From Dawidia soli (GTDB taxonomy: Bacteria; Bacteroidota; Bacteroidia; Cytophagales; Cyclobacteriaceae), in contig NZ_JAHESC010000015.1 of NCBI RefSeq assembly GCF_018598185.1, forward strand, positions 62,001 through 126,000: a stretch of DNA of 64,000 bases. Reading direction: 5' to 3'. Shown here in pieces: positions 1 to 64,000 of the stretch (position 1 is its first letter; every line of letters starts with the position of its first letter). Under the pieces are notes generated by a model that saw nothing but the letters and a program-made list of their open reading frames with translations, was not told where the DNA came from and searched no databases. The position numbers were made by a program, and so were the translations under genes.

Positions 1-869
1 CCGACGTGTATACCAGCAACCGTTTTGTAACACGCGCCGGTGTACGGGGAGAGTATAATACGCTGACCGACAAGACTTCCGTCGACCCGCGCGTATCCAT
101 GGCCTATAAAACGGGCAAGGTGGGTCAGGTGTCCCTCGCGTATGGCATCTTCCGGCAGACAGCCAATAACACCTGGGTGCGCCTGCAATCCGACCTGGAG
201 GCCGAGAAGGCCGAGCACTACATCCTGAACTACCAGCGCATTACCGGCGGCCGTACCTTGCGCGTGGAAACGTACTACAAGCGCTATCGCGACCTGGTAA
301 AGTATACCGGCACCGCGGACGAGCCGATCCTGTTAAACAATACCGGACATGGCTATGCGCAAGGCGTGGAGCTCTTCTGGCGCGACAATGAAACGGTGCG
401 GGGCGTGGACTATTGGGTGTCATACTCGTATCTCGACACACGGCGCAACTACCTGAACTACCCGGCGTCGTCTATGCCCGCGTTTGCCTCCCGGCACAAC
501 GCTTCGCTGGTGGTGAAATATTTCATCGAGCCCTTAAAAAGCCAGGTGGGTACGACGTATTCGTATACCAGCGGCCGCCCGTATGACAACCCTAACCAGG
601 CGTCGTTCAACAACGGGCGCACGCCGTACTACAGCGACCTGAGCCTGAACTGGAGCTACCTGCCCAAGCCTTACCTGATCGTATACCTCTCGTGCACCAA
701 CGTGCTGGGCCGCGACAATATCTTTGGCTATACCTATAGCGATACCCCCGGCACGGACGGTCTCTACAACAGCCGCCCCGTACGTCAGGCCGCGCCGCGC
801 TTTTTGTTCGTCGGCATCTTCCTCACGCTGTCGAAAGACAGATTGGTCAATCAGCTACCGACGCTTTAA
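1..869 (+). CDS. TonB-dependent receptor, C-terminal part (5' end outside window)
   Basis: The reading frame is open from the first base (codon boundary at base 3), so the gene starts upstream and only about 288 C-terminal residues are here. Alternating Tyr/Trp/Phe-rich strands and short turns (for example VETYYKRYRD, VDYWVSYSYLD, SDLSLNWSYL, then LFVGIFLTLS near the end) are what the outer-membrane beta-barrel of a TonB-dependent receptor looks like. The plug and any N-terminal domain are outside the window, so the ligand cannot be read. It is followed after 28 bases by a TPR protein and then a LytS/LytTR pair on the same strand, which suggests a regulated uptake locus. Family assignment is confident; substrate is unknown. 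Confidence 0.8.
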   Translation, partial: DVYTSNRFVTRAGVRGEYNTLTDKTSVDPRVSMAYKTGKVGQVSLAYGIFRQTANNTWVRLQSDLEAEKAEHYILNYQRITGGRTLRVETYYKRYRDLVKYTGTADEPILLNNTGHGYAQGVELFWRDNETVRGVDYWVSYSYLDTRRNYLNYPASSMPAFASRHNASLVVKYFIEPLKSQVGTTYSYTSGRPYDNPNQASFNNGRTPYYSDLSLNWSYLPKPYLIVYLSCTNVLGRDNIFGYTYSDTPGTDGLYNSRPVRQAAPRFLFVGIFLTLSKDRLVNQLPTL

Positions 870-897
870 TGAATACACCTTTTAATCTATCACGAAT

Positions 898-1548
898 ATG
901 AAACATCTACGTCTTTCACTCCTCGTACTGCTGCTGAGCGGCATCAGCCTTTCCACCATCGCCCAGGGCGATCGTTATACGTCGGCCATGCAGCCGCACA
1001 TCCACACGGTGTATACCGTCGATACGGTGCCGTCGCTGCAAAATGCCGTGAACGCCTTTGAGCGGATCGGCGCGGCCGAAAAGACCCGCTGGGAGCCGCA
1101 CTACTACGCCGCGTTCGGTTGTGTGATGATGATGAACCACGAGCAGGACAAGCTTCAAAAAGACCGCTACCTCGACCAGGCGGAGAAAGCGCTGGCGCAG
1201 GCCACCGCCCTGGTGCCGCAGGAGTCGGAGGTGGTGGCGCTGGAAGGCTTCATCTATATGATGCGCCTGAGCATCGATCCCGCGGCCCGCGGTCAGAAGT
1301 ACGCGGCCCTGGCTTCGCAGACGTTTGGCCGTGCCGTGGCGTTGAACCCCGAAAACCCACGGGCGCTGGCATTGCAGGCGCAGATGCAGTATGGCATGGC
1401 CCAATTCTTTGGCTCGCCTACCACCGAGGCGTGCGCCACCGCGCGTGCCGCTATGGAAAAGTTTGCTACCTTCCGGGCGGTAAGTCCGCTGGCACCCCAG
1501 TGGGGCCAGTCCCTGGCAGAGAAACTGCAGGGCGCCTGCAAAGAATGA
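898..1548 (+). CDS. Exported TPR-like protein of unknown function
   Basis: 216 aa. An N-terminal signal peptide (KHLRLSLLVLLLSGISLSTIAQG, cleavage probably after the Ala-Gln near residue 23) points to the periplasm. The rest is helical, with TPR-like repeats around residues 90-180 (ALAQATALVPQESEVVALEG and FGRAVALNPENPRALALQAQ are the typical A..L.P repeat signature). It lies between a TonB-dependent receptor and a LytS-type sensor kinase; its last codons overlap the kinase start by 4 bases (ATGA). The tight coupling suggests a shared role in sensing or uptake, but no enzymatic motif is visible and the function is not known. Confidence 0.75.
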   Translation: MKHLRLSLLVLLLSGISLSTIAQGDRYTSAMQPHIHTVYTVDTVPSLQNAVNAFERIGAAEKTRWEPHYYAAFGCVMMMNHEQDKLQKDRYLDQAEKALAQATALVPQESEVVALEGFIYMMRLSIDPAARGQKYAALASQTFGRAVALNPENPRALALQAQMQYGMAQFFGSPTTEACATARAAMEKFATFRAVSPLAPQWGQSLAEKLQGACKE

Positions 1549-2558
1549 AGCTGACCCGAAAGATCATACTCTCTGAGTTACGCGACATGGCGATCCTGCT
1601 CGTGGTCGGATTCCTGATGACGTATACCGGCCTGAGCTGCCGCGCGTGCGACATCCACACACAGCGGTTCTGGATCACGGCGTCTTTCACCGGACTCTCC
1701 TGGATCCTGCTGTTCAAAGGAAATTCATACCTGGCAGACGCCGTGTCGCTGAAGCTGTCGTGGTTCAAATACCCGGTGCGGCGCGTCGTGGCCGGCGTAC
1801 TGGTAACGATAGCCTATACGACGCTGGTGATGTACCTGCTCAATGCGTTTTACTTCCTGACGTTCGATATCAAATTCGGGAACAGTGCCCTCTACACCAT
1901 AGCCTTTACGCTGGTCATCTCGCTGGTCATGCACGGGCGGGCGTTTTTGCTCGGCTGGCGCCAGGCGGCGATCGACGCCGAGCGGCTGCAAAAGGAAAAC
2001 ATCGAGGCGCGGTATGAAAACCTGAAGAGCCAGGTCAACCCGCACTTTTTGTTCAATACGCTGAATGTGTTGTCCAACCTGGTGTATGAAGACCAGGACA
2101 AGGCCGTCAAGTTTATCAAGCACCTGGCCGAGGTCTACCGGTATGTGCTCGACACCCATAACCAGGAGGTTGTCACGCTGGAGGAGGAGGAGAAATTCCT
2201 CCATGCCTTTCTGTACCTGCAGCAGATGCGCTTTGGCCATAAGCTGGCTGTAGACATACGGTTGCAGGGTGTGCAGAGTATGGTCCCTCCGTTGGTGTTG
2301 CAGATGCTCTTTGAGAACGCCATGAAACACAACGTGGTCTCCGAAGAAAATCCCCTCACGATCCGGGTATATGCGGAAGACGCGTACCTGGTGGTGGAAA
2401 ACAACTTCCAGCAAAAAATGGTCTTGCCCGAAGAGTCCACGGGGCTGGGCCTGGAAAACATCCGTCATCGCTACGAATTTCTGAGCAAACTGCCCGTGGA
2501 GGTCATTCAAAACGATAAATTTATAGTAAAGCTTCCCATCATCCCGGTAAACGCATGA
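1545..2558 (+). CDS. LytS/YehU-family sensor histidine kinase with an extracytoplasmic CxxC
   Basis: 337 aa from the ATG at 1545, chosen because it overlaps the upstream stop by ATGA; the open frame continues upstream but only as a shadow of the TPR gene. About four membrane helices lie in residues 15-135. The His_kinase motif QVNPHFLFNTLN puts the phospho-acceptor at His167, and an HATPase_c domain with FENAMKHN and GLGLENIRHR follows. Between helices 1 and 2 is C32-x-x-C35-x-x-H38, a possible metal or redox site. The stop overlaps the start of the LytTR regulator (2555), so the two form a classical pair. Signal and targets are inferred only: the neighbouring TonB receptor suggests control of nutrient or metal uptake. 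Confidence 0.9.
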   Translation: MKLTRKIILSELRDMAILLVVGFLMTYTGLSCRACDIHTQRFWITASFTGLSWILLFKGNSYLADAVSLKLSWFKYPVRRVVAGVLVTIAYTTLVMYLLNAFYFLTFDIKFGNSALYTIAFTLVISLVMHGRAFLLGWRQAAIDAERLQKENIEARYENLKSQVNPHFLFNTLNVLSNLVYEDQDKAVKFIKHLAEVYRYVLDTHNQEVVTLEEEEKFLHAFLYLQQMRFGHKLAVDIRLQGVQSMVPPLVLQMLFENAMKHNVVSEENPLTIRVYAEDAYLVVENNFQQKMVLPEESTGLGLENIRHRYEFLSKLPVEVIQNDKFIVKLPIIPVNA

Positions 2559-3316
2559 CGGTATTGATCATTGAAGACGAGCCGCAGGCCGCCCAACGAC
2601 TGGAAACCCTTGTAAAAGGCCTCGAACCCACGGCCGCGGTACTGGACAAGATCGATACGGTCAAACGCGCGGTGGCCTGGCTGACCGACAACCCGCCACC
2701 GGATCTGATCTTTATGGACATCCAGCTGGCGGACGGCATCAGCTTTATGATCTTCGACCAGGTGTCCGTCAAGTCGCCGGTGATCTTTACCACCGCCTAC
2801 GACGCGTACGCATTAAAAGCCTTTAAGGTCAATAGCATCGACTATATTCTCAAGCCGGTAGACAAAGACGAGCTGGGGGCGGCGTTGACCAAGTTCCGGG
2901 GCCTGACCCGGAGCGAACCGGATACACGCCACATGCTGGCCAATCTCTCACAGACCATTCAGGGGCTGACCAAAAAGCACAAGACGCGGTTTGTGATCAA
3001 GGTAGGAGAGCACCTGCGCACGGTGGAGGTAGACACCATTCTTTATTTCTATAGCCAGGACAAAACCACCTTCTGCTGCACGACAGACAACCGCAGCCAC
3101 ATCCTGGACTACACGTTGGAGCAGGTAGAGGAACTGTTGGATCCGGCGCGGTTCTTTCGCATCAGCCGGAAATACCTGGTGGCGGCGCCCGCCATTCAGG
3201 ACATTATCAGCTATACCAATAGCCGGCTGCGGCTGGTATTAAAGGGATCGCAGGATAACGATATTATCGTGGCCCGGGAACGCGTACAAGAGTTCAAGGA
3301 CTGGCTGGACCGTTAG
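2555..3316 (+). CDS. LytTR-family response regulator
   Basis: 253 aa. The receiver domain (residues 1-120) has the acidic pocket E7-D8, phospho-acceptor Asp55 in LIFMDIQLADG, and the conserved Lys in DYILKPV. A LytTR DNA-binding domain follows (about 150-250; ILYFYSQDKTTFCCT...FRISRKYLV is typical). It is translationally coupled (ATGA) to the LytS-type kinase upstream and is its obvious partner. LytTR regulators bind pairs of short direct repeats upstream of targets; the likely target promoter (that of the TonB receptor) is outside the window, so no site is proposed. Confidence 0.92.
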   Translation: MTVLIIEDEPQAAQRLETLVKGLEPTAAVLDKIDTVKRAVAWLTDNPPPDLIFMDIQLADGISFMIFDQVSVKSPVIFTTAYDAYALKAFKVNSIDYILKPVDKDELGAALTKFRGLTRSEPDTRHMLANLSQTIQGLTKKHKTRFVIKVGEHLRTVEVDTILYFYSQDKTTFCCTTDNRSHILDYTLEQVEELLDPARFFRISRKYLVAAPAIQDIISYTNSRLRLVLKGSQDNDIIVARERVQEFKDWLDR

Positions 3317-3327
3317 TAAGGTGACTG

Positions 3328-3732
3328 TCAGGCTTTCACGATCAGCATTTTCAGCTCTTCAATGTCCTTTTGCTTGAGGGGCTTGGTAATGAACTGGATG
3401 ACATTGTCGTACGAGAAGGCCTCTTCGCGGTCTTTCAGGTTGTTGGAGCTTGTCAGAACAACGATCCTGGACTTGGAGCGAACCGCCTGGGGAAGGTCGG
3501 AAAACGTCTTCAGGAAGGCAAAACCGTCGGTTTCGGGCATGTTCAGGTCCAGGAAGATGATGTCAGGCGCCGTGTCCTCGGTCAGGCCGCGCAGCCAGTC
3601 GAGGGCATCGTCGGCCGATTTATAAAGTACGAGTTGATTGGAGAAATTGTAAACTTCCAGAAATCTACGTTGGATGAACAGGTCTATGTCACTGTCATCG
3701 ATCAACACTGTTTTATCAACAAGTCTTGCCAT
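3328..3732 (-). CDS. Single-domain (CheY-like) response regulator
   Basis: 134 aa, one receiver domain and nothing else: acidic pair D12-D13, phospho-acceptor Asp62 in IIFLDLNMPETDG, Thr/Ser in VVLTSSN and Lys in FITKPL. Proteins of this kind act by protein-protein contact or in phosphorelays. No kinase is next to it on its own strand; it converges tail-to-tail with the LytTR regulator, only 11 bases away. The bases between it and the lipoprotein at 3875 form a divergent promoter region. Output partner unknown. Confidence 0.88.
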   Translation of the reverse strand: MARLVDKTVLIDDSDIDLFIQRRFLEVYNFSNQLVLYKSADDALDWLRGLTEDTAPDIIFLDLNMPETDGFAFLKTFSDLPQAVRSKSRIVVLTSSNNLKDREEAFSYDNVIQFITKPLKQKDIEELKMLIVKA

Positions 3733-3874
3733 AACATCTTTTTCGAGGGTGCATCACTAAACTTACAAAAAAGTAACCGAAGGCGGAAAAAATCCCCCGA
3801 ATTTGTAATCGGTCCGTTTTAAAGGATTGAAAAATGTATTAAACTTGAAACTCTAAAAACCTAAGCTTCTGTGT

Positions 3875-4762
3875 ATGAAATTAAAACGACTGATTTTCTT
3901 CTGTTTGAGCGGGGCGTTGGCGGTCACGCTGGCATCCTGCGGTGGTTCTTCCGATAAAAATAAGAATGCTGACGAGTTTACGGCTTCGGAAGACAGCCTG
4001 AAAGAGCAGATTGAAGAAGTAGTCTACAATATACCTTCTCCTTCTGAAATTCCCTACCTGCTCCAGGCTACCGGCGCAGAATTTAACGAGTCGCTGCTGA
4101 ATCCGCGCACCAAGGTAGATCAGTACGCTGCCCGCACCGACAAAGCAGCCCTCAACCTGGGGGTATATGCCGCAGATATCGGTTACCTGACGTCGTATGA
4201 CAAAACCCAGGAAGCGATCGATTACCTGGGCGCCTGCAAGACACTGGCCGACAACCTGGGCATTATCGGTTCTTTCGATACCGAGATCCTGAAGAAGTTC
4301 GAAGCCAACATCTCGAACAAAGATTCCCTGACACACCTGCTGGATAAGTCTATCAAAAAGACCGAAATCTTCCTGAAAGACGACAGCCGCAATAAACTTT
4401 CGTCGTTGATCGTAGCGGGTAGCTTTATCGAAGGCCTGCACATCTCTACCGGCCTGATCAAGACCTATCCCAAGAACCTGCTGCCCACCGACCAGCGTGT
4501 ACAGGTCCTGACCCCACTTACCCGCGTGGTGCTGGAACAAAAGAAATCCGTCGGCGAGCTGCTGAAGATGCTCCAGACCGTAGAGCAAACAGAGCCCGTA
4601 ACGACCATGGTAGCGGACCTGACCGCCCTCGAAAAGGCCTATGCAGCCCTGAACATCGAGGAGCAGATCAAAGAGAACCGCGGTGACCTGATCCTGTCTG
4701 ACAAGAACCTGGTAGAAATTACCTCGATCGTAGAAAAGCTCAGAAAGAACGTCACCGAATAA
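3875..4762 (+). CDS. Putative lipoprotein of unknown function
   Basis: 295 aa. A signal peptide with lipobox LASC (Cys22) followed by GGSSDKNKN predicts a lipid-anchored protein in the inner or outer membrane. The mature part is rich in charged alpha-helix, without repeats or an enzymatic motif that can be recognised. It stands alone: it is divergent from the single-domain regulator and closed by a strong terminator 28 bases past the stop. Codon use and base composition resemble the neighbours. Similar hypothetical lipoproteins are common in Bacteroidota; function not known. Confidence 0.75.
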   Translation: MKLKRLIFFCLSGALAVTLASCGGSSDKNKNADEFTASEDSLKEQIEEVVYNIPSPSEIPYLLQATGAEFNESLLNPRTKVDQYAARTDKAALNLGVYAADIGYLTSYDKTQEAIDYLGACKTLADNLGIIGSFDTEILKKFEANISNKDSLTHLLDKSIKKTEIFLKDDSRNKLSSLIVAGSFIEGLHISTGLIKTYPKNLLPTDQRVQVLTPLTRVVLEQKKSVGELLKMLQTVEQTEPVTTMVADLTALEKAYAALNIEEQIKENRGDLILSDKNLVEITSIVEKLRKNVTE

Positions 4763-4790
4763 GCTTGGTACACATAGCGTAATGAATACA

Positions 4791-4818
4791 AAGAGGACTG
4801 GCCGACACCAGTCCTCTT
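4791..4818. terminator. Intrinsic terminator after the lipoprotein gene
   Basis: Perfect 11-bp stem AAGAGGACTGG / CCAGTCCTCTT with a 6-base loop, followed by CTCTTTG. The A-rich left edge and T-rich right edge mean it could work in both directions. Confidence 0.8.
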
Positions 4819-4866
4819 CTCTTTGCAGCACATCTTTAACTATCTTCGCGTACCGAACGTAAGTGT

Positions 4867-7800
4867 ATGAGCGAACCTTTACTGAAAGCCATTCTCCGGC
4901 TGTTTGCCGTTGTAGCCAAAGAAGACGATGTTACGCACCAGGAGCGGGAGCACATCCGCACATTTATAGAAGACCACGTCAGCCGCGCGGCCGTAGCCCG
5001 GTACCTGGCGTTGTTCGATGAATACGTTCAGGCCATGCCGGCCCAAACGGGTGACCTACAGGCCACCCTGCAGCGCGTACAGGCATTGTGCACCGAGGTG
5101 AGCGCCGAGCTCACTCAAAAACAGAAGGTGGTGATCCTGCTGGAGCTCATCAACATCGTGCAGGCGGACGGTGCCATTTCGGCACGCGAAGAAGAGCTGG
5201 TACAAGCGATCGGCACGGCCTTTAAAGTATCGCCCGCGTCGGTCGATGCCATCAAGACTTTTGTGCTGGGCAACGAATCGCGCCAGCTGGACCACGATCA
5301 CATCCTGGTGATCGATGCTTCCACGCAGGGCTCCTTCCGGCAGGCACATCACCTATACCGCCCGGCGCTCAACGGGTTCGTGGCGGTTGTATACATCGAG
5401 CAGGTCGAGATCTACTTCATACGCTACCTCGGCCAGACCGACGTATACCTCAACGGTGTGCCCGTTAAAAGCGGCAAGATCGCCGTGCTCGCCGTCGGCA
5501 GCATGCTGCGATGGGACAAAGACGAGCCGGTATATTATGGCGACCTGCTGAACCGCTTCAAGAAATTCAGCGATTACCCGCGGCTGTCGTTCGAGGGTAA
5601 GGCCCTGACCTATAAATTCAGGAACGGCCGCCTGGGGTTGCGCGAGGTGAACGTCAGCGAAGAGTCCGGCAACCTGGTAGCCCTGATGGGCGCCAGCGGC
5701 GCGGGCAAGTCCACGTTGCTGCACGTGCTCAACGGTTCGGAAAAACCTTCGGGGGGGCAGGTACTGATCAACGGCATCGATATACACCGCGCGCCGCAAC
5801 AGGTGGAAGGTGTGATCGGCTTCGTGCCGCAGGACGACCTGCTGATCGAAGACCTGACCGTATACCAAAACCTGTACTATGCCGCTAAGCTGTGCTTTAG
5901 CACCAAGCCCGAAGCGGAGATCGACGCGCTGGTGCTGCGGGTGCTCGAAGACCTGGGCCTCGAGCAAACCAAAGACCTGAAGGTAGGCTCGCCGTTGCAC
6001 AAGACCATCAGCGGAGGCCAGCGCAAGCGCCTGAACATCGGCCTGGAGCTGTTGCGCGAGCCGGCCGTACTCTTCTGCGACGAGCCGACCAGCGGACTGT
6101 CGTCGCGTGATTCCGAAAACATCATCGACCTGCTCAAGGAGCTTTCGCTCAAAGGCAAGCTGGTATTTGCGGTGATCCACCAGCCCTCGTCCGACATCTT
6201 CAAGATGTTCGACAAACTGCTGATACTCGACACCGGCGGCTACCAGATCTATTACGGCAACCCGGTGGACGCCGTGGTATATTTCAAACGCAGCATCAGT
6301 CTGGTCAACAGCGACGAAGGCGAGTGCCATTCGTGCGGTAACGTAAACCCCGAGCAGATCTTCAATATTATCGAAACGAAGGTCATCAACGACTACGGGC
6401 ATTTCACCAACGAGCGCAAGATCACCGCCGAACAGTGGAACACCGTTTTCAAACAGAACTACCGGCCCTTTACCGTCGAGACTTCCCGCGAAGTACCGCA
6501 CTCGACGTTGAACATCCCGACGCGGCTGAAACAGACACACCTGTTCTCCTTGCGCGACCTGCAAGCCAAACTGCACAATACGCAGTACCTCGTCATCAAC
6601 CTGCTGGAAGCACCGTTGCTGGCGTTCATCCTCGCGTTCATCGTTCGGTATTATAATCTCGACGATACCTCCCTGGCCGGCTATGTATTCGGCAAGAACC
6701 TGAACATCCCGGCGTACCTCTTTATGAGTGTGATCGTGGCGCTGTTCATGGGCCTCACGGTGAGCGCGGAAGAGATCATCCGCGACCGCAAGATCCTGAA
6801 GCGCGAAGCCTTTCTGCACCTGAGCCGCAGCAGCTATATCCTTTCGAAGATCTCGATCCTGTTTATGCTGTCGGCCATCCAGACCTGTATGTTCGTGCTG
6901 GTAGGGAACTATATCCTGGAGATCAAGGGCATGTTCCTCAATCACTGGCTGATCCTCTTTACCACGTCTTGCTTTGCCAACCTGCTGGGGTTGAATATCT
7001 CTTCGGGTTTCAATTCGGCCGTGACGATCTATATCCTTATTCCGCTGTTGCTCATACCGCAGTTGATCCTGAGCGGGGTGGTGGTAAAATTCGACAAGCT
7101 CAATCCCACTATCGGCAACACGGCCGGCGTGCCGTTCGTCGGAGACCTGATGGCCTCCCGTTGGGCCTTTGAGGCGGCCATGGTCACGCAGTTTAAAGAC
7201 AACGCGTTCGAGCAAGAATTCTTTCTGTACGACAAGGTCATGGCGGCGGCTGACTATAAAAAGGTGTATTACCTGCCGGAGCTGGAAACACGGCTGCAGT
7301 ATGCGCTTAACAACTTCGGATCGAAAGACGAAGCGGTACGCGCCCGTCTGACGTCCGACCTGGCGTTGATCCGCCACGAGATCGATAAGGAACTGGCTGT
7401 GGCCGGACAGACGCTTCGGGCGGCAGCGGGCCTGGCGGTGGGTAAGTTCGACTCGGCCACCTACGCCGAGGTATCGCGCTTTATCGACGCCCGCAAGCAC
7501 TACTATATAAAACGCTACAACCTGGCCGACGGCAAACGCGAGCAGCTCGTCAAGCAGTATACCGACACGCCGGCGAAGGACGCCGCGTTCAGCGCCTTCC
7601 GCGAAGCGTATCACAACGATGCCATTACCGACCTGGTGAAGAACATTTCAGAAGGCCACCGCATCGTAGCCGTGGAGGGTAAGCTGGTGCAGAAGATCTT
7701 CCCGATCTACAAAGATCCGGATCCCGCGCATAAGATCGACTTTGATGCACAATTTTACATGCCGGCGAAACACTTCCTCGGCCGGAACATTGATACCTTG

Positions 7801-7926
7801 TATTTTAACATGGGTGTAGTCTGGTCCATGAGTTTGGTATTGGCGCTGACGCTGTACTTCGACGTGCTGCGCCGCATCATCGAAGGGCTGGGCAACCTGT
7901 CGAATCCTTTGTATAAGAAACCGTAA
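4867..7926 (+). CDS. TerB-domain / ABC-ATPase / ABC-2-type permease fusion protein
   Basis: 1019 aa. Residues 1-130 look like a TerB-type helical domain (KEDDVTHQE and VQADGAISAREEELV acidic motifs). Residues about 140-235 resemble an FHA-like beta domain (DVYLNGVPVKSGKIAVLAVGSMLRW). An ABCG-like ATPase follows, with Walker A GASGAGKST (about 275), Q-loop VPQDD, signature SGGQRKR (about 381), Walker B VLFCDEPTSG and the His switch. A Cys-x-x-Cys (CHSCGNVNPEQIF) follows, and then at least six membrane helices from about 578 on, with a long soluble segment before the last helix (about 780-970). The ATPase and permease are in one chain, so a homodimer would make a full transporter. Substrate unknown. 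TATCTTCG at 4841-4848 is a one-mismatch -7 box. Confidence 0.85.
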   Translation: MSEPLLKAILRLFAVVAKEDDVTHQEREHIRTFIEDHVSRAAVARYLALFDEYVQAMPAQTGDLQATLQRVQALCTEVSAELTQKQKVVILLELINIVQADGAISAREEELVQAIGTAFKVSPASVDAIKTFVLGNESRQLDHDHILVIDASTQGSFRQAHHLYRPALNGFVAVVYIEQVEIYFIRYLGQTDVYLNGVPVKSGKIAVLAVGSMLRWDKDEPVYYGDLLNRFKKFSDYPRLSFEGKALTYKFRNGRLGLREVNVSEESGNLVALMGASGAGKSTLLHVLNGSEKPSGGQVLINGIDIHRAPQQVEGVIGFVPQDDLLIEDLTVYQNLYYAAKLCFSTKPEAEIDALVLRVLEDLGLEQTKDLKVGSPLHKTISGGQRKRLNIGLELLREPAVLFCDEPTSGLSSRDSENIIDLLKELSLKGKLVFAVIHQPSSDIFKMFDKLLILDTGGYQIYYGNPVDAVVYFKRSISLVNSDEGECHSCGNVNPEQIFNIIETKVINDYGHFTNERKITAEQWNTVFKQNYRPFTVETSREVPHSTLNIPTRLKQTHLFSLRDLQAKLHNTQYLVINLLEAPLLAFILAFIVRYYNLDDTSLAGYVFGKNLNIPAYLFMSVIVALFMGLTVSAEEIIRDRKILKREAFLHLSRSSYILSKISILFMLSAIQTCMFVLVGNYILEIKGMFLNHWLILFTTSCFANLLGLNISSGFNSAVTIYILIPLLLIPQLILSGVVVKFDKLNPTIGNTAGVPFVGDLMASRWAFEAAMVTQFKDNAFEQEFFLYDKVMAAADYKKVYYLPELETRLQYALNNFGSKDEAVRARLTSDLALIRHEIDKELAVAGQTLRAAAGLAVGKFDSATYAEVSRFIDARKHYYIKRYNLADGKREQLVKQYTDTPAKDAAFSAFREAYHNDAITDLVKNISEGHRIVAVEGKLVQKIFPIYKDPDPAHKIDFDAQFYMPAKHFLGRNIDTLYFNMGVVWSMSLVLALTLYFDVLRRIIEGLGNLSNPLYKKP

Positions 7927-7941
7927 TATTATCAGCCGGCT

Positions 7942-8709
7942 ATGTTCTTCATTCTGTCCAAGACCCTGAGCTACCTGGTCATGCCGTTGACCATCGTCTT
8001 TATGCTGTTGGTGCTGGCCTTGGTGCTGCGCAACGCCCGGTGGAAAAAGATCTCGTTGTGGACGGGCATTGGGCTGTTATACCTGTTCTGCAACAGTTTC
8101 CTGGCAAACGAAGCCATGCACGCCTGGGAGATTGAAACCGTGCCCTATGTCGAAATGCGCCCGCACGAGCTCGGCATTGTGCTGACCGGGGCGACCATTC
8201 CCTTTCGCACCCCCAACGACCGGGTATACTTTCAGCGCGGTGCAGACCGCGTAACCCATACCGTGCAGTTGTATAAGTTGAAACTGATCAAAAAGATCCT
8301 GATCAGCGGAGGCAGCGGTATGTTGCTGCACGAAGAGGAGCCGGAAGCCAATAAGTTCAGGAAAGCGATGATGCTGATGGGGGTGGATTCGGCCGATATC
8401 CTGATCGAGAACGAAACCCGTAACACGGCGGAGTCGGCCCAGGAGGTTGTCAAATTGCTCGACTCCCTGCAGTACCGCCCGGAAGACTGCCTGCTGATCA
8501 CGTCGGCCTTTCACATGCGCCGCTCGCTGGCGTGCTACCGCAAGGTAGGCCTAGCGTTGGAGCCGTTCTCCACAGACTTCTATTCGCATCCCGAAAAATA
8601 TTACCTGGATGCTTACCTGCTGCCCAAGCTCGAAGCGCTCATAATCTGGCACAAGCTCTTTAAAGAGTGGGTGGGCCTGGCGGCATATAAGGCCGCGGGG
8701 TATGTATAG
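7942..8709 (+). CDS. YdcF/ElyC/SanA-family (DUF218) membrane protein
   Basis: 255 aa. Two N-terminal membrane helices (LVMPLTIVFMLLVLALVL and ISLWTGIGLLYLFCNSFL) are followed by a DUF218 domain with GIVLTGATIP, ILISGGSG, NTAESAQEVV and LLITSAFHMRRSLACYRK. Relatives (ElyC, SanA, YdcF) are linked to envelope integrity and lipid-carrier metabolism, but the chemistry is poorly defined. It starts 15 bases after the ABC fusion gene, so the two are probably one transcript; the pair may serve the envelope. Typical length for the family. Confidence 0.85.
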   Translation: MFFILSKTLSYLVMPLTIVFMLLVLALVLRNARWKKISLWTGIGLLYLFCNSFLANEAMHAWEIETVPYVEMRPHELGIVLTGATIPFRTPNDRVYFQRGADRVTHTVQLYKLKLIKKILISGGSGMLLHEEEPEANKFRKAMMLMGVDSADILIENETRNTAESAQEVVKLLDSLQYRPEDCLLITSAFHMRRSLACYRKVGLALEPFSTDFYSHPEKYYLDAYLLPKLEALIIWHKLFKEWVGLAAYKAAGYV

Positions 8710-8755
8710 GGGCGCCCTATTGAGGCGTGTCGGGAGGTGAACGGTTCACAAATAA

Positions 8756-8786
8756 AAAGAGACCGTCCTGTGCGAACGGTCTCTTT
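8756..8786. terminator. Bidirectional terminator between convergent genes
   Basis: Perfect 11-bp stem AAAGAGACCGT / ACGGTCTCTTT with a 9-base loop. It lies between the plus-strand YdcF gene and the minus-strand SGNH lipoprotein, with A and T runs on the outer sides, so it can stop both transcripts. Confidence 0.85.
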
Positions 8787-8805
8787 CATGATAGGCAATA
8801 TTTCT

Positions 8806-10410
8806 TTACAATCCGGCAGGTGACACCGGCAACCCCGTCGGGGGGCCGTACGAACCGATTTTTACCAGCGGTATCGTTGAACCAAACTTAGCATTGATTG
8901 CATTGATAAAGATGTTTGCTGCGTAAGCATATCCGCGGCTGTTGGGGTGTACGCCATCCTCCGAAAATGCACCGTAAGGAGGTGTAAAGTTCGGCGTGAT
9001 CGATACATTGTCCTGGTACAGCAGACCGGCTTTTACAAACGCTGCGAATGTAGCATTGACATCGGCCAGGGCGATGCGCGAGTTTTGGGCTGCGACGCCC
9101 TTGATATGGTTGTTAAAGGCTTCCGTGCGTACGCGAACAACGTCGACCTCGGCTTTGGTAAGTGTATACTGGTCTGCCAGGGGCACGGTCAGGCCGATGA
9201 TGGTGGTGGCATTACCGCCATTCGGAATGGTACCCAGCACAGAGCCGGCGGAAAGCGGAAAGAGATCTTCCGCCGTGGCCTGGCGCGCTTGCTCATAGGG
9301 CGCAAGGGCAGCGCGCTGCGCGTCGTTGATGGCATTGGCGGCGCGGAGCTGGTCGAACTCGGGGCCCAGATCGCTCAGACTTTCGTCTACAATCACGATG
9401 GCATTGTTGCCGGCGGCAAAGTTTATCTTTCGCCGGGTGGCATCGGCAGCATTGTGACCAAGGTATGCAACGACTGCATCCAACGCAGAATTAAAGCCCC
9501 CGAAGCCGGCATTTAACATGTTGGCGGTGGCGACATCCAACGGAATGTTGTTATACTTTACCGTTGTGAAATGCGGAATGGACGTTACATCGGGCACGTT
9601 GCCGATGACGCCTTTTATTGTTTCGCTGGAGCCCAACAGCGAAGAGATAATAGCGTTGTATCGTATTTGGAAGTCAGCTTCGCTGGTCAGTATCAGCTCG
9701 TTCGATCCGCCCGAGATGGCATAGCCAAGGACATCGTTGTTACCCCCCCAGAACAGAAAAAACGTGGGTTGTGTGGCCAATGCGTCGCCCAGTATTGTAC
9801 TGGTGCCCGGGTTACTGGCGAAACGTTCATACAATCTGTTGTAGAGAGGATTTTCAGGGACGGCGGGTCCTCCGGCCTCCGGTCGTATGAAATGTAGTAG
9901 TTGAACGCCCGGCACCGCGAAGTTGTTGAGCTTTGACTTGTCACCCGCATAATTCGCCGGCACATCGGCCGTGTTATACGGCGCCGGCACGCCAGGCGCA
10001 CCGGCCGGCGTCGGTAGCGGTCCTTTCGGCCCGGCACCGTCAGAGTCAAACAGGATCATACGGCCGAGGATAACACCCGCGCCGGGGTTTGAATAGGTGG
10101 CGTTATAGCCATTCACCGAGTTGATATCGGGCTGGTTAAAGGTCGCGGCCCCGCCCACACATTCCAGTTGGTTGGCAAGGATCACACCGAGTGAACTGTT
10201 CTGCCCCTCGGTAAACAAGGCTCCCGCCTGGAATCCGGCCACGAGCGATTCGCCGATGGTTACAAACTTCGAAAAGTTAGCGGAGCCAGGATCCGCACCT
10301 TCGCATTTGTCGATTACTTCCGGCTGCTGCAGGTCGATCACCTCCTGATCGCACGCGCTGACCAGGAGCATAAGCGAAAGGGTATAACCCAGGTATATAA
10401 TCTTTTTCAT
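8806..10410 (-). CDS. SGNH/GDSL-hydrolase lipoprotein
   Basis: 534 aa. Signal peptide with lipobox LVSAC (Cys20), so a lipoprotein, probably in the outer membrane. SGNH blocks are visible: block I VTIGESLVAGF (nucleophile Ser55; GES instead of GDS), block II NNFAVPGV, block III FWGGNNDVL (Gly-Asn), block V SEDGVHPNSRGY (Asp and His of the triad near the C-terminus). The family hydrolyses esters (lipids, acetyl or acyl groups on sugars). The gene follows the TonB-dependent receptor by 18 bases on the same strand, where a SusD-type lipoprotein would be in a polysaccharide locus, so it may process or capture the ligand for that receptor. Substrate unknown. Confidence 0.85.
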   Translation of the reverse strand: MKKIIYLGYTLSLMLLVSACDQEVIDLQQPEVIDKCEGADPGSANFSKFVTIGESLVAGFQAGALFTEGQNSSLGVILANQLECVGGAATFNQPDINSVNGYNATYSNPGAGVILGRMILFDSDGAGPKGPLPTPAGAPGVPAPYNTADVPANYAGDKSKLNNFAVPGVQLLHFIRPEAGGPAVPENPLYNRLYERFASNPGTSTILGDALATQPTFFLFWGGNNDVLGYAISGGSNELILTSEADFQIRYNAIISSLLGSSETIKGVIGNVPDVTSIPHFTTVKYNNIPLDVATANMLNAGFGGFNSALDAVVAYLGHNAADATRRKINFAAGNNAIVIVDESLSDLGPEFDQLRAANAINDAQRAALAPYEQARQATAEDLFPLSAGSVLGTIPNGGNATTIIGLTVPLADQYTLTKAEVDVVRVRTEAFNNHIKGVAAQNSRIALADVNATFAAFVKAGLLYQDNVSITPNFTPPYGAFSEDGVHPNSRGYAYAANIFINAINAKFGSTIPLVKIGSYGPPTGLPVSPAGL

Positions 10411-10428
10411 GATCGTCGGAGTTGAAGC

Positions 10429-13206
10429 TTATTTAAAGAATTCGTCAAACGTGAGGGAAATATAATATTGCTGTCCTACGAAAGGACCACCCAGGTTGGT
10501 GCGGTAGTCGCCGCCACCAATGTTGGCACCACCAATTTTTGCGATGGTTTTGATCGCGGTAATTCTATAGCTCACTTGTGCATCAATTACACCGAAAGAA
10601 GGTACGTTCCACGAGCCGAAGTCAGATTCCCACAGAAACTCATCCTGCCACCGGTAGCTTATGTTGAAACCCAGTGTCTTCGTAAGCTTACGGTTGCCGA
10701 TGCCCACGGAGAACTTGTTCTCCGGCGTGTTAAAGCCTGACCGGAAGTTAGGATCCTGATCCTTATCTTCGTCCAGCGTAGCGTAGTTGTAGTTACCGGT
10801 AAGCTGATAGCCTTTTGGCAGGTTATAGGTTGCGCCCACGCCCACACCGAACGAGCTTACCGTAGCCGCCGAGTTGACATAGGGTGAGAATACCGTGCCT
10901 GCCGGTACATTGTCGCCCTGGTGGGTGGTGGCATGGTTGCTGACCACATCCAGCGAGCCGATAAAATCTTTATAGGCATTGTAATAGGCATTGACATCCA
11001 GCAGCAGGTCGCCGCCGAAAACGCCTTTATAGCCTACCTCATAGGCGCGCAGCTGCTCAGGCTCTACATAGTCGACGTTGGCAATGACGAGCCGTGATGC
11101 ATCGCCCGAAGCGATCGAGCCGTCTGCATTTATCCGGCCGCCATTGGCCACGAAATCTTCGTACGACGCCCGTGTCCAGCCGCCACCGTTGTGGATGCCG
11201 TAGCGTTCGGCATTTTTCTTCGCGCTGCCCAACAGTATGTTGGTGCCGGCGGGGAAATAAATGAACTGTGCTTGCGTGTCGGGATTGCGGAAACCTGTCT
11301 GGAACGACGCCCGGATGTTATGGTTTTCGTTCACGGTATATACGGCCGAGATGCGGGGCGTTACACGACCGTCGAAATTCTGGTTCTTGTCATAACGGAG
11401 GGAGCCGGTCAGCTTGAGGGCCTCTGCCAGTGTTTTGGAAATCTGGCCGTAGACACCGAACTCGTCGATGTTGATCCGCTCGAAGTCCGTACCGTCATCC
11501 GGCGCTTCGTTAAAAATTGTACCGTCGGAGAAGAGGCTGTACCGGCGGAAGTTACCGCCTACCTGAATTTCCGCAAACTTAATGCGGTCGGCAAAGTTAT
11601 AGTTGAACTCGGCGTGGTACAAACGCGATTGATCTTTGAATTTGGCGCCGGCCGGGTCGCGCTGGAAGTAGTCGTTGCGCACGGACTCCACCAGGTCGTT
11701 GTACTCTTTTGTGCCTACCGCAGGCCGGGTTCCATCGGCAACTCTGCGAGCTTCGGCATGTGCGGCGGCAGGATCACCACCCGTTACACCGGGTACGTAG
11801 CCTTGCAGTGCAAGAAAATACTGGCGCGCATACGCAGGAGCCCATACGGTAGCGGTGGGGCTGATACGTTCATTCATGAGCCCACCAAGGGCCGCCATAT
11901 TGTAGGAGTCACCGGCGTCAGTAGCGGTCATGTAGCCGCGCACAAAAAAGTTCTGGCCGCGCAACTCAACTTTGTGAAACTGCTGCGTGAAGTCGCGCAA
12001 TGCATATTTCTGTGAGCCCTGGTATACAGAGCTGCCACCGCCGTAACGATAGTTATACAATGCTTCGATCTTGTCCGTAATGCGATAGTGCAGCGCTACG
12101 TCACCTTTTATGCTTTTTGCGTCATAGTTGTCGACAATGTCCTCTTCTCTCCAACCGGTACGACGTACGTCGAGCGAACCACCCTGGTACCCCGCCGGAA
12201 GCGCGGATGCCGGTATATTGATCACGGCTTCATCACCATAAGTATTCACACCATTGAAGTTCGGCTGGCCGCTCAGGTCTAGCGTAGACTCGGGCCGGTT
12301 CACATCGGTCTTATAGTCGTTGCTATGCCAGTCTTCAGCATCCATCATCGAGAAATTGACTTTGAAGGCAAACTTGTTGTTGAACGCCTTCGCATAGCGA
12401 ATGCCGAAACTGGTCATCGGGTACGATTTGCCCTGTGCATCCGACGTTGTCAGTCCACCCTTGAACTGTGCGCTGAGACCCTGGTATTCAAACGGGCTTT
12501 TGCTTTTCATGATGAGAATGCCGTTAAACGCATTCGGGCCATACAGTGCCGATGCGGCGCCCGGCACCAGCTCCATGCTTTCCGCATCGAGCTCGCCGAT
12601 GCCTACAATGTTACCGGTGGGGAAGTTCAGCAGGGGAGCCTGCGTGTCCATACCATCCACCAGCTGCACAAAGCGCACATTGGCGATGGTCGCAAAGCCG
12701 CGTGTGTTGACCTGCGGAAAGTTGAGGCTGCTCGAGGTGAACTGCACGCCTTTCACGTTGGCCAATGCGTCGTAAAAGTCGGGTGCGGAGGCCTGTTGGA
12801 TCGCCAGCAGGTCAACCTTCTCGACCGTTACGGGCGAGCGCATGATGCTTTCTTCCACACGCGAAGCCGAGATCACGACTTCCTGGCCGAGCACGGTCTG
12901 CTCTTCCAGCTTAACTTCCAGGCCTGTGGTGGTAGCGTTGGTTACGGCCACTTCCACCGTCTGGTAGCCCACAAACGAGAAGGCCAGGGTGAGGGGAGGC
13001 GCGTCATTGGCTTTCAGGGAAAACTCGCCCCCTGCATCCGAAATAGTACCGATAACCCGTCCTTTGACGAGAATGTTGACCCCCGCCAGGGGTTCGCCGG
13101 TAGCGGCATCCGTAACTTTTCCGGAAATAGAGGTCTGAGCGTGAACGGCGGCCGACAACAGCGCCATCAGCACAATCGCTAACGAAGCTTTGTAGATTTT
13201 TTTCAT
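10429..13206 (-). CDS. TonB-dependent receptor with N-terminal carboxypeptidase-D-like domain
   Basis: 925 aa. Signal peptide (residues 1-23, ending VHAQ), carboxypeptidase-D regulatory-like fold (about 24-110; ISGKVTDAATGEPLAGVNILVKG), plug domain (about 115-230; VEESIMRSPVTVEKVDL...GPNAFNGILIMKS), then a beta-barrel to the C-terminus (YISLTFDEFFK). This is the layout of Bacteroidota outer-membrane active transporters. There is no SusD partner; an SGNH-hydrolase lipoprotein follows directly. The upstream region holds two perfect palindromes that may be operators. Ligand unknown. Confidence 0.92.
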   Translation of the reverse strand: MKKIYKASLAIVLMALLSAAVHAQTSISGKVTDAATGEPLAGVNILVKGRVIGTISDAGGEFSLKANDAPPLTLAFSFVGYQTVEVAVTNATTTGLEVKLEEQTVLGQEVVISASRVEESIMRSPVTVEKVDLLAIQQASAPDFYDALANVKGVQFTSSSLNFPQVNTRGFATIANVRFVQLVDGMDTQAPLLNFPTGNIVGIGELDAESMELVPGAASALYGPNAFNGILIMKSKSPFEYQGLSAQFKGGLTTSDAQGKSYPMTSFGIRYAKAFNNKFAFKVNFSMMDAEDWHSNDYKTDVNRPESTLDLSGQPNFNGVNTYGDEAVINIPASALPAGYQGGSLDVRRTGWREEDIVDNYDAKSIKGDVALHYRITDKIEALYNYRYGGGSSVYQGSQKYALRDFTQQFHKVELRGQNFFVRGYMTATDAGDSYNMAALGGLMNERISPTATVWAPAYARQYFLALQGYVPGVTGGDPAAAHAEARRVADGTRPAVGTKEYNDLVESVRNDYFQRDPAGAKFKDQSRLYHAEFNYNFADRIKFAEIQVGGNFRRYSLFSDGTIFNEAPDDGTDFERINIDEFGVYGQISKTLAEALKLTGSLRYDKNQNFDGRVTPRISAVYTVNENHNIRASFQTGFRNPDTQAQFIYFPAGTNILLGSAKKNAERYGIHNGGGWTRASYEDFVANGGRINADGSIASGDASRLVIANVDYVEPEQLRAYEVGYKGVFGGDLLLDVNAYYNAYKDFIGSLDVVSNHATTHQGDNVPAGTVFSPYVNSAATVSSFGVGVGATYNLPKGYQLTGNYNYATLDEDKDQDPNFRSGFNTPENKFSVGIGNRKLTKTLGFNISYRWQDEFLWESDFGSWNVPSFGVIDAQVSYRITAIKTIAKIGGANIGGGDYRTNLGGPFVGQQYYISLTFDEFFK

Positions 13207-13275
13207 GGGTTCAATACGGAAATAGGTTAAGTGAAAGGGGTCCTATTGGTGCCCGATTTGTTATGCATACCGAGC

Positions 13276-13287
13276 TTCCATATGGAA
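13276..13287. promoter_or_regulatory. 12-bp perfect palindrome upstream of the TonB receptor
   Basis: TTCCATATGGAA reads the same on both strands and lies 70-81 bases before the receptor start. Just upstream (minus strand) is TACTTTTC, a one-mismatch -7 box, so the palindrome would sit near the transcription start. A dimeric repressor site is inferred, not shown. Confidence 0.4.
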
Positions 13288-13310
13288 AAGTACAAAAAAT
13301 CTCAAAAAAA

Positions 13311-13320
13311 CAAACGTTTG
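13311..13320. promoter_or_regulatory. 10-bp perfect palindrome in the TonB receptor promoter region
   Basis: CAAACGTTTG is self-complementary; on the minus strand its TTTG could also serve as a -33 element, about 18 bases before TACTTTTC. A regulator bound here would overlap RNA polymerase contacts. The rest of 13207-13447 holds no convincing gene: only a short AT-rich reading frame with no family features. Confidence 0.35.
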
Positions 13321-13447
13321 AACAAGGCCGTTTGCATAATTTGAAGTGGTTATGAGCAAAATTTAATATACATCCGGACTTTTCGGGGGTAGGCATTTTA
13401 ACGCGCCGGAAAAGGCGTTTTCGGGTGTAACGCAAACCCGAAGGGGT

Positions 13448-13482
13448 AAAAAAAGCCCGCCGTAGCGTTAGCGACGGCGGGC
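13448..13482 (-). terminator. Intrinsic terminator of gldC
   Basis: On the minus strand a 9-bp perfect stem GCCCGCCGT / ACGGCGGGC (bases 13455-13463 and 13474-13482) is followed by seven T. It lies downstream of gldC and upstream of the TonB receptor promoter. Confidence 0.8.
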
Positions 13483-13505
13483 AAGCTCGCTGAAATTTTC
13501 ACGAA

Positions 13506-13521
13506 GGCGGGCTTGCCCGCC
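13506..13521. repeat. Short GC-rich palindrome (REP-like)
   Basis: GGCGGGC TT GCCCGCC, a perfect 7-bp inverted repeat with a 2-base loop, directly after gldC and 24 bases from the gldC terminator stem, with which it shares the GCCCGCC core. It may be one unit of a dispersed palindromic family. Confidence 0.55.
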
Positions 13522-13541
13522 GATGTGTCAGCGAAAGTGGG

Positions 13542-13874
13542 TTATTGCGGATTTTTAAGAACGTGCTTCACCAGGCGTTCGCACAGGGCGTTGATCTCGT
13601 TGCTCATGACTTCGTCGTTGGTGGCCCGTAGAATGCTCTCGCCGATGCCGCCGATACAGTCAACGTAGAACCGCTTCATATCCTCTACGGGCATGTCCTT
13701 GGCCCACAGGGCAATGCGCAGGGTGTTCTTGAGGTTGTGATCCCACAGGGCCACCATCATGGACTTGGTCTCACTCTGGCCCGGCTCCGGCTTATCGGTC
13801 GCGTCCCACAGGATCTTTTCGGGCATATTTTTGTCGTCAAGCTCGACGTCGAATTGGATCGATGATTTTTTCAT
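13542..13874 (-). CDS. gldC: Gliding-motility protein GldC
   Basis: 110 aa, the usual length. The N-terminus SIQFDVELDDKNMPEKILWDATD and the central VALWDHNLKNTLRIALWAKDMPVEDMKRFY are characteristic of GldC, a small cytoplasmic protein first tied to gliding in Flavobacterium but present in many non-gliding Bacteroidota. No signal peptide or lipobox. It is a single-gene transcript: a TATATTTG box ends 4 bases before the ATG, and a strong terminator follows. The presence of gldC alone does not show that the organism glides. Confidence 0.88.
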   Translation of the reverse strand: MKKSSIQFDVELDDKNMPEKILWDATDKPEPGQSETKSMMVALWDHNLKNTLRIALWAKDMPVEDMKRFYVDCIGGIGESILRATNDEVMSNEINALCERLVKHVLKNPQ

Positions 13875-13878
13875 GGCC

Positions 13879-13886
13879 CAAATATA
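13879..13886 (-). promoter_or_regulatory. -7 promoter box of gldC (TATATTTG)
   Basis: A perfect match to the Bacteroidota -7 consensus TAnnTTTG, with only four bases (GGCC) between it and the ATG. With initiation about 5-7 bases after the box, the mRNA would begin at or beside the start codon. No clear -33 element. Confidence 0.6.
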
Positions 13887-13915
13887 ACAGGTGCCGGCGG
13901 TTTAGTGTTCCCGGC

Positions 13916-14950
13916 TCAATAGCTTGTTTCGTCCAGCGTCACTTTACCTTTAAAGGTCCAGAATACGAACGTGGTATAGGCCGCCACCAGCGGCACGCCG
14001 ATGGCCGCCACCGTCAGCATAATGCCCAGGGTCTTTTCGGACGAGGCCGCGTTGTACACCGTCAGGCTATTGGCCGGCGCACCGGCCGAGTAGAGAATGA
14101 CGGGAAACAACTCCAGGCAGACGATCATCAGGGCCACGCTGATCACCAGCGCCGACGACAGGAACGCCAGCAGGTATCTGCGTTTCGCCACCATGCGGGT
14201 GATGCTGGCAATGCCCAGGATCATGATGACCGGTAGTACGAACATGGACGGACTGTCGTGGATCTGGTCGGCCATGTGCGGTATATACAATACCGTGTAG
14301 AACGACGTGATGACAAAGCTGATGACAAAGAAAATGGTCGTGCGCCGCACGATGATCGTGAGCTTGGCATACAGGCGGTCTTCGGTTTTCATTACCAGGT
14401 AGATCGCGCCGTGCATCATAAAGAGCGCCAGCGACGTGGTGCCGACCATACAGGCATACGGGTTGATGAACGACATGTCCGAGCCGCGGTATATATGATC
14501 TTTGTCGAGCGGGATGCCTTGCGCCACGTTGCCGAGCATCATGCCCAGCAGAAATGCCAGCAGCGCGCTCGAAAGGCAATAGCTCACGTCCCACAGGCGC
14601 CGCCACCACACCATCGGCTCTTTGCTGCGAAACTCAATCGAGATCGCGCGAAAGATGAGCGCCACCAGAAAGATCATAAACGGTGTATAGAACGCGGAGA
14701 GCAGCGACGCATATACCTCCGGGAAGCCGGCAAACAACGCGCCCCCGCCAATGACCAGCCACACCTCGTTACCGTCCCACACGGGGCCGATGGCATTGAG
14801 TGCAATGCGCCGGCTGTTCTCTTTGTTGAGGAAAAGGTGCAGAGCACCGGCGCCCAGGTCGAAACCATCGAGGATGGCGTAGCCCGTAAAGACGGCGCCG
14901 ATCAGCAGGAACCACCAGGTAGCGTAATCAATACCGATAAAGGTTTCCAT
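13916..14950 (-). CDS. cydB: Cytochrome bd ubiquinol/menaquinol oxidase subunit II
   Basis: 344 aa, normal for the family. It begins IGIDYATWWFLLIGAVFTGYAILDGFDLGAG, the classic CydB start; GPVWDGNEVWLVIGGGALFAGFPEVY is the other hallmark. Eight to nine membrane helices. With CydA it forms the high-affinity terminal oxidase that reduces oxygen to water at low oxygen tension with quinol as donor. It follows cydA by 3 bases, so the two are co-translated. No cydX-like small gene is visible after it. Confidence 0.96.
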   Translation of the reverse strand: METFIGIDYATWWFLLIGAVFTGYAILDGFDLGAGALHLFLNKENSRRIALNAIGPVWDGNEVWLVIGGGALFAGFPEVYASLLSAFYTPFMIFLVALIFRAISIEFRSKEPMVWWRRLWDVSYCLSSALLAFLLGMMLGNVAQGIPLDKDHIYRGSDMSFINPYACMVGTTSLALFMMHGAIYLVMKTEDRLYAKLTIIVRRTTIFFVISFVITSFYTVLYIPHMADQIHDSPSMFVLPVIMILGIASITRMVAKRRYLLAFLSSALVISVALMIVCLELFPVILYSAGAPANSLTVYNAASSEKTLGIMLTVAAIGVPLVAAYTTFVFWTFKGKVTLDETSY

Positions 14951-14953
14951 GGG

Positions 14954-16351
14954 CTAGGAGGGGTTAGCGGGGTGTGACGATTTAACAGACTCGGCCATTT
15001 CCAGGTGTCGCGGGCTGTGGTCTTCGCTGTGTGTGTCGTACGGACCGTGCGTGATCTTTTTGTTTAATAGATATATAAACAACGCGAACAGCAGGATGTA
15101 CACCAGCGTAAAAAGAATGAGCGACGACAACACCTGGTTGGCTGTAACCGCTTCGGACAGCGCATCGGACGTGCGTAATAATTTATAGACCACCCACGGT
15201 TGCCGCCCCACCTCGGCGGTATACCAGCCCACCTGGTTTGCGATCTGCGGCAGCAGCACCGCCCACACATACAACCACAACAACCAGCGTTTGTCGAAGA
15301 GCGTGCCCCGCCACCAGAGGAAGGCAGCGTATAACGACAGCGCGATCAGGAACATGCCGATGGCGATCATGGTATGATAGGTCTGAAAGACAAAGTTCAC
15401 CGCACCCGGCCGGTCTTTTTCAGGAATGCTGGTAAGCCCGGGCACCGGCTTGTTGAAGTCGCCGTGGATCATAAACGAAAGCCCGCCGGGTATAGAAACG
15501 CCCGAGGTCGTCTGCTCCTCTTTGTTCACCCAGCCGAACAGATACATATCGGCTACCGCGAGCGAATCGAAGTGCCCTTCCATGGCCGCGAGTTTTGCCG
15601 GCTGGTGATGCGCTACGATGTCGGCCGAGCGGTGTCCTGTAAAGAGCTGGAACAGCGAGGCGGCCAATGCCACCGTCAGCGCGATCTTAAACGATGCCCG
15701 CGACAGCCCGATATACTTCCCTTTTAAAAGATACCACGCGCTCACGCTGGTGACGAGGAAAGCACCGGCTAAGAAAGAGCCTGACCACACATGCAAAATG
15801 CGATCGACAGACGAAGGATTAAAGACCATCGCCCAGAAGTCGGTGATCTCCGCGCGGGCATCCATGCCTTCGCCCACCACGTGATATCCCGCGGGTGTTT
15901 GCTGCCAGGAGTTTGCCACCACGATCCAGATGGCAGAGAACATCGAGCCCAGCGTGACCATAATGGTCGAGAAGAAATGTACACGCGGGCCTACACGGTT
16001 CCAGCCAAAGATGAGGATGCCGAGGAAGCCCGACTCGAGTGCAAACGCAAATATACCTTCGGCCGCCAGGGCACTGCCAAACACATCGCCGACATAGCGC
16101 GAGTATACGGCCCAGTTGGTACCGAACTCAAACTCCATGACAATGCCGGTGGCGACACCAATGCCGAAGATCAGCGCAAAGATCTTTACCCAGAAGCGGG
16201 TCATCTTTTCATAGATGACATCACCGGTCTTCAGGTACATGCCTTCCATCAGTACCATCACTAAACCCAGCCCAATGCTCAGCGGCGGATAGATATAGTG
16301 AAAGGCAATGGTAAAGGCGAATTGTATACGGGAGAGAATTTCTACGTCCAT
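14954..16351 (-). CDS. cydA: Cytochrome bd ubiquinol/menaquinol oxidase subunit I
   Basis: 465 aa. The N-terminus has [22 protein letters not shown] with the haem b595 His; [16 protein letters not shown] and [16 protein letters not shown] are family signatures. The quinol-binding Q-loop looks short, giving a total below the E. coli length of 522. Nine membrane helices expected. First gene of cydAB. The 143 bases upstream (16352-16494) hold no clear TAnnTTTG box; oxygen regulation is likely from family knowledge but no operator is recognisable. Confidence 0.96.
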
Positions 16352-16494
16352 CGGGACCTAAAGCTACAGCCTGAATGGTTATGGCACAAGCAGGAAAACA
16401 TGTTAAAAGAAGTACCGCCGGGTATGAAACAATGATCCTGTTTAATACGTTTGTTCCAACGAATGCATGCGGTCCATTTCAGGCCATTCGTCAA

Positions 16495-18438
16495 TCATTT
16501 TTTTACCAGCCCTAAAAAGAAATCCATGGAGGCTGGGTTTTTTAACGACCCGGTGTTCAGCACGGCCTTTGGATCTTTTCCCAACAGGATTTTCTTCACC
16601 GGCGTTTCGGTCTTTTTGCCACTGATAGTATACGGCACATCCGGCACGGCGATGATCTCATCGGGCACATGGCGTGGACTGTAGTCCGTGCGGATGGCGG
16701 TGTTGATCTTTTTACGGATGTCGTCCGTGAGGGCCACGCCATCCTGCATCACCACAAAGAGCGGCATCCAGAACTCACCGCCTGATTTTTCCAGGCAGAT
16801 CACCAGGCTGTCTTTCACCTCCTTCACCTTGTCTACAGCGCGGTATATTTCGCTGGTGCCGATGCGCACGCCGCCGCGGTTGAGCGTGGCGTCTGACCGG
16901 CCGTAGATGATCACGCCCTGGTGCGGTGTGATCTGGATCCAGTCGCCATGGCGCCAGGTGCCGGGGTACATGTCGAAATAACTTTCGGTATACCGTGTAA
17001 AGTCGGGATCGTTCCAGAAATAGACCGGCATGGAAGGCATGGGGCGGGTAATGACCATTTCGCCTACTTCGTCCAGCAAGGGGCGGCCGTCTTCACTCCA
17101 CGCCTCCAGGCTGCAGCCCAGCGCCCGGCATTGGATCTCGCCGGTGTATACCGGCAGGGTAGGGTTGCCGCCTACGAAGGCACTGCACACATCGGTACCG
17201 CCGCTCATCGATGCCAGCCACAGATCGTGCTTCACGGTGCGGTAGATCCACTCAAAACCTTCCGGCGGCAGGGTACTGCCGGTGGAGCTGACAGAGCGCA
17301 GGGCGCTCAGATCACCCAGTTCCGCCGGATGTATACCAGCTTTGATACACGCCAGGATAAAGCCCGCGCTGGTACCAAAGTGATGTATACGTGCCTGCGC
17401 GGCAAACTTCCAAAGCACGTTCAGGTCAGGATAACCGGGGCTGCCGTCGTAGAGTACCATCGTGCCCCTCGCCAGCAGGCTGCCGTGTATATAATTCCAC
17501 ATCATCCACCCGGTAGTGGTGTACCAGAAGCAACGTTCGCCGGGTTTAAAGTCGTTGTGAAACGTACCGTACTTCAGATGCTCCAGCAGGATACCGCCGT
17601 GTCCCTGTACAATGGCTTTGGGCAGCCCGGTAGTTCCCGACGAGTATAGGATCCACAGCGGATGGCTGAACGGCACGCGTACGAACTGCAACGCGGCGTC
17701 TGTCGGTTTGGTAACATCGCGCCACGAGACGACCGGCTTGGCCAGTGTGGGCGGCTCCGGGTGCGCGGAGAGGAGGATCACGCACTGTAAGGAGGGCAAT
17801 GCGTCGACGAGCTCCTGCACGACGCTACGCTTGTCGAAGGTCTTACCGCCGTAGGTATAGGCATCGACGGCGACCAGGATCTTCGGCTCGATCTGCGCAA
17901 AGCGGTCAATGACCGCCGGTGTGCCAAAGTCGGGTGAGCACGACGACCATACTGCGCCCAGCGCGCTCGTGGCGAGGAACGCCGCCGATGCTTCGGGAAT
18001 GCCCGGCATGTAGGCCGCGATGCGGTCGCCGGGGGTGACGTTTTGCACGCGGAAGAACTGCTGCAGCGAGGCTACCTGCCCGCGCAACGTAGCCCAGGAG
18101 GTTTCGTGCAGGGCGCCGCCTTCGCGCTGAAAGACAATGGCCGGATGCGCATCGGAGGCGCGGCGAAAGATGTGCTCGGCGTAATTCAGGCGCGTGCCTT
18201 CAAACCATTGCGCGCGGGGCATGGTGCCTGTCACGGCGTGTTGGTAGGAGCCGTCGTGTTGGATGTCGAAGTATTCCCACAGGCTTTGCCAGAAGTCGCC
18301 GGCCTGGGCTGTCGACCATTGCCAGAGAGCGTCGTACGCCGCGAAGGAAAGACCGCGGGTGCGGGTCAGCCATTGCGTGTAGCGCAGCAGGTTGGATTGC
18401 TGTATCGTTTCTTCCGAAGGAATCCAAAGGGGTTGCAT
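16495..18438 (-). CDS. Acetoacetyl-CoA synthetase (acetoacetate-CoA ligase)
   Basis: 647 aa from the ATG at 18438 (QPLWIPSEETIQQSNL); a start 16 codons upstream would run into the ribF stop and adds residues not typical of the family. The AMP-binding core ILYSSGTTGLPKAIVQGHGG, the ACS-N motif (YAEHIFRRA), GWMMWNYIHGSLL and the C-terminal lysine motif PYTISGKKTETPVKKIL are all present. The enzyme activates acetoacetate with ATP to acetoacetyl-CoA, feeding ketone bodies, leucine degradation products or PHB turnover into central metabolism. Ends at LGLVKK. A 3-hydroxybutyryl-CoA dehydrogenase at 43.4-44.3 kb would use the product. Confidence 0.9.
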   Translation of the reverse strand: MQPLWIPSEETIQQSNLLRYTQWLTRTRGLSFAAYDALWQWSTAQAGDFWQSLWEYFDIQHDGSYQHAVTGTMPRAQWFEGTRLNYAEHIFRRASDAHPAIVFQREGGALHETSWATLRGQVASLQQFFRVQNVTPGDRIAAYMPGIPEASAAFLATSALGAVWSSCSPDFGTPAVIDRFAQIEPKILVAVDAYTYGGKTFDKRSVVQELVDALPSLQCVILLSAHPEPPTLAKPVVSWRDVTKPTDAALQFVRVPFSHPLWILYSSGTTGLPKAIVQGHGGILLEHLKYGTFHNDFKPGERCFWYTTTGWMMWNYIHGSLLARGTMVLYDGSPGYPDLNVLWKFAAQARIHHFGTSAGFILACIKAGIHPAELGDLSALRSVSSTGSTLPPEGFEWIYRTVKHDLWLASMSGGTDVCSAFVGGNPTLPVYTGEIQCRALGCSLEAWSEDGRPLLDEVGEMVITRPMPSMPVYFWNDPDFTRYTESYFDMYPGTWRHGDWIQITPHQGVIIYGRSDATLNRGGVRIGTSEIYRAVDKVKEVKDSLVICLEKSGGEFWMPLFVVMQDGVALTDDIRKKINTAIRTDYSPRHVPDEIIAVPDVPYTISGKKTETPVKKILLGKDPKAVLNTGSLKNPASMDFFLGLVKK

Positions 18439-18457
18439 AGAGGGATTGGGGTATGCG

Positions 18458-19390
18458 TTACTGTTCTTGCAGCAAGCGCAGGGCATCGATTTTATCCTGG
18501 GCCAGCTTGTGTTTCAACGTGTCAAGGTCCGGGAACTTCTCGTCGCCGCGAATAAACGCGTGGAAGCGCAGCGTTAGACTTTCGCCATACAGATCGCCGT
18601 CGAAGTCGAAGAGGTTTACTTCGATGGCGCGCTTCGTACCGTTTACGGTCGGTCGGTTGCCGATGTACAACATGCCTTTATAGAAGGCGCGGCCATGCTG
18701 TACGGTAACGGCGTAAATGCCGTCGGCAGGGATCAATTTATAATGTGTATCGACGTCGATGTTGGCGGTGGGGTAGCCCAGCTGCCGCCCGATGCGGTCG
18801 CCTACGACGACACGCCCCGTCAGGCTATACGGCTGGCCCAACAGGTGCGAGGCCGTGTCGAGGTCGCCTTCTTCCAGCGCCTTTCTGATCTTGGAGGAGC
18901 TCACCGCCACGTGGTCGACATCCTGCCGCGGGATTTCCTCTACGTCAAACCCGTAGCGCGGGGCGTTGAGCTTCAGTTGCTCGAAGCTGCCTTCGCGGTT
19001 GTGGCCAAAGCGGTGGTCGTAGCCGATCACCAGTTTTTTGGTGCCGATGGTCTGTACCAGGATCTTCTGGATAAACTCTTCGGAGGTGAGCTGCGAAAAT
19101 TCCTTGGTGAACGGAATGCGCACCAGGTGCTGAATGCCTTGCTCTTTCAGCAGCGCGGCCTTTTCTTCAAAGGTGTTCAGCAGCTTGAGGGAGCGGTCTT
19201 CGGGCTGCAATACCAGTCGAGGATGCGGCCAGAAGGTGATCACCACGGTCTCGCCACCGTGTTTCAGCGCCACCTCGCGCAGGCGGTTCAGTATTTTCTG
19301 GTGGCCGACGTGCACGCCGTCAAACGTGCCACTGGTGACAACGGCATAGTCCAGGCGGGTAAAATCGTCGATTCCATGATAGATCTTCAT
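18458..19390 (-). CDS. ribF: Bifunctional riboflavin kinase / FAD synthetase
   Basis: 310 aa, standard length. N-terminal FMN adenylyltransferase domain with TSGTFDGVHVGHQKIL and GYDHRFGHNREG; C-terminal riboflavin kinase domain with GRQLGYPTANI and NRPTVNGTKRAIEVNLFDF. It makes FMN and then FAD from riboflavin. Follows truB by 21 bases in the ftsX-DUF3098-uppP-truB-ribF run, an order often seen in Bacteroidota. No FMN riboswitch-like structure upstream. Confidence 0.96.
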   Translation of the reverse strand: MKIYHGIDDFTRLDYAVVTSGTFDGVHVGHQKILNRLREVALKHGGETVVITFWPHPRLVLQPEDRSLKLLNTFEEKAALLKEQGIQHLVRIPFTKEFSQLTSEEFIQKILVQTIGTKKLVIGYDHRFGHNREGSFEQLKLNAPRYGFDVEEIPRQDVDHVAVSSSKIRKALEEGDLDTASHLLGQPYSLTGRVVVGDRIGRQLGYPTANIDVDTHYKLIPADGIYAVTVQHGRAFYKGMLYIGNRPTVNGTKRAIEVNLFDFDGDLYGESLTLRFHAFIRGDEKFPDLDTLKHKLAQDKIDALRLLQEQ

Positions 19391-19411
19391 GCTCCTGAGT
19401 GGTAGGCAAAC

Positions 19412-20068
19412 CTACTGTATTTCGTCAATATACAGGGCGTTTTCGAGCGTATATTTCCCAATGCGCGTGCGGCACAATTCGGCCAGGTAGGCGCCCACGC
19501 CGAGGGCTTCGCCCAGGTCGCGCGCGATGCTGCGAATGTATGTGCCCTTGGAGCAAACAATGCGGAACGATACTTCGGGTAGGTTCACCGCCGTGATCTC
19601 GAACGCGCTGATCTCGACCTCACGCGGTGTCAGCTCGACATCTTTTCCTTTGCGGGCAAATTGATAGGCGCGTTTACCTCCGATGCGGATGGCCGAGTGC
19701 AAGGGCGGCAACTGTTGTATGCGTCCTTGCTGTTTGGCGGCGGCCGCGCGGACCATGTCCGGCGTGATGTGAGCGATATCCCGGGGCTCGCTCACCTCGG
19801 TTTCGAGGTCGTAGGAGGGGGTGGTCTGGCCGATGATGAAGCGGCCGGTATATTCTTTCTCCTGGCCCATGAACTCCTCGATCTTTTTGGTCATTTTGCC
19901 GGTGCAGATGATGAGCAGGCCCGTAGCCAGGGGGTCGAGCGTGCCGGCATGGCCGATCTTTTTCATCTTGAGCTTATAGCGCAACTTGTTGACCACATCG
20001 AACGAAGTCCACTCCAGGGGCTTGTTGACGAGCAATACGCGGCCTTCGCTTTCAGGAGCGCTTTCCAT
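19412..20068 (-). CDS. truB: tRNA pseudouridine-55 synthase
   Basis: 218 aa. Motif GHAGTLDPLATGLLIICTG carries the catalytic Asp45; VNKPLEWTSFDVV and SKGTYIRSIARDLGEALG are further family signatures. It is shorter than the E. coli enzyme because the C-terminal extension is missing, which is common in this phylum. It modifies U55 in the T-arm of tRNAs. Starts immediately after the uppP stop (0-base gap), so translation is probably coupled. Confidence 0.95.
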   Translation of the reverse strand: MESAPESEGRVLLVNKPLEWTSFDVVNKLRYKLKMKKIGHAGTLDPLATGLLIICTGKMTKKIEEFMGQEKEYTGRFIIGQTTPSYDLETEVSEPRDIAHITPDMVRAAAAKQQGRIQQLPPLHSAIRIGGKRAYQFARKGKDVELTPREVEISAFEITAVNLPEVSFRIVCSKGTYIRSIARDLGEALGVGAYLAELCRTRIGKYTLENALYIDEIQ

Positions 20069-20860
20069 CTAAATAATGGTAAGGCCTACGTTGAGGTAAT
20101 ACAGCACCAGGATGAGGATGCCCAGTACGATGCGGTAATAACCGAAGAGCTTAAAGCCGTAGCGTGTCAGGAAGGTGATGAACGACTTGATCGCCAGGAT
20201 GGCCACGACAAACGCGACAACATTGCCCACGGCCAGCAGGGTGATCTCATGCGAGCCGAAGTTGTTGCCGTCCATAAAGAATTTCAACATCTTGATAAAC
20301 GTGGCACCGGCCATGGTCGGCACCGCCAGGAAGAACGAAAACTCGGCGGCGGTTTTTTTGTTGAGCTTCTGCGTCATGCCGCCGATGATGGTTGCGGCCG
20401 AGCGCGACATGCCGGGGATGAGCCCAAAGAGCTGGAATGCACCGACCTTGAAGGCGGTGGGGTAATCGATCTCCTTCGTGCTGTTTTCATTGTCTTTGAA
20501 GATCTTGTCAATGAACAGGAAGAAGATACCGCCGAGCAACAACGTATAGCCCACTACATCCACACGCTCCAGCAGGGCATCGATAAAATCGTTCAGGAGC
20601 AGCCCCAGGATGGCTACCGGCAGAAATGCCACGACGAGCTTATAATAAAAGTCAAAGGACTGAAAGAACCGTTTCCAGTACAGTACGATGACCGACAGGA
20701 TGGCCCCCAGCTGGATGGCCACGGTGAACATCTTGACAAACGGGTCGGTGCCGATGCCCATCAGCGACGAGCCGATGATCATGTGGCCGGTAGAGGAGAT
20801 CGGCAGGAACTCCGTAACGCCCTCGATGATGGCGAGGATGATAGCTTGCAGGATAGACAT
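20069..20860 (-). CDS. uppP: Undecaprenyl-diphosphate phosphatase
   Basis: 263 aa. [16 protein letters not shown] and [16 protein letters not shown] are the two catalytic motifs of the BacA/UppP family; seven to eight membrane helices. It dephosphorylates undecaprenyl diphosphate to recycle the lipid carrier for peptidoglycan and other envelope polymers; overproduction in other bacteria gives bacitracin resistance. Lies between a DUF3098 membrane protein and truB, in one operon. Confidence 0.96.
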
Positions 20861-20878
20861 GGACGAAGTGTACTGAGA

Positions 20879-21082
20879 CTATTTGACTGGTTTGTGGAGA
20901 ATGGCGTAGATCTCCATGATAAAGCCGGCCATCACCACGATCGGGCCCAGCGTCAGGCCCAGGAAGCCAAACCCGTGCGGGCTGCTATCGAGGGACATGA
21001 TGATGAAGCCCAGCAAAAGCGTTACGACGCCGATGATCATCCATTGATAATTCTTTTTTCCAAAAGGAAGCTTGCTTTGCAT
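20879..21082 (-). CDS. DUF3098 small membrane protein
   Basis: 67 aa, two membrane helices (WMIIGVVTLLLGFIIMSL and GLTLGPIVVMAGFIMEIYAI) after a short FGKKNYQ start. Proteins of this type are nearly always found between ftsX and uppP in Bacteroidota, as here. A link to FtsX or to lipid-carrier recycling is inferred from position only. Confidence 0.85.
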   Translation of the reverse strand: MQSKLPFGKKNYQWMIIGVVTLLLGFIIMSLDSSPHGFGFLGLTLGPIVVMAGFIMEIYAILHKPVK

Positions 21083-21095
21083 GATGGTTGGTTTA

Positions 21096-21974
21096 TCAGT
21101 ATAGTTCGTCTAAAGACATTTTGAGGTACCGGTGGATCGAAAAGAACGTGCTGATGACAGCGACAATCATACCGGTGCCGAGCAGCAATGCGAGTAAGAG
21201 CAGGAAGTGCTGCTGGTTGTGCACCAACATGATATCCGGAAGTTTTTTCTGTGAGTAATCGGACAGCATCCACAGCAATGCGCTCGTCAATGCACCGGCC
21301 AGGAGCCCGTAGCCCGCGGCGCGGAACAGGAACGGCCGCTGAATGAACCAGCGCTTGGCGCCCACCAGCTGCATGCTGCGGATCAGGAAACGCTGTGAGA
21401 ACAAGGCAATGCGCAGGGTATTGCTGACGAGCAGGAACGTGATCACCAGCATGATGACGGCGATCACGATCAGCACGATCGAGATGTTGAAGAAGTTTTT
21501 ATTGACAGCGTCAAACAGGTGCTTTTCGTAGGTGGCTTCCAGGATGCCGTTGACGGTCTCCAGGTCGGCCTTGATCTTCTTCAGGTTGGTGGTGTCCTGA
21601 AACCCGGGTTTGATGCCGACAATGAAGGCATCTTTTAGGGGGTTCTCGCCAAGGATCTCCTTATAGTCGCCGATCTGGGCCACGAGGTCTTTTTCGGCTT
21701 CTTCCTTGGAGATGTATTTCAGGGCAGTTTCGCCAGAGGCGACATATTCCTTACCGAGCAGGGTCTTTTCCAGCTGGCTGCGCTGGGTTTCGGTCAGCGT
21801 GCTTTTGAGGTATACTTTTACGTTGAGGTTGTCGCGCACCATCTTCCCGAATTCGCGGGAGTAGATCATGAGGGTGCCGAACAAGCCCAGGGCAAAGAGC
21901 GCCAGCGTGATGCTGAACACCACACCCATGGCGGGGTAGCCGCCCAATTTCTTCTTTCTTGTTGCTTTCTCCAT
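21096..21974 (-). CDS. ftsX: Cell-division protein FtsX (ABC permease-like)
   Basis: 292 aa from the ATG at 21974 (EKATRKKKLGGYP); an upstream in-frame start adds 19 residues that lie across the promoter box and are not FtsX-like. One N-terminal helix, a large extracytoplasmic domain (about 55-165; MVRDNLNVKVYLKSTLTETQ, EILGENPLKDAF), then three helices with RSMQLVGAKRWFIQRPFL. FtsEX regulates peptidoglycan hydrolases at the septum; ftsE is not adjacent, which is usual in Bacteroidota. First gene of the ftsX-DUF3098-uppP-truB-ribF(-aacS) run, with a perfect TAACTTTG box 11 bases before the ATG. Confidence 0.92.
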   Translation of the reverse strand: MEKATRKKKLGGYPAMGVVFSITLALFALGLFGTLMIYSREFGKMVRDNLNVKVYLKSTLTETQRSQLEKTLLGKEYVASGETALKYISKEEAEKDLVAQIGDYKEILGENPLKDAFIVGIKPGFQDTTNLKKIKADLETVNGILEATYEKHLFDAVNKNFFNISIVLIVIAVIMLVITFLLVSNTLRIALFSQRFLIRSMQLVGAKRWFIQRPFLFRAAGYGLLAGALTSALLWMLSDYSQKKLPDIMLVHNQQHFLLLLALLLGTGMIVAVISTFFSIHRYLKMSLDELY

Positions 21975-21985
21975 GCTGTAAGGCC

Positions 21986-21993
21986 CAAAGTTA
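21986..21993 (-). promoter_or_regulatory. -7 promoter box of the ftsX operon (TAACTTTG)
   Basis: Perfect TAnnTTTG match on the minus strand, 11 bases before the ftsX ATG, predicting a leader of about 4-6 nt. No obvious -33 TTTG. Confidence 0.6.
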
Positions 21994-22118
21994 TGAGAAA
22001 ATACGAAATACCGTAGTCTCCCGGGGGCCACCAGGGCCTGTAAAAAACGGGGCCCACCGGGTGCCGGCCCTTGGAATCTGGCATTTGAAATCTATTTTGC
22101 CGGCGGTAATTCAAGTCA

Positions 22119-23264
22119 ATGAAAGTTAAGAAAGCAGTGGGCTGGCTGCACCTGTGGCTCGGGCTGGCCTCCGGCGTGATCGTGGTCGTGCTCGGTGTCA
22201 CCGGATGTTTGTATGCATTTGAAAAGGAGCTCAAGGGTATTTTTCATTCCGACAGACTGTATGTAGATCCGCAACCGGGCCACCCGTGGCCCCTGACCCG
22301 ACTGATGGACATCGCCCAAAAAACGTTGGGGGAAGACAAGCCCATCACGCGGATCGAGATCCCACAAGCGCCCGGCCGCACCTATATATTCCGGGCTACC
22401 CGGACCAATCCGGATAACATCTTCTACTGGAACTATTATACCTACTACAATAAGGTCTACATCAATCCGTACGACGGAACGGTCGTTGCTACGGAGAACA
22501 CCAAGGCCGACTTCTTCCAGCTTGTCTTCAGCCTGCATACGCAACTGTGGCTGGGCGACACGGTAGGCCACGCCATTACGGGGTACGCCGCCCTCTTGTT
22601 TGTGATCCTCCTCGTTACCGGCATGATCCTCTGGTGGCCGAAGAAGTGGAAGTCGCCCAAGCTTAAACAGTATTTTACCATCAAGTGGCACGGCAAGCTC
22701 AAACGCGTCAATTATGATCTGCACCGCACGCTGGGCCTGTATGCCTTTGTCCTGCTGCTGATCGTGGCCATTACCGGATTGGTATGGTCGTTCGAGTGGA
22801 TGGACAAAAGCGTACAGTTCGTGGCGAACGGCGGGGCGTCGCCCAGGAAAGAAACATTTCCCGGATCCGATACCACCCGTGCCCAACAGCCTTTGGTGAT
22901 CGATAAAATATGGATGGATGCCCGTGGCGTTAGTCCCCGGGCTGTATCGTTTCTGGTGGTGCTGCCGGCGGCAAGGACCGGCACCGTGAATGTCTTTGCC
23001 TATGAGACCGTTAACAACCATTACGAACGTATCAAATCTTCTTATGACCGCTACACGGGAGAGCGGGTACAATCCGGCTCGTTCGACGACCTGGATCGCG
23101 CCGCCCGGGTGAAGCTCCTGAACTATGATCTCCACACCGGTACCGTGCTGAACCTGCCCGGAAAGATGCTGGCTTTCTGCGCCTCGCTGGTTGCTGCGAG
23201 CCTCCCCATTACTGGCTTTATAATATGGTGGCGACGAGGAAAAAGCCAAAAACAAGCGCGGTAG
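22119..23264 (+). CDS. PepSY-domain membrane protein (putative iron-siderophore reductase type)
   Basis: 381 aa. Starts VKKAVGWLHLWLGLASGVIVVVLGVTGCLYAFEKEL, the first helix of the PepSY_TM family; further helices near 150-175 (ITGYAALLFVILLVTGMILWWPKKW), 200-225 (LHRTLGLYAFVLLLIVAITGLVWSFEW) and the C-terminus (AFCASLVAASLPITGFIIWWRRGK). Conserved His residues beside the helices could bind haem, as proposed for related inner-membrane siderophore reductases. Directly upstream of an ECF sigma/FecR/STN-receptor set, which supports a role in iron acquisition. The gene ends at the edge of the AT-rich sigma-factor promoter. Confidence 0.82.
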   Translation: MKVKKAVGWLHLWLGLASGVIVVVLGVTGCLYAFEKELKGIFHSDRLYVDPQPGHPWPLTRLMDIAQKTLGEDKPITRIEIPQAPGRTYIFRATRTNPDNIFYWNYYTYYNKVYINPYDGTVVATENTKADFFQLVFSLHTQLWLGDTVGHAITGYAALLFVILLVTGMILWWPKKWKSPKLKQYFTIKWHGKLKRVNYDLHRTLGLYAFVLLLIVAITGLVWSFEWMDKSVQFVANGGASPRKETFPGSDTTRAQQPLVIDKIWMDARGVSPRAVSFLVVLPAARTGTVNVFAYETVNNHYERIKSSYDRYTGERVQSGSFDDLDRAARVKLLNYDLHTGTVLNLPGKMLAFCASLVAASLPITGFIIWWRRGKSQKQAR

Positions 23265-23337
23265 GGCTGTTTTTTATCATGTTCTTATTTGGACTGGATA
23301 TAAATAATAGCTTACTTTGGGCTATAACCTGTAATCT

Positions 23338-23901
23338 TTGCAGTCTTTGCACGGTTCAGCCGAACATAGCATTTCAGAATCCCTACCGCTGCTTATCGCT
23401 GACGAAAGTGCGTTCAAGGCGCTTTACGATCGATACTGGGAAAAGGTACTAGCCGTCTGTTTTCAGGCCACAAAAGACATTCCGCTCGCCGAGGACCTGA
23501 TGCACGAATTGTTTCAGTCGTTGTGGGAACGCAAGGATGAGCTTCGTGTGGAGGGGCCGGTGGAAAACTACCTGATGCGCGCCGCCCGTCTGAAAGTATT
23601 GGCGCATTACCGAGACACCAGCAACCGCACCGCGCACTTCGGTCATGCCATGCAGGGATATTCCGGCGCAGAAGAGTCCACCGAAAATGACGTGAACTAT
23701 GTGTTCCTGACCGAGCAGGTCACGACCCTCGTCGCCCAGCTGCCGAACCCCTGCCAGACCGTATATAAGATGAGTCGCGAGCGGGGTCTTTCGAACAAGA
23801 TCATCGCTTCATCGCTCGTGCTCTCCGAAAAAACGGTAGAGTACCATCTCACCCGGGCTCTTCGTTTTCTGAGCAAGCACCTCGGCGGATACCGCTTTTA
23901 A
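23338..23901 (+). CDS. ECF RNA polymerase sigma factor (Bacteroidota FecI-like)
   Basis: 187 aa if TTG 23338 is used; no in-frame ATG exists before the conserved region 2, so a TTG (23338 or 23347) must serve. Region 2 (ALYDRYWEKVLAVCFQATKDIPLAEDLMHELFQSLWERKDEL) and region 4 (VAQLPNPCQTVYKMSRERGLSNKIIASSLVLSEKTVEYHLTRALRFL) are clear. With FecR next door it forms a cell-surface signalling pair that turns on the outer-membrane receptor at 25.1 kb. A likely promoter is TTTG (23288-23291), a 20-base spacer, and TTACTTTG (23312-23319). Confidence 0.9.
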   Translation: MQSLHGSAEHSISESLPLLIADESAFKALYDRYWEKVLAVCFQATKDIPLAEDLMHELFQSLWERKDELRVEGPVENYLMRAARLKVLAHYRDTSNRTAHFGHAMQGYSGAEESTENDVNYVFLTEQVTTLVAQLPNPCQTVYKMSRERGLSNKIIASSLVLSEKTVEYHLTRALRFLSKHLGGYRF

Positions 23902-23991
23902 AAAAAAATCATCCTGCCGCCAGGGTAATCGTCGTCCCACGCAACTACTGCATGAATGGGCCTGAACCCCGTTTGCTATAAAACGTCTTGA

Positions 23992-24957
23992 ATGGGAATC
24001 AATCCGGAGTTATTGAGCCGTTATAATCGGGGGCTTTGTTCCGAACAGGAGCGAAGGGTGGTAGAGGATTGGCTAAACGGTGAGCGCCTGGAAGATGCGC
24101 CGGATACCGGCCACATTCCGGCCGCGCTGAAACAACAGATAGGACAGCGGGTATGGCGCCGGTTGGACCCGGTCGGGCAACGGCCCTCGGCATTCATCCT
24201 GCGTTGGAAAGAATACTACCAACCCGTAGGCATTGCCGCCAGCATTACGCTCGCAGTGGCGCTGACGTACCTCGTGATCTTACGATCTCCCCACGTGTCG
24301 CCCGTGCCGCTGCAGACTGTCAGGACAGGCATGGGACAAAGGGCCAACGTTACCCTGCCCGACGGCACACAGGTAGCGCTGAACAGCGATAGTGAGCTGC
24401 AATACCCGACGTCATTCTCAGACACCCTGCGCCGGGTATTCCTGCGGGGTGAAGCGCTGTTTACGGTAACAAAAAATGCCGGCAAGCCCTTCCTCGTTCG
24501 TACCGGGCACAGCGAGACCCGCGTGCTGGGCACGGTATTCAATCTCAAGGCCTACCCGACGGAAACGACCACCACCCTGGCGGTGGCGGAGGGACGCGTC
24601 GTCTTTTCCAACGCGGACGTGGCGGGTGACGCCGATACCCTTCTGGCCAACCAGCAGATCGTGCTACGCGATGGCCTGCTGCAAGCCAAAACCGATGTCG
24701 ACGCGTCGCGCGCGTCGGCCTGGCAAAAGAGCATCCTGATCTTTGACGACCTTACGATCGCGCAGATCGCTACCGCGCTGGAACGCTGGTATGGCGTACA
24801 GGTCAACATCGAATCGGACGCGCTGAAAGATCAACGCTACACGGGCACCTTTACCCGCGCAACGCTGCCGGCCGTTCTTCGCAGTATGGCGTATGCCATC
24901 GATTTTCACTATGAGATTCACGACAAGACTGTAACGCTATACGCGCATGAACGCTAA
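23992..24957 (+). CDS. FecR-family anti-sigma factor
   Basis: 321 aa. The N-terminal cytoplasmic part (residues 1-75; SRYNRGLCSEQERRVVEDWLNGE) would hold the sigma factor; one membrane helix (IAASITLAVALTYLVIL, about 79-96); then a periplasmic FecR domain (RTGMGQRANVTLPDGTQVALNSDSEL, FLRGEALFTVTKNAGKPFLVRT) and a C-terminal DUF4974-like domain (IAQIATALERWYGVQVNIES, FTRATLPAVLRSMAYAIDFHYE). It receives the signal from the STN domain of the loaded receptor and releases the sigma factor. Lies 90 bases after the sigma gene. Confidence 0.93.
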   Translation: MGINPELLSRYNRGLCSEQERRVVEDWLNGERLEDAPDTGHIPAALKQQIGQRVWRRLDPVGQRPSAFILRWKEYYQPVGIAASITLAVALTYLVILRSPHVSPVPLQTVRTGMGQRANVTLPDGTQVALNSDSELQYPTSFSDTLRRVFLRGEALFTVTKNAGKPFLVRTGHSETRVLGTVFNLKAYPTETTTTLAVAEGRVVFSNADVAGDADTLLANQQIVLRDGLLQAKTDVDASRASAWQKSILIFDDLTIAQIATALERWYGVQVNIESDALKDQRYTGTFTRATLPAVLRSMAYAIDFHYEIHDKTVTLYAHER

Positions 24958-24997
24958 CGCTATGCCTCCTTAACCCGGAAGAGATCAAAAAAAGAAA

Positions 24998-25029
24998 CCC
25001 GGTGTGCCGTCGCCAAACTTTACACCGGG
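24998..25029 (+). promoter_or_regulatory. Hairpin between fecR and the STN receptor gene
   Basis: 8-bp perfect stem CCCGGTGT / ACACCGGG with a 16-base loop, in the 118-base gap between fecR and the receptor. There is no T run after it, so it looks like a processing or mRNA-stability element, or a weak stop that separates regulator from receptor expression. It is followed by a direct repeat of ATCAATTAAA at 25052-25061 and 25063-25072. Confidence 0.4.
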
Positions 25030-25075
25030 CCAATGTCCATCAATCGTCATGATCAATTAAACATCAATTAAAAGT

Positions 25076-27799
25076 ATGCATTTATCGCTCGCTTCTCCTA
25101 TCGACCGAAGCAAAAACTATTTTTTTACCGTAAACCGGTACATCCTGTTTCTCTTGACCCTGCTGCTGGGTGCCGGCAGTGTCTATGGCCAGCAAAATGT
25201 TCTGGATAATCCGGTTACAGTGCAGTTGAATAACGTTACCCTGGCCGAGGCATTGACCGCCATCGGCGAAAAAGCCGGTGTGTCGATATCCTACAGCAGC
25301 ACCCAACTGAGCACGGATAAGAAAGTATCCGCCGACTTGAAGGATGTTCCCCTCAAAGCAGCCCTGCGCAAGGTGCTGGGTGCGTCCACCAATTTCCACG
25401 TGCAAGGAACGACGGTCACCATCCAGGCCCAGGCGAACGCGGGCGGGAAAGGCACCGTGAAGGGTACCCTCAAAACATCTGACGGGCGCCCCGCCGAATT
25501 TGTGAACGTGAGCATCAAAGGCACCGGCAAGGGCATGCCGAGCGATGCGCAGGGAAATTTTCTGATCAAGGGCGTACCGGCGGGCGAGCAAACCCTCGTC
25601 GTACAACTGCTCGGCTACGAGCCCATCGAAAGAACGGTGCAGGTCGCGGCCGGCGAGACGCTGGAAGTGGAGCCTATTGCGATGAACGAAGACAGCAAGA
25701 TGCTGCAAGAGATCGTTATCAGCGGTGATGTCAATAAGTTCTCCAAGCGGGAAAGCGACTACGTCGCCAAGCTGCCCCTCAGCAACCTGGAAAATCCACA
25801 GGTATATAGCGCGCTGTCGAAGACCCTGTTCACCGAGCAGCTCATTACCGACTTCGGTAACATTGTCAAGAATGCACCCGGTGTATACAAGATCCAGGGC
25901 AACCGCGGTATCAACTCCGACGGAGCGACTTTCTATACCCTGCGCGGATTCAGGACCGAAGTGTCGCTGGTAGACGGTGTGCCGGTGCAGACAAACGGCG
26001 AATTTGATCCTGTAAACGTAGAGAAAGTGGAAGTGCTCAAAGGCCCGTCGGCCACGTTGTTCGGCAGCTCGGTAACATCGTTCGGAGGACTGCTGAACAT
26101 CGTTACCAAAAAGCCCGTCGAGATCGCCGGCGGCGAGATCGGCTATACCACCGGTAGCTACGGTCTGAACCGGTTCACGGCGGATATCTACAGCCCGATA
26201 AACGAAAAGAAGAACCTGCTGCTGCGGGTCAACGCCGCGTATCAAACCCAAAACAGCTTTCAGGATGCCGGCTTCCGCAAGAGCCTTGTGATCGCACCAT
26301 CGCTCGAATACCGCGTCAACGACCGGCTGCGCATCAACCTCAACGCCGGGATCTACAATGGCGAAATGACCAGCCCGTCGGTGGTCTTTCTGAACCGTAC
26401 CCGCACGTTCGTGGCCCATACACCGGATGAGCTCGGTTTTGACTGGAACCGCTCCTATACCAGCAACGACCTCAGCATGAAAACGCCTACCACCAATGTA
26501 TACGGGCAGGTGACGTACACGCTGGCCCCGGGGTGGACATCGCAGACCAACTTTTCCAGCAACACCCGCAAGTCCGACGGTTTTTATCAATATGAATTCC
26601 TGCGGGGTACCGTAGCCGACACGTTGCTGGAGCGCAATATCACGCTGCAGAACACGACGAACACGGCCATCGACATTCAGCAGAACTTCATTGGCGACTT
26701 TACGATCGGGTCCCTGCGCAACCGCCTTGTGGTAGGCCTTGACTTCCTGAGCCGCGGCGTCAACAACAGCAACTCGCCGTATATTGTATTTGACAACATC
26801 AGTGGCATCAGCGCCGATCCCAATTATATCAAGATCTCGCGCTCGGCCGTCATGGCAAAACTGGCGGCGAGCACGGATGCTCCTACAAAGAACGACAACA
26901 CGTCCAACGTATACAGTGTGTATGCATCCGATGTCATCAACGTTACCGATCGTCTGCTGGCGATGCTCAGTCTGCGGATAGACCGTTTTGAGAACAAGGG
27001 TACGCGGAACCATGCCACCAACACCTACGTGCCCAACACGGAGTTTGATCAGACGGCCGTCTCGCCCAAGCTCGGCGTGGTGTATCAAATCATTCCCGAC
27101 CAGTTGTCGGTCTTTGGTAACTATATGAACGGTTTCTTCAACGTGGCTCCCGTTACGCAGCCGCTTCCCGACATCTCGGGCGTATTCAAGCCTCAGCAGG
27201 CCAACCAGCTGGAGGGTGGTGTAAAAATGGAGATGTTGCAGAACAAGCTGAACCTGGTCGTGAGCTACTACGACATCAGCGTCGAGAACGTTACGCGGAC
27301 GGAGGTCGTGGTACGCGACGACCGGAACTATAACGTCACCGTGCAGGATGCCACGCAGTACAGCAGAGGTCTGGAAGTGGAGCTGATCGCGAACCCGGTC
27401 ATGGGGTTGAATCTGGTGGCAGGCTATAGCCACAACGACAGCGAGTTCACCAAATCGACGGCCGCGCTGGAAGGCAGAAGGCCCGCGGCGGCCGGACCCG
27501 CCAACCTCGCGAACGCCTGGATCAGCTACGCCCTGCCCCACGGCAAACTAAAAGGTATCGGTGCCGGCATCGGGGGCAACTACGTGAGTAAGCACCTGAC
27601 CGCCAACTCTGCCATCACCGGGGTGTTCACCATTCCGTCGTACACCGTGTTGAACGCGACCGTGTTCTATAGCACTCCGGACTGGCGACTGGGTCTCAAG
27701 CTGGACAACCTTACCAATGAGCGATACTTCGTCGGCCAGGGCGTGCTCAGCCCGCAGATGCCCAGAAACTTCTCGGCAAACCTGGCGCTCAAGTTCTGA
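25076..27799 (+). CDS. STN-domain TonB-dependent receptor (siderophore-type, signalling)
   Basis: 907 aa. Signal peptide within the first 40 residues (YILFLLTLLLGAGSVYGQQ), STN secretin/TonB signalling domain (about 45-115; VTLAEALTAIGEKAGVSISYSS), carboxypeptidase-D-like domain (about 124-205), plug (about 215-330; YTLRGFRTEVSLVDGVPVQ, LKGPSATLFGSS) and a barrel ending NFSANLALKF, with the terminal Phe expected for outer-membrane insertion. YFVGQGVLSPQMPRN at the C-terminus is like ferric-siderophore receptors. The STN domain couples ligand binding to the FecR/sigma pair just upstream. Likely ligand: a ferric siderophore; inferred from family and from the PepSY gene. Confidence 0.93.
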   Translation: MHLSLASPIDRSKNYFFTVNRYILFLLTLLLGAGSVYGQQNVLDNPVTVQLNNVTLAEALTAIGEKAGVSISYSSTQLSTDKKVSADLKDVPLKAALRKVLGASTNFHVQGTTVTIQAQANAGGKGTVKGTLKTSDGRPAEFVNVSIKGTGKGMPSDAQGNFLIKGVPAGEQTLVVQLLGYEPIERTVQVAAGETLEVEPIAMNEDSKMLQEIVISGDVNKFSKRESDYVAKLPLSNLENPQVYSALSKTLFTEQLITDFGNIVKNAPGVYKIQGNRGINSDGATFYTLRGFRTEVSLVDGVPVQTNGEFDPVNVEKVEVLKGPSATLFGSSVTSFGGLLNIVTKKPVEIAGGEIGYTTGSYGLNRFTADIYSPINEKKNLLLRVNAAYQTQNSFQDAGFRKSLVIAPSLEYRVNDRLRINLNAGIYNGEMTSPSVVFLNRTRTFVAHTPDELGFDWNRSYTSNDLSMKTPTTNVYGQVTYTLAPGWTSQTNFSSNTRKSDGFYQYEFLRGTVADTLLERNITLQNTTNTAIDIQQNFIGDFTIGSLRNRLVVGLDFLSRGVNNSNSPYIVFDNISGISADPNYIKISRSAVMAKLAASTDAPTKNDNTSNVYSVYASDVINVTDRLLAMLSLRIDRFENKGTRNHATNTYVPNTEFDQTAVSPKLGVVYQIIPDQLSVFGNYMNGFFNVAPVTQPLPDISGVFKPQQANQLEGGVKMEMLQNKLNLVVSYYDISVENVTRTEVVVRDDRNYNVTVQDATQYSRGLEVELIANPVMGLNLVAGYSHNDSEFTKSTAALEGRRPAAAGPANLANAWISYALPHGKLKGIGAGIGGNYVSKHLTANSAITGVFTIPSYTVLNATVFYSTPDWRLGLKLDNLTNERYFVGQGVLSPQMPRNFSANLALKF

Positions 27800-27823
27800 G
27801 ATCACGCGAATTATAAATCGGAG

Positions 27824-27846
27824 AGGCTACCCGGAATGGGTGGCCT
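27824..27846 (+). terminator. Terminator after the STN receptor gene
   Basis: 9-bp stem AGGCTACCC / GGGTGGCCT (one T-G wobble) with a 5-base loop, followed by TTCTTGTT, starting 25 bases after the receptor stop. Confidence 0.65.
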
Positions 27847-27940
27847 TTCTTGTTAAGGTGCAGAACGCAAAGAACGGAGCCCTGAAAGAGCATAACAAAT
27901 CAGCATGTGCGTGCCTCGAATTGTTACTAGGGTATAAATG

Positions 27941-27973
27941 AAAGAGGGTATCTCGACTGGAGATACCCTCTTT
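27941..27973. terminator. Bidirectional terminator between convergent genes
   Basis: Perfect 13-bp stem AAAGAGGGTATCT / AGATACCCTCTTT with a 7-base loop, 31 bases after the minus-strand anti-sigma gene stop. The bases between the two hairpins (27847-27940) hold no convincing gene. Confidence 0.85.
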
Positions 27974-28003
27974 TCGTAAAGCGTTTGGCGGTACCGGCTG
28001 CGG

Positions 28004-28900
28004 TTATTTGCCGCGGTAGTCGGTCAGTTTCTTGAGCAATACCGGGTCGCTGATGGGCGTTAACGGCCGGATCTTCTCAGATTCTTCGTTCAGCAAGTAG
28101 TAGTTCTCTTTGTAGAACAGGAATACCGTGCGTTTGTTGTCGCTGAAGAACTCCATGATCTCGTACAGGTTCTTTTCGAACGAGCCATACAGATAAAGCT
28201 TACCTTCTTTAAACTGATAGTGGAAGGTATATTTCTTGTTGTTGCTGTCGGTGCGAACTTCGATTTCGGCTTTCGCGCTCTTCGGCTCGGCGGAAGATTC
28301 ACGCAGCGTGCCATCGTCGTGGGCGGCGGTGTTGCCGGCTTCTTCGCTCGGGTCGAACACGGTAATGTTCGGCTTGGTCACGGCCGGTTCCTGGGGTGCC
28401 GCGACGGCGGTGTCTTTGGGACGGGCCGTTTTGTTTGTCGCGGGGGCTTGCCGGGTAGGAGCGGTGGTCGTCTCGTGTTGTTCGGCCAGCGGCGCCGCCG
28501 GTGTTTCCGTAGCCGGTGTCGTGTCGGGCGTTGCTACCGCCCCGGGTTGTGTTTCGGTTGCGGGTGACTCTTGCTGTGCGGTGCTTGTATTGTCCTTGCC
28601 CGGCTTCAGGTATAGGTATACACCTGCGCCGATCGCCCCGGCGACCAACAGGCCTGCCAGTGTTTTGGCCAATACGGCTTCGCCGCCCGTAGGAGCGGGA
28701 ACCGGTATGCTGTTCAGCAGGGTCTTCAACTGAACCCGGCGGGCCTGGCGGATACCTTCGGCAATGCTTTGTTGCAACGTGTACTCGCGCTTCAATTCAG
28801 GATCGGCGTTCAACTGTTGTTCGAAAGCCGCTTTCTCCTCGCCCTTCAGCCCATTCGCAATGTAGCGGTCTAATAATTCCAAGTCTCTTTCCAGTGCCAT
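28004..28900 (-). CDS. Membrane-anchored putative anti-sigma factor
   Basis: 298 aa from the ATG at 28900 (ALERDLELLDRYIANGLKGEEKAAFEQQL); an earlier in-frame ATG would overlap the sigma gene. The N-terminal 60 residues are like the helical sigma-binding region of anti-sigma factors but lack the HxxxCxxC zinc motif. One membrane helix (about 68-90; LAKTLAGLLVAGAIGAGVYLYLK), then a long Thr/Pro/Ala-rich linker (about 95-200) and a compact C-terminal domain (YTFHYQFKEGKLYLYGSFEKNLYEIMEFF) that may sense the signal outside. It follows the ECF sigma gene by 4 bases. The role is inferred from position and layout. Confidence 0.75.
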   Translation of the reverse strand: MALERDLELLDRYIANGLKGEEKAAFEQQLNADPELKREYTLQQSIAEGIRQARRVQLKTLLNSIPVPAPTGGEAVLAKTLAGLLVAGAIGAGVYLYLKPGKDNTSTAQQESPATETQPGAVATPDTTPATETPAAPLAEQHETTTAPTRQAPATNKTARPKDTAVAAPQEPAVTKPNITVFDPSEEAGNTAAHDDGTLRESSAEPKSAKAEIEVRTDSNNKKYTFHYQFKEGKLYLYGSFEKNLYEIMEFFSDNKRTVFLFYKENYYLLNEESEKIRPLTPISDPVLLKKLTDYRGK

Positions 28901-28904
28901 AGTT

Positions 28905-29444
28905 CTAATCCAAAAAATCACGCTCAGAGTACTGAGCTTTGACTAATTCATCTAATTTCATTTTACACTTGTACTTCTTCGTTTTGGCCGTGTCGGTGTT
29001 GGCGAATCCCAGTTTGTCTGCGATCTCCTGCATGGACATCTCTTCGAAGTAGTAGTACATCAGCACTTTCTTGCAGGTTTCCCCTAATTGCTCGATGCAG
29101 TGTAAAATTATCTTATCACGTTCGGCCGTTTCTGTATCTAACGACACAGCCGTGTCTTTTTCTTCATTCGAGAGGCGTTTTTTTCTATCCAGCTCTTTTC
29201 TCCACAGGTTCTGACAAATGCTGTAGATGTAGGTACTGATCTTGGAGGTCATGACCAGGTTACCTGAGGTGGCCTTTTGCCAGAAGACGATGAGTGCGTC
29301 CTGGTAAACGTCGCGGGCCTCTTCTTCGGTTCCACTGTTGGTGATGACGAGCTTGGTCATCATCCGGTAGTATTTCTTATACAAGAACTCGAGAGCTTTC
29401 TCATCGCCTTTACAAATGCGCTCGAAAATCTCTTTTTCGTCCAT
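28905..29444 (-). CDS. ECF RNA polymerase sigma factor
   Basis: 179 aa from the ATG at 29444 (DEKEIFERICKGDEKALEFLYKKYY); a start 8 codons upstream is possible. Region 2 has EEEARDVYQDALIVFWQKA, and region 4 has IEQLGETCKKVLMYYYFEEMSMQEIADKLGFANTDTAKTKKYKCKMKL. The latter is the ordinary ECF type, not the FecI type seen at 23.3 kb. Operon with the membrane anti-sigma candidate; regulon unknown. No perfect TAnnTTTG box is seen in front, so it may use its own promoter type. Confidence 0.9.
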   Translation of the reverse strand: MDEKEIFERICKGDEKALEFLYKKYYRMMTKLVITNSGTEEEARDVYQDALIVFWQKATSGNLVMTSKISTYIYSICQNLWRKELDRKKRLSNEEKDTAVSLDTETAERDKIILHCIEQLGETCKKVLMYYYFEEMSMQEIADKLGFANTDTAKTKKYKCKMKLDELVKAQYSERDFLD

Positions 29445-29525
29445 GTGTGAGCTCGACCTGTATACCATCGTTTAGCGGGGTTGTAACCTCTGAGGTTGTC
29501 TTTTTGTGAATTTTCCGGCGAATGG

Positions 29526-29567
29526 GGCCTGCCTGTCGGCGGGCAGGCCTGCCTGCCGGTAGGCAGG
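29526..29567. repeat. Double palindromic repeat of the CCTGCCTGCCGGTAGGCAGG type
   Basis: Two overlapping hairpins: GGCCTGCC / GGCAGGCC (29526-29533 and 29542-29549) and CCTGCCT / AGGCAGG (29548-29554 and 29561-29567) with a GCCGGT loop. It lies 14 bases after the DUF2147 gene and 80 bases before the sigma gene start. Such GC-rich palindromes are known to be dispersed in intergenic regions of Bacteroidota and other phyla; here it may also end the DUF2147 transcript. Confidence 0.6.
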
Positions 29568-29581
29568 GTTCTTCCAGGAGG

Positions 29582-30016
29582 TTAATGGGCCCTGTTCCAG
29601 GTTTGGGTTCGGTAAAATGGCCCCCAATATCCGCGGACCTTCAGATTATCGCCCTCCAGCCAGATCTTGCATCCATATACCTTGCCGCTTTCGGGGTCGA
29701 GGATCTTGCCGTCGGTATATTCGGTGCCTGATTTGACCATATCCTGCATAATTTCCATGCCGACGATCTTTTTCTTGTAGCGAGGGTCGTCTTCCGAGCA
29801 CTCGTCACAGATCGGGTCGGGGTCGTCTTCGGGGGCGCGGACAAGCTTCGTGATCTTGCCATGCACTTTGCCGTCGCGCTCGTAAAGCTCCACGATAGAT
29901 CGCTCTTTGCCGGTGTTGTCATCGATCGTCTTCCATTTTCCCAGCACCGAGGGGGGCTGGGCCAGGCCGGCGTGTGCCCAGAAGAGCAACGCCATTGTCA
30001 GAATCCGGAGGGGCAT
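29582..30016 (-). CDS. Exported DUF2147-family protein
   Basis: 144 aa. Signal peptide RILTMALLFWAHAGLAQ; then the DUF2147 signature VLGKWKTIDDNTGKERSIVELYERDGKVHGKI and DGKILDPESGKVYGCKIWLEGDNLKVRGYWGPFYRTQTW. A Cys-x-x-Cys (CDEC) and a further Cys could form a disulfide. Family proteins are small periplasmic or secreted beta-rich proteins of unknown role. Own promoter: TATTTTTG at 30037-30044, whose T run is also the tail of the hppA terminator. Confidence 0.88.
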   Translation of the reverse strand: MPLRILTMALLFWAHAGLAQPPSVLGKWKTIDDNTGKERSIVELYERDGKVHGKITKLVRAPEDDPDPICDECSEDDPRYKKKIVGMEIMQDMVKSGTEYTDGKILDPESGKVYGCKIWLEGDNLKVRGYWGPFYRTQTWNRAH

Positions 30017-30036
30017 AGGCGGATAGTTTTACCCGT

Positions 30037-30044
30037 CAAAAATA
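30037..30044 (-). promoter_or_regulatory. -7 promoter box of the DUF2147 gene (TATTTTTG)
   Basis: Perfect TAnnTTTG match, 20 bases before the ATG. It overlaps the T-rich tail of the hppA terminator (30049-30071), so end of one transcript and start of the next are packed together. Confidence 0.5.
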
Positions 30045-30048
30045 GAAA

Positions 30049-30071
30049 AAGCCCCGGCATTCCCGAGGCTT
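30049..30071 (-). terminator. Intrinsic terminator of hppA
   Basis: Minus-strand stem AAGCCTCGG / CCGGGGCTT (one mismatch) with a 5-base loop, followed by TTTCTATTTTT, 29 bases after the hppA stop. Confidence 0.75.
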
Positions 30072-30099
30072 CTCCTGAATTTGATGGCGTATTTTGCCG

Positions 30100-32292
30100 T
30101 TACTGAGCGCTTTTTTCGGGCGCTGCGACAGATGTGATCACTTCGGTCTGGGCTTTGGCCGGGGTGGCCTGGGCGGCTGCCGAATGGTCTTTGTGTGCAA
30201 TGTGCGGGGCGATGATCAGGGCCACGATGGAGGTCAGCTTGATCAGGATGTTCATGGACGGGCCGGAGGTATCCTTGAACGGGTCACCTACGGTATCGCC
30301 CGTTACGGATGCCTTGTGCGGCTCCGACTTCTTGTAGTACATCTGGCCGTTGATCTCCACGCCCTTTTCGAACGACTTCTTGGCATTGTCCCACGCGCCG
30401 CCGGCGTTTGACTGGAACATGCCCATCAGCACGCCGGATACGGTCACACCGGCCAGCAGACCACCCAAGACTTCGGGGCCGAAGGTAAAGCCTACCAGCA
30501 CCGGGGCCAGGAGGGCAATAGCACCGGGGGCGATCATTTCGCGGATCGATGCACCGGTTGAAATGGCCACACACTTTTCATATTCGGGCTTGGCCTTGTA
30601 TTCCATGATACCGGGAATTTCGCGGAACTGGCGACGTACTTCGTTCACCATGTCCATCGCCGCACGGCCTACCGCCGCAATGGCCAGCGAGGAGAAGATG
30701 AACGGGATCATACCGCCCACAAACAAACCGGCCAGGACCGGTGCTTTGTAAATATCGATCGAGCTAATGCCGGAGATCCCCACGAAGGCGGCAAAGAGGG
30801 CCAACGAAGTAAGCGCGGCAGAAGCAATGGCAAAGCCTTTACCGGTTGCGGCGGTCGTGTTGCCCACGGCGTCGAGGTTGTCGGTACGATGGCGTACTTC
30901 TTCGGGCAGCTGGCTCATTTCAGCAATACCGCCTGCGTTATCGGCGATCGGACCAAACGCATCGATCGCGAGCTGCATGGCGGTGGTGGCCATCATACCT
31001 GCTGCGGCAATGGCGACGCCATAGAGTCCGGCAAAAGCATAGGAGCCGATGATACCCCCCGCCAGTACAAAGATGGGCAGTACGGTAGATTCCATACCGA
31101 CAGACAACCCGCCGATGATGTTGGTGGCGTGACCGGTGCCCGATTGTTTAATGATCGACAATACCGGGCGCTTGCCCATGGCGGTATAATATTCGGTGAT
31201 CACGCTCATGAGCGTGCCCACGACGAGACCGATGATGATGGCGATGAACACATCGGTGGATGTGAATGTCACGCCGCGGTGTACCAGTGTTTCCGGCAGC
31301 AGGTGCTTTACGGCGAAGAACGAGGCGATGGCGGTCATCACGATCGAGGACCAGTTGCCGATGTTCAATGCGTTTTGGACGCTGTCTGTTTCTTTGCTGA
31401 TGCGTACGAACCAGGTACCGACGATCGAGAAGATCAGGCCCAGGCCGGCGATGAGCATCGGCAGGAGGATGGGAGAGAGGCCGCCGAATTTGTCGGCCGA
31501 TGCGTCGATCTCCTGGCCCAGCACCATGGTGGCGAGGATCGTGGCTACGTATGAACCAAAAAGGTCGGCGCCCATGCCGGCTACGTCGCCTACGTTATCG
31601 CCTACGTTGTCGGCAATGGTGGCGGGGTTGCGCACGTCGTCTTCGGGTATGCCCGCTTCTACTTTCCCTACGAGGTCGGCGCCCACGTCGGCCGCTTTGG
31701 TATAGATACCGCCGCCCACGCGGGCGAAGAGTGCGATCGACTCGGCACCCAGCGAGAAGCCCGCGAGCACTTCGATAGCCTTCTTCATTTCAAGACCGGT
31801 GATGGCCGCGCCGGCCGGCACATACATGTTATACAATACGATGAACAGGCCGCCCAGGCCGAGGATCGCAAGACCGGCTACGCCAATGCCCATGACCGAG
31901 CCGCCGGTGAACGACACCTTCAGGGCGTGGGCCAGGCTGGTGCGGGCGGCTTGTGTCGTGCGTACGTTGGCTTTGGTGGCGATCTTCATGCCGATGTAGC
32001 CTGCGAAGGCCGACAGCACGGCGCCGATCAGGAACGAAATGGCAATGAGGGGGCTTGAATCCGGCACGAGCGTACCCGACCAGGCCAGCAGCAGGGCGGC
32101 GATGACCGCGAAGTAGGTCAACACTTTCCATTCAGCCCGGAGGAACGCCATGGCGCCCTGGGCTATGTAACCGGCAAGCTCCTGCATTTTTGCGTCGCCG
32201 GCGTCCTGTTTGGACACCCAGGCGGATTTAATGGCCATAACGATCAGGCCGACGATTCCCAGCAGCGGGACAAGAAGTAAAATACTGTTCAT
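30100..32292 (-). CDS. hppA: Membrane-bound ion-pumping pyrophosphatase
   Basis: 730 aa, about 16 membrane helices. Catalytic motif [45 protein letters not shown] holds the PPi/Mg-binding Lys and Asp residues. [12 protein letters not shown] has Ala where K+-independent enzymes have Lys, so K+-dependent. In ADLFGS a Gly stands where many Na+-pumping members have a Glu, which argues for H+ rather than Na+, but ion specificity cannot be settled by eye. It hydrolyses PPi and pumps ions out, saving energy. Promoter TTTG - 19 bp - TATCTTTG, followed by a terminator-like hairpin in the leader. Confidence 0.95.
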
Positions 32293-32319
32293 ATGATGTT
32301 AAGGATCTGATTGATACAT

Positions 32320-32349
32320 AAAAACCACCCGGTGTGCCGGATGGCTTTT
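32320..32349 (-). promoter_or_regulatory. Terminator-like hairpin in the hppA 5' leader
   Basis: On the minus strand a 13-bp stem AAAAGCCATCCGG / CCGGGTGGTTTTT (two G-T wobbles) with a 4-base loop ends in a run of T. It begins about 12 bases after the hppA -7 box, so it is at the very start of the hppA mRNA. It could be the stop for read-through from the thioesterase operon, or an attenuator. Confidence 0.6.
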
Positions 32350-32361
32350 TACTAAGGATGG

Positions 32362-32392
32362 CAAAGATAGGAATCGCCCGGAATCTGCCAAA
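32362..32392 (-). promoter_or_regulatory. hppA promoter (TTTG - 19 bp - TATCTTTG)
   Basis: The -33 element TTTG is at 32389-32392 and the -7 element TATCTTTG at 32362-32369, spacing 19, an exact match to the Bacteroidota housekeeping promoter. Expected start of transcription near 32356. Confidence 0.75.
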
Positions 32393-32488
32393 TGATCAAT
32401 ACAATCGGTTGTTCCCGAGCCGGGAAGGGGGTATGATGCGCCATCCGGCGCCGTCCGGAAAATATCCAGAGGAAGAGGCCGTACCGGG

Positions 32489-32875
32489 TCAGACGCCGAA
32501 CATCTGGCGCAGCGCCAGCCAGAGATTTTTCTTCTTGAGATCGTCCAGGCGCGGCAGGGCATCGGCCACTACTACGGGCAGGCCGTCGTGCGTAAAGCTT
32601 TCGTACAGGCGGCTGGAGCCTTGCAACGTGGCGCCCAGGGCAATCACTTTGGTGGGCGCATAGGCGGCGAGGTCGGCCGCGGTAAAGGCCGCGCGCGTAA
32701 TGATCTGTACCGCGGCGATGTTGAGCCGCAGCGCCGTGATCATTTTTGTCAGCGTGGTCTGATCGGCCTCCGACAGGTTCTCCCACGGGTCCGACAGGAT
32801 CACCAGCACGCGGGGCGGGAGGCTGTACAGATCTTCCGGGTAGAGGTATGTTCCGATGGTGGCTGCCTGGCTCAT
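32489..32875 (-). CDS. Hypothetical protein
   Basis: 128 aa, no signal peptide or membrane helix. Alternating beta/alpha pattern (RVLVILSDPW, TKVIALGATLQGSSRLYESFTHDGLPVVVADAL) suggests a small Rossmann-like fold that recognises a single-stranded or nucleotide ligand, but no catalytic motif is seen. It starts 6 bases after the thioesterase stop, so it is co-transcribed. Function not known. Confidence 0.7.
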   Translation of the reverse strand: MSQAATIGTYLYPEDLYSLPPRVLVILSDPWENLSEADQTTLTKMITALRLNIAAVQIITRAAFTAADLAAYAPTKVIALGATLQGSSRLYESFTHDGLPVVVADALPRLDDLKKKNLWLALRQMFGV

Positions 32876-32881
32876 AAGTGC

Positions 32882-33415
32882 TTAGGGTTCCTTGATGTCG
32901 AAGATAGATCGTAACTCGGCGGCTTCAGAAGGTTTCATTCTTCCGGCCAGGATGAGGCGCAGCTGGCGGCGGCGCAGCGCACCTTCGTAGAATTCGGCTT
33001 CTTCCGCCGTCTCGGTTACGACAGCCGGTACGTCGGTAGGCTTCCCATCCTTGTCGAGTGCGACAAAGGTAAAGTAGGCGGCATTACTTTCAAACTTGTG
33101 CGCGGCCGGCACGTCTTCCGCATCGACATCGATGCGCACTTCCATGGACGATTGGAACGCGCGGGTCACGCGTGCCCGCAGCGTCACGACGTTCCCCAGG
33201 CGAATGGGATGCTTGAACGAGATGTTGTCGACCGAGGCGGTCACCACGTGGCGGTTGGAATGCTTCTGCGCGGCGATGGCCGAAACGATATCCATCCAAT
33301 GCATGAGTCGTCCACCCATCAGGTTGTTGAAGGTGTTGGTGTCGTTCGGAAGAACGAGCTCTGTCATGCTGACAAAAGACTCGCGCGGGAATTTGGTTTT
33401 TCGTGTTTCGTTCAT
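32882..33415 (-). CDS. Acyl-CoA thioesterase (hotdog fold, YciA/BFIT type)
   Basis: 177 aa. Hotdog motif VLPNDTNTFNNLMGGRLMHWMDIVSAIAAQKHSNRHVVTASVDNISFKHPIRLGNVVTLRARV, with the usual Asn/Asp active-site pair region. Such enzymes hydrolyse acyl-CoA to free acid and CoA and tune acyl-CoA pools. Head of a two-gene unit with the 128-aa unknown; divergent from the threonine operon. Confidence 0.88.
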   Translation of the reverse strand: MNETRKTKFPRESFVSMTELVLPNDTNTFNNLMGGRLMHWMDIVSAIAAQKHSNRHVVTASVDNISFKHPIRLGNVVTLRARVTRAFQSSMEVRIDVDAEDVPAAHKFESNAAYFTFVALDKDGKPTDVPAVVTETAEEAEFYEGALRRRQLRLILAGRMKPSEAAELRSIFDIKEP

Positions 33416-33670
33416 GGTGAAAAAGATCGCGGCAGGTTCCGGCAGCGGTGTTATCGTGAGATGTTGTGACGCGTGATGTGAGCGGTGTTGGCGTGTATAA
33501 GCATGCTAGGTCGTGATGTTTTAAGGAAATGATACCCGTACTTTTTCGGGTAATATTTTCAAGAGACTCGTTGCATACGATTGCAATGCGCTAATAACCG
33601 TTAGTTCGTGCAAAAATCATAAATTTTCTGTTGGAAACAAGGCGTGTGTTTCATTATTTCGGGATATCAA
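33416..33670. other. Divergent control region between thioesterase and thr operon
   Basis: 255 bases without a protein gene. Contains a 6-bp hairpin TACCCG / CGGGTA (33533-33538, 33547-33552) and an AT-rich stretch. TAAATTTT (33620-33627) is a one-mismatch -7 box pointing to thrA, but without a matching -33 element; I cannot place the thr promoter with confidence. Confidence 0.4.
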
Positions 33671-33733
33671 ATGACACTGGCGAAACCATATATACTTTCC
33701 TCCGGAAGCTTTTTCACAGAAGCTTCTATCGCC

Positions 33734-33796
33734 ATGGCTACCGTTGTGACAATGATTATTACCATCATTATTACCATTACCATCATTACGGGGTAA
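33734..33796 (+). CDS. thrL: Threonine operon leader peptide (thrL-like)
   Basis: 20 codons: after Met-Ala the peptide is a run of Thr, Ile and Val ending ITIITG; 6 of 20 residues are Thr and 8 are Ile. The stop TAA is 108 bases before the thrA start. This is the same design as the E. coli thrL leader (Thr/Ile run), which is set before the same gene, thrA. Stalling on scarce Thr-tRNA or Ile-tRNA would change RNA folding downstream. The frame is also open from an ATG at 33671, giving a 41-codon version; the Thr/Ile run is at the end in both cases. Confidence 0.85.
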   Translation: MATVVTMIITIIITITIITG

Positions 33797-33864
33797 CCCG
33801 TATGCAGCTATACCTCCGCCCCCATTAGGATTACGTCCACCTCCAGGAAGTGCTACGCGTAATC
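33787..33864 (+). promoter_or_regulatory. Attenuator structures of the thr operon
   Basis: Hairpin A: TACGGG / CCCGTA (33787-33792, 33797-33802), with the leader stop codon in its loop. Hairpin B: GATTACG / CGTAATC (33829-33835, 33858-33864) with an inner CAC / GTG, followed by GAAAAAATAAATC. The last leader codons contain ATTACG (33785-33790), identical to the core of the left arm of B, so the right arm CGTAAT could pair with either. No T run follows B, so the mechanism may differ from a classic terminator. Confidence 0.55.
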
Positions 33865-33904
33865 GAAAAAATAAATCACCTCAACAACCAGAAACCATTT
33901 TGTC

Positions 33905-36352
33905 ATGAAAATATTGAAGTTCGGTGGCTCATCGGTCGCCACCCCCGCGCGGATACAGTCGGTCATCGAGATCGTCAAGCCGTACCTGCGCGAAGACGTA
34001 GCCGTCGTGTTTTCCGCCTTTGGCGGTGTGACCGACGTGCTGATCCAGATCAGCCGGCTGGCCCTCGAAGGCAACCTGGAATACAAAGCCACCCTGGCCG
34101 ACATTGAACGCCGTCACCTCGACGCCGTACGGGCACTGGTAGGTGTGCAAAAGCAAAGCAGCATCCTGGCGCAGGTCAAGTTTACGATCAACGAACTGGA
34201 AGACGTACTGCACGGTGTGTACCTCGTAAAAGAACGCACACCCCGCACCCTCGACTACATCATGAGCTTTGGCGAACGCCTGTCGGCCTATATCATTGCC
34301 GAAGCCTTTAAAGACAACGGTGTCGCTGCTGAGTTCCTCGACGCCCGCCGCGTGGTGCGCACCGATGCAAACTTTGGATACGCCAAGGTAGACTTCGACA
34401 CCACCAACACACAGATCCGCGAGCACTTCAGCCGCCAGCAGGCGCTGCAGATCATTACCGGTTTTATCGGCACCAGCGAGACGGGAGAAACGACCACGCT
34501 CGGCCGCAGTGGCTCGGATTATACCGCGGCGATCTTTGCCGGTGCCCTGCAAGCATCGGACCTCGAGATCTGGACCGACGTGGACGGTATGATGACTGCC
34601 GACCCGCGCCTGGTGAAGAAGGCGTTTACCGTGCCGCAGATGAGCTATGAAGAAGCGATGGAGCTTTCGCACTTTGGCGCCAAAGTGATCTTCCCGGCCA
34701 CCATGCAGCCCGCGATGGTCAACCGTATCCCCATCTGGATCAAGAATACATTCAACCCTACCTTTCAGGGCACCGTCATTCACGCCGAGTCGAAGAACGG
34801 CAAGGTGATCAAGGGTATCTCGTCCATGAATGCCATCAGCCTGCTCAGCGTACAGGGCAGTGGCCTGCTGGGCGTGGTGGGTGCTTCGGCGCGGTTGTTC
34901 GCCACCCTGGCCCGCGAGCGCGTCAACGTGATCCTCATCAGCCAGGCATCGTCCGAGCACTCTATCTGTCTGGCGATCGAAAGCCAGTATACCCGTCAGG
35001 CCAAGACGGCCATTGAAAAAGAATTTCAATACGAAATACGCAACGAAGAGATCGACGAAGTACACGTAGAGACAGACCTCTCGGTGATCGCTGTCGTCGG
35101 CGATAATATGAAACAAAGTCCAGGTACCAGCGGGCGCATGTTTAGCGCGCTTGGTAAAAACGGTGTAAATGTCATGGCTATAGCACAAGGCTCTTCCGAG
35201 CGTAATATCTCCGCCGTTGTACGGCAAGCCGACGTAGCCAAGGCGCTGAACGCCTTGCACGAGGCCTTCTTCCTGTCCGATCGCAAGCTGCTCAACGTGT
35301 TCCTGGTGGGCACCGGCCTGATCGGCAAAGCCCTCATCAACATGGTGCGCGAGCAATTCAACAAGCTCGCCGAAGAGAACCTGCTGGAGGTAAACATCGT
35401 GGCGATCGCCAACAGCCGCAAGATGCTTTTCCAGGAAGCGGGACTGCCGCTGGCCACTTGCCTGGACGAGAACGAGGCGAAGGGCGAGGCCATGCACATG
35501 GAGAAGTTCGTGGAGCACATGGTATCGCTCAATCTGCCCAACAGTATTTTTGTAGATTGTACTTCCAGCGAAGAGGTGACGTCGTTCTACGAGGCGATCC
35601 TGTCGGCCAGCATCTCGGTCGTTACACCCAACAAGAAAGCCAACTCAGCTTCGCTGGAAAAATACAAGTTGCTGAAACATACCGCCTTCCGTCGTGGTGT
35701 GAAGTTCCTGTACGAAACCAACGTAGGCGCGGGCCTGCCGGTGATAAATACCCTGAACGATCTGCTGCTGAGCGGTGACAAGGTCATCAGCATCGAAGGG
35801 GTGCTGAGCGGCACGTTGAACTTTATCTTCAGCTCGTATACCGCGGGTAAGAAATTCAGCGACGTAGTCAAAGAAGCCAAGGCCAAGGGCTATACCGAAC
35901 CCGATCCGCGCGACGACCTGAGCGGCATGGATGTGGCGCGCAAGATCCTGATCCTTTCCCGCGAAGCCGGCCTGCCGTATGAGCTGAGCGATATTACCGT
36001 AGAGAACCTCGTGCCGGCCGACTGCCGCGAGCAAACTTCGGTGGATGCCTTCTTTACGGCTTTGGAGAAACACGACAGCGCGTTTGAAAAGCTGCTGGCA
36101 GAGGCCACCGCGCGGCAGGAGAAACTGCGCTATATGGCGGTGTTGAAGGACGGTAAAGTGGCGGTGTCGCTGGGTACGGTGAACGATAAACATCCGTTCT
36201 ACTCCCTGTCGGGCAGCGACAATATCATCCTGCTGACGACCGAGCGTTACCACGAGCGCCCCATGGTCATTCGCGGGCCGGGCGCCGGCGCTGCCGTAAC
36301 CGCCGCCGGTGTCTTTGCCGACGTGATCCGCATCGGGCACTATGCGCGCTAA
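33905..36352 (+). CDS. thrA: Bifunctional aspartokinase / homoserine dehydrogenase I
   Basis: 815 aa. Aspartokinase domain first (1-290; KILKFGGSSVATPARI, SFGERLSAYIIAEAF, GRSGSDYTAAIFA), two ACT domains (about 300-455; VNVILISQASSEHSICLAIE, GVNVMAIAQGSSERNISAVV), then homoserine dehydrogenase (about 465-815; VFLVGTGLIGKALI, GTLNFIFSSY, DPRDDLSGMDVARKILILSREAG). It catalyses the first and third steps from aspartate to threonine. The ACT domains predict feedback inhibition by threonine. First gene of thrABC, behind the thrL-like leader. Confidence 0.97.
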   Translation: MKILKFGGSSVATPARIQSVIEIVKPYLREDVAVVFSAFGGVTDVLIQISRLALEGNLEYKATLADIERRHLDAVRALVGVQKQSSILAQVKFTINELEDVLHGVYLVKERTPRTLDYIMSFGERLSAYIIAEAFKDNGVAAEFLDARRVVRTDANFGYAKVDFDTTNTQIREHFSRQQALQIITGFIGTSETGETTTLGRSGSDYTAAIFAGALQASDLEIWTDVDGMMTADPRLVKKAFTVPQMSYEEAMELSHFGAKVIFPATMQPAMVNRIPIWIKNTFNPTFQGTVIHAESKNGKVIKGISSMNAISLLSVQGSGLLGVVGASARLFATLARERVNVILISQASSEHSICLAIESQYTRQAKTAIEKEFQYEIRNEEIDEVHVETDLSVIAVVGDNMKQSPGTSGRMFSALGKNGVNVMAIAQGSSERNISAVVRQADVAKALNALHEAFFLSDRKLLNVFLVGTGLIGKALINMVREQFNKLAEENLLEVNIVAIANSRKMLFQEAGLPLATCLDENEAKGEAMHMEKFVEHMVSLNLPNSIFVDCTSSEEVTSFYEAILSASISVVTPNKKANSASLEKYKLLKHTAFRRGVKFLYETNVGAGLPVINTLNDLLLSGDKVISIEGVLSGTLNFIFSSYTAGKKFSDVVKEAKAKGYTEPDPRDDLSGMDVARKILILSREAGLPYELSDITVENLVPADCREQTSVDAFFTALEKHDSAFEKLLAEATARQEKLRYMAVLKDGKVAVSLGTVNDKHPFYSLSGSDNIILLTTERYHERPMVIRGPGAGAAVTAAGVFADVIRIGHYAR

Positions 36353-36391
36353 GGGTAAAACGAACAGAGTATAACGACAAACATTGGATTC

Positions 36392-37318
36392 ATGAAATCT
36401 GTAAGAGCATCAGCCCCAGCAACGGTAGCAAACGTTTCGTGCGGCTTTGATATATTCGGCTTTGCTGTAGCCTCGCCTGCCGACGAGGTGGTGGTGACCC
36501 TGACGGACAAGCCGGGCGTCGTCATTCGCGAGATCGTGGGCGACGGCGGCCGCCTGCCGCTGGACGCATCGCGCAACACTTCCAGTGTTGCCGTCATTGA
36601 ATACCTGAAGGCTATCAAGAGCGAGCAGGGCGCGGAGATCACCCTGTATAAACACCTGGCCCTGGGCAGTGGCATGGGCTCGAGTGCCGCCAGCTCCGTG
36701 GCCGCGCTCGTGGCCATCAACCACCTGCACGGCGAACCGCTGTCGCGTAAGGAGCTGTTGCCGTTTGCCATGGAGTCCGAGCGCATCGCCTGCGGTTCGG
36801 CGCATGCCGACAACGTGGCGCCTTCGCTGCTGGGCGGGTTTGTCCTGATCCGCGGGTACGACCCGCTGGATGTGACGAGCATTCCCACACCCGAAGGTTT
36901 ATACGCCACGCTGGTACATCCGCACCTGGAGCTGAAGACTGAAGACTCACGCCGTGTGTTGAAGGCTTCGATACCCTTAAAAGATGCTATCACGCAGTGG
37001 GGCAACATCGCCGGCCTGGTGGTGGGGTTAATGAAACCGGACTACGGGCTGATCGGCCGGTCGTTGAAGGACGTCGTGGCCGAACCGATCCGTTCGGTAT
37101 TGATCCCGGGCTTTGACCGTATCAAGGAAGAGGCGGTGAAGGCCGGCGCATTGGGCTGCGGTATATCCGGTTCCGGGCCGACGATCTTTGCACTGTCGAC
37201 CGACGAGGCCACTGCGCAACGGGTAGGGCAGGCCATGCAGGCTCAATTTACCGACCTGAAATTGAAGAGTGACGTGTATGTGTCGGAGATCAACAACGCC
37301 GGCGCCAAAATATTATAA
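36392..37318 (+). CDS. thrB: Homoserine kinase (GHMP family)
   Basis: 308 aa. The GHMP ATP-binding motif is LALGSGMGSSAASSVAAL, and GCGISGSGPTIFAL is the C-terminal motif; the start RASAPATVANVSCGFDIFGFA is characteristic of ThrB. It phosphorylates homoserine. 39 bases after thrA and 14 bases before thrC, so one transcript. Confidence 0.97.
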   Translation: MKSVRASAPATVANVSCGFDIFGFAVASPADEVVVTLTDKPGVVIREIVGDGGRLPLDASRNTSSVAVIEYLKAIKSEQGAEITLYKHLALGSGMGSSAASSVAALVAINHLHGEPLSRKELLPFAMESERIACGSAHADNVAPSLLGGFVLIRGYDPLDVTSIPTPEGLYATLVHPHLELKTEDSRRVLKASIPLKDAITQWGNIAGLVVGLMKPDYGLIGRSLKDVVAEPIRSVLIPGFDRIKEEAVKAGALGCGISGSGPTIFALSTDEATAQRVGQAMQAQFTDLKLKSDVYVSEINNAGAKIL

Positions 37319-37332
37319 GCCTATACCAGACG

Positions 37333-38637
37333 ATGAAATTCTACAGTACCAACAACAGCGCGCTGCAAGTCGACCTGCGCGACGCCGTAACGCAGGGCCT
37401 GGCGCCGGACAACGGTCTCTATATGCCTGAGCGTATTCCCGCGTTGCCGGCCGCGTTCTTTGATAAATTACCGTCTATGTCGTTTGCCGACATTGCCTAT
37501 GCGGTGGCTCACAACCTGCTGGGCGACGACGTGCCTGCCGATGAGCTGCGGCGCATCGTAGACCATACCATTCAGTTTGATGCCCCGGTGGTGGAGGTAG
37601 ACGACCACCTTTACGCGCTGGAGCTTTTCCACGGCCCCACGCTGGCCTTTAAAGATTTTGGCGCACGCTTTATGTCGCAGTTGCTGGGCTACTTTGCCCG
37701 CAGCCAGAAGCAGGAAATCGTTATACTCGTCGCCACCTCCGGCGATACGGGCAGTGCCGTGGCCAACGGCTTCCTGGGTGTACAAGGCACACGCGTGATC
37801 GTACTATACCCTTCCGGTAAAGTAAGCGACATCCAGGAGAAGCAATTCACGACCCTGGGTCAAAACATTACGGCCCTGGAAGTGGACGGAACGTTTGACG
37901 ACTGCCAGCGCCTGGTAAAACAAGCCTTCCTCGACGACGACCTGAAGAAAAAATACTTCCTGACATCGGCGAACTCGATCAACATCGCGCGGCTGATACC
38001 GCAGTCATTTTATTATTTCTATGCCTACGCGCGCGTGCAGCATCTCGGCCGGCCGGTGGTGTTCTCCGTACCGAGCGGCAACTTCGGCAACATTACCGGG
38101 GGCTTACTGGCGCGGGCCATGGGCTTGCCTATTCACGCTTTTGTAGCGACGACCAATGTTAACGACGTGGTGCCGGAGTATCTCAAAACACAACTGTTCA
38201 CACCACGCCCGTCGAAACAGACCATTAGCAATGCGATGGACGTCGGCAATCCCAGCAACTTCCCGCGCATGCTGGAGCTCCTGGGGCAGGACTACAAAGC
38301 ATTGTCTGCGCTGATCAAAGGCTACGCCTTCACCGACGACGAGACCCGCGCCGCCATGCGCCTGATAAAAGCCTCGTCGGGCTATGTCATGGATCCACAC
38401 GGTGCCATCGGCTACCTGGGCTTACAGCATTACCTGGATGAAACGACCGAAGATGTAACGGGCATTTTCCTGGAGACCGCGCACCCGGCCAAGTTCAAGG
38501 AGGTAGTAGACGACACATTGGAGGAGCCTATTGCCATACCGCCGGCGTTGCAGAAGTTCCTGCAACTGTCGAAACACACCGTGCCGATGAAATCGGACTT
38601 CGCGTCGTTTAAGACTTACCTGCAGGGAAATCTCTAG
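37333..38637 (+). CDS. thrC: Threonine synthase
   Basis: 434 aa. FHGPTLAFKDFGARFMSQLL has the PLP lysine (Lys in FKDFG); ATSGDTGSAVANGFLG and PSGNFGNITGGLLA bind phosphate. It makes threonine from O-phosphohomoserine. Last gene of the operon. Its 3' end overlaps the 3' end of the opposite gtrA by 29 bases, with no terminator between the two. Confidence 0.97.
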   Translation: MKFYSTNNSALQVDLRDAVTQGLAPDNGLYMPERIPALPAAFFDKLPSMSFADIAYAVAHNLLGDDVPADELRRIVDHTIQFDAPVVEVDDHLYALELFHGPTLAFKDFGARFMSQLLGYFARSQKQEIVILVATSGDTGSAVANGFLGVQGTRVIVLYPSGKVSDIQEKQFTTLGQNITALEVDGTFDDCQRLVKQAFLDDDLKKKYFLTSANSINIARLIPQSFYYFYAYARVQHLGRPVVFSVPSGNFGNITGGLLARAMGLPIHAFVATTNVNDVVPEYLKTQLFTPRPSKQTISNAMDVGNPSNFPRMLELLGQDYKALSALIKGYAFTDDETRAAMRLIKASSGYVMDPHGAIGYLGLQHYLDETTEDVTGIFLETAHPAKFKEVVDDTLEEPIAIPPALQKFLQLSKHTVPMKSDFASFKTYLQGNL

Positions 38638-39052
38638 ACACCGGCTGTGTTGCTACGCCGTGGTTGCGGAAGACGATATACTTACGGGTAAAGAAATTCC
38701 AAACCACGGCGACGGCAATGGCCAGGGCCTTGGCAATTTTGTCGTCCATCGACACATGCTTTACGAGTGCCCACAGCACGGCCTGGTTTACGGCCAATGC
38801 GCCCGCCAGGCAAACAGCGAACAACAATGCTTCGTACCCTTTATGGATCTGCGAGGAGGAGGTGAAAACGTACCGTTTTGTGAGAATGTAGGTAACGACG
38901 TTTGTCAGGATAAACGCCAGCACGTTGGCAACCCGGTAATCGGCTATGGTCTTGAATGCAAAGTAGAGGGAATATTCCAGTACAGCAGAGATCCCGCCGA
39001 CAATCACGAAACGGGTAAACTCGGCTTTGAGCAATCGATGCAGGGCTTCCAT
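38609..39052 (-). CDS. GtrA-family membrane protein
   Basis: 147 aa with four membrane helices (FVIVGGISAVLEYSLYFAFK, VANVLAFILTNVVTYILT, ALLFAVCLAGALAVNQAVLWALV, IAKALAIAVAVVWNFFTRKYIVF). The WNFFxRKxxVF end is the GtrA signature. GtrA proteins are thought to move polyprenyl-phosphate-linked sugars across the inner membrane. No partner glycosyltransferase is adjacent. Overlaps thrC tail-to-tail by 29 bases. Confidence 0.88.
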   Translation of the reverse strand: MEALHRLLKAEFTRFVIVGGISAVLEYSLYFAFKTIADYRVANVLAFILTNVVTYILTKRYVFTSSSQIHKGYEALLFAVCLAGALAVNQAVLWALVKHVSMDDKIAKALAIAVAVVWNFFTRKYIVFRNHGVATQPVSRDFPAGKS

Positions 39053-39118
39053 AGTGGCTTTTCAGAATACTAAACCACAAAGAAACGATTTTAATTTGGG
39101 AATACCGCCGGCCGCCCG

Positions 39119-39150
39119 CGTGGGCACCTGCCATCAGCAGGTAGCCCACG
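39119..39150 (-). terminator. Strong hairpin after the UnbV lipoprotein gene
   Basis: CGTGGGC / GCCCACG (7 bp) with an inner CCTGC / GCAGG (5 bp) and a 5-base loop, 17 bases after the stop. No T run, so either a Bacteroidota-style terminator or an mRNA 3' stabiliser between this gene and gtrA. Confidence 0.5.
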
Positions 39151-39166
39151 GAGGGTGCGGAACCGG

Positions 39167-41404
39167 TTAGCGATGGTATGCCAACGGCTGCGGCTCGCAG
39201 ATCCGGTTGGGTAAGGTCCAGGTAATGGTTTTCAGCGCGACCGGTTCCACGATCGCGCTGCCTTCGGTAATGCGGATAAACTGATCTGCGCGCAGGTTCG
39301 TAAACTTCTGCACGGCGCCGCTGCCGTGCCAGGTGATCTCCAGCTCATCGATGATGGTTGCCTGTCCCAGGCCGATCTCCCGGCGCAACGGCGACGCACC
39401 GAAGCTGCCGCCGCTGTTGACGTCGCGGTAGATCGTGCGGCGCACGCCGTTTTCGGTGCACACGATCCGGAGTTGTGTTCCGATGGCATCCCGGTTTGCT
39501 TTTGTACCGGTCAGCAGGATTGTGATCCAATGGTTGTTGCCCTGCCCCGGATTCAGGAAGAACGAGTTAGGATAAGCATCGCCGATAAAGGCGCCGCCCA
39601 TCTCGATGTGTATATCCTGGTCGCCGTCGTTGTCCATGTCGGCAAACGACACGCCGTGTCCCTTCTGAAGGTGGCCGACGCGCGCCGACGCGGTCACATC
39701 GGCAAATTTTTTACCACCCAGGTTCCTGAACATCTTGTTCGGCACCAACGACTGGTAATTGGGATTGCCCGAGCCCAGGTACATATCCAGGTAGCCGTCG
39801 TTGTCGATGTCTCCGAAGTTGGAGCCCATGGCGAATACATTGCCTGTCAGCCCCATCGCTGCGGCCACGTTGGTAAAGGTGCCGTCGTGGTTATTGTGGT
39901 ACAGCAGCATCTTCTCGGGGCTGCCGGCGGGAATGCCCAGCTTTTCGGCGGCGGTATAAAACGCGAGCGATGCCTGTCCAAACGTATAATCGCAGGCAAA
40001 GATATCCAGCCAGCCGTCGTTGTCGTAATCAAAGAACCACGATGGGAAGGTCTTGCCTTGCTCGTGGTGCAGGCCTGCTTTGACGGACACATCTTCAAAC
40101 GCCACCTCGCCGTCCTGAACTCCCGTGTTGCGCAGGAGCTTGCGCAGGCCGTCCATGGTAGAGAGGAACAAGTCTTTCCTGCCGTCGTTGTCGAAGTCTC
40201 CCGAGGCGACGGACTTGACGTAAAACCGATAGTCGCATTTTGCACGGTGTGCTACTTCGCGGAAGGTGCCGTCCTGGTTATTGATGAACAGCTCGCACGG
40301 ATGCTGCAAGTTGTAGCCGTTGTGGTCGGTCTCGTTGCCAATAAACAGGTCGAGCCAGCCGTCGTTGTTGAAGTCGTTCCAGGTCGCGGCCTGGGTAGGG
40401 TGGAAGGAGAGCAAGCCTGCCTGCGTGGTAACGTCGGTAAAGGTACCGTCGCCGTTGTTTTTCAGCAGCGAGTTCGGCTCCTGCCCGTATTCGCCTTTCC
40501 AGGCCCCTCTGAGCACGAGTATATCGCGGAAGCCATCATTGTTGTAATCGGCCTGAACGATGTTTAAACCGCCTGTAATGCCCTCCAGGCCGGCGCTGTG
40601 CGAGCGGTCGGCGAACGTACCGTCGGCGTTGTTGTGGAAGTAGTGCATTTCTTCGTCCAGCCCCCAGCCAGACGTGACCAGGTCGAGGTAGCCGTCGTTG
40701 TCAAAGTCTTCGGTAATGCTTCCCCCCGCCATGTTGATGGTCGCCAGGCCCAGGTCGCCGGCAACGTCCTCGAACGCGTTTACCCGGTGCGTGGTATCTC
40801 CTTCCATGTCGGGTATGTAAAACGCGGCGGGCACACGTTTGGGATATTCACCCAGGGTCATGTATGCCAGGTTCAGCAGCCAGCGCGACTCCAGGTCGTC
40901 AGGATGCCGTCGCAGCACTTCTTCGTACAACGGAATGGCCTTGCGTGAGCCGGCGATGTCGCGGTGCACCCCCATGCCGCGGATCGGCAAGACGCACGAG
41001 GCCGCGGCATGGCCCGTAATACAGTTGGACCGCTCGCCCAGGCGCAGGTACGCCAGCGCCAGGTCTTTGCGGATCTTATCCTGCTGGTAGGGGTTGGCAT
41101 CTTTCAGCAACGGCTCGAATAAGGCGATGGCTTCCTGCTCTTCGCCAATCTCTAAGAGAATGTTTGCCTTCAGGTATTTGCAATACGCGGTCTGTGCCGG
41201 CGTGCTGTGGGGCAGCGCCAGCAGCGAGTCCATGAACTCAAGCTTGGCCTGTGGTATGTATTGATTTCGCGCTCCGAACTGCTCGGTTCGTTTTTTCTGG
41301 AGGAGCTCCAGCATTTCTTCATGGCACGACGGCTTGTGCTGGCATGCCGCGGCCAGTATGATCAGCGCTGCCACACGGAACAGCGCGGGAATATGGGGTT
41401 TCAT
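39167..41404 (-). CDS. FG-GAP/VCBS-repeat lipoprotein with ASPIC/UnbV domain and N-terminal TPR region
   Basis: 745 aa. Lipobox LAAAC (Cys21). Residues 60-190 are TPR-like (YLKANILLEIGEEQEAIALFEP, IPLYEEVLRRHPDDLESRWLLNLAYMTLGEYP). Then come seven calcium-type DxDxDG repeats (DFDNDGYLD, DYNNDGFRD, DFNNDGWLD, DFDNDGRKD, DYDNDGWLD, DIDNDGYLD, DMDNDGDQD), expected to fold as a beta-propeller. The C-terminal ASPIC/UnbV module (GTQLRIVCTENGVRRTIYRDVNSGGSFGASPLRREIGLG) is typical of CRTAC1-like proteins. Probably on the cell surface, binding Ca2+; in other Bacteroidota such proteins accompany SusC/D pairs but none is adjacent here. Function unknown. Confidence 0.88.
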   Translation of the reverse strand: MKPHIPALFRVAALIILAAACQHKPSCHEEMLELLQKKRTEQFGARNQYIPQAKLEFMDSLLALPHSTPAQTAYCKYLKANILLEIGEEQEAIALFEPLLKDANPYQQDKIRKDLALAYLRLGERSNCITGHAAASCVLPIRGMGVHRDIAGSRKAIPLYEEVLRRHPDDLESRWLLNLAYMTLGEYPKRVPAAFYIPDMEGDTTHRVNAFEDVAGDLGLATINMAGGSITEDFDNDGYLDLVTSGWGLDEEMHYFHNNADGTFADRSHSAGLEGITGGLNIVQADYNNDGFRDILVLRGAWKGEYGQEPNSLLKNNGDGTFTDVTTQAGLLSFHPTQAATWNDFNNDGWLDLFIGNETDHNGYNLQHPCELFINNQDGTFREVAHRAKCDYRFYVKSVASGDFDNDGRKDLFLSTMDGLRKLLRNTGVQDGEVAFEDVSVKAGLHHEQGKTFPSWFFDYDNDGWLDIFACDYTFGQASLAFYTAAEKLGIPAGSPEKMLLYHNNHDGTFTNVAAAMGLTGNVFAMGSNFGDIDNDGYLDMYLGSGNPNYQSLVPNKMFRNLGGKKFADVTASARVGHLQKGHGVSFADMDNDGDQDIHIEMGGAFIGDAYPNSFFLNPGQGNNHWITILLTGTKANRDAIGTQLRIVCTENGVRRTIYRDVNSGGSFGASPLRREIGLGQATIIDELEITWHGSGAVQKFTNLRADQFIRITEGSAIVEPVALKTITWTLPNRICEPQPLAYHR

Positions 41405-41498
41405 CGGGTTATCGGGTTATGGTATAACAGGTTCACACGACAATACAGCCTAAGGCTGCTGCCGCAGGAAAGTAAAAAGGTCTATAGCAGGGTGGGTA

Positions 41499-42038
41499 TT
41501 ATGCCTGTTCGGGCGGAGGGGTAATGATGCGTTGTGCGGGTGGGCGCCAGCGGGGAGTATGTGTTACAGGGTAGCGGAATTTTTGTAGTAAGCAGGCGGT
41601 GTTAAAAGCCAGGACACCTGCCGGAAGGTAGTCGAGGTTGTCGGGCAGCTTGGGCACTTTCAGGGGTGCGGCTACTGTGTTATTCATGGGGTCGGCCAAG
41701 CGCGCGAAGAGAGACGCTACACGGCGCTCTTCCCGGTTTGGTAAACAGACCACATACAAGGTATCAGCATCGATGCGTTGGCTTACCAGCGTATAGGAGT
41801 TACCCTGGTAGCGTATGGAGCCGTGCAGACGGTGATTCTCTCCTTGTCCGGCCAGCAGGTAGGGCAGATTGAGCGGAAGCTTGAGCGTGATCGTTTCGGT
41901 GGCCTGGTATGCGCCGGCGTCCACACGTTGATCCTGTGTGCGGGTGGCACGCAGCCGCAGCAATGGATATAAACCATAATACCCCAGCGTATTGAACAGG
42001 ATGAGCAGTAACAATATAATAGCTATCGGTCTCTTCAT
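41499..42038 (-). CDS. Hypothetical single-pass membrane protein
   Basis: 179 aa. N-terminal signal-anchor (IAIILLLLILFNTLGYYGLYPLL), the rest outside the membrane (ETITLKLPLNLPYLLAGQGENHRLHGSIRYQGNSYTLVSQRIDADTLYVVCL). No recognised domain. Resembles small membrane-anchored proteins of Bacteroidota that are annotated only as hypothetical. It is upstream of the UnbV lipoprotein gene on the same strand (94 bases apart). Confidence 0.7.
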   Translation of the reverse strand: MKRPIAIILLLLILFNTLGYYGLYPLLRLRATRTQDQRVDAGAYQATETITLKLPLNLPYLLAGQGENHRLHGSIRYQGNSYTLVSQRIDADTLYVVCLPNREERRVASLFARLADPMNNTVAAPLKVPKLPDNLDYLPAGVLAFNTACLLQKFRYPVTHTPRWRPPAQRIITPPPEQA

Positions 42039-42086
42039 TTGGGTTACCGAATATAGCTATTATACTATAAAAAGCAAGACCAGACG

Positions 42087-42332
42087 CTAGGATACCTTCT
42101 CCACGCTTCTGTTCAGGTCTTCGTAAGCTCTCAGGATGTCCTGACGGCTTTCGTTACGAACATGGAGGATAGTGGATACGGGCTTGACAAAGGAGTACTG
42201 ATCTTTCAGGTCTGAAATACGGCCGCCGTTTTGAATATGTGCCCGGATGGCATTTTTATCTTCCAGCATTTTCTGGAAGATGGCCGCACCCTTGGAGATG
42301 CCTTTGCTGGAGTTGTTGGTGTCCTTTTTCAT
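42087..42332 (-). CDS. Small hypothetical protein
   Basis: 81 aa, charged, alpha-helical, no signal peptide (KKDTNNSSKGISKGAAIFQKMLEDKNAIRAHIQNGGRISDLKDQYSFVKPVSTI). Plausibly cytoplasmic and regulatory. It is preceded by an AT-rich stretch and sits 48 bases before the membrane-protein gene. Coding potential is supported by codon pattern rather than by a known family. Confidence 0.65.
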   Translation of the reverse strand: MKKDTNNSSKGISKGAAIFQKMLEDKNAIRAHIQNGGRISDLKDQYSFVKPVSTILHVRNESRQDILRAYEDLNRSVEKVS

Positions 42333-42462
42333 ATACTTTAGACAACTATTTTTTATCTACCACTAAAAAACGAAAATTTATCCAGGGAGTTAACGCCCTT
42401 CACAAAAAAGATTCTCATTTCCCAAAAATTCATTTATCGCTGAACGAAATAAGCTGGGGATA

Positions 42463-43113
42463 CTATTTCCCCCAGCCCTGCGCACCCAATAGCGGTACAA
42501 AAGCAAAGTTGTCAAACTCTTCGCGGATCAGCTTACCACCCTTCTTACGAATGCGCAGCATCAGTTGCCGCTGGCGATCACCGACCGGTATGACGAGAAT
42601 GCCGTCTTCCTTCAGCTGCGCTGTCAACGCATCCGGCACGATCGGGGCACCGGCGGTGACAATGATCTTGTCGAACGGTGCTTTCATCGGCAGGCCCTTG
42701 GAACCGTCGCCATGAAAGAAGTAAGGCTTGTAGCCGATGCCGGGCAGGAAGTCGCGCGTGCGTTCAAAGAGCACGCGATTGTATTCGATCGTATACACCT
42801 TTGCGCCCAGCTCCAGTAAAATGCAGGCCTGATAGCCCGAACCAGTGCCGATCTCCAGCACTTTGTCGCCGGGTTTGATCTCGAGCTTTTCAGATTGAAA
42901 AGCCACCGTATACGGTTGGGAGATCGTCTGCCCTTCGCCGATCGGAAACGCCTTGTCCTGGTAGGCGTGTTCCAGCAGGGCGCTTTCAAAGAAAAAGTGT
43001 CGCGGCACCCTCCCAATGGCGGCCAGGACGCGGTCGTCTTTAATGCCTTTTTCCGCCAATTTTTTTACCAGCTTATTGCGCAATCCCTGGTGCCTGTAAT
43101 TGTCTTCCGTCAT
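42463..43113 (-). CDS. pcm: Protein-L-isoaspartate O-methyltransferase
   Basis: 216 aa. SAM-binding motif LEIGTGSGYQACILLELGAKVYTIE; N-terminal DRVLAAIGRVPRHFFF and GEGQTISQPYTVAFQ are the Pcm hallmarks. It repairs isoaspartyl residues in aged proteins by methylating them with S-adenosylmethionine. Its 5' side is the AT-rich region 43114-43396. Confidence 0.95.
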   Translation of the reverse strand: MTEDNYRHQGLRNKLVKKLAEKGIKDDRVLAAIGRVPRHFFFESALLEHAYQDKAFPIGEGQTISQPYTVAFQSEKLEIKPGDKVLEIGTGSGYQACILLELGAKVYTIEYNRVLFERTRDFLPGIGYKPYFFHGDGSKGLPMKAPFDKIIVTAGAPIVPDALTAQLKEDGILVIPVGDRQRQLMLRIRKKGGKLIREEFDNFAFVPLLGAQGWGK

Positions 43114-43396
43114 GATTTTTCAACTGGATTTTTGTCCTTGTGGATTAAATGTGGATCGATTGTTGATAAGATGTAAGATATTTATAATCAGTTGCTTAAA
43201 GTTTGGTTTTACATTTTTCGTGTTCAAAAAACCGCTTAAAAATCGAAATTTTTTAGGCCTCTCAAAGTTCAAAAAAAACCTTAGGAAAATTCCCGGCTTT
43301 GACCTTACTTTAAATCCTCTCCACACAGTGATAAGCTTTTTGCCATAGCGTTTCACAGTGTCCTGTCCCAAAAAGGGACAGGTGAGCAGTGTAAAT
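43114..43396. other. AT-rich intergenic region with three phased DnaA-box-like elements
   Basis: 283 bases with no convincing gene. TGTGGATTA (43139), TGTGGATCG (43150) and TGTTGATAA (43161) start exactly 11 bases apart; the DnaA-box consensus in this orientation is TGTGGATAA, so they carry one, two and one mismatches. An A/T-rich stretch follows to about 43290. A perfect hairpin CCTGTCCC - A5 - GGGACAGG is at 43362-43382. Possible functions: pcm promoter, or a DnaA-binding or origin-like site. Confidence 0.4.
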
Positions 43397-43428
43397 AAAG
43401 GCCAGCGACGGTTACATCGCTGGCCTTT
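43397..43428. terminator. Intrinsic terminator of hbd
   Basis: Perfect 12-bp stem AAAGGCCAGCGA / TCGCTGGCCTTT with an 8-base loop, 15 bases after the hbd stop (minus strand). Confidence 0.85.
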
Positions 43429-43442
43429 CACTTTTCAGGCCA

Positions 43443-44336
<894 letters not shown>

Positions 44337-44366
44337 ACTGGGTTTTTCGGGTTAATGAGTTGGGCG

Positions 44367-44374
44367 CAAAGATA
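44367..44374 (-). promoter_or_regulatory. -7 promoter box of hbd (TATCTTTG)
   Basis: Perfect TAnnTTTG match, 30 bases before the ATG, giving a leader of about 25 nt. Confidence 0.6.
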
Positions 44375-44409
44375 GGATTTCATGGCACGTTGAGAAACTG
44401 CGCCGTGTG

Positions 44410-45864
44410 CTAGAATTCCTTCTTGATGTTGAAGAAGAAACCACTCATTCCCTCGGCATTGTAGGTGTATTCAAACCGAAAGACTGCATCATAGGAGCCC
44501 ACGATATCAATGCCCGCGCCGATGCCCGACAGCATTTTGCCGGTAAGCCGGTTGCTCATCGTGTAATTGTCATAGTTGTGCACGTACCCCAGGTCGCCAT
44601 ACGCCTTTAAGTATACCGCCAGCGGTATGTGGCGGAACTGAGGAATAGGCATGGCCTTCCAGTGGTAGGTGCGCGCAAAGAGACGTTTCTTGAATGTAGT
44701 TTTATTCAGCACATAGCGAGGGCCTTCGATGACATACACTTCGTAGCCCCGCACAATTTCTTTTTGATATCCCAATGCGCTGTAGTTGTAATATGGCAGC
44801 CGGTCGGGTTTGCTCCAGTTGATGACGGTGTTGTTGGAGAGGAAGAAGTTCTTGCGCAGGTCAAAAAAGGCGGCACCGGTAAGGGAGGCCTCGAATTTTT
44901 CCAGGTCGTCGTTCTTCATGATGCCGCTGCGCATGGCCGTGACTTGAAGATAATACCCCCGCAGCGGATACCCCACATAGTCGCGGTGGTCGGTGGTAAA
45001 CGAGTAGCCGATCGCGCCGAATTGCTGCATGCGTTTACCCTCCCCCAGGTAATTGGGGTTCAGCGTCATGATGGTATCGTTGATGGTAACACTTTCGTAC
45101 GACACCGACAGGGCATGCGATTGGTAAAAGGAAGGCCGGAAGGTATAGGTCAGGCCGCCGGTACGTGTGGTGCGCAGCACACGCTCAGACTCCAGAAAAA
45201 CCATTTTGTGGTCCAGCGTCTGGTAGGCCAGGTTCTTCGCCTGCGCAAAGTCCAGGTTGATGATGAGGCCTTGCTTTTGTTTTTTATCGATGTAGGGAAT
45301 ACGGTACGTCAGGTTAAAGCGGCGCGTAAAGCCCAGCTGTGTGATCAGGCGCAGCGTTTCGTTGCGGCCCCGCATGTTGTATTGATACAAGCGCAGACCG
45401 TAATAGACGCGGCTGAAGTCATGGTCATAGTTCTGCCACCATTCGTTAAAGTTGCGGTCTGCGAGCTCGAAGATGGGCGCGGGAAAGGTATACCACCGCT
45501 CATTGACATCGACCAGCAGGTCTACGTGATTGGGATCGTTCTCCAATGCGCGGATCTCGACCGTGTTGAACAACCGCGTGTTGATCAGCTTTTTTTTGTC
45601 CAGCTCCAGCATGCTGGGCAGTTCCCGGCTATAGACGAAGTCCCCCGTCTTAAACGACAGCTCGCGGAGTATGATCGGGTCGCGTGTAATGCGGTTGCCG
45701 ACGATAAAGATGCGATTGATCTGCAGGAAGCGGCCGGCGCTGTCGGGCAGCAGTTTGGTATGGACAGGCCGAATCAATGAATCCGCCGCTGCAGAAGCAA
45801 CCGTATCCTGACGGTCTTTCCCCAGCGGAAAAAGACTAAGCAAACCGAAGATAAATGCTAACAT
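44410..45864 (-). CDS. Omp85/BamA-like outer-membrane protein
   Basis: 484 aa. Signal peptide at the start (LAFIFGLLSLFPLGKD). POTRA-like region (about 45-125; INRIFIVGNRITRDPIILRELSFKTGDFVYSRELPSMLELDKKKLINTRLF) then beta-strands to the end (GFFFNIKKEF, terminal Phe). Much shorter than BamA (one or two POTRA units), so a small Omp85 relative such as a surface-protein or lipoprotein assembly factor. It is followed by lgt on the same strand upstream, 57 bases apart. Near-match -7 box TAAACTTG at 45895-45902. Confidence 0.8.
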   Translation of the reverse strand: MLAFIFGLLSLFPLGKDRQDTVASAAADSLIRPVHTKLLPDSAGRFLQINRIFIVGNRITRDPIILRELSFKTGDFVYSRELPSMLELDKKKLINTRLFNTVEIRALENDPNHVDLLVDVNERWYTFPAPIFELADRNFNEWWQNYDHDFSRVYYGLRLYQYNMRGRNETLRLITQLGFTRRFNLTYRIPYIDKKQKQGLIINLDFAQAKNLAYQTLDHKMVFLESERVLRTTRTGGLTYTFRPSFYQSHALSVSYESVTINDTIMTLNPNYLGEGKRMQQFGAIGYSFTTDHRDYVGYPLRGYYLQVTAMRSGIMKNDDLEKFEASLTGAAFFDLRKNFFLSNNTVINWSKPDRLPYYNYSALGYQKEIVRGYEVYVIEGPRYVLNKTTFKKRLFARTYHWKAMPIPQFRHIPLAVYLKAYGDLGYVHNYDNYTMSNRLTGKMLSGIGAGIDIVGSYDAVFRFEYTYNAEGMSGFFFNIKKEF

Positions 45865-45920
45865 TTCGTAGCGCTATGACACCTGCCCGTACGACAAGTT
45901 TAACGCTACTTTTCTAAATA

Positions 45921-47048
45921 TTAGGTGTTTTTCGGTTCCTTTTTTCGACCCGTGTAGAGGAGAATGGCGATTCCGGCGAGTACGAGCGGAATACTCAGGA
46001 TCTGGCCCATGTTGATGGGCAATTTATCTTCGAACGCCTCCTGGTTCTCTTTCAGGAACTCGATGACGATGCGCATGCCGAAGCACCACACCAGGAAGAT
46101 GCCAAAGATCCGGCCGGTTACCAGGTTCTGACGGTGACGATTCCAGATCGCAAACAGCACCAGGAACAGGATTACGCACGAAATGGCTTCATACAGCTGG
46201 CCCGGGTGGCGGGCGATGCCCACGGTATTGATCTTGGCAACAAAGCCCTCGGCGTCGGGCTTCGCAATTTTATAATTCAGGCGTAACTGCGGGGTCTCAT
46301 CAAAGTACTCGTACAGCCGGCCGCTGAGCAGAGGCAATACGCGGTTGTTTACCAGCCCATCGACCTGGGCCTCGGTTGCCTGCGGTGTAAAGAAAATGTA
46401 GATCGTGATGGGCTTGCGGCCGTTCTCGCCGGCGGGCAGCGAGTCGTTCTGCACGTACACCATGTCCTTCACGATGTGGTCGGGGTCGATCCGGTCGTCT
46501 TTCAGCGACTCGGTGAGGCGGCCGGTAAAGACAATGCCCCAGGGTTTATCGGTAGGCGTGCCGATAATTTCGGAGTTAAAGAAGTTGCCGAGGCGGATCA
46601 GCGCGCCCGTCAGGGCCACCAGGATCACGATCCGGTCGAGGATCTGAACATAGTTCTGTCCCGGCTTGCGCTTGCGGCTGTAGAGCCACAGGGCGAACAG
46701 AATGCCAATGGCGCCACCGTGGCTGGCCAGGCCTTGAAGGCCGGTGAATTTGAATGGGCTGAACTCAAACGGCAGGAAGATGCTGAGAGGCTCCTGCCAG
46801 ATGATCTCGGGCTGGTAAAACAGCACATGGCCCAGGCGCGCGCCGATGATCGTGGCTACGATCATGTAAATGGTCAGCGTGTCGACATCCTTTTCAGGCT
46901 TGCCCTCTTTGCGGAACATGTAATACAGGATCTGCTGGCTGATCAGAAAGCCCAGCGCGAAGAATAGTCCGTACCAACGAAGTGCAAATGAACCGACAGA
47001 AAAGATCTCGGGATTGCCGTTCCAGATAATGTAACTCAGTGTAGCCAT
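45921..47048 (-). CDS. lgt: Prolipoprotein diacylglyceryl transferase, with an inserted segment
   Basis: 375 aa, against about 280 in E. coli. Essential motifs are present: RWYGLFFALGFLI, ASHGGAIGILF, IRLGNFFNSEIIG (Arg/Asn pair), RHPGQLYEA. About 80 extra residues lie between GIVF (about 170) and RHPGQLYEA (about 285), with a beta-rich sequence (PITIYIFFTPQATEAQVDGLVNNRVLPLLSGRLYEYFDETP), likely an extra domain on the periplasmic face. It attaches diacylglycerol to the lipobox Cys of prelipoproteins, several of which are encoded here. TATATTTG lies only 5 bases before the ATG. Confidence 0.94.
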   Translation of the reverse strand: MATLSYIIWNGNPEIFSVGSFALRWYGLFFALGFLISQQILYYMFRKEGKPEKDVDTLTIYMIVATIIGARLGHVLFYQPEIIWQEPLSIFLPFEFSPFKFTGLQGLASHGGAIGILFALWLYSRKRKPGQNYVQILDRIVILVALTGALIRLGNFFNSEIIGTPTDKPWGIVFTGRLTESLKDDRIDPDHIVKDMVYVQNDSLPAGENGRKPITIYIFFTPQATEAQVDGLVNNRVLPLLSGRLYEYFDETPQLRLNYKIAKPDAEGFVAKINTVGIARHPGQLYEAISCVILFLVLFAIWNRHRQNLVTGRIFGIFLVWCFGMRIVIEFLKENQEAFEDKLPINMGQILSIPLVLAGIAILLYTGRKKEPKNT

Positions 47049-47053
47049 GAGGG

Positions 47054-47061
47054 CAAATATA
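47054..47061 (-). promoter_or_regulatory. -7 promoter box of lgt (TATATTTG)
   Basis: Perfect TAnnTTTG match with five bases (CCCTC) to the ATG; implies a leaderless mRNA or a different start. No -33 TTTG. Confidence 0.6.
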
Positions 47062-47109
47062 GTGTTAATTGTCTACAGACCAGGGGTTGCCCCCGGTGGC
47101 AGGCAGTTT

Positions 47110-48945
47110 TTATGCGCGTTCCAACGCTTGCAATTCACGGGCGAATCCCGAGGAGAGGATCGGGAACCGGCACCACGTTCGCGGGTCTACGTTGATGTCA
47201 TCCAGGTGGAACGCGGGGGCGATACGCTCGCGCTTCCATTGGTTGATCGACCACAGGCGGAAGAACTTGGTGATCCATGCCTTGACCTGCGCCGGCTCGC
47301 CGACGTGCTGCAGGTGGTGGTACACCTCTACCGGCGACTTCCGTTCCTGTATCGCCCAGCGCTCGATCTCCGCCAGCACCGCATAGGGCATCAGGTCGGC
47401 TTCGTCGGTCTGGTGCCGTTCGAGTGGCCGCAGCTCGGCGGTCGGCTGAAGATTGTTGACGAGATATAGGCCATCGTGACCCAGCTCCTGTTGCGCCCAG
47501 CGCAGCCACTGTAGGACAAAGACCTTGGTGAGCCCGGCAATAGGAGCGAGGCTGCCGCTGGTGTCGCCGTCCATCGTGGCATACCCCACGTCGCCCTCGC
47601 TTCGATTAGACGTCGTCAGCAATACGGCGCGGTGGATGTTGGCGAGCATCCAGATGATCGGCGAACGCGTGCGCGCCTGTACATTCTGCAGGGTGATATC
47701 GTCTTGCTCCCAGGTAAGCGTGCGGCCGATGGCCTGCTCGATCTTCTGCGTATAGGCCGTTACGGTATCGTCGATCGTCCAGGAATGGAAGACCGCACCG
47801 ATGGACGCCGCCAGCACGCGGGCGGCCTCGTAGGTGTTGGTGGACGAGTTGCGAGTACCCTGGTATGCGCACGTGAGAAGCCTGCCTACGGTTTGTTGCC
47901 AGGTATCATCTGCCGCGGGCAGGCCGACGCGCTCCGCAAAGCCTTTGGCGCCAAGCTCGCGTATGCCACGTATAACCATCTCGGCCACAAAGACGGCACA
48001 GGCCGACGAGTCGGCGCCGCCGCTCAGCGAGAGCACAAAGCCCTTTGCGCGGCTTTTGCGCACATAGTCGAAGAGTGCCAACGCTACGGCGCGGGTCAGC
48101 TCTTCATTACGCTCTTTGGTATCGGTGGAAGGTATAACTTCGCTCGCCGCGGGCTGACGGAAGTTTACGTCGCAGACGAGGATATTGAACGGCAGAAAAG
48201 AAAAACGTTTATTGACCGCCAGCAGCCGGCCGTGCTGGGCCAGGATGATGTCGCCGTCGTAGATCATACGGCCGGCTTCATTGCCCAGCAGGTTGGTAAA
48301 GAGATATGCACAGGCAAACAGCGACGAGCCCTCTTGTACGACATCGCGTTCGCGCACGGTGCTCTTACCCATGGCAAAGTGGCTGGCGCTGGGGTTTAAG
48401 ATCAGGTCTACACCGCGGTCGCGCAGCCGGTAGCCCGGGCGCAGGTCTTTGCGCCAGCCGTCCTCGCAGATCTCGAAGCCCATCTTGATACCGGCAACAT
48501 CGTAGATCAGGTCGCCGGCGGGGATCGACTCTTCGCCGCGCGCCAACGTCACCACCTTGTGCGCCGGCCAGGCATCGAACCAACGGGGCTCGTAGTGTAC
48601 GCCGTCACGCGCCAGGTATTGCTTGAATGTAATGCCCAGGATCTTGCCGTCGCTGATGACACAGGCACCGTTGTAGGTAATGCCCGCGATGCGCACCGGC
48701 AGGCCTACGCTGACGGTAATGCCCATACAGTGTGCGCGGATCTGCAGCACTTCTTCCCATGCCTTTTCGGCAAGCCAGTCGCTGAGAAAGAGGTCCTCAC
48801 ACCCGTAGCCCGTAACACTTAATTCGGGCAGGCAAAGTATAGCGACCTGCTGGCGGCGGGCTTCCCCGATGGCATCGATAATGTTCCGGGTGTTGTTGTC
48901 CCAGTCCATCGGGACCTGGTTTACGGTGGCTCCGGCTATTTTCAT
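47110..48945 (-). CDS. nadE: Glutamine-dependent NAD+ synthetase
   Basis: 611 aa. N-terminal nitrilase-type glutaminase domain (CLPELSVTGYGCEDLF with the Glu, MGFEICEDGWRKD with the Cys nucleophile), then the synthetase domain with P-loop LSLSGGADSSACAVF and TSNRSEGDVGYATMDGDTSG. It makes NAD+ from deamido-NAD+, ATP and glutamine-derived ammonia. Complete and of usual length for the two-domain form. 62 bases before lgt start in opposite reading order (nadE ends after lgt start), no clear promoter box. Confidence 0.95.
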   Translation of the reverse strand: MKIAGATVNQVPMDWDNNTRNIIDAIGEARRQQVAILCLPELSVTGYGCEDLFLSDWLAEKAWEEVLQIRAHCMGITVSVGLPVRIAGITYNGACVISDGKILGITFKQYLARDGVHYEPRWFDAWPAHKVVTLARGEESIPAGDLIYDVAGIKMGFEICEDGWRKDLRPGYRLRDRGVDLILNPSASHFAMGKSTVRERDVVQEGSSLFACAYLFTNLLGNEAGRMIYDGDIILAQHGRLLAVNKRFSFLPFNILVCDVNFRQPAASEVIPSTDTKERNEELTRAVALALFDYVRKSRAKGFVLSLSGGADSSACAVFVAEMVIRGIRELGAKGFAERVGLPAADDTWQQTVGRLLTCAYQGTRNSSTNTYEAARVLAASIGAVFHSWTIDDTVTAYTQKIEQAIGRTLTWEQDDITLQNVQARTRSPIIWMLANIHRAVLLTTSNRSEGDVGYATMDGDTSGSLAPIAGLTKVFVLQWLRWAQQELGHDGLYLVNNLQPTAELRPLERHQTDEADLMPYAVLAEIERWAIQERKSPVEVYHHLQHVGEPAQVKAWITKFFRLWSINQWKRERIAPAFHLDDINVDPRTWCRFPILSSGFARELQALERA

Positions 48946-49056
48946 GACGAATGGATCAAGCGCGTTTTAATGAACTGCGCTGCATTCTACAGACAATTAA
49001 ATTACCGGTCAAGTTCGCCGATCGGAGGGAATCGCGGGGGTGGTGGGGTGCAACGC

Positions 49057-49791
49057 CTAGGGCGTCAGCAGGTCGAGCATTTCACACGTTTTAAATGCTG
49101 CATCCTGCTCGGCCTTCTTCTTGCTGTTGCCATACCCGGTGCCCTTGGGCTCGTTGTCGACAATGACCTGCGCGGTGAATTCCTTGTGGTTTTTACCCTT
49201 CTTCACATTGAGGATCTCAAAGCGTACTTCCTTGCCTTCGCGCTGGGCCCACTCGATGATCTTGCTCTTGAAGTTGGAGTTGGAGTTTACGAGCTCTTCC
49301 AGGTCGTAGTTGGGGCCGATGAGCTTGTCGATCACAAACTTCTTGGTGCGCAGGTAGCCTTTGTCAAGGTAAATGGCGCCGACGATCGCCTCGAGCGTGT
49401 TGCCCAGGATGACCTGTTGCAGGTGCGCGTTCTTCTGGTCGTACTGCACGATATTTCCCACGCCGATCTTGCGTGCCAGCAGGTTGAGGGTCTCGCGGTT
49501 TACAATGCGCGAGCGGATCTCCGTCAGGAAGCCTTCCGAGCGGAAGGGGAATTTCTTGAAGAGGAAGTCGGCTACGGCGGCACCGAGAATGGCATCGCCG
49601 AGGTATTCGAGACGCTCGTTCGATTCTTTAAAACCCTGTCCGTTTTCTTTCGCAATAGAGCTGTGAACCGTTGCGAGACGATAAAGTTCAAGATTGGAAG
49701 GAGTAAAGCCAGCGATGTTTTGTATGGCGCTGACCAACTTCTCGTCGCTCTTCGTTTTTCCTTTCGGAAGCTTAAGGATTTTCCAGACCAA
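49057..49791 (-). CDS. rnc: Ribonuclease III
   Basis: 244 aa. Catalytic signature NERLEYLGDAILGAAVADFLF (residues 58-78), with a second acidic site further on (NTLEAIVGAIYLDKGY), and a C-terminal dsRNA-binding domain (KGTGYGNSKKKAEQDAAFKTCEML). It processes rRNA and other double-stranded RNA. Downstream of fabF as is normal in Bacteroidota (acpP-fabF-rnc), though with a 230-base gap. Confidence 0.95.
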   Translation of the reverse strand: MVWKILKLPKGKTKSDEKLVSAIQNIAGFTPSNLELYRLATVHSSIAKENGQGFKESNERLEYLGDAILGAAVADFLFKKFPFRSEGFLTEIRSRIVNRETLNLLARKIGVGNIVQYDQKNAHLQQVILGNTLEAIVGAIYLDKGYLRTKKFVIDKLIGPNYDLEELVNSNSNFKSKIIEWAQREGKEVRFEILNVKKGKNHKEFTAQVIVDNEPKGTGYGNSKKKAEQDAAFKTCEMLDLLTP

Positions 49792-50021
49792 GGTTTATGT
49801 CAGTTCATTTTTGTCCGGATGCTAATGTAGTAAGAATATGCACGATGGTCAATGCTATCGCCGAAGTCCCTGTGCTGGTATACTCGCCCAACGTACGATC
49901 AGGCCTATAGCAGGTGCTATACCGGCGGTGTTGAGGCCGCCTGTAAAAAGCCATGCCAATGCCGGCTGTTCGTGCAACGAGCAGAAAAACTCAGGGATAA
50001 TCGTGTCGGAATTTCCGGCGA
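49792..50021. other. 230-base gap between fabF and rnc
   Basis: No convincing gene, terminator or TAnnTTTG box seen on the minus strand. It may be a processed spacer in the acpP-fabF-rnc transcript; reading frames here are shadows. Confidence 0.35.
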
Positions 50022-51269
50022 TCAGATCTTCTTGAAGAGCACCGAGAAGTTGTGGCCTCCGAAGCCGAAGGTATTGCTCAGGGCAATATTCACCGGGCGT
50101 TCTTGTGCTTTGTTGAAGGTCATGTTGAGCTTGGGGTCAAGCTCCGGATCGTCCTCGAAGTGGTTAATGGTCGGTGGAATGATCGACTGGTTGATGGCCA
50201 TGATACAGGCAATGCTCTCGATCGCACCGGCGGCGCCGAGCAGGTGCCCGGTCATAGACTTCGTCGAGCTGATGTTTATTTTGTATGCGTGCTCGCCGAA
50301 CACTTTCTGGATGGCGCGGATCTCGCCGATATCGCCCAGGGGGGTCGATGTGCCGTGGGTATTGATGTAGTCGATGTCCTCGACGGTAATGCCTGCGTCT
50401 TCCAGCGCGTTGTACATCACCTGGATGATGCCGGCCCCTTCGGGGTGGGGTGCGGTGATGTGGTAGGCGTCTGACGACATGCCGCCGCCGATCACCTCGG
50501 CATAGATCTTGGCACCGCGTTTTTTGGCGTGCTCGTATTCTTCCAGGATCAGCGCCCCGGCGCCTTCGCCCAATACAAAGCCGTCACGCTCTTTGTCGTA
50601 GGGGCGTGATGCCGTTTCGGGCGAGTCGTTACGCTCGGAAAGCGCCTTCAGCGAGTTGAACCCGCCGACGCCGGCCTCGCACACTGCAGCCTCCGAGCCA
50701 CCCGATACAATGATGTCGGCCTTTCCTAAGCGCAGGAAGGTGAAGGCATCGTACAGGGCGTTCGTCGAAGAGGCGCAGGCGGATACCGTGACGTAGTTAG
50801 GACCACGGAAACCGTATTTAATAGAGATATGACCCGCGCTCAGGTCGGGGATCATTTTCGGAATGAAGAAAGGGTTGAAGCGCGGCGTACCGTCGCCCTT
50901 GGCGTATACCTTTACTTCTTCCTGGAAAGTAAGTAACCCCCCGATACCTGAGCCCCAAATGACCCCAATGCGATTAGGGTTGAGCTCAGCCAGCGGGAGG
51001 TTTGCATCTTTTATAGCCTCGTCTACGGCCACCATAGCATACTGCGTAAAGGGGTCCATCTTGCGGGCCTCCTTCCGGTCCATAAAGTTGCCGATCTCGA
51101 AGTTCTTTACCTCGCAGGCAAACTTTGTTTTAAAGAGACTAGCATCAAAGCGCGTAATCGGGGCAGCTCCGCTTTTACCATTCTTTAAGCCATCCCAATA
51201 CTCGGGAAGAGTATTGCCGATGGGTGTGAGTGCACCAAGTCCTGTAACGACTACTCGCTTTAATGTCAT
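50022..51269 (-). CDS. fabF: Beta-ketoacyl-ACP synthase II
   Basis: 415 aa. Active-site Cys in VTVSACASSTNALYDAF (about residue 165), His in YINTHGTSTPLGD and in SMTGHLLGAAGA. It condenses malonyl-ACP with acyl-ACP in fatty acid elongation. 37 bases after acpP, co-transcribed. Confidence 0.96.
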   Translation of the reverse strand: MTLKRVVVTGLGALTPIGNTLPEYWDGLKNGKSGAAPITRFDASLFKTKFACEVKNFEIGNFMDRKEARKMDPFTQYAMVAVDEAIKDANLPLAELNPNRIGVIWGSGIGGLLTFQEEVKVYAKGDGTPRFNPFFIPKMIPDLSAGHISIKYGFRGPNYVTVSACASSTNALYDAFTFLRLGKADIIVSGGSEAAVCEAGVGGFNSLKALSERNDSPETASRPYDKERDGFVLGEGAGALILEEYEHAKKRGAKIYAEVIGGGMSSDAYHITAPHPEGAGIIQVMYNALEDAGITVEDIDYINTHGTSTPLGDIGEIRAIQKVFGEHAYKINISSTKSMTGHLLGAAGAIESIACIMAINQSIIPPTINHFEDDPELDPKLNMTFNKAQERPVNIALSNTFGFGGHNFSVLFKKI

Positions 51270-51306
51270 GCTGATCGGGGTGTGGTTGTAGAAAGACTGT
51301 TGTCAA

Positions 51307-51546
51307 TTATTTCTTCACGTTTTGCTCCAGGTAAGAGATGGCCTGGCCTACAGTGGAAATATTTTCAGCCTGATCGTCTGGAATAGAGATGTTGAATTCC
51401 TTTTCGAACTCCATGATAAGTTCTACAGTATCGAGGGAGTCAGCACCCAGATCATTGGTGAAGCTGGCCTCGGGAGTAACTTCAGATTCCTCAACACCAA
51501 GTTTTTCGATGATGATCTGTTTTACTTTTTGTGCAATTTCAGACAT
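51307..51546 (-). CDS. acpP: Acyl carrier protein
   Basis: 79 aa. Ser37 in [14 protein letters not shown] takes the phosphopantetheine arm; acidic helix 2 follows. First gene of acpP-fabF-rnc, with a well-formed promoter. Confidence 0.97.
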
Positions 51547-51577
51547 GTTTTTAAGGTTTATGATTTAAAAATCTGTG

Positions 51578-51609
51578 CAAAGAAAGAGATTTGCGTCAAT
51601 ATTGTCAAA
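51578..51609 (-). promoter_or_regulatory. acpP promoter (TTTG - 20 bp - TTTCTTTG)
   Basis: -33 TTTG at 51606-51609 and -7 TTTCTTTG at 51578-51585 (one mismatch from TAnnTTTG), spacing 20. Leader of about 25 nt. Confidence 0.65.
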
Positions 51610-51661
51610 CTTTTTTGAACTCGCTCCCAGGGGGTAAAAAATGGTACCAATAGTATAAAAA

Positions 51662-52084
51662 ATGAAAAAAAGCAAGCTCGTCATCGACTATGAATACGAC
51701 TTCGATCTGCTGGGGTTGACCACGGCGGCAAAAGGGTATAAGCTGGCCTGGGATATGAACCAGGCGCTCCACATTCAGCTTGTAAAACAGCCCGATTTGG
51801 TCGTTGGATTCAAAAATAACGATGAACGCAGCTTTTCTTTTTATGCCTTTGAAACCCAGATCAATCGTTTGAAACTGTTTAAAAACCGCCCTGCCGAAGG
51901 CGACACGGGAAAGTATTTCCTAATCCCTGAATTTCCTCACTTCGATTTTATAATTTTGGCAGCTATGAAAGATCAGTACGCCCATCCGCAGTTGCTGGAG
52001 TTGATCAAGTCCATATCCTCCGTGCAGTTCGCTGCATTCATTCCCATGGAAGGCCTGAAGTCAAAATCAAACTTTATCTTTTGA
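51662..52084 (+). CDS. IPExxxVDY-family protein
   Basis: 140 aa, no signal peptide. The hallmark is LIPEFPHFDFIIL (about 86-98; IPE then a hydrophobic-acid-aromatic triplet), preceded by SFYAFETQINRLKLFKN. The family is restricted to Bacteroidota, cytoplasmic, of unknown function, and is regularly found in front of pyruvate kinase, as here (64 bases away). Confidence 0.85.
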   Translation: MKKSKLVIDYEYDFDLLGLTTAAKGYKLAWDMNQALHIQLVKQPDLVVGFKNNDERSFSFYAFETQINRLKLFKNRPAEGDTGKYFLIPEFPHFDFIILAAMKDQYAHPQLLELIKSISSVQFAAFIPMEGLKSKSNFIF

Positions 52085-52148
52085 TCGCCGGATGCTCACT
52101 GACGCCCTTCATAGTACCACCATATCCAGAGAAATATTCCTTTAACCT

Positions 52149-53579
52149 ATGTTAGAAAAAGTATCGTACAACAAGACTAAAATTGTTGCCACTGTAGGCC
52201 CTGCTTCCAACTCAAAAGAAATGCTGCGTGCGTTGGTGAAAGAGGGTGTGGATGTATTCCGCCTCAACTTCTCACACGGTAAACACGAAGACCACCTCAA
52301 GGTGATCCAGTACGTGCGCGAGATAAACAAAGAGATGGGTACGACAGTCTCTTTGCTGCAAGACCTCCAGGGCCCCAAGATCCGCGTGGACGAAATGGAG
52401 CCGGGCATCATCATCGAGCCGGGTCAGGAACTGATCATTACCACGCGCGACCTGGTGGGCAACCGCGAGCTTGTAAGCACTTCGTATAAAAACCTCCCCA
52501 ACGATGTGACGATCGGCGACACGATCCTGGTAGACGATGGCAAGATCGAGCTGAAAGTAAAAGAGGTACGCGGCAATGATGTTGTAACAGAAGTTGTCTA
52601 TGGCGGACCGCTGAAGTCACGCAAAGGCATCAACCTGCCCTTTACAAAAGTGTCGGCCCCGTCGCTGACCGAAAAAGATCTGAAAGACCTGGAGTTCGGT
52701 CTGGCCAACGACCTGGACTGGATCGCCCTGTCGTTCGTTCGCAAAGCCTCCGATATTCAACAGCTCCGCCAGATCATGGACGAGCATAAATCGACCGCCC
52801 GCATCGTGGCGAAGATCGAAAAGCCCGAAGCCCTCAGCAACATCGACGAGATCATCAACCTTACCGACGCCGTGATGGTGGCCCGTGGCGACCTGGGTGT
52901 AGAGATCTGGTTGGAAGAAGTGCCGATGGTACAAAAGATGCTGGTAGAGAAGTGTAACCGCGCCGGCAAACCGGTGATCGTCGCTACCCAGATGATGGAA
53001 AGCATGATCGAAAACCCGCGGCCTACACGGGCAGAGACCAACGACGTGGCCAACGCCGTGATGGATGGCGCCGACGCCGTGATGTTGTCGGCCGAGACTG
53101 CCGCCGGCAAATTCCCGATCGAGGTGATCCGCTCCATGGTGCGCACGGTCGCCTCGGTGGAAAAGAGCCCGAACACGTACTACCGCTTCCGCGAAGTTCA
53201 AAAAGATTCGTCTACCTACATCCACGACAACTTCGTACTGGCCGCGTGTAAGCTGGCCAAAGACGTAGGTGCCAAAGCAATTGTAGGCATGACACAGTCG
53301 GGCTATACGGCCTTCAAGTCGTCGGCATACCGCCCGAATGCCAACATTTTTGTATTTACATCCAACGCCTCGCTGCTCACCAAGATGAACCTGGTGTGGG
53401 GTACGCAGGCATACTTCTACGACAAGGTGAACTCGACCGACGAGACCATCGCCGATGTAGAAGAAGTGCTGAAGCGCGAAGGTCACGTGACGACGGGCGA
53501 CATCATCATTGTATTGGCCAGCATGCCGATCCAGGAGAAAGCACGCACCAACACGCTCAAGATCAACATCGTGAAATAG
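52149..53579 (+). CDS. pyk: Pyruvate kinase
   Basis: 476 aa. Substrate motif RLNFSHGKHEDH, LLQDLQGPKIRV, catalytic Lys/Glu in ARIVAKIEKPEALSNIDEII, and MVARGDLGVEI with MMESMIENPRPTRAE. It converts phosphoenolpyruvate and ADP to pyruvate and ATP. Ends in a strong terminator. Typical length. Confidence 0.97.
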   Translation: MLEKVSYNKTKIVATVGPASNSKEMLRALVKEGVDVFRLNFSHGKHEDHLKVIQYVREINKEMGTTVSLLQDLQGPKIRVDEMEPGIIIEPGQELIITTRDLVGNRELVSTSYKNLPNDVTIGDTILVDDGKIELKVKEVRGNDVVTEVVYGGPLKSRKGINLPFTKVSAPSLTEKDLKDLEFGLANDLDWIALSFVRKASDIQQLRQIMDEHKSTARIVAKIEKPEALSNIDEIINLTDAVMVARGDLGVEIWLEEVPMVQKMLVEKCNRAGKPVIVATQMMESMIENPRPTRAETNDVANAVMDGADAVMLSAETAAGKFPIEVIRSMVRTVASVEKSPNTYYRFREVQKDSSTYIHDNFVLAACKLAKDVGAKAIVGMTQSGYTAFKSSAYRPNANIFVFTSNASLLTKMNLVWGTQAYFYDKVNSTDETIADVEEVLKREGHVTTGDIIIVLASMPIQEKARTNTLKINIVK

Positions 53580-53601
53580 TCACGACGAGAACATACGCAA
53601 G

Positions 53602-53633
53602 AAAGAGGCTGCTCCACCCGGGGCAGCCTCTTT
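53602..53633. terminator. Bidirectional terminator after pyk
   Basis: AAAGAGGCTGC / GCAGCCTCTTT perfect 11-bp stem, extended by two weak pairs; lies between pyk (plus) and the NFACT gene (minus), with A and T edges. Confidence 0.85.
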
Positions 53634-53686
53634 GCATAGAGGCGGTCTGCCTTATGGCGTTCCCATATAACGGGGGTCGGGTTAAT

Positions 53687-55249
53687 CTAGTTTGTCCTTT
53701 CCAGTCGCGGTTCGACCAGGATAACCTCTTCGCGTTCTACGACTACAGCCCCCGCGGGGTCGCCCTTGCGCTTGCGCACATACTTGCGCGGCGTTACGAC
53801 CACAGGGCACAGCGTTTCGGTCTTGCGCTTGGAGTTGTACGCGGCCAGCTCGGCCGCGCGCTCGATGACATCCTTGGGAAAGGGTTTATTTGCCTGGTGT
53901 TTGATCAACACGTGCGAACCGGGCACGTCTTTGGCGTGCAGCCACAGGTCTTCTTTGTAGCCGTAGCGCAGCGTCAGCACATCGTTGCTCTGCGCGTTTT
54001 TGCCTACCCAGATCTTAAAGCCGTGGTATATAAACTCGTGGTAGGGCAGGGGTACGGGCTGCTTCTCTTTGACGCTGAAGATCGGGTTGCGGCCCACCTC
54101 GGCGCGGAGCGACTTCAGGTCGGTTGCAGCTTCCAGGGTGGCAATCTCGTGCCGGAGCGCCGCCATCTCTTTTTCCTTGGTCTCGAGCGACTGTTGCAGC
54201 CGTTGTATTTCAATGTGCTGATTCTTGGCCTTGCGGTAGAAAGCCTCGGCGTTCTTTTGCGGCGAGAGGTCTCTTTTAAGCTTGATGGTAACGGTATGCT
54301 GGTCGTTGTAGAAGTCGGGCAGCGTGACCGTTTCTTGTCCGGGGCGTAATGTGTGCATATGGGCCATGATCAGGTCCGCCCACGTTTTATAGTTCGTATC
54401 GCTCTCTACTTCGGCGAGCTTCTCGAAGGTCTTCTGATAATAGCTTTCACTGCCCTTGAGCTTTTCGCGGAGGGCCGCGACGGCCGATTGCCGCTCGCGT
54501 ACAAACGCTGCCCGGTGTGTATAGGTGTGGAAAAATTCGTTGATCGCCTCGATCGGATCAGTGAATTCACGCACTGTGTTCGGCGCCGGCAGTAACGAAA
54601 GGTATACCGTGCCGTGCGCTTCCGCAATGCTGTACACCGGCTTGCTCAATAATGCACGAACCTGCCGGATCATCTGCCAGCGTACATCCGGCGGCTGCGT
54701 GTCAAAGCCCTGTTCGGCCAGGTGCCGCCAGGTAACTTTCCCGAACGTGAAGTACAGCGCGCCCAGGTTGCCCTGGTGTTGTTCGAACGCTTCGTATGAC
54801 CAGTCTATCGTGCGGTCGAGCGTCGAGAGGTCCAGCCCCTCGTCGGCGGGCAGGTTGTTTCGGAAAAGCGCGATTACGGCGTTCTGCTCGAACAGCAGCA
54901 CGTTGGCGCGGTTGGCGTGCATCTTGAATAACAACGTGAGGTCGTTGCTGAGCGTAAGCGCCACGCTGCGTTCATTTTCCAGGCATCGTACGGACGCTAC
55001 ACGCTGGCCGATCAGGATCGGGAACAGATCGACGCTGTTTTTCCGTGCGCGATGAAAGTTCGTCGGGAAGGCCAGGCAGGAAAACGCAGGCTCCAGGCTG
55101 GCCTTGATAAAGAACGGGTCTGTATGCGTCTCGAACCGGATGATCAGCTCGTCTTTATTCTGGCTGAAGCACTCGGAGATAACCGTGCCACGCAGGAGCG
55201 CGTCGAGCGATTGACTGAGGGGACGAAGAAAATAATAATTGTTGTGCAC
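53687..55249 (-). CDS. rqcH: RqcH/NFACT-family ribosome-associated quality control protein
   Basis: 520 aa, GTG start (HNNYYFLRPLSQSLDALL is the conserved family start). NFACT-N domain (1-200), a coiled-coil middle (about 290-405; REKLKGSESYYQKTFEKLAEVE, IQRLQQSLETKEKEMAALRHEIATLE) and the NFACT-R domain (FKIWVGKNAQSNDVLTLRYGYKEDLWLHAKDVPGSHVLIK). It binds split large ribosomal subunits with stalled chains and directs C-terminal Ala-tail addition. Name by family; target confirmation needed. Confidence 0.9.
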   Translation of the reverse strand: MHNNYYFLRPLSQSLDALLRGTVISECFSQNKDELIIRFETHTDPFFIKASLEPAFSCLAFPTNFHRARKNSVDLFPILIGQRVASVRCLENERSVALTLSNDLTLLFKMHANRANVLLFEQNAVIALFRNNLPADEGLDLSTLDRTIDWSYEAFEQHQGNLGALYFTFGKVTWRHLAEQGFDTQPPDVRWQMIRQVRALLSKPVYSIAEAHGTVYLSLLPAPNTVREFTDPIEAINEFFHTYTHRAAFVRERQSAVAALREKLKGSESYYQKTFEKLAEVESDTNYKTWADLIMAHMHTLRPGQETVTLPDFYNDQHTVTIKLKRDLSPQKNAEAFYRKAKNQHIEIQRLQQSLETKEKEMAALRHEIATLEAATDLKSLRAEVGRNPIFSVKEKQPVPLPYHEFIYHGFKIWVGKNAQSNDVLTLRYGYKEDLWLHAKDVPGSHVLIKHQANKPFPKDVIERAAELAAYNSKRKTETLCPVVVTPRKYVRKRKGDPAGAVVVEREEVILVEPRLERTN

Positions 55250-55278
55250 CTGTATAAAATAAAACGACAGGTATAAAC

Positions 55279-56046
55279 TTACGAAACAATATCGACCTGA
55301 AGACCATCATACGCCAGCGCGACGGAGGCGGGCAGCTCGTGTTGAACGGCGCCATGCAGGCCCAGCTTGTGGCTGATGTGTGTCAGGTACGTTTGTTTCG
55401 GCGCGATACGTTGGATGGTATCCAGGGCCTCGCCCAGGTTGAAGTGCGAGATATGGTGCTCGCGCTGCAGTGCGTTGAGCACGAGCACTTCGGTGCCCTT
55501 CAGGCGCTCGAAGGTCTCTTCGGGGATATAGTTGGCGTCTGTGATATAGCTGAAGTTGCCGAGGCGAAAACCAAATACCGGCATGCGCAGGTGCATGACG
55601 GGCAGCGGCAGGATGGAAATACCGTTGACCGTAAAGGCATCTTCGTTTATAGGCAGCAGCTTCAGGCGGGGGATGCCCGGATAGACGGGGCCGGACAGGG
55701 CGTAGGCATACTCCACGGCCAGTTGGTCGAGCGTAGCCTGCGTGCCATAAATGGGCATGTCCATGTCCTGTAAAAAGTTATAGGCACGGACATCGTCCAG
55801 GCCGGCCGTATGGTCGCGGTGGGCGTGCGTAAAGAGCACGGCGTCGAGGCGTTCGATATATTCGCGCAGCATTTGCTGGCGGAAGTCGGGGCCGGTGTCG
55901 ATCACCAGGCTTTGTCCGTCGATGGCGATGTGCAGGGCCGTGCGCAAGCGCTTATCACGGTAGTCCAGCGAGCGGCATACGTCGCACGTACAGCCGATCA
56001 CGGGCACACCCTGTGAAGTGCCGGTGCCAAGGAACGTTATTTTCAA
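55279..56046 (-). CDS. MBL-fold metal-dependent hydrolase (PhnP-like)
   Basis: 255 aa; a TTG start (ITFLGTGTSQGVPVIGCTCDVC) overlapping the previous stop by TTGA. Metal motif LFTHAHRDHTAGLDDVRAYNF (HxHxDH), Cys-x-x-Cys near the start (TCDVC) as in PhnP, and HISHKLG near the end. Likely a cyclic phosphodiesterase of the PhnP type, but the substrate is not known; no phn genes are near. Confidence 0.85.
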   Translation of the reverse strand: MKITFLGTGTSQGVPVIGCTCDVCRSLDYRDKRLRTALHIAIDGQSLVIDTGPDFRQQMLREYIERLDAVLFTHAHRDHTAGLDDVRAYNFLQDMDMPIYGTQATLDQLAVEYAYALSGPVYPGIPRLKLLPINEDAFTVNGISILPLPVMHLRMPVFGFRLGNFSYITDANYIPEETFERLKGTEVLVLNALQREHHISHFNLGEALDTIQRIAPKQTYLTHISHKLGLHGAVQHELPASVALAYDGLQVDIVS

Positions 56047-56396
56047 GCGGCGGTGGTCTGTTGTTCACCCTCTGAGGCTTGCGGCGCCGGCTGTTCTCCT
56101 TCCGGGGTGCCCTCTGCGGTTTCCTGGGCCTGCGGTTGCGGCAGGTTCAGCTCCTCGTGCAGCTTGCGGCTTTTGTCGGAGAACCTGGTCGGGTCGAGGG
56201 TGGTATTTTTCAGGATATCGAGTAGCGCGTTTATCTTTCCTTCGGTGGTAAAGAACTTGTTCACGATCATGATCTTCTGGTCTTTCAGCACGCAGTAGCC
56301 CGACTTGAAATTGCCCTTCTCATAGCGCAAGGTATAGTCAGACTCAGTGATCATCTCTTCCATTTTTAGCAGAAACTGGGTCGTGTATTTGATCAT
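56043..56396 (-). CDS. Hypothetical protein (small, conserved in Bacteroidota)
   Basis: 117 aa from the ATG at 56396 (IKYTTQFLLKMEEMITESDYTLRYEKGNFKSGYCVLK); an ATG 19 codons earlier (56453) adds a Cys-rich stretch not expected for the family. The end is Gln/Glu/Pro/Ala-rich (QAQETAEGTPEGEQPAPQ), probably disordered. Co-transcribed with the MBL hydrolase (4-base overlap). No motif tells the function. Confidence 0.75.
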   Translation of the reverse strand: MIKYTTQFLLKMEEMITESDYTLRYEKGNFKSGYCVLKDQKIMIVNKFFTTEGKINALLDILKNTTLDPTRFSDKSRKLHEELNLPQPQAQETAEGTPEGEQPAPQASEGEQQTTAA

Positions 56397-56479
56397 CGTG
56401 GTTGTTGTCTGTTCCAGGGGGCAAGATAAGCATTTATGTCCACACGTGGTCACGTGGTTTTATTGCGTAATTTGCGGGC

Positions 56480-57403
56480 TTGAAGCAGGAAAACAAGCAT
56501 CTGATCGTCGTTGCCGGACCCACTGCCGTTGGAAAAACAGCTGTTGCCATCGCCCTGGCAAAGCATTTCCACACGGAAGTGATCTCGGCGGATTCCCGTC
56601 AGCTGTTTCGCGAAATGACCCTCGGCACCGCCAAGCCCACACCCGAAGAGCAGGCCGAGGTGCGCCATCATTTTATCGACAGCCACTCGATCGATACCGC
56701 CTACGATGCCGCCCAATACGGCCGCGACGCGCTGGCGTTGATCGACGCGCTGTTCCGGGAGCACAACGTGCTGGTGCTCTGTGGTGGTTCGGGCCTGTAT
56801 ATCAAGGCTGTACTGGAAGGGTTTGACGACATCCCCGAGGTGGCCGAATCCATCCGGGCCGAGCTGATCGGGCAATTCGAGGCGCACGGCATCGGCTGGC
56901 TGCAGGCACGCATGGAGGAGGAGGACCCCGCGTTGCTGGCCACCATCGACCGCCAGAATCCCCACCGCCTGATCCGTGCGCTGGAGGTCAAGCGCGGTAC
57001 GGGACAGTCCATTGCCGCCTTCCGCACGCAGCGGCAACACACACTGCCCTTTCGCGTTCACCGCGTGGGCCTGACGTTGCCACGCGAGCAGCTCTACGCC
57101 CGCATCGACGCGCGCATGGATGCCATGATCGATGCCGGCCTTTTTGAGGAGGCCCGGGCATTGTATCCCTTCCGCGCGCACAACGCGTTGCAGACGGTAG
57201 GCTACCAGGAGATCTTTGACTGGATGGACGGCCGATACGACCGCGACGAGGCGATCCGCTTGCTCAAGCGCAACTCACGGCGCTATGCCAAGCGACAGCT
57301 GACGTGGTTCCAGCGCGACGAGGCCATGCGCTGGTATAGTCCGTTTGAACTCGACAGTATACTACACGATATAGAACAAGCGATGGCCTCTGCGGCCGTA
57401 TAA
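56480..57403 (+). CDS. miaA: tRNA dimethylallyltransferase
   Basis: 307 aa; a TTG start at 56480 is the only possible start, because a stop lies four codons upstream. P-loop GPTAVGKT (residues 13-20), SADSRQLFREM, and the C-terminal NSRRYAKRQLTWFQRD are diagnostic. It adds an isopentenyl group to A37 of tRNAs reading UNN codons. Followed by a glycosyltransferase after 25 bases. TAATTTG, one base shorter than the TAnnTTTG box, lies 5 bases before the start. Confidence 0.95.
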   Translation: MKQENKHLIVVAGPTAVGKTAVAIALAKHFHTEVISADSRQLFREMTLGTAKPTPEEQAEVRHHFIDSHSIDTAYDAAQYGRDALALIDALFREHNVLVLCGGSGLYIKAVLEGFDDIPEVAESIRAELIGQFEAHGIGWLQARMEEEDPALLATIDRQNPHRLIRALEVKRGTGQSIAAFRTQRQHTLPFRVHRVGLTLPREQLYARIDARMDAMIDAGLFEEARALYPFRAHNALQTVGYQEIFDWMDGRYDRDEAIRLLKRNSRRYAKRQLTWFQRDEAMRWYSPFELDSILHDIEQAMASAAV

Positions 57404-57428
57404 CGAAAGACGAAGAAGCCCTACACCC

Positions 57429-58748
57429 GTGACGGAAAAGAAAGTACTCATCATTACCTATTACTGGCCTCCGAGCGGAGGCAGTGGCGTACAGCGCTGG
57501 CTGAAGCTGGTAAAATACCTGCCGCAGTTTGGCTGCAAGCCCTATGTATTCACGCCCGAGAACCCCGCCTTTGCCATTCGCGATGAGTCGCTGCTCAAGG
57601 ACGTACCACCCGAGGCCGAGGTGATCAAGCTGCCTATCTGGGAACCGTACGAGGCTTTCTTCAAGATGTCCGGCTGGTTTGGCCGCAGGAAATCCGCGAA
57701 GCCCACCGACCTGGTGGCATCGTCCGGACCCAAGTCGCTGTTCCAGAAAATCAGCACGTGGGTGCGCGGGAATATGCTCATACCCGACCCGCGCGTGTTC
57801 TGGGTACGCCCCGCCGTGCGCCACCTGCACAAATACCTGAAAGAACACAATATTCCGACTATTATCACCACCGGCCCGCCGCACAGCATGCACCTGATCG
57901 GCCGTCGCCTGAAGCGCAAGAACCCCAACCTGACCTGGATCGCCGACTTCCGCGACCCCTGGAGCGAGTGGGGCCTGCTGGACAGCCTCATGGCCGGCCG
58001 TTTCGCCCGTGGCCAGCACCGCCGCCTGGAGCGCTGCGTGCTGAGGGAAGCAGACAAGGTCATTACCGTCACCCCCTTTTACGTGCGCCAGTTCGAGCAG
58101 CTCGGCCAGCGCCGTGTGCACCTGCTCACCAACGGCTTTGATACGGACGATTTCCGCGACGTACAGGTACGGCCCACCGAAAACTTTGTGCTCCGCCACG
58201 TCGGCATCATCAACGAAAAGAATAACCCGCGCCCCTTCATGCTGGCCGTGAAAGCCCTGATGGAAGAGGACGAAGCCTTCCGCGGGCGGGTTCGCATCGA
58301 GTTCACAGGCGAAGTACACCCGCAGTTCCGCGCCTTTGTTACAGCTGACCCTGTGCTGAACAGTATATCGCTGTTCATGGGCAATGTGCCGCACAAAGAG
58401 CTGATGAGTCTATACGGCCAGTCGTCGTTGCTGCTGGTAGTTCTCACAGGATATAAAGATGCTGAAGGGTATCTGCCGGGTAAGCTGTTTGAATACTTAG
58501 CCACAGGCCTGCCCGTGCTGGGCGTAGGTCCCGAGCATGGTGATGCCGCAGCCATGTTAAATGCAACCGGGGCAGGGGCGATGATCGATGATAAGAATCC
58601 CGCCGCGATCAAGGCCTTTATTCTGAATGTGTTCCGCCATTGGCAGCAGAGTGAGCTGAAGGCGGCTACGGGTAACGGACATTTGCTATACTCACGGAAG
58701 GAGCTTGCGCGGAGTGTAGCGGATATGTTAGAGCCAGCAAAACTTTAA
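57429..58748 (+). CDS. Glycosyltransferase (GT4-like)
   Basis: 439 aa, GTG start (TEKKVLIITYYWPPSGGSGVQRWLK). N-terminal GT-B acceptor domain (IADFRDPWSEWGLLDSL), C-terminal donor domain with FEYLATGLPVLGVGPEHGD. No membrane helix, so cytoplasmic or peripheral. It probably adds a sugar to a lipid-linked or surface polysaccharide. Next to miaA and an AT-rich membrane protein, with no other polysaccharide genes, so the pathway is not visible. Confidence 0.85.
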   Translation: MTEKKVLIITYYWPPSGGSGVQRWLKLVKYLPQFGCKPYVFTPENPAFAIRDESLLKDVPPEAEVIKLPIWEPYEAFFKMSGWFGRRKSAKPTDLVASSGPKSLFQKISTWVRGNMLIPDPRVFWVRPAVRHLHKYLKEHNIPTIITTGPPHSMHLIGRRLKRKNPNLTWIADFRDPWSEWGLLDSLMAGRFARGQHRRLERCVLREADKVITVTPFYVRQFEQLGQRRVHLLTNGFDTDDFRDVQVRPTENFVLRHVGIINEKNNPRPFMLAVKALMEEDEAFRGRVRIEFTGEVHPQFRAFVTADPVLNSISLFMGNVPHKELMSLYGQSSLLLVVLTGYKDAEGYLPGKLFEYLATGLPVLGVGPEHGDAAAMLNATGAGAMIDDKNPAAIKAFILNVFRHWQQSELKAATGNGHLLYSRKELARSVADMLEPAKL

Positions 58749-58761
58749 AGAAAAAGGCTTT

Positions 58762-59133
58762 ATGCAAAAACTTTTATTTGTAATACTTCTCGTTGTGTTA
58801 AATATTCTGGCGTTTCTCCTGTTGAACGTGAGTCCGGTTTATGAAGTCAATAGGAAGAAAGTCTGGCTCGTGGCATTGCCGGTGATAGTAGGTATCATTG
58901 TATTGATCATGCTGAATGGAGAGCGTTATATAGAGCCTTTGTATATAACGGCTGGATTAATTTCTTTAATGGCGCTGAAATTCTTAATTCATAAGATCTT
59001 CGTTCTTCCACGTAAAAACGAAAACCAATCCCTGCAGGCGCTGGTTCAAAAGGCTTTTGATACAGTTCTTTTTCCTGTATTTATATTGTTTTTCAGTATT
59101 CTGGAAGCAATATTCGTTTGGCAGGGATACTAA
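58762..59133 (+). CDS. Small hypothetical membrane protein
   Basis: 123 aa with about four membrane helices (LLFVILLVVLNILAFLLLN, VWLVALPVIVGIIVLIMLN, YITAGLISLMALKFLIHK, VLFPVFILFFSILEAIFVW). The gene is more AT-rich than its neighbours and uses other codons (TTA, ATA). It is 13 bases after the glycosyltransferase and probably co-transcribed. Recently acquired or fast-evolving; function unknown. Confidence 0.7.
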   Translation: MQKLLFVILLVVLNILAFLLLNVSPVYEVNRKKVWLVALPVIVGIIVLIMLNGERYIEPLYITAGLISLMALKFLIHKIFVLPRKNENQSLQALVQKAFDTVLFPVFILFFSILEAIFVWQGY

Positions 59134-59237
59134 TAGTGAGTATAGGCACGCGATGTAGTTACACGGCATTTATAAACTGCTGACAGTTTCCGGCATCCGC
59201 GATCGATATCGGGACCGCATCTCCGCCAACGGGGTGC

Positions 59238-60443
59238 TTAAACTTGCGCCAGCAAGCGTGGCAACAACAAAGAGCTATCGCCATAACTCAGGAATCGATA
59301 CCCATTCCCCAACGCCTCATCATAGATCCGCCTCCAATCTTCCCCAACCAATGCCGCCACCAGCAAGATCAGCGTAGACCCAGGCTGATGAAAGTTGGTT
59401 ACGAGGCCCTTACAAACCCGGAAGGTATACCCCGGCATGATATAGATACTGGTATCGCCCGTTAAAATATCCGTCTGCAAAGCATCCATCCGTGCCAGTA
59501 CACGCTCCAGCGCCCCGGTCGTAGACGGCAACGCCTCATACGTCATGTAAGGATCATGCTGCGTAATAATAAATGGCGCCTCCGGGTCCGCCTTTAGCCG
59601 CACCCCATACCAATATAAACTCTCCAATGTGCGCATGGAAGTTGTTCCTACCGGCACGATAAACCGCTCAGGTTGCAACAGGTTTTCCAGGTTGCGGCGG
59701 GTAACCAGTATCTGCTCCGTGTGCATGGTATGATCTGCCGCGTGTTGAACCTTGACCGGTTGAAAGGTGCCGGCACTGACATGCAACGTCAGAAAGTCCG
59801 TCAGAACACCCTTTGCCTGTAATGCTTCCAGCACGGCGGGGGTAAAGTGCAGGCCAGCTGTGGGGGCAGCCACGGCGCCCTCGTGGTGGGCATAAACGGT
59901 CTGGTAGCGTTCACGGTCCGCGGCTTCGGCGTCCCGCTTCAGGTAGGGTGGAAGCGGCGTTTCCCCCGAGCGTTGAATGATCTCGGCAAAGGCGTGGGGG
60001 GCAGGCCACTCGAAAGCCACCAGGCCTTCTACACGGTCCAGCAGGCGGGCGCGCAGGGGCACGCCTTGCACATCCTTCTCCAACACGGCGCCCTCGGCCC
60101 ACTTCTTCAGGTTGCCGATGGTACATTTCCAGGTGCCCGAGCCCTGCGCCGTCATCACCTCGGCAATCAGGGGCGACGGGGCTACCGGGTGTAACAGAAA
60201 TACTTCGATGGTCGCGCCGGTATCTTTGGTAAAGTGCAGCCGTGCGGGAATCACCTTGGTGTCGTTAAAGAACAACAGGGTGTTGGGCGGCAGGAAGTCG
60301 GGCAGGGACGCAAACGTTTCGTGTTGGATCGAGCCTCCCCGGTACAGCAGCAACTTCGATCGGTCGCGTTGCTGAAGCGGGTGATGCGCAATCCGCTCGG
60401 GCGGGAGCGCATACGTGTAGTCCTGCATGTCGATGGCCTTCAT
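59238..60443 (-). CDS. queA: S-adenosylmethionine:tRNA ribosyltransferase-isomerase
   Basis: 401 aa from the ATG at 60443 (KAIDMQDYTYALPPERIAHHP); ATG 60428 is an alternative. Signature segments: KLLLYRG, LLFFNDTKVIPARL, AAPTAGLHFTP, LTLHVSAGTFQPV and the C-terminal VTNFHQPGSTLILLVAAL. It performs the penultimate step of queuosine synthesis in tRNA anticodons. Slightly longer than E. coli QueA (356). A perfect TAACTTTG box ends 6 bases before the 60443 ATG. Confidence 0.95.
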   Translation of the reverse strand: MKAIDMQDYTYALPPERIAHHPLQQRDRSKLLLYRGGSIQHETFASLPDFLPPNTLLFFNDTKVIPARLHFTKDTGATIEVFLLHPVAPSPLIAEVMTAQGSGTWKCTIGNLKKWAEGAVLEKDVQGVPLRARLLDRVEGLVAFEWPAPHAFAEIIQRSGETPLPPYLKRDAEAADRERYQTVYAHHEGAVAAPTAGLHFTPAVLEALQAKGVLTDFLTLHVSAGTFQPVKVQHAADHTMHTEQILVTRRNLENLLQPERFIVPVGTTSMRTLESLYWYGVRLKADPEAPFIITQHDPYMTYEALPSTTGALERVLARMDALQTDILTGDTSIYIMPGYTFRVCKGLVTNFHQPGSTLILLVAALVGEDWRRIYDEALGNGYRFLSYGDSSLLLPRLLAQV

Positions 60444-60449
60444 AGGCGC

Positions 60450-60457
60450 CAAAGTTA
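60450..60457 (-). promoter_or_regulatory. -7 promoter box of queA (TAACTTTG)
   Basis: Perfect TAnnTTTG match, six bases before the ATG at 60443. Either the mRNA is leaderless or translation starts at 60428 with a short leader. Confidence 0.6.
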
Positions 60458-60522
60458 CAGCGTACGCCAGATTTGTCGGGGACAATTTCCACCGCTGCCC
60501 GAATTAAATTTATTTTACAGTC

Positions 60523-61596
60523 ATGGCCGTGCATGCAGCATTTACACAGAAAACCTTCGAGTTCAATTTCCAGGCGCGTACCTCGCGTGGGCCGATGCGC
60601 GATAAGACATCGTGGTTCATCAAACTTTGGGACGACACCGCCCCGGGCGTAACCGGCCTGGGCGAATGCGGCCCGCTGCCGGGCCTGAGCATCGACGCAC
60701 GGCCGGACTTTCAGGACGCGCTACAGGCTACGCTCCAAAAAGTGATGCAGACAGAGAGCCTGCGAGACTTGCCCCTGACGTGGGTCGGGCAGACGGCACC
60801 CGCAGGCTTTCCCGCCATTACCTTTGGCCTGGAGACGGCCCTGCTCGACTGGCAACACGGCGGGCGGCGGGTGATCTTCGAAAACGCTTTTGTGGAAGGA
60901 CAGACCATTCCCATCAATGGCCTGATCTGGATGGGCAACCTGGATTTTATGATGCAGCAGATCAACGACAAGATCGCCAAAGGGTTTACCTGCATCAAAC
61001 TGAAAGTAGGCGGCCTGGACTTCGACCGCGAATGCGACGTGCTGCACTACATACGGCAACGCTATTATCGCGAGAACCTGACGATCCGCCTGGACGCCAA
61101 CGGCGCCTTTAAACCCGAGGAGGCGTTGCTGAAGCTGGAAGCGCTGGCAAAGTATAACATCCATTCCATCGAGCAGCCCATTAAGCAAGGACTGCCAGCG
61201 TTAGCGGATATTATCCAGCAGTCGCCCGTGCCGGTGGCATTGGATGAAGAGCTGATCGGTGTAGAAGGGGAGGAACGTGCAGCGCTCATCGCGCGGCTGA
61301 AGCCGGCGTATATAATACTAAAGCCTACGTTGCACGGCGGGCTGTCGGGCTGCCGCGCGTGGATCGCTGCTGCGGAGCGGCATGGAGTAGGATGGTGGAT
61401 TACATCCGCGCTGGAATCGAATATCGGTTTGAACGCAATTTGTCAGTTTACAGCGGAGTATAGCGCAGCGATGAATATGCCGCAGGGGCTTGGGACAGGG
61501 GCCATCTATACCGAGAATATACCGTCGCCCTTAGTCGTGAAACAGGGGGCCATTCAATACGATCCTGCCAGGGTGTGGAATATGGCCGGTATTTAG
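60523..61596 (+). CDS. menC: o-Succinylbenzoate synthase (enolase superfamily)
   Basis: 357 aa. Enolase-superfamily features: KLKVGG (catalytic Lys, about 152), DANGAF, SIEQPI, ALDEEL and IILKPTLHGG with the second Lys. The SALESNIGLNA motif supports MenC over dipeptide epimerase. It dehydrates SHCHC to o-succinylbenzoate in menaquinone synthesis; menaquinone is the quinone of most Bacteroidota. Other men genes are not in the window. Divergent from queA (79 bases between). Confidence 0.88.
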   Translation: MAVHAAFTQKTFEFNFQARTSRGPMRDKTSWFIKLWDDTAPGVTGLGECGPLPGLSIDARPDFQDALQATLQKVMQTESLRDLPLTWVGQTAPAGFPAITFGLETALLDWQHGGRRVIFENAFVEGQTIPINGLIWMGNLDFMMQQINDKIAKGFTCIKLKVGGLDFDRECDVLHYIRQRYYRENLTIRLDANGAFKPEEALLKLEALAKYNIHSIEQPIKQGLPALADIIQQSPVPVALDEELIGVEGEERAALIARLKPAYIILKPTLHGGLSGCRAWIAAAERHGVGWWITSALESNIGLNAICQFTAEYSAAMNMPQGLGTGAIYTENIPSPLVVKQGAIQYDPARVWNMAGI

Positions 61597-61670
61597 CATT
61601 CTCCGGCAATGAGCCAACGGCGTACTGGGGATAATGCAGGAACGGCTTTAGCAGGGCTTGGATATGGTTG

Positions 61671-61751
61671 AAGTATGGCTCAAGTATGGCTCAACATCGC
61701 TATAAGGTCGCTGTAAGGTCACTGTAAGGTCGCTAAAAGGTCGCTGTAACC
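61671..61751. repeat. 11-bp tandem repeat array
   Basis: Seven consecutive 11-bp units starting at 61671: AAGTATGGCTC twice, AACATCGCTAT, AAGGTCGCTGT, AAGGTCACTGT, AAGGTCGCTAA, AAGGTCGCTGT, then a partial AACC. It occupies the space between convergent menC and the NtrC-like gene, ending 10 bases from the latter's stop. No spacers, so not CRISPR. Confidence 0.75.
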
Positions 61752-61760
61752 GGATGTGCT

Positions 61761-62912
61761 TTAGAGATAGCGTTTTACGTCGTCTGCCGTAATCTCATCC
61801 CCCCCCATAATCACCAGTCTTTCTACTACGTTGCGCAGCTCGCGAATGTTGCCTGTCCAGTTATGTGCCTGTAATGCTTTCAACGATGCAGCGTCAAACG
61901 ACTTCTTCCGCGCGCCATATTCATCCGCTATGTCTTGCAGAAATTTATCGGCCAGCAGCGGTATATCGTCCTTACGGTCATTCAACGCGGGCACTTTAAT
62001 GATGATCACACTGAGCCGGTGAAACAGGTCTTCGCGAAAACGATGCTCCTCGATCTCTTTCCGCAGATCCTTATTTGTAGCCGCCACCACCCGTACGTTG
62101 ACCGTGATCTCTTTATCGCCGCCAACCCGTGTAATCTTACTTTCCTGTAAGGCACGCAACACCTTTGCCTGCGCCGACAAGCTCATATCACCGATCTCGT
62201 CCAGAAAGAGTGTGCCCCCTTCCGCCAATTCGAACTTTCCGATCCGTTGCTTAACGGCCGACGTAAAGGAACCCTTCTCATGGCCAAACAATTCGCTCTC
62301 GATCAGCTCTGACGGGATGGCGGCACAGTTCACTTCGATCAGCGGGCCGTCCGCGCGTTTACTCTTTTCGTGCAGCCAACGTGCCACCAGTTCCTTCCCG
62401 GCGCCGTTAGGGCCATTGACCAGTACGCGGGCATCGGTCGGCGCGACCTTTTCGATCATTTCCTTTACCTGGCGGATAGGCTCGGAGTCGCCCACCATAT
62501 CGAACTTCTTAGAGATCTTTTTGCGAAGGGTCCTGGTCTCTTTCACCAGGTTGGTTTTATCCAGGGCGTTGCGCAGGGTGATTTCCAGGCGGCCCAGGTC
62601 GAAGGGTTTCTGGAGAAAGTCGAAAGCACCTTTCTTCACGGCCTCGACGGCCACGTCGATGGTGCCGTGCGCCGAGATCACGATGAAGTTCGTGGTGATG
62701 CCTGCTTCCTTCACTTTGTCCAGCACCTCCAGACCGTCCATTTTAGGCATCTTGATATCGCACAGGCACAGGTCAAAGCCACCTTGTTCCAGCTTCTTAA
62801 AACCTTCCTGGCCGTCGGCGGCCTCTTGAACGTCGTGCTCTTTTTCTTCGAGGATTTCTTTCAGGATCGCGCGGATGCGCGCGTCGTCTTCAATGATCAG
62901 AATCTTGGCCAT
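61761..62912 (-). CDS. Sigma-54-dependent response regulator (NtrC type) without HTH domain
   Basis: 383 aa from the ATG at 62912 (AKILIIEDDARIRAILKEILEE); the frame is open further up but only through the rnpB leader. Receiver domain with Asp52 (LCLCDIKMP), then AAA+ domain with Walker A GPNGAGKE, LFGHEKGSFTSAVKQR (the sigma-54 contact loop, usually GAFTGA), Walker B GGTLFLDEIGDM, and an R-finger region FREDLFHRLSVIIIK. It ends ITADDVKRYL just after the AAA+ domain, so the C-terminal Fis-type DNA-binding domain is missing. Kinase partner not adjacent. Confidence 0.92.
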   Translation of the reverse strand: MAKILIIEDDARIRAILKEILEEKEHDVQEAADGQEGFKKLEQGGFDLCLCDIKMPKMDGLEVLDKVKEAGITTNFIVISAHGTIDVAVEAVKKGAFDFLQKPFDLGRLEITLRNALDKTNLVKETRTLRKKISKKFDMVGDSEPIRQVKEMIEKVAPTDARVLVNGPNGAGKELVARWLHEKSKRADGPLIEVNCAAIPSELIESELFGHEKGSFTSAVKQRIGKFELAEGGTLFLDEIGDMSLSAQAKVLRALQESKITRVGGDKEITVNVRVVAATNKDLRKEIEEHRFREDLFHRLSVIIIKVPALNDRKDDIPLLADKFLQDIADEYGARKKSFDAASLKALQAHNWTGNIRELRNVVERLVIMGGDEITADDVKRYL

Positions 62913-62940
62913 ACTTCGTAAATGTATCGTATAAAAATTA

Positions 62941-62972
62941 AACCCACTACACCGGGGTCGGTGGAGTGGGTT
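62941..62972 (-). terminator. Intrinsic terminator of rnpB
   Basis: Minus-strand stem AACCCACT / AGTGGGTT extended by CACCG / CGGTG around one mismatch, then TAATTTTTATACG. It lies between the rnpB 3' end and the NtrC-like gene. Confidence 0.75.
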
Positions 62973-62980
62973 TAAAAGTG

Positions 62981-63372
62981 GCAAGCCTGTAAGCCGGGTT
63001 CTGTCATCCCTTGCGGGAGTCCTTATCATTTATCTGGGCCTGTCTTCACAGACAGGCTCTATCAGTCTACCCGTTCCGGTGCTACAGACCGTGAAGCCTG
63101 CAGCCAAGCGGGCCGCTTGAAGCCCGGAACCTATTTGACCTTTCAACGCGTAAGGTTTACCCTGCAACGACTGTCGCCAGCCGCCCGGTGAGCTCTTACC
63201 TCACCTTTTCACCTTTTCCCGTCAGGATAAATCCTCACGGGTAGTTTGTTTTCTGTGGCACTGTCTGTTCCCGCGCCGTCGCCGGCACGAGACCTTCCCG
63301 TTAGGAAGTACGCCGCCCTGTGTTGCCCGGACTTTCCTCCCTTTTGTGACAAAAGAGCGATAAGGCGGCTCA
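62981..63372 (-). ncRNA. rnpB: RNase P RNA (bacterial class A)
   Basis: The minus strand carries the universal elements: GAGGAAAGTCCGGGC (P4 5' strand region) near 63330-63345 and ACAGAACCCGGCTTA near the 3' end (about 62988-63002), the pair that forms helix P4. The core length of about 390 nt is right for type A. It cleaves the 5' leader of pre-tRNA together with RnpA. The ends are approximate: 5' set by the -7 box TACCTTTG, 3' by the end of the P1 helix just before the terminator. Confidence 0.95.
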
Positions 63373-63378
63373 CCGCTA

Positions 63379-63386
63379 CAAAGGTA
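63379..63386 (-). promoter_or_regulatory. -7 promoter box of rnpB (TACCTTTG)
   Basis: Perfect TAnnTTTG match directly before the RNase P RNA 5' end (start expected about 63372). No matching -33 TTTG. Confidence 0.65.
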
Positions 63387-63468
63387 CGGCGAAAGCATGA
63401 AAGTAAATAGCATAACAGCCCACGGATGGAACTCCCGCGGGCAATAAAGAATGCCGGATGAATGCAGA

Positions 63469-63882
63469 CTAGTGAATGTCCTTGCCTGTGAGCTTCAGCT
63501 CATAGTGGTCGGCGAGCTGTGCTACTTCCTGGATCATCTCCTTCACCTGCTCTTCCGACACTGTCTCAGACAGGCAGGAGGCTTCCACCTTTACATAGCC
63601 CTCTTCCAGGATAAACTTGCTATAATCGAAGTGCGCGTTTTGTTCCAGCAGCGCCCGGAGGTCGATGTTGGGTGTGAACTCACAAACCTTGGAGGTAAAG
63701 AGCGCCTGCTCGCGACCCGATACGGGGCTCGTTTGCGCGCTGGCCAGTACCGTTTGGAAACGGCTGCCGTTGATCGGTACAACGATCACGGATTTGGTAT
63801 GGTCGTAGTCGGTGTATTGACCCCCGATGTGGTCGGCATACTTCTCAACGTACTCCATGAAGCCTGGTAAAGTAGAGATCAT
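63469..63882 (-). CDS. Hypothetical cytoplasmic protein
   Basis: 137 aa, no signal or membrane segment. The pattern (VIVVPINGSRFQTVLASA, REQALFTSKVCEFTPNIDLRALLEQNAHFDYSKFILEEGYVKVEASCLSETV) is like the alpha-beta fold of YbjN/type-III-chaperone-like sensory regulators, a family with no settled function. It lies between rnpB and a small terminator to the right; no clear promoter box. Confidence 0.65.
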   Translation of the reverse strand: MISTLPGFMEYVEKYADHIGGQYTDYDHTKSVIVVPINGSRFQTVLASAQTSPVSGREQALFTSKVCEFTPNIDLRALLEQNAHFDYSKFILEEGYVKVEASCLSETVSEEQVKEMIQEVAQLADHYELKLTGKDIH

Positions 63883-63918
63883 ATATGGTAGGTTTTAAAG
63901 TGGATAGTATATGAAGTT

Positions 63919-63945
63919 AAAAAAATGGCCCCTAAAAAGGACCAT
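63919..63945 (-). terminator. Terminator of a transcript coming from beyond the right edge
   Basis: Minus-strand stem ATGGTCC / GGGCCAT (one G-T wobble) with a 7-base loop followed by a T run. It would end a minus-strand gene to the right of the window. 63946-64000 holds no recognisable gene. Confidence 0.6.
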
Positions 63946-64000
63946 CCACTATGTGATTTATTTAGGTGTTATACCGCCTAAGTTAGAAATAAAAAGCGTG

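Follow-up and report, generated by a model that had tools for sequence, protein, structure and literature searches.

The thrABC operon of Dawidia soli is probably governed by a ribosome-controlled threonine (and isoleucine) attenuator whose output is non-canonical and possibly Rho-dependent. The sensor of this attenuator, a short leader peptide rich in Thr and Ile, is well supported, and the output step is one that we infer. We hold the Thr/Ile-sensing leader with high confidence. That a hairpin at the stop codon of the leader (P1) and a CATAT-like motif behind it form the output platform seems to us rather likely, and Rho is a tentative choice for the terminating factor.

Layout of the leader and the thr operon

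In the window, by which we mean the whole stretch of 64,000 nucleotides that was analysed, positions 33671-33796 of the plus strand hold a frame for a 41-residue peptide, MTLAKPYILSSGSFFTEASIAMATVVTMIITIIITITIITG, which ends in MATVVTMIITIIITITIITG and the stop codon TAA. Among its last 20 residues, six are Thr and eight are Ile. The regulatory codon run, ATVVTMIITIIITITIITG and the stop, occupies 33737-33796 (plus strand) and has counterparts in the Thr/Ile-rich ends of relatives. A gap of 108 nt separates the stop from the start of thrA at 33905. On the same strand follow thrA, a fused aspartate kinase/homoserine dehydrogenase I and the presumed regulated gene (33905-36352; NCBIfam NF006959, 1049.9 bits), thrB, for homoserine kinase (36392-37318; TIGR00191, 221.9 bits), and thrC, for threonine synthase (37333-38637; TIGR00260, 301.1 bits). 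The original prediction had described a frame of Thr, Ile and Val codons with 6 Thr and 8 Ile in 20, a TAA stop and about 108 bases up to thrA, in front of a Bacteroidota thrABC operon; every one of these elements was found, and NCBIfam models matched all three genes.

We annotate 33671-33796 as a thrL-like leader peptide gene on the basis of the frame, its relatives, shuffles and gap counts. Two starts, at 33671 and 33734, had been considered possible. Both ATGs are present, and comparison with relatives favours the first. ATG 33671 lies 8 nt behind a conserved TTTCATTATTTCGG block (33649-33662, plus strand), which recurs in L002-L006, L008 and L009 and is thus shared with Ohtaekwangia, Chryseolinea and relatives, while the in-frame ATG at 33734 is common only to the nearest relative, L003, among the leaders first aligned. 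The block is a candidate promoter -7 region; a sigma-70 scan found no promoter. Among the loci fetched, the closest ThrA is that of Parachryseolinea silvisoli (97% identity), followed by those of Ohtaekwangia, Chryseosolibacter and Chryseolinea. Upstream of the leader lies a divergent acyl-CoA thioesterase-like gene, whose score is under the cut-off of the model. Between this gene and the leader, at 33533-33552, there is a terminator-like hairpin on both strands (TACCCG...CGGGTA).

Conservation of the leader and coding constraint

Relatives were searched for Thr/Ile-rich frames upstream of thrA, as had been proposed with the original prediction. In a non-random set that contains many close relatives and only part of the listed thrA matches, 78 of 217 distinct thrA upstream regions contained a frame in which 7 or more of 10 residues are Thr or Ile, as compared with 1 of 1085 dinucleotide shuffles. 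For frames with at least 8 Thr/Ile in 10 residues, the numbers were 59 of 217 and 0 of 1085. The set comprised 217 distinct regions at the first count and 269 at the last.

The prediction hinged on the run and its frame being conserved in close relatives. There the peptide is kept, and the frame is protected from gaps: in 33 hand-chosen pairs of close relatives, the final 81 nt of coding sequence ahead of the stop contain 1 gap (1 pair), while the 81 nt behind the hairpin contain 21 (17 pairs). Four pairs (L004/L006 versus L005/L009) stand outside this count, with a 9-nt gap and gaps of 1-2 nt that were taken as alignment noise. We used the count on the 33 close pairs since counts with divergent pairs are noisy; it supersedes an earlier count in a fixed 90-nt window, which gave 0 gaps in the frame and in which in-frame indels can be hidden. 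Substitutions at the first, second and third codon positions of the leader frame numbered 43, 69 and 92 in the 33 close pairs. Judged by these sequence comparisons, the thr leader ORF is under coding constraint.

Ninety-four distinct leaders combine a Thr/Ile-rich end with a final Thr-Gly-stop. The search was anchored on Thr-Gly-stop and so dictates positions -1 and -2; position -3 is Ile in 90% of these leaders, and position -5 is Thr in 84%. The codons most used are ACC, ATT and ACT. The N-terminal part varies among relatives, while the Thr/Ile end is constant. The comparisons support conservation of a Thr/Ile leader within the family to which the window belongs, and of differing versions across other families in the class. 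At L076-L111, which belong to Telluribacter, Runella, Arcicella, Dyadobacter, Spirosoma and others, including further Cytophagales, none of the 36 loci reaches 7 Thr/Ile in 10 before thrA, and the leader therefore appears to be absent or lost there.

Other residues also occur in the run. Phe codons lie within or before it (FFTTTITG) in L011-L014, L130-L143, L150, L156-L161 and others, and Phe makes up 19-23% at positions -7 and -8 (n = 94 leaders); the aspartate pathway does not yield Phe. Met codons join the Thr/Ile run in a few relatives.

A hairpin at the stop codon and a CATAT-like motif

The coding end Thr-Gly-stop is simultaneously part of hairpin P1 (33788-33801, plus strand; ACGGG-GTAA-CCCGT, -8.4 kcal/mol), which straddles the stop TAA at 33794-33796. 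Its pairing is kept in relatives through sequence changes, as in ACGGGC TGA GCCCGT and ACGGGT TAA TTCCCGT. In distant relatives the arms are swapped (ACCCC...GGGGT), and the peptides end in, for example, TPSRG, TPLG or TTTP. Behind P1, at a distance of 7-11 nt, stands CATAT or TATAT, often followed by NGCC. A relaxed form of this motif was found at that distance in 61 of the 78 leaders with a CCCG(T/A) arm and was missing in the other 17; the arm itself was missing in 16 of the 94 leaders. The window carries the relaxed form TATACC (33809-33814, plus strand), 7 nt behind P1; the strict form is not present there, and the window lies outside the 72 strict cases described next.

Under strict definitions, P1 and CATAT together with a Thr/Ile peptide ending at the hairpin were present in 72 of 269 upstreams, while 1345 shuffles gave no such case. 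When the peptide condition was dropped, the counts were 80/269 and 11/1345, with 2/269 on the other strand; nine upstreams have P1/CATAT and no frame that reaches 6 Thr/Ile. The spacer from P1 to CATAT measures 8-10 nt in 66 of the 72 strict cases, 50 of which have the G-rich arm first (G-first) and 22 the C-rich arm (C-first). In a subgroup with the stop codon TAG (L042-L044, L047-L049, L054, L057 and L058), CTCCC-GACATAY or CGCCC-ACATAT-like motifs sometimes occur twice behind the stop, as if the G-run had two rival partners.

No intrinsic terminator found at the thr leader of the window, terminators present at other leaders

A terminator scan and our own terminator test found no intrinsic terminator between the leader and thrA in the window. 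Likewise, none was found behind the stop in the 94 Thr-Gly-stop leaders (0/94, a count that leaves out L093, a chance match) or behind P1 in the strict P1/CATAT cases (0/72). An earlier version of the test, which covered only leaders with at least 7 Thr/Ile (56 of 96 Thr-Gly-stop ends), gave one match, L269. If P1 itself is counted as the hairpin, 9 of the 94 leaders pass the test owing to a T-rich stretch directly behind it; the window fails.

In the same genome, the same test detected terminators behind the ilv, his and trp leader peptides, each of which is followed by a hairpin of 12-13 bp and a U-tract, while the thr leader has none. The ilv leader, MMKDSKITERSLSLTGLINGTVLVIVVILVVVKPAGAMVI, precedes an ilvE-like gene (named by eye) and ilvD and has a 12-bp terminator with a U-tract (L244, 155-278, contig C38). 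The his leader, MINTITIGFHHHHHVLHTVRGMAY, has five successive His codons and a strong terminator before hisG (L246, minus strand, contig C34). The trp leader, MKKFNNIAWWWHISKHDM, has three Trp codons, and eight T stand behind its 13-bp terminator (L250, minus strand, contig C67); the gene behind it is trpE-like, as named by domain and context. For the ilv and his leaders, pairing between the leader end and an arm of the terminator is possible (-14.7 and -14.8 kcal/mol). These three leaders show that the organism does not generally do without terminators.

The same holds for thr leaders as a group: by the strict test, a terminator is present in 11 of the 133 thrA upstreams whose leader frame reaches 6 Thr/Ile or more (L021, L027, L070, L179, L261, L264, L265, L267, L269, L271 and L277). 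This test misses some terminators that are visible by eye (L206, L209 and L262). By eye, several of the terminator-type leaders have peptide ends such as GGR, whose codons seem able to pair with a terminator arm. When both strict tests are applied to the 133 upstreams, 63 have P1/CATAT only, 11 have a terminator only, 0 have both and 59 have neither; 41 of the last are Thr-Gly ends that miss the strict hairpin or motif test. This mutual exclusion suggests that P1/CATAT does the job of a terminator or replaces it.

Other RNA structure in the leader region

A C-rich segment (33814-33823, plus strand) can pair with GGGGT of P1 as an alternative to P1. The pairing reaches -10.0 kcal/mol with an inner stem and -6.4 kcal/mol without it, versus -8.4 kcal/mol for P1, and the complementarity is general, not pair-specific. 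A second hairpin, P2 (33828-33864, plus strand; GATTACG...CGTAATC), is followed by GAAAAAAT and has no U-tract; it has modest support in relatives, and a P2 stands behind P1 in many Thr-Gly-stop leaders. In 15 chosen sequences, 86% of the P1+P2 paired cells were paired, as against at most 60% for slid controls. Shuffles matched P1+P2 in 16 of 500 cases on the covariation score and in 35 of 500 on the percentage, and the counts of pair types were unremarkable. Because shuffles reach the scores and the pair types do not stand out, we regard P2 as a likely, rather than a proven, hairpin.

Two candidate roles gained no support. P2 is unlikely to act as an intrinsic terminator, as the 8 nt behind it consist of 34% T and 37% A (62 sequences). 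The second was a switch between pairings C:D and D:E, with C:D complementarity of -2.55 within species versus -2.56 between species. The corresponding values are -8.01 and -7.9 for A:C, and -8.26 and -3.34 for D:E, a test biased towards P2, which had been picked by folding.

The leader in the window folds no better than its shuffles (z -0.48), and the folding energy behind P1 is not below that of controls (mean z -0.69, n = 94, versus -0.93, n = 100). Base use behind P1 shows a weak and unspecific bias, with C at 0.262 and G at 0.146, versus 0.199 and 0.179 in control upstreams of 83 thrA genes that have no frame above 4 Thr/Ile in 10. Rfam has a family Thr_leader. Our Rfam search, read down to E = 10, returned no thr leader family; its only two matches, with E of 1 and 5.4, are unrelated and score well below their gathering thresholds. 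To see whether this RNA also stands in front of genes other than thrA, the model R1 was run over 59 genomes; it had 47 matches listed at E of at most 1, of which 14 lie at thrA, including the best 9. The other 33 (E 0.003 to 0.91) are no more than expected by chance over 59 genomes, and eight of the loci away from thrA, viewed by their frames, showed nothing leader-like.

Proposed mechanism and alternative explanations

We propose that the Thr/Ile codons directly before P1 are read by the leader ribosome, which would make the sensor one of the classical kind. A shortage of charged Thr- or Ile-tRNA would make the ribosome stall in the run upstream of P1. A ribosome stalled early in the run would leave P1 free, while one at the stop codon would cover it. 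Either P1 or the competing pairing between its G-run and the C-rich segment would form on leaving the RNA polymerase and would hold the polymerase near CATAT in a state that continues into thrA. When threonine is plentiful, the ribosome at the stop would sit on P1, the G-poor, C-rich RNA behind the stop would be exposed, and transcription would end before thrA, most likely by Rho, which the genome encodes. The direction of the switch (starved = on) is assumed from biology: a biosynthetic operon is expected to be expressed when its product runs short, and P1 formation should therefore accompany expression. That P1 acts while the polymerase stands near CATAT is suggested by the almost constant spacer.

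P1/CATAT may further be an undescribed RNA output platform, present in several families of the class, that needs no classical intrinsic terminator; on this broader reading our opinion is almost evenly divided. Its hairpin would sit where a Thr/Ile leader has its stop codon, with a CAUAUNGCC-like site following after 8-10 nt; opened by the ribosome or left shut, it would decide the fate of the polymerase. The position of P1 is constant even where G and C have changed sides between its arms, and in other lineages a terminator takes this place.

Several other explanations were weighed. P1 and CATAT could be a pause signal only, giving the ribosome time to catch up in the manner of the 1:2 hairpin in the E. 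coli trp leader, with the real terminator or control not recognised. A hairpin that straddles or adjoins the stop codon at a near-fixed distance from a conserved motif would fit a pause; the spacing is 8-10 nt in 66/72 cases. However, no further conserved structure that could terminate was seen, and P2 was not evident by eye in part of the C-first relatives, with a small second hairpin drawable in others. We consider a mere pause unlikely.

It is also improbable that P1/CATAT is an unusual intrinsic terminator without a full U-tract, whose hairpin is prevented by a ribosome stalled over the Thr run (again starved = on). Such a role would agree with the mutual exclusion from classical terminators by the strict tests, with a spacer that would suit the distance from a hairpin to the active site of the polymerase, and with the 9/94 leaders that are T-rich enough behind P1 to pass the terminator test. 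Yet 85/94 leaders, the one in the window included, have no such T-rich stretch, and the stem in the window has only 5 bp and -8.4 kcal/mol with its loop. Moreover, a ribosome at the stop would block P1 as well, and the operon would then be on when threonine is plentiful.

The leader might instead control mRNA processing, with P1 and the AU-rich CATAT marking a nuclease site to which the ribosome sets access. The hairpin does adjoin an AU-rich motif, but nothing direct points to cleavage, for which a near-fixed spacer is not obviously needed; we rate this as distinctly improbable. A classical attenuator of the E. coli type, with a terminator that has decayed or was missed by the scans, is very improbable: relatives elsewhere do combine a Thr/Ile leader with a U-tract terminator (11/133) and the strict test misses some, but none of the 94 Thr-Gly-stop leaders has one behind the stop, and the same test detected those of three other leaders in the same genome. 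That the Thr/Ile run is a functionless low-complexity repeat of ATTACC-like units is hardly credible, for although the DNA is repetitive, the peptide is conserved in frame while codons and N-termini vary, and the shuffle control and the protection from indels argue for function.

Comparison with known systems

Leader-peptide attenuation is a textbook device of Proteobacteria, and for thr it is known from E. coli. The sensor described here is of the same kind as that of E. coli thr, in another phylum; the sensor is known, and the proposed output platform would be new. As in E. coli, a Thr/Ile-rich leader precedes fused thrA, thrB and thrC, and the ribosome presumably stalls on Thr and Ile codons. 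Unlike the E. coli attenuator, the window leader showed no intrinsic terminator in our tests, ends in another peptide sequence, has no Rfam match, and possesses a hairpin across the stop codon and a CATAT-like motif. The claim of the original prediction that the layout is that of the E. coli thr attenuator is not supported, given that no terminator and no Rfam thr leader match were found and that a hairpin lies at the stop. The Ile-Thr-Gly end, which it had equated with that of E. coli, belongs to P1 in the window; E. coli ThrL ends in ...ITTGNGAG, and Thr-Gly is not its end.

The ilv, his and trp leaders of the same genome and the thr leaders of other families share with the window leader a peptide upstream of the operon that is rich in the product amino acid, but they are followed by long hairpins with U-tracts, which the window thr leader lacks. 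The pause hairpins of the enterobacterial trp and his leaders likewise lie at a set distance from the site of the polymerase; there, however, an antiterminator and a terminator follow, and the sequence is unrelated to P1.

A parallel for the output may be the mgtA leader of Salmonella, where the translation speed of a leader ORF (MgtL) exposes a Rho site (PMC6335274). In both cases the speed of the leader ORF would set the access of Rho, and no intrinsic terminator is needed; unlike thr, mgtA is tied in that account to Mg2+ via codons such as Pro (PMC6335274), and at thr the part of Rho is a proposal. Traits of the mgtA type in the window are that no intrinsic terminator was found and that Rho is encoded. 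We know of no P1/CATAT element at mgtA.

The authors of a 2010 survey were aware of no leader peptide system that had been demonstrated outside Proteobacteria and Actinobacteria, with the exception of ermC, until they described their own cases in Firmicutes (PMC2965389). As described there, the survey of premature terminators looked for Rho-independent ones and would therefore miss leaders of the present form (PMC2965389). A transcriptome of B. thetaiotaomicron contains leader-like short frames in 5' UTRs, and the word threonine is absent from the part of the paper available (PMC7366714). Our literature search, in which sources were available in part, found no account of a Bacteroidota thr leader, and an older prediction is possible. 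Vitreschak et al. (2004) are said to have mentioned candidate attenuators in Bacteroidetes/Chlorobi.

One Bacteroidota genome has four likely leader peptide systems, ilv, his and trp with terminators and thr without. Since one thr sensor is joined to two mutually exclusive RNA outputs across the class, the thr leader is a natural test case for the way in which a ribosome on a leader can end transcription where no intrinsic terminator is present. At one further locus before thrA, L275, the leader ends in MVTTTR, and behind its stop hairpin, CCCGGTAACCGGG, come a long hairpin from AGCCCG and a T-run; by eye, this locus is an apparent intermediate between the P1/CATAT and the terminator types of output.
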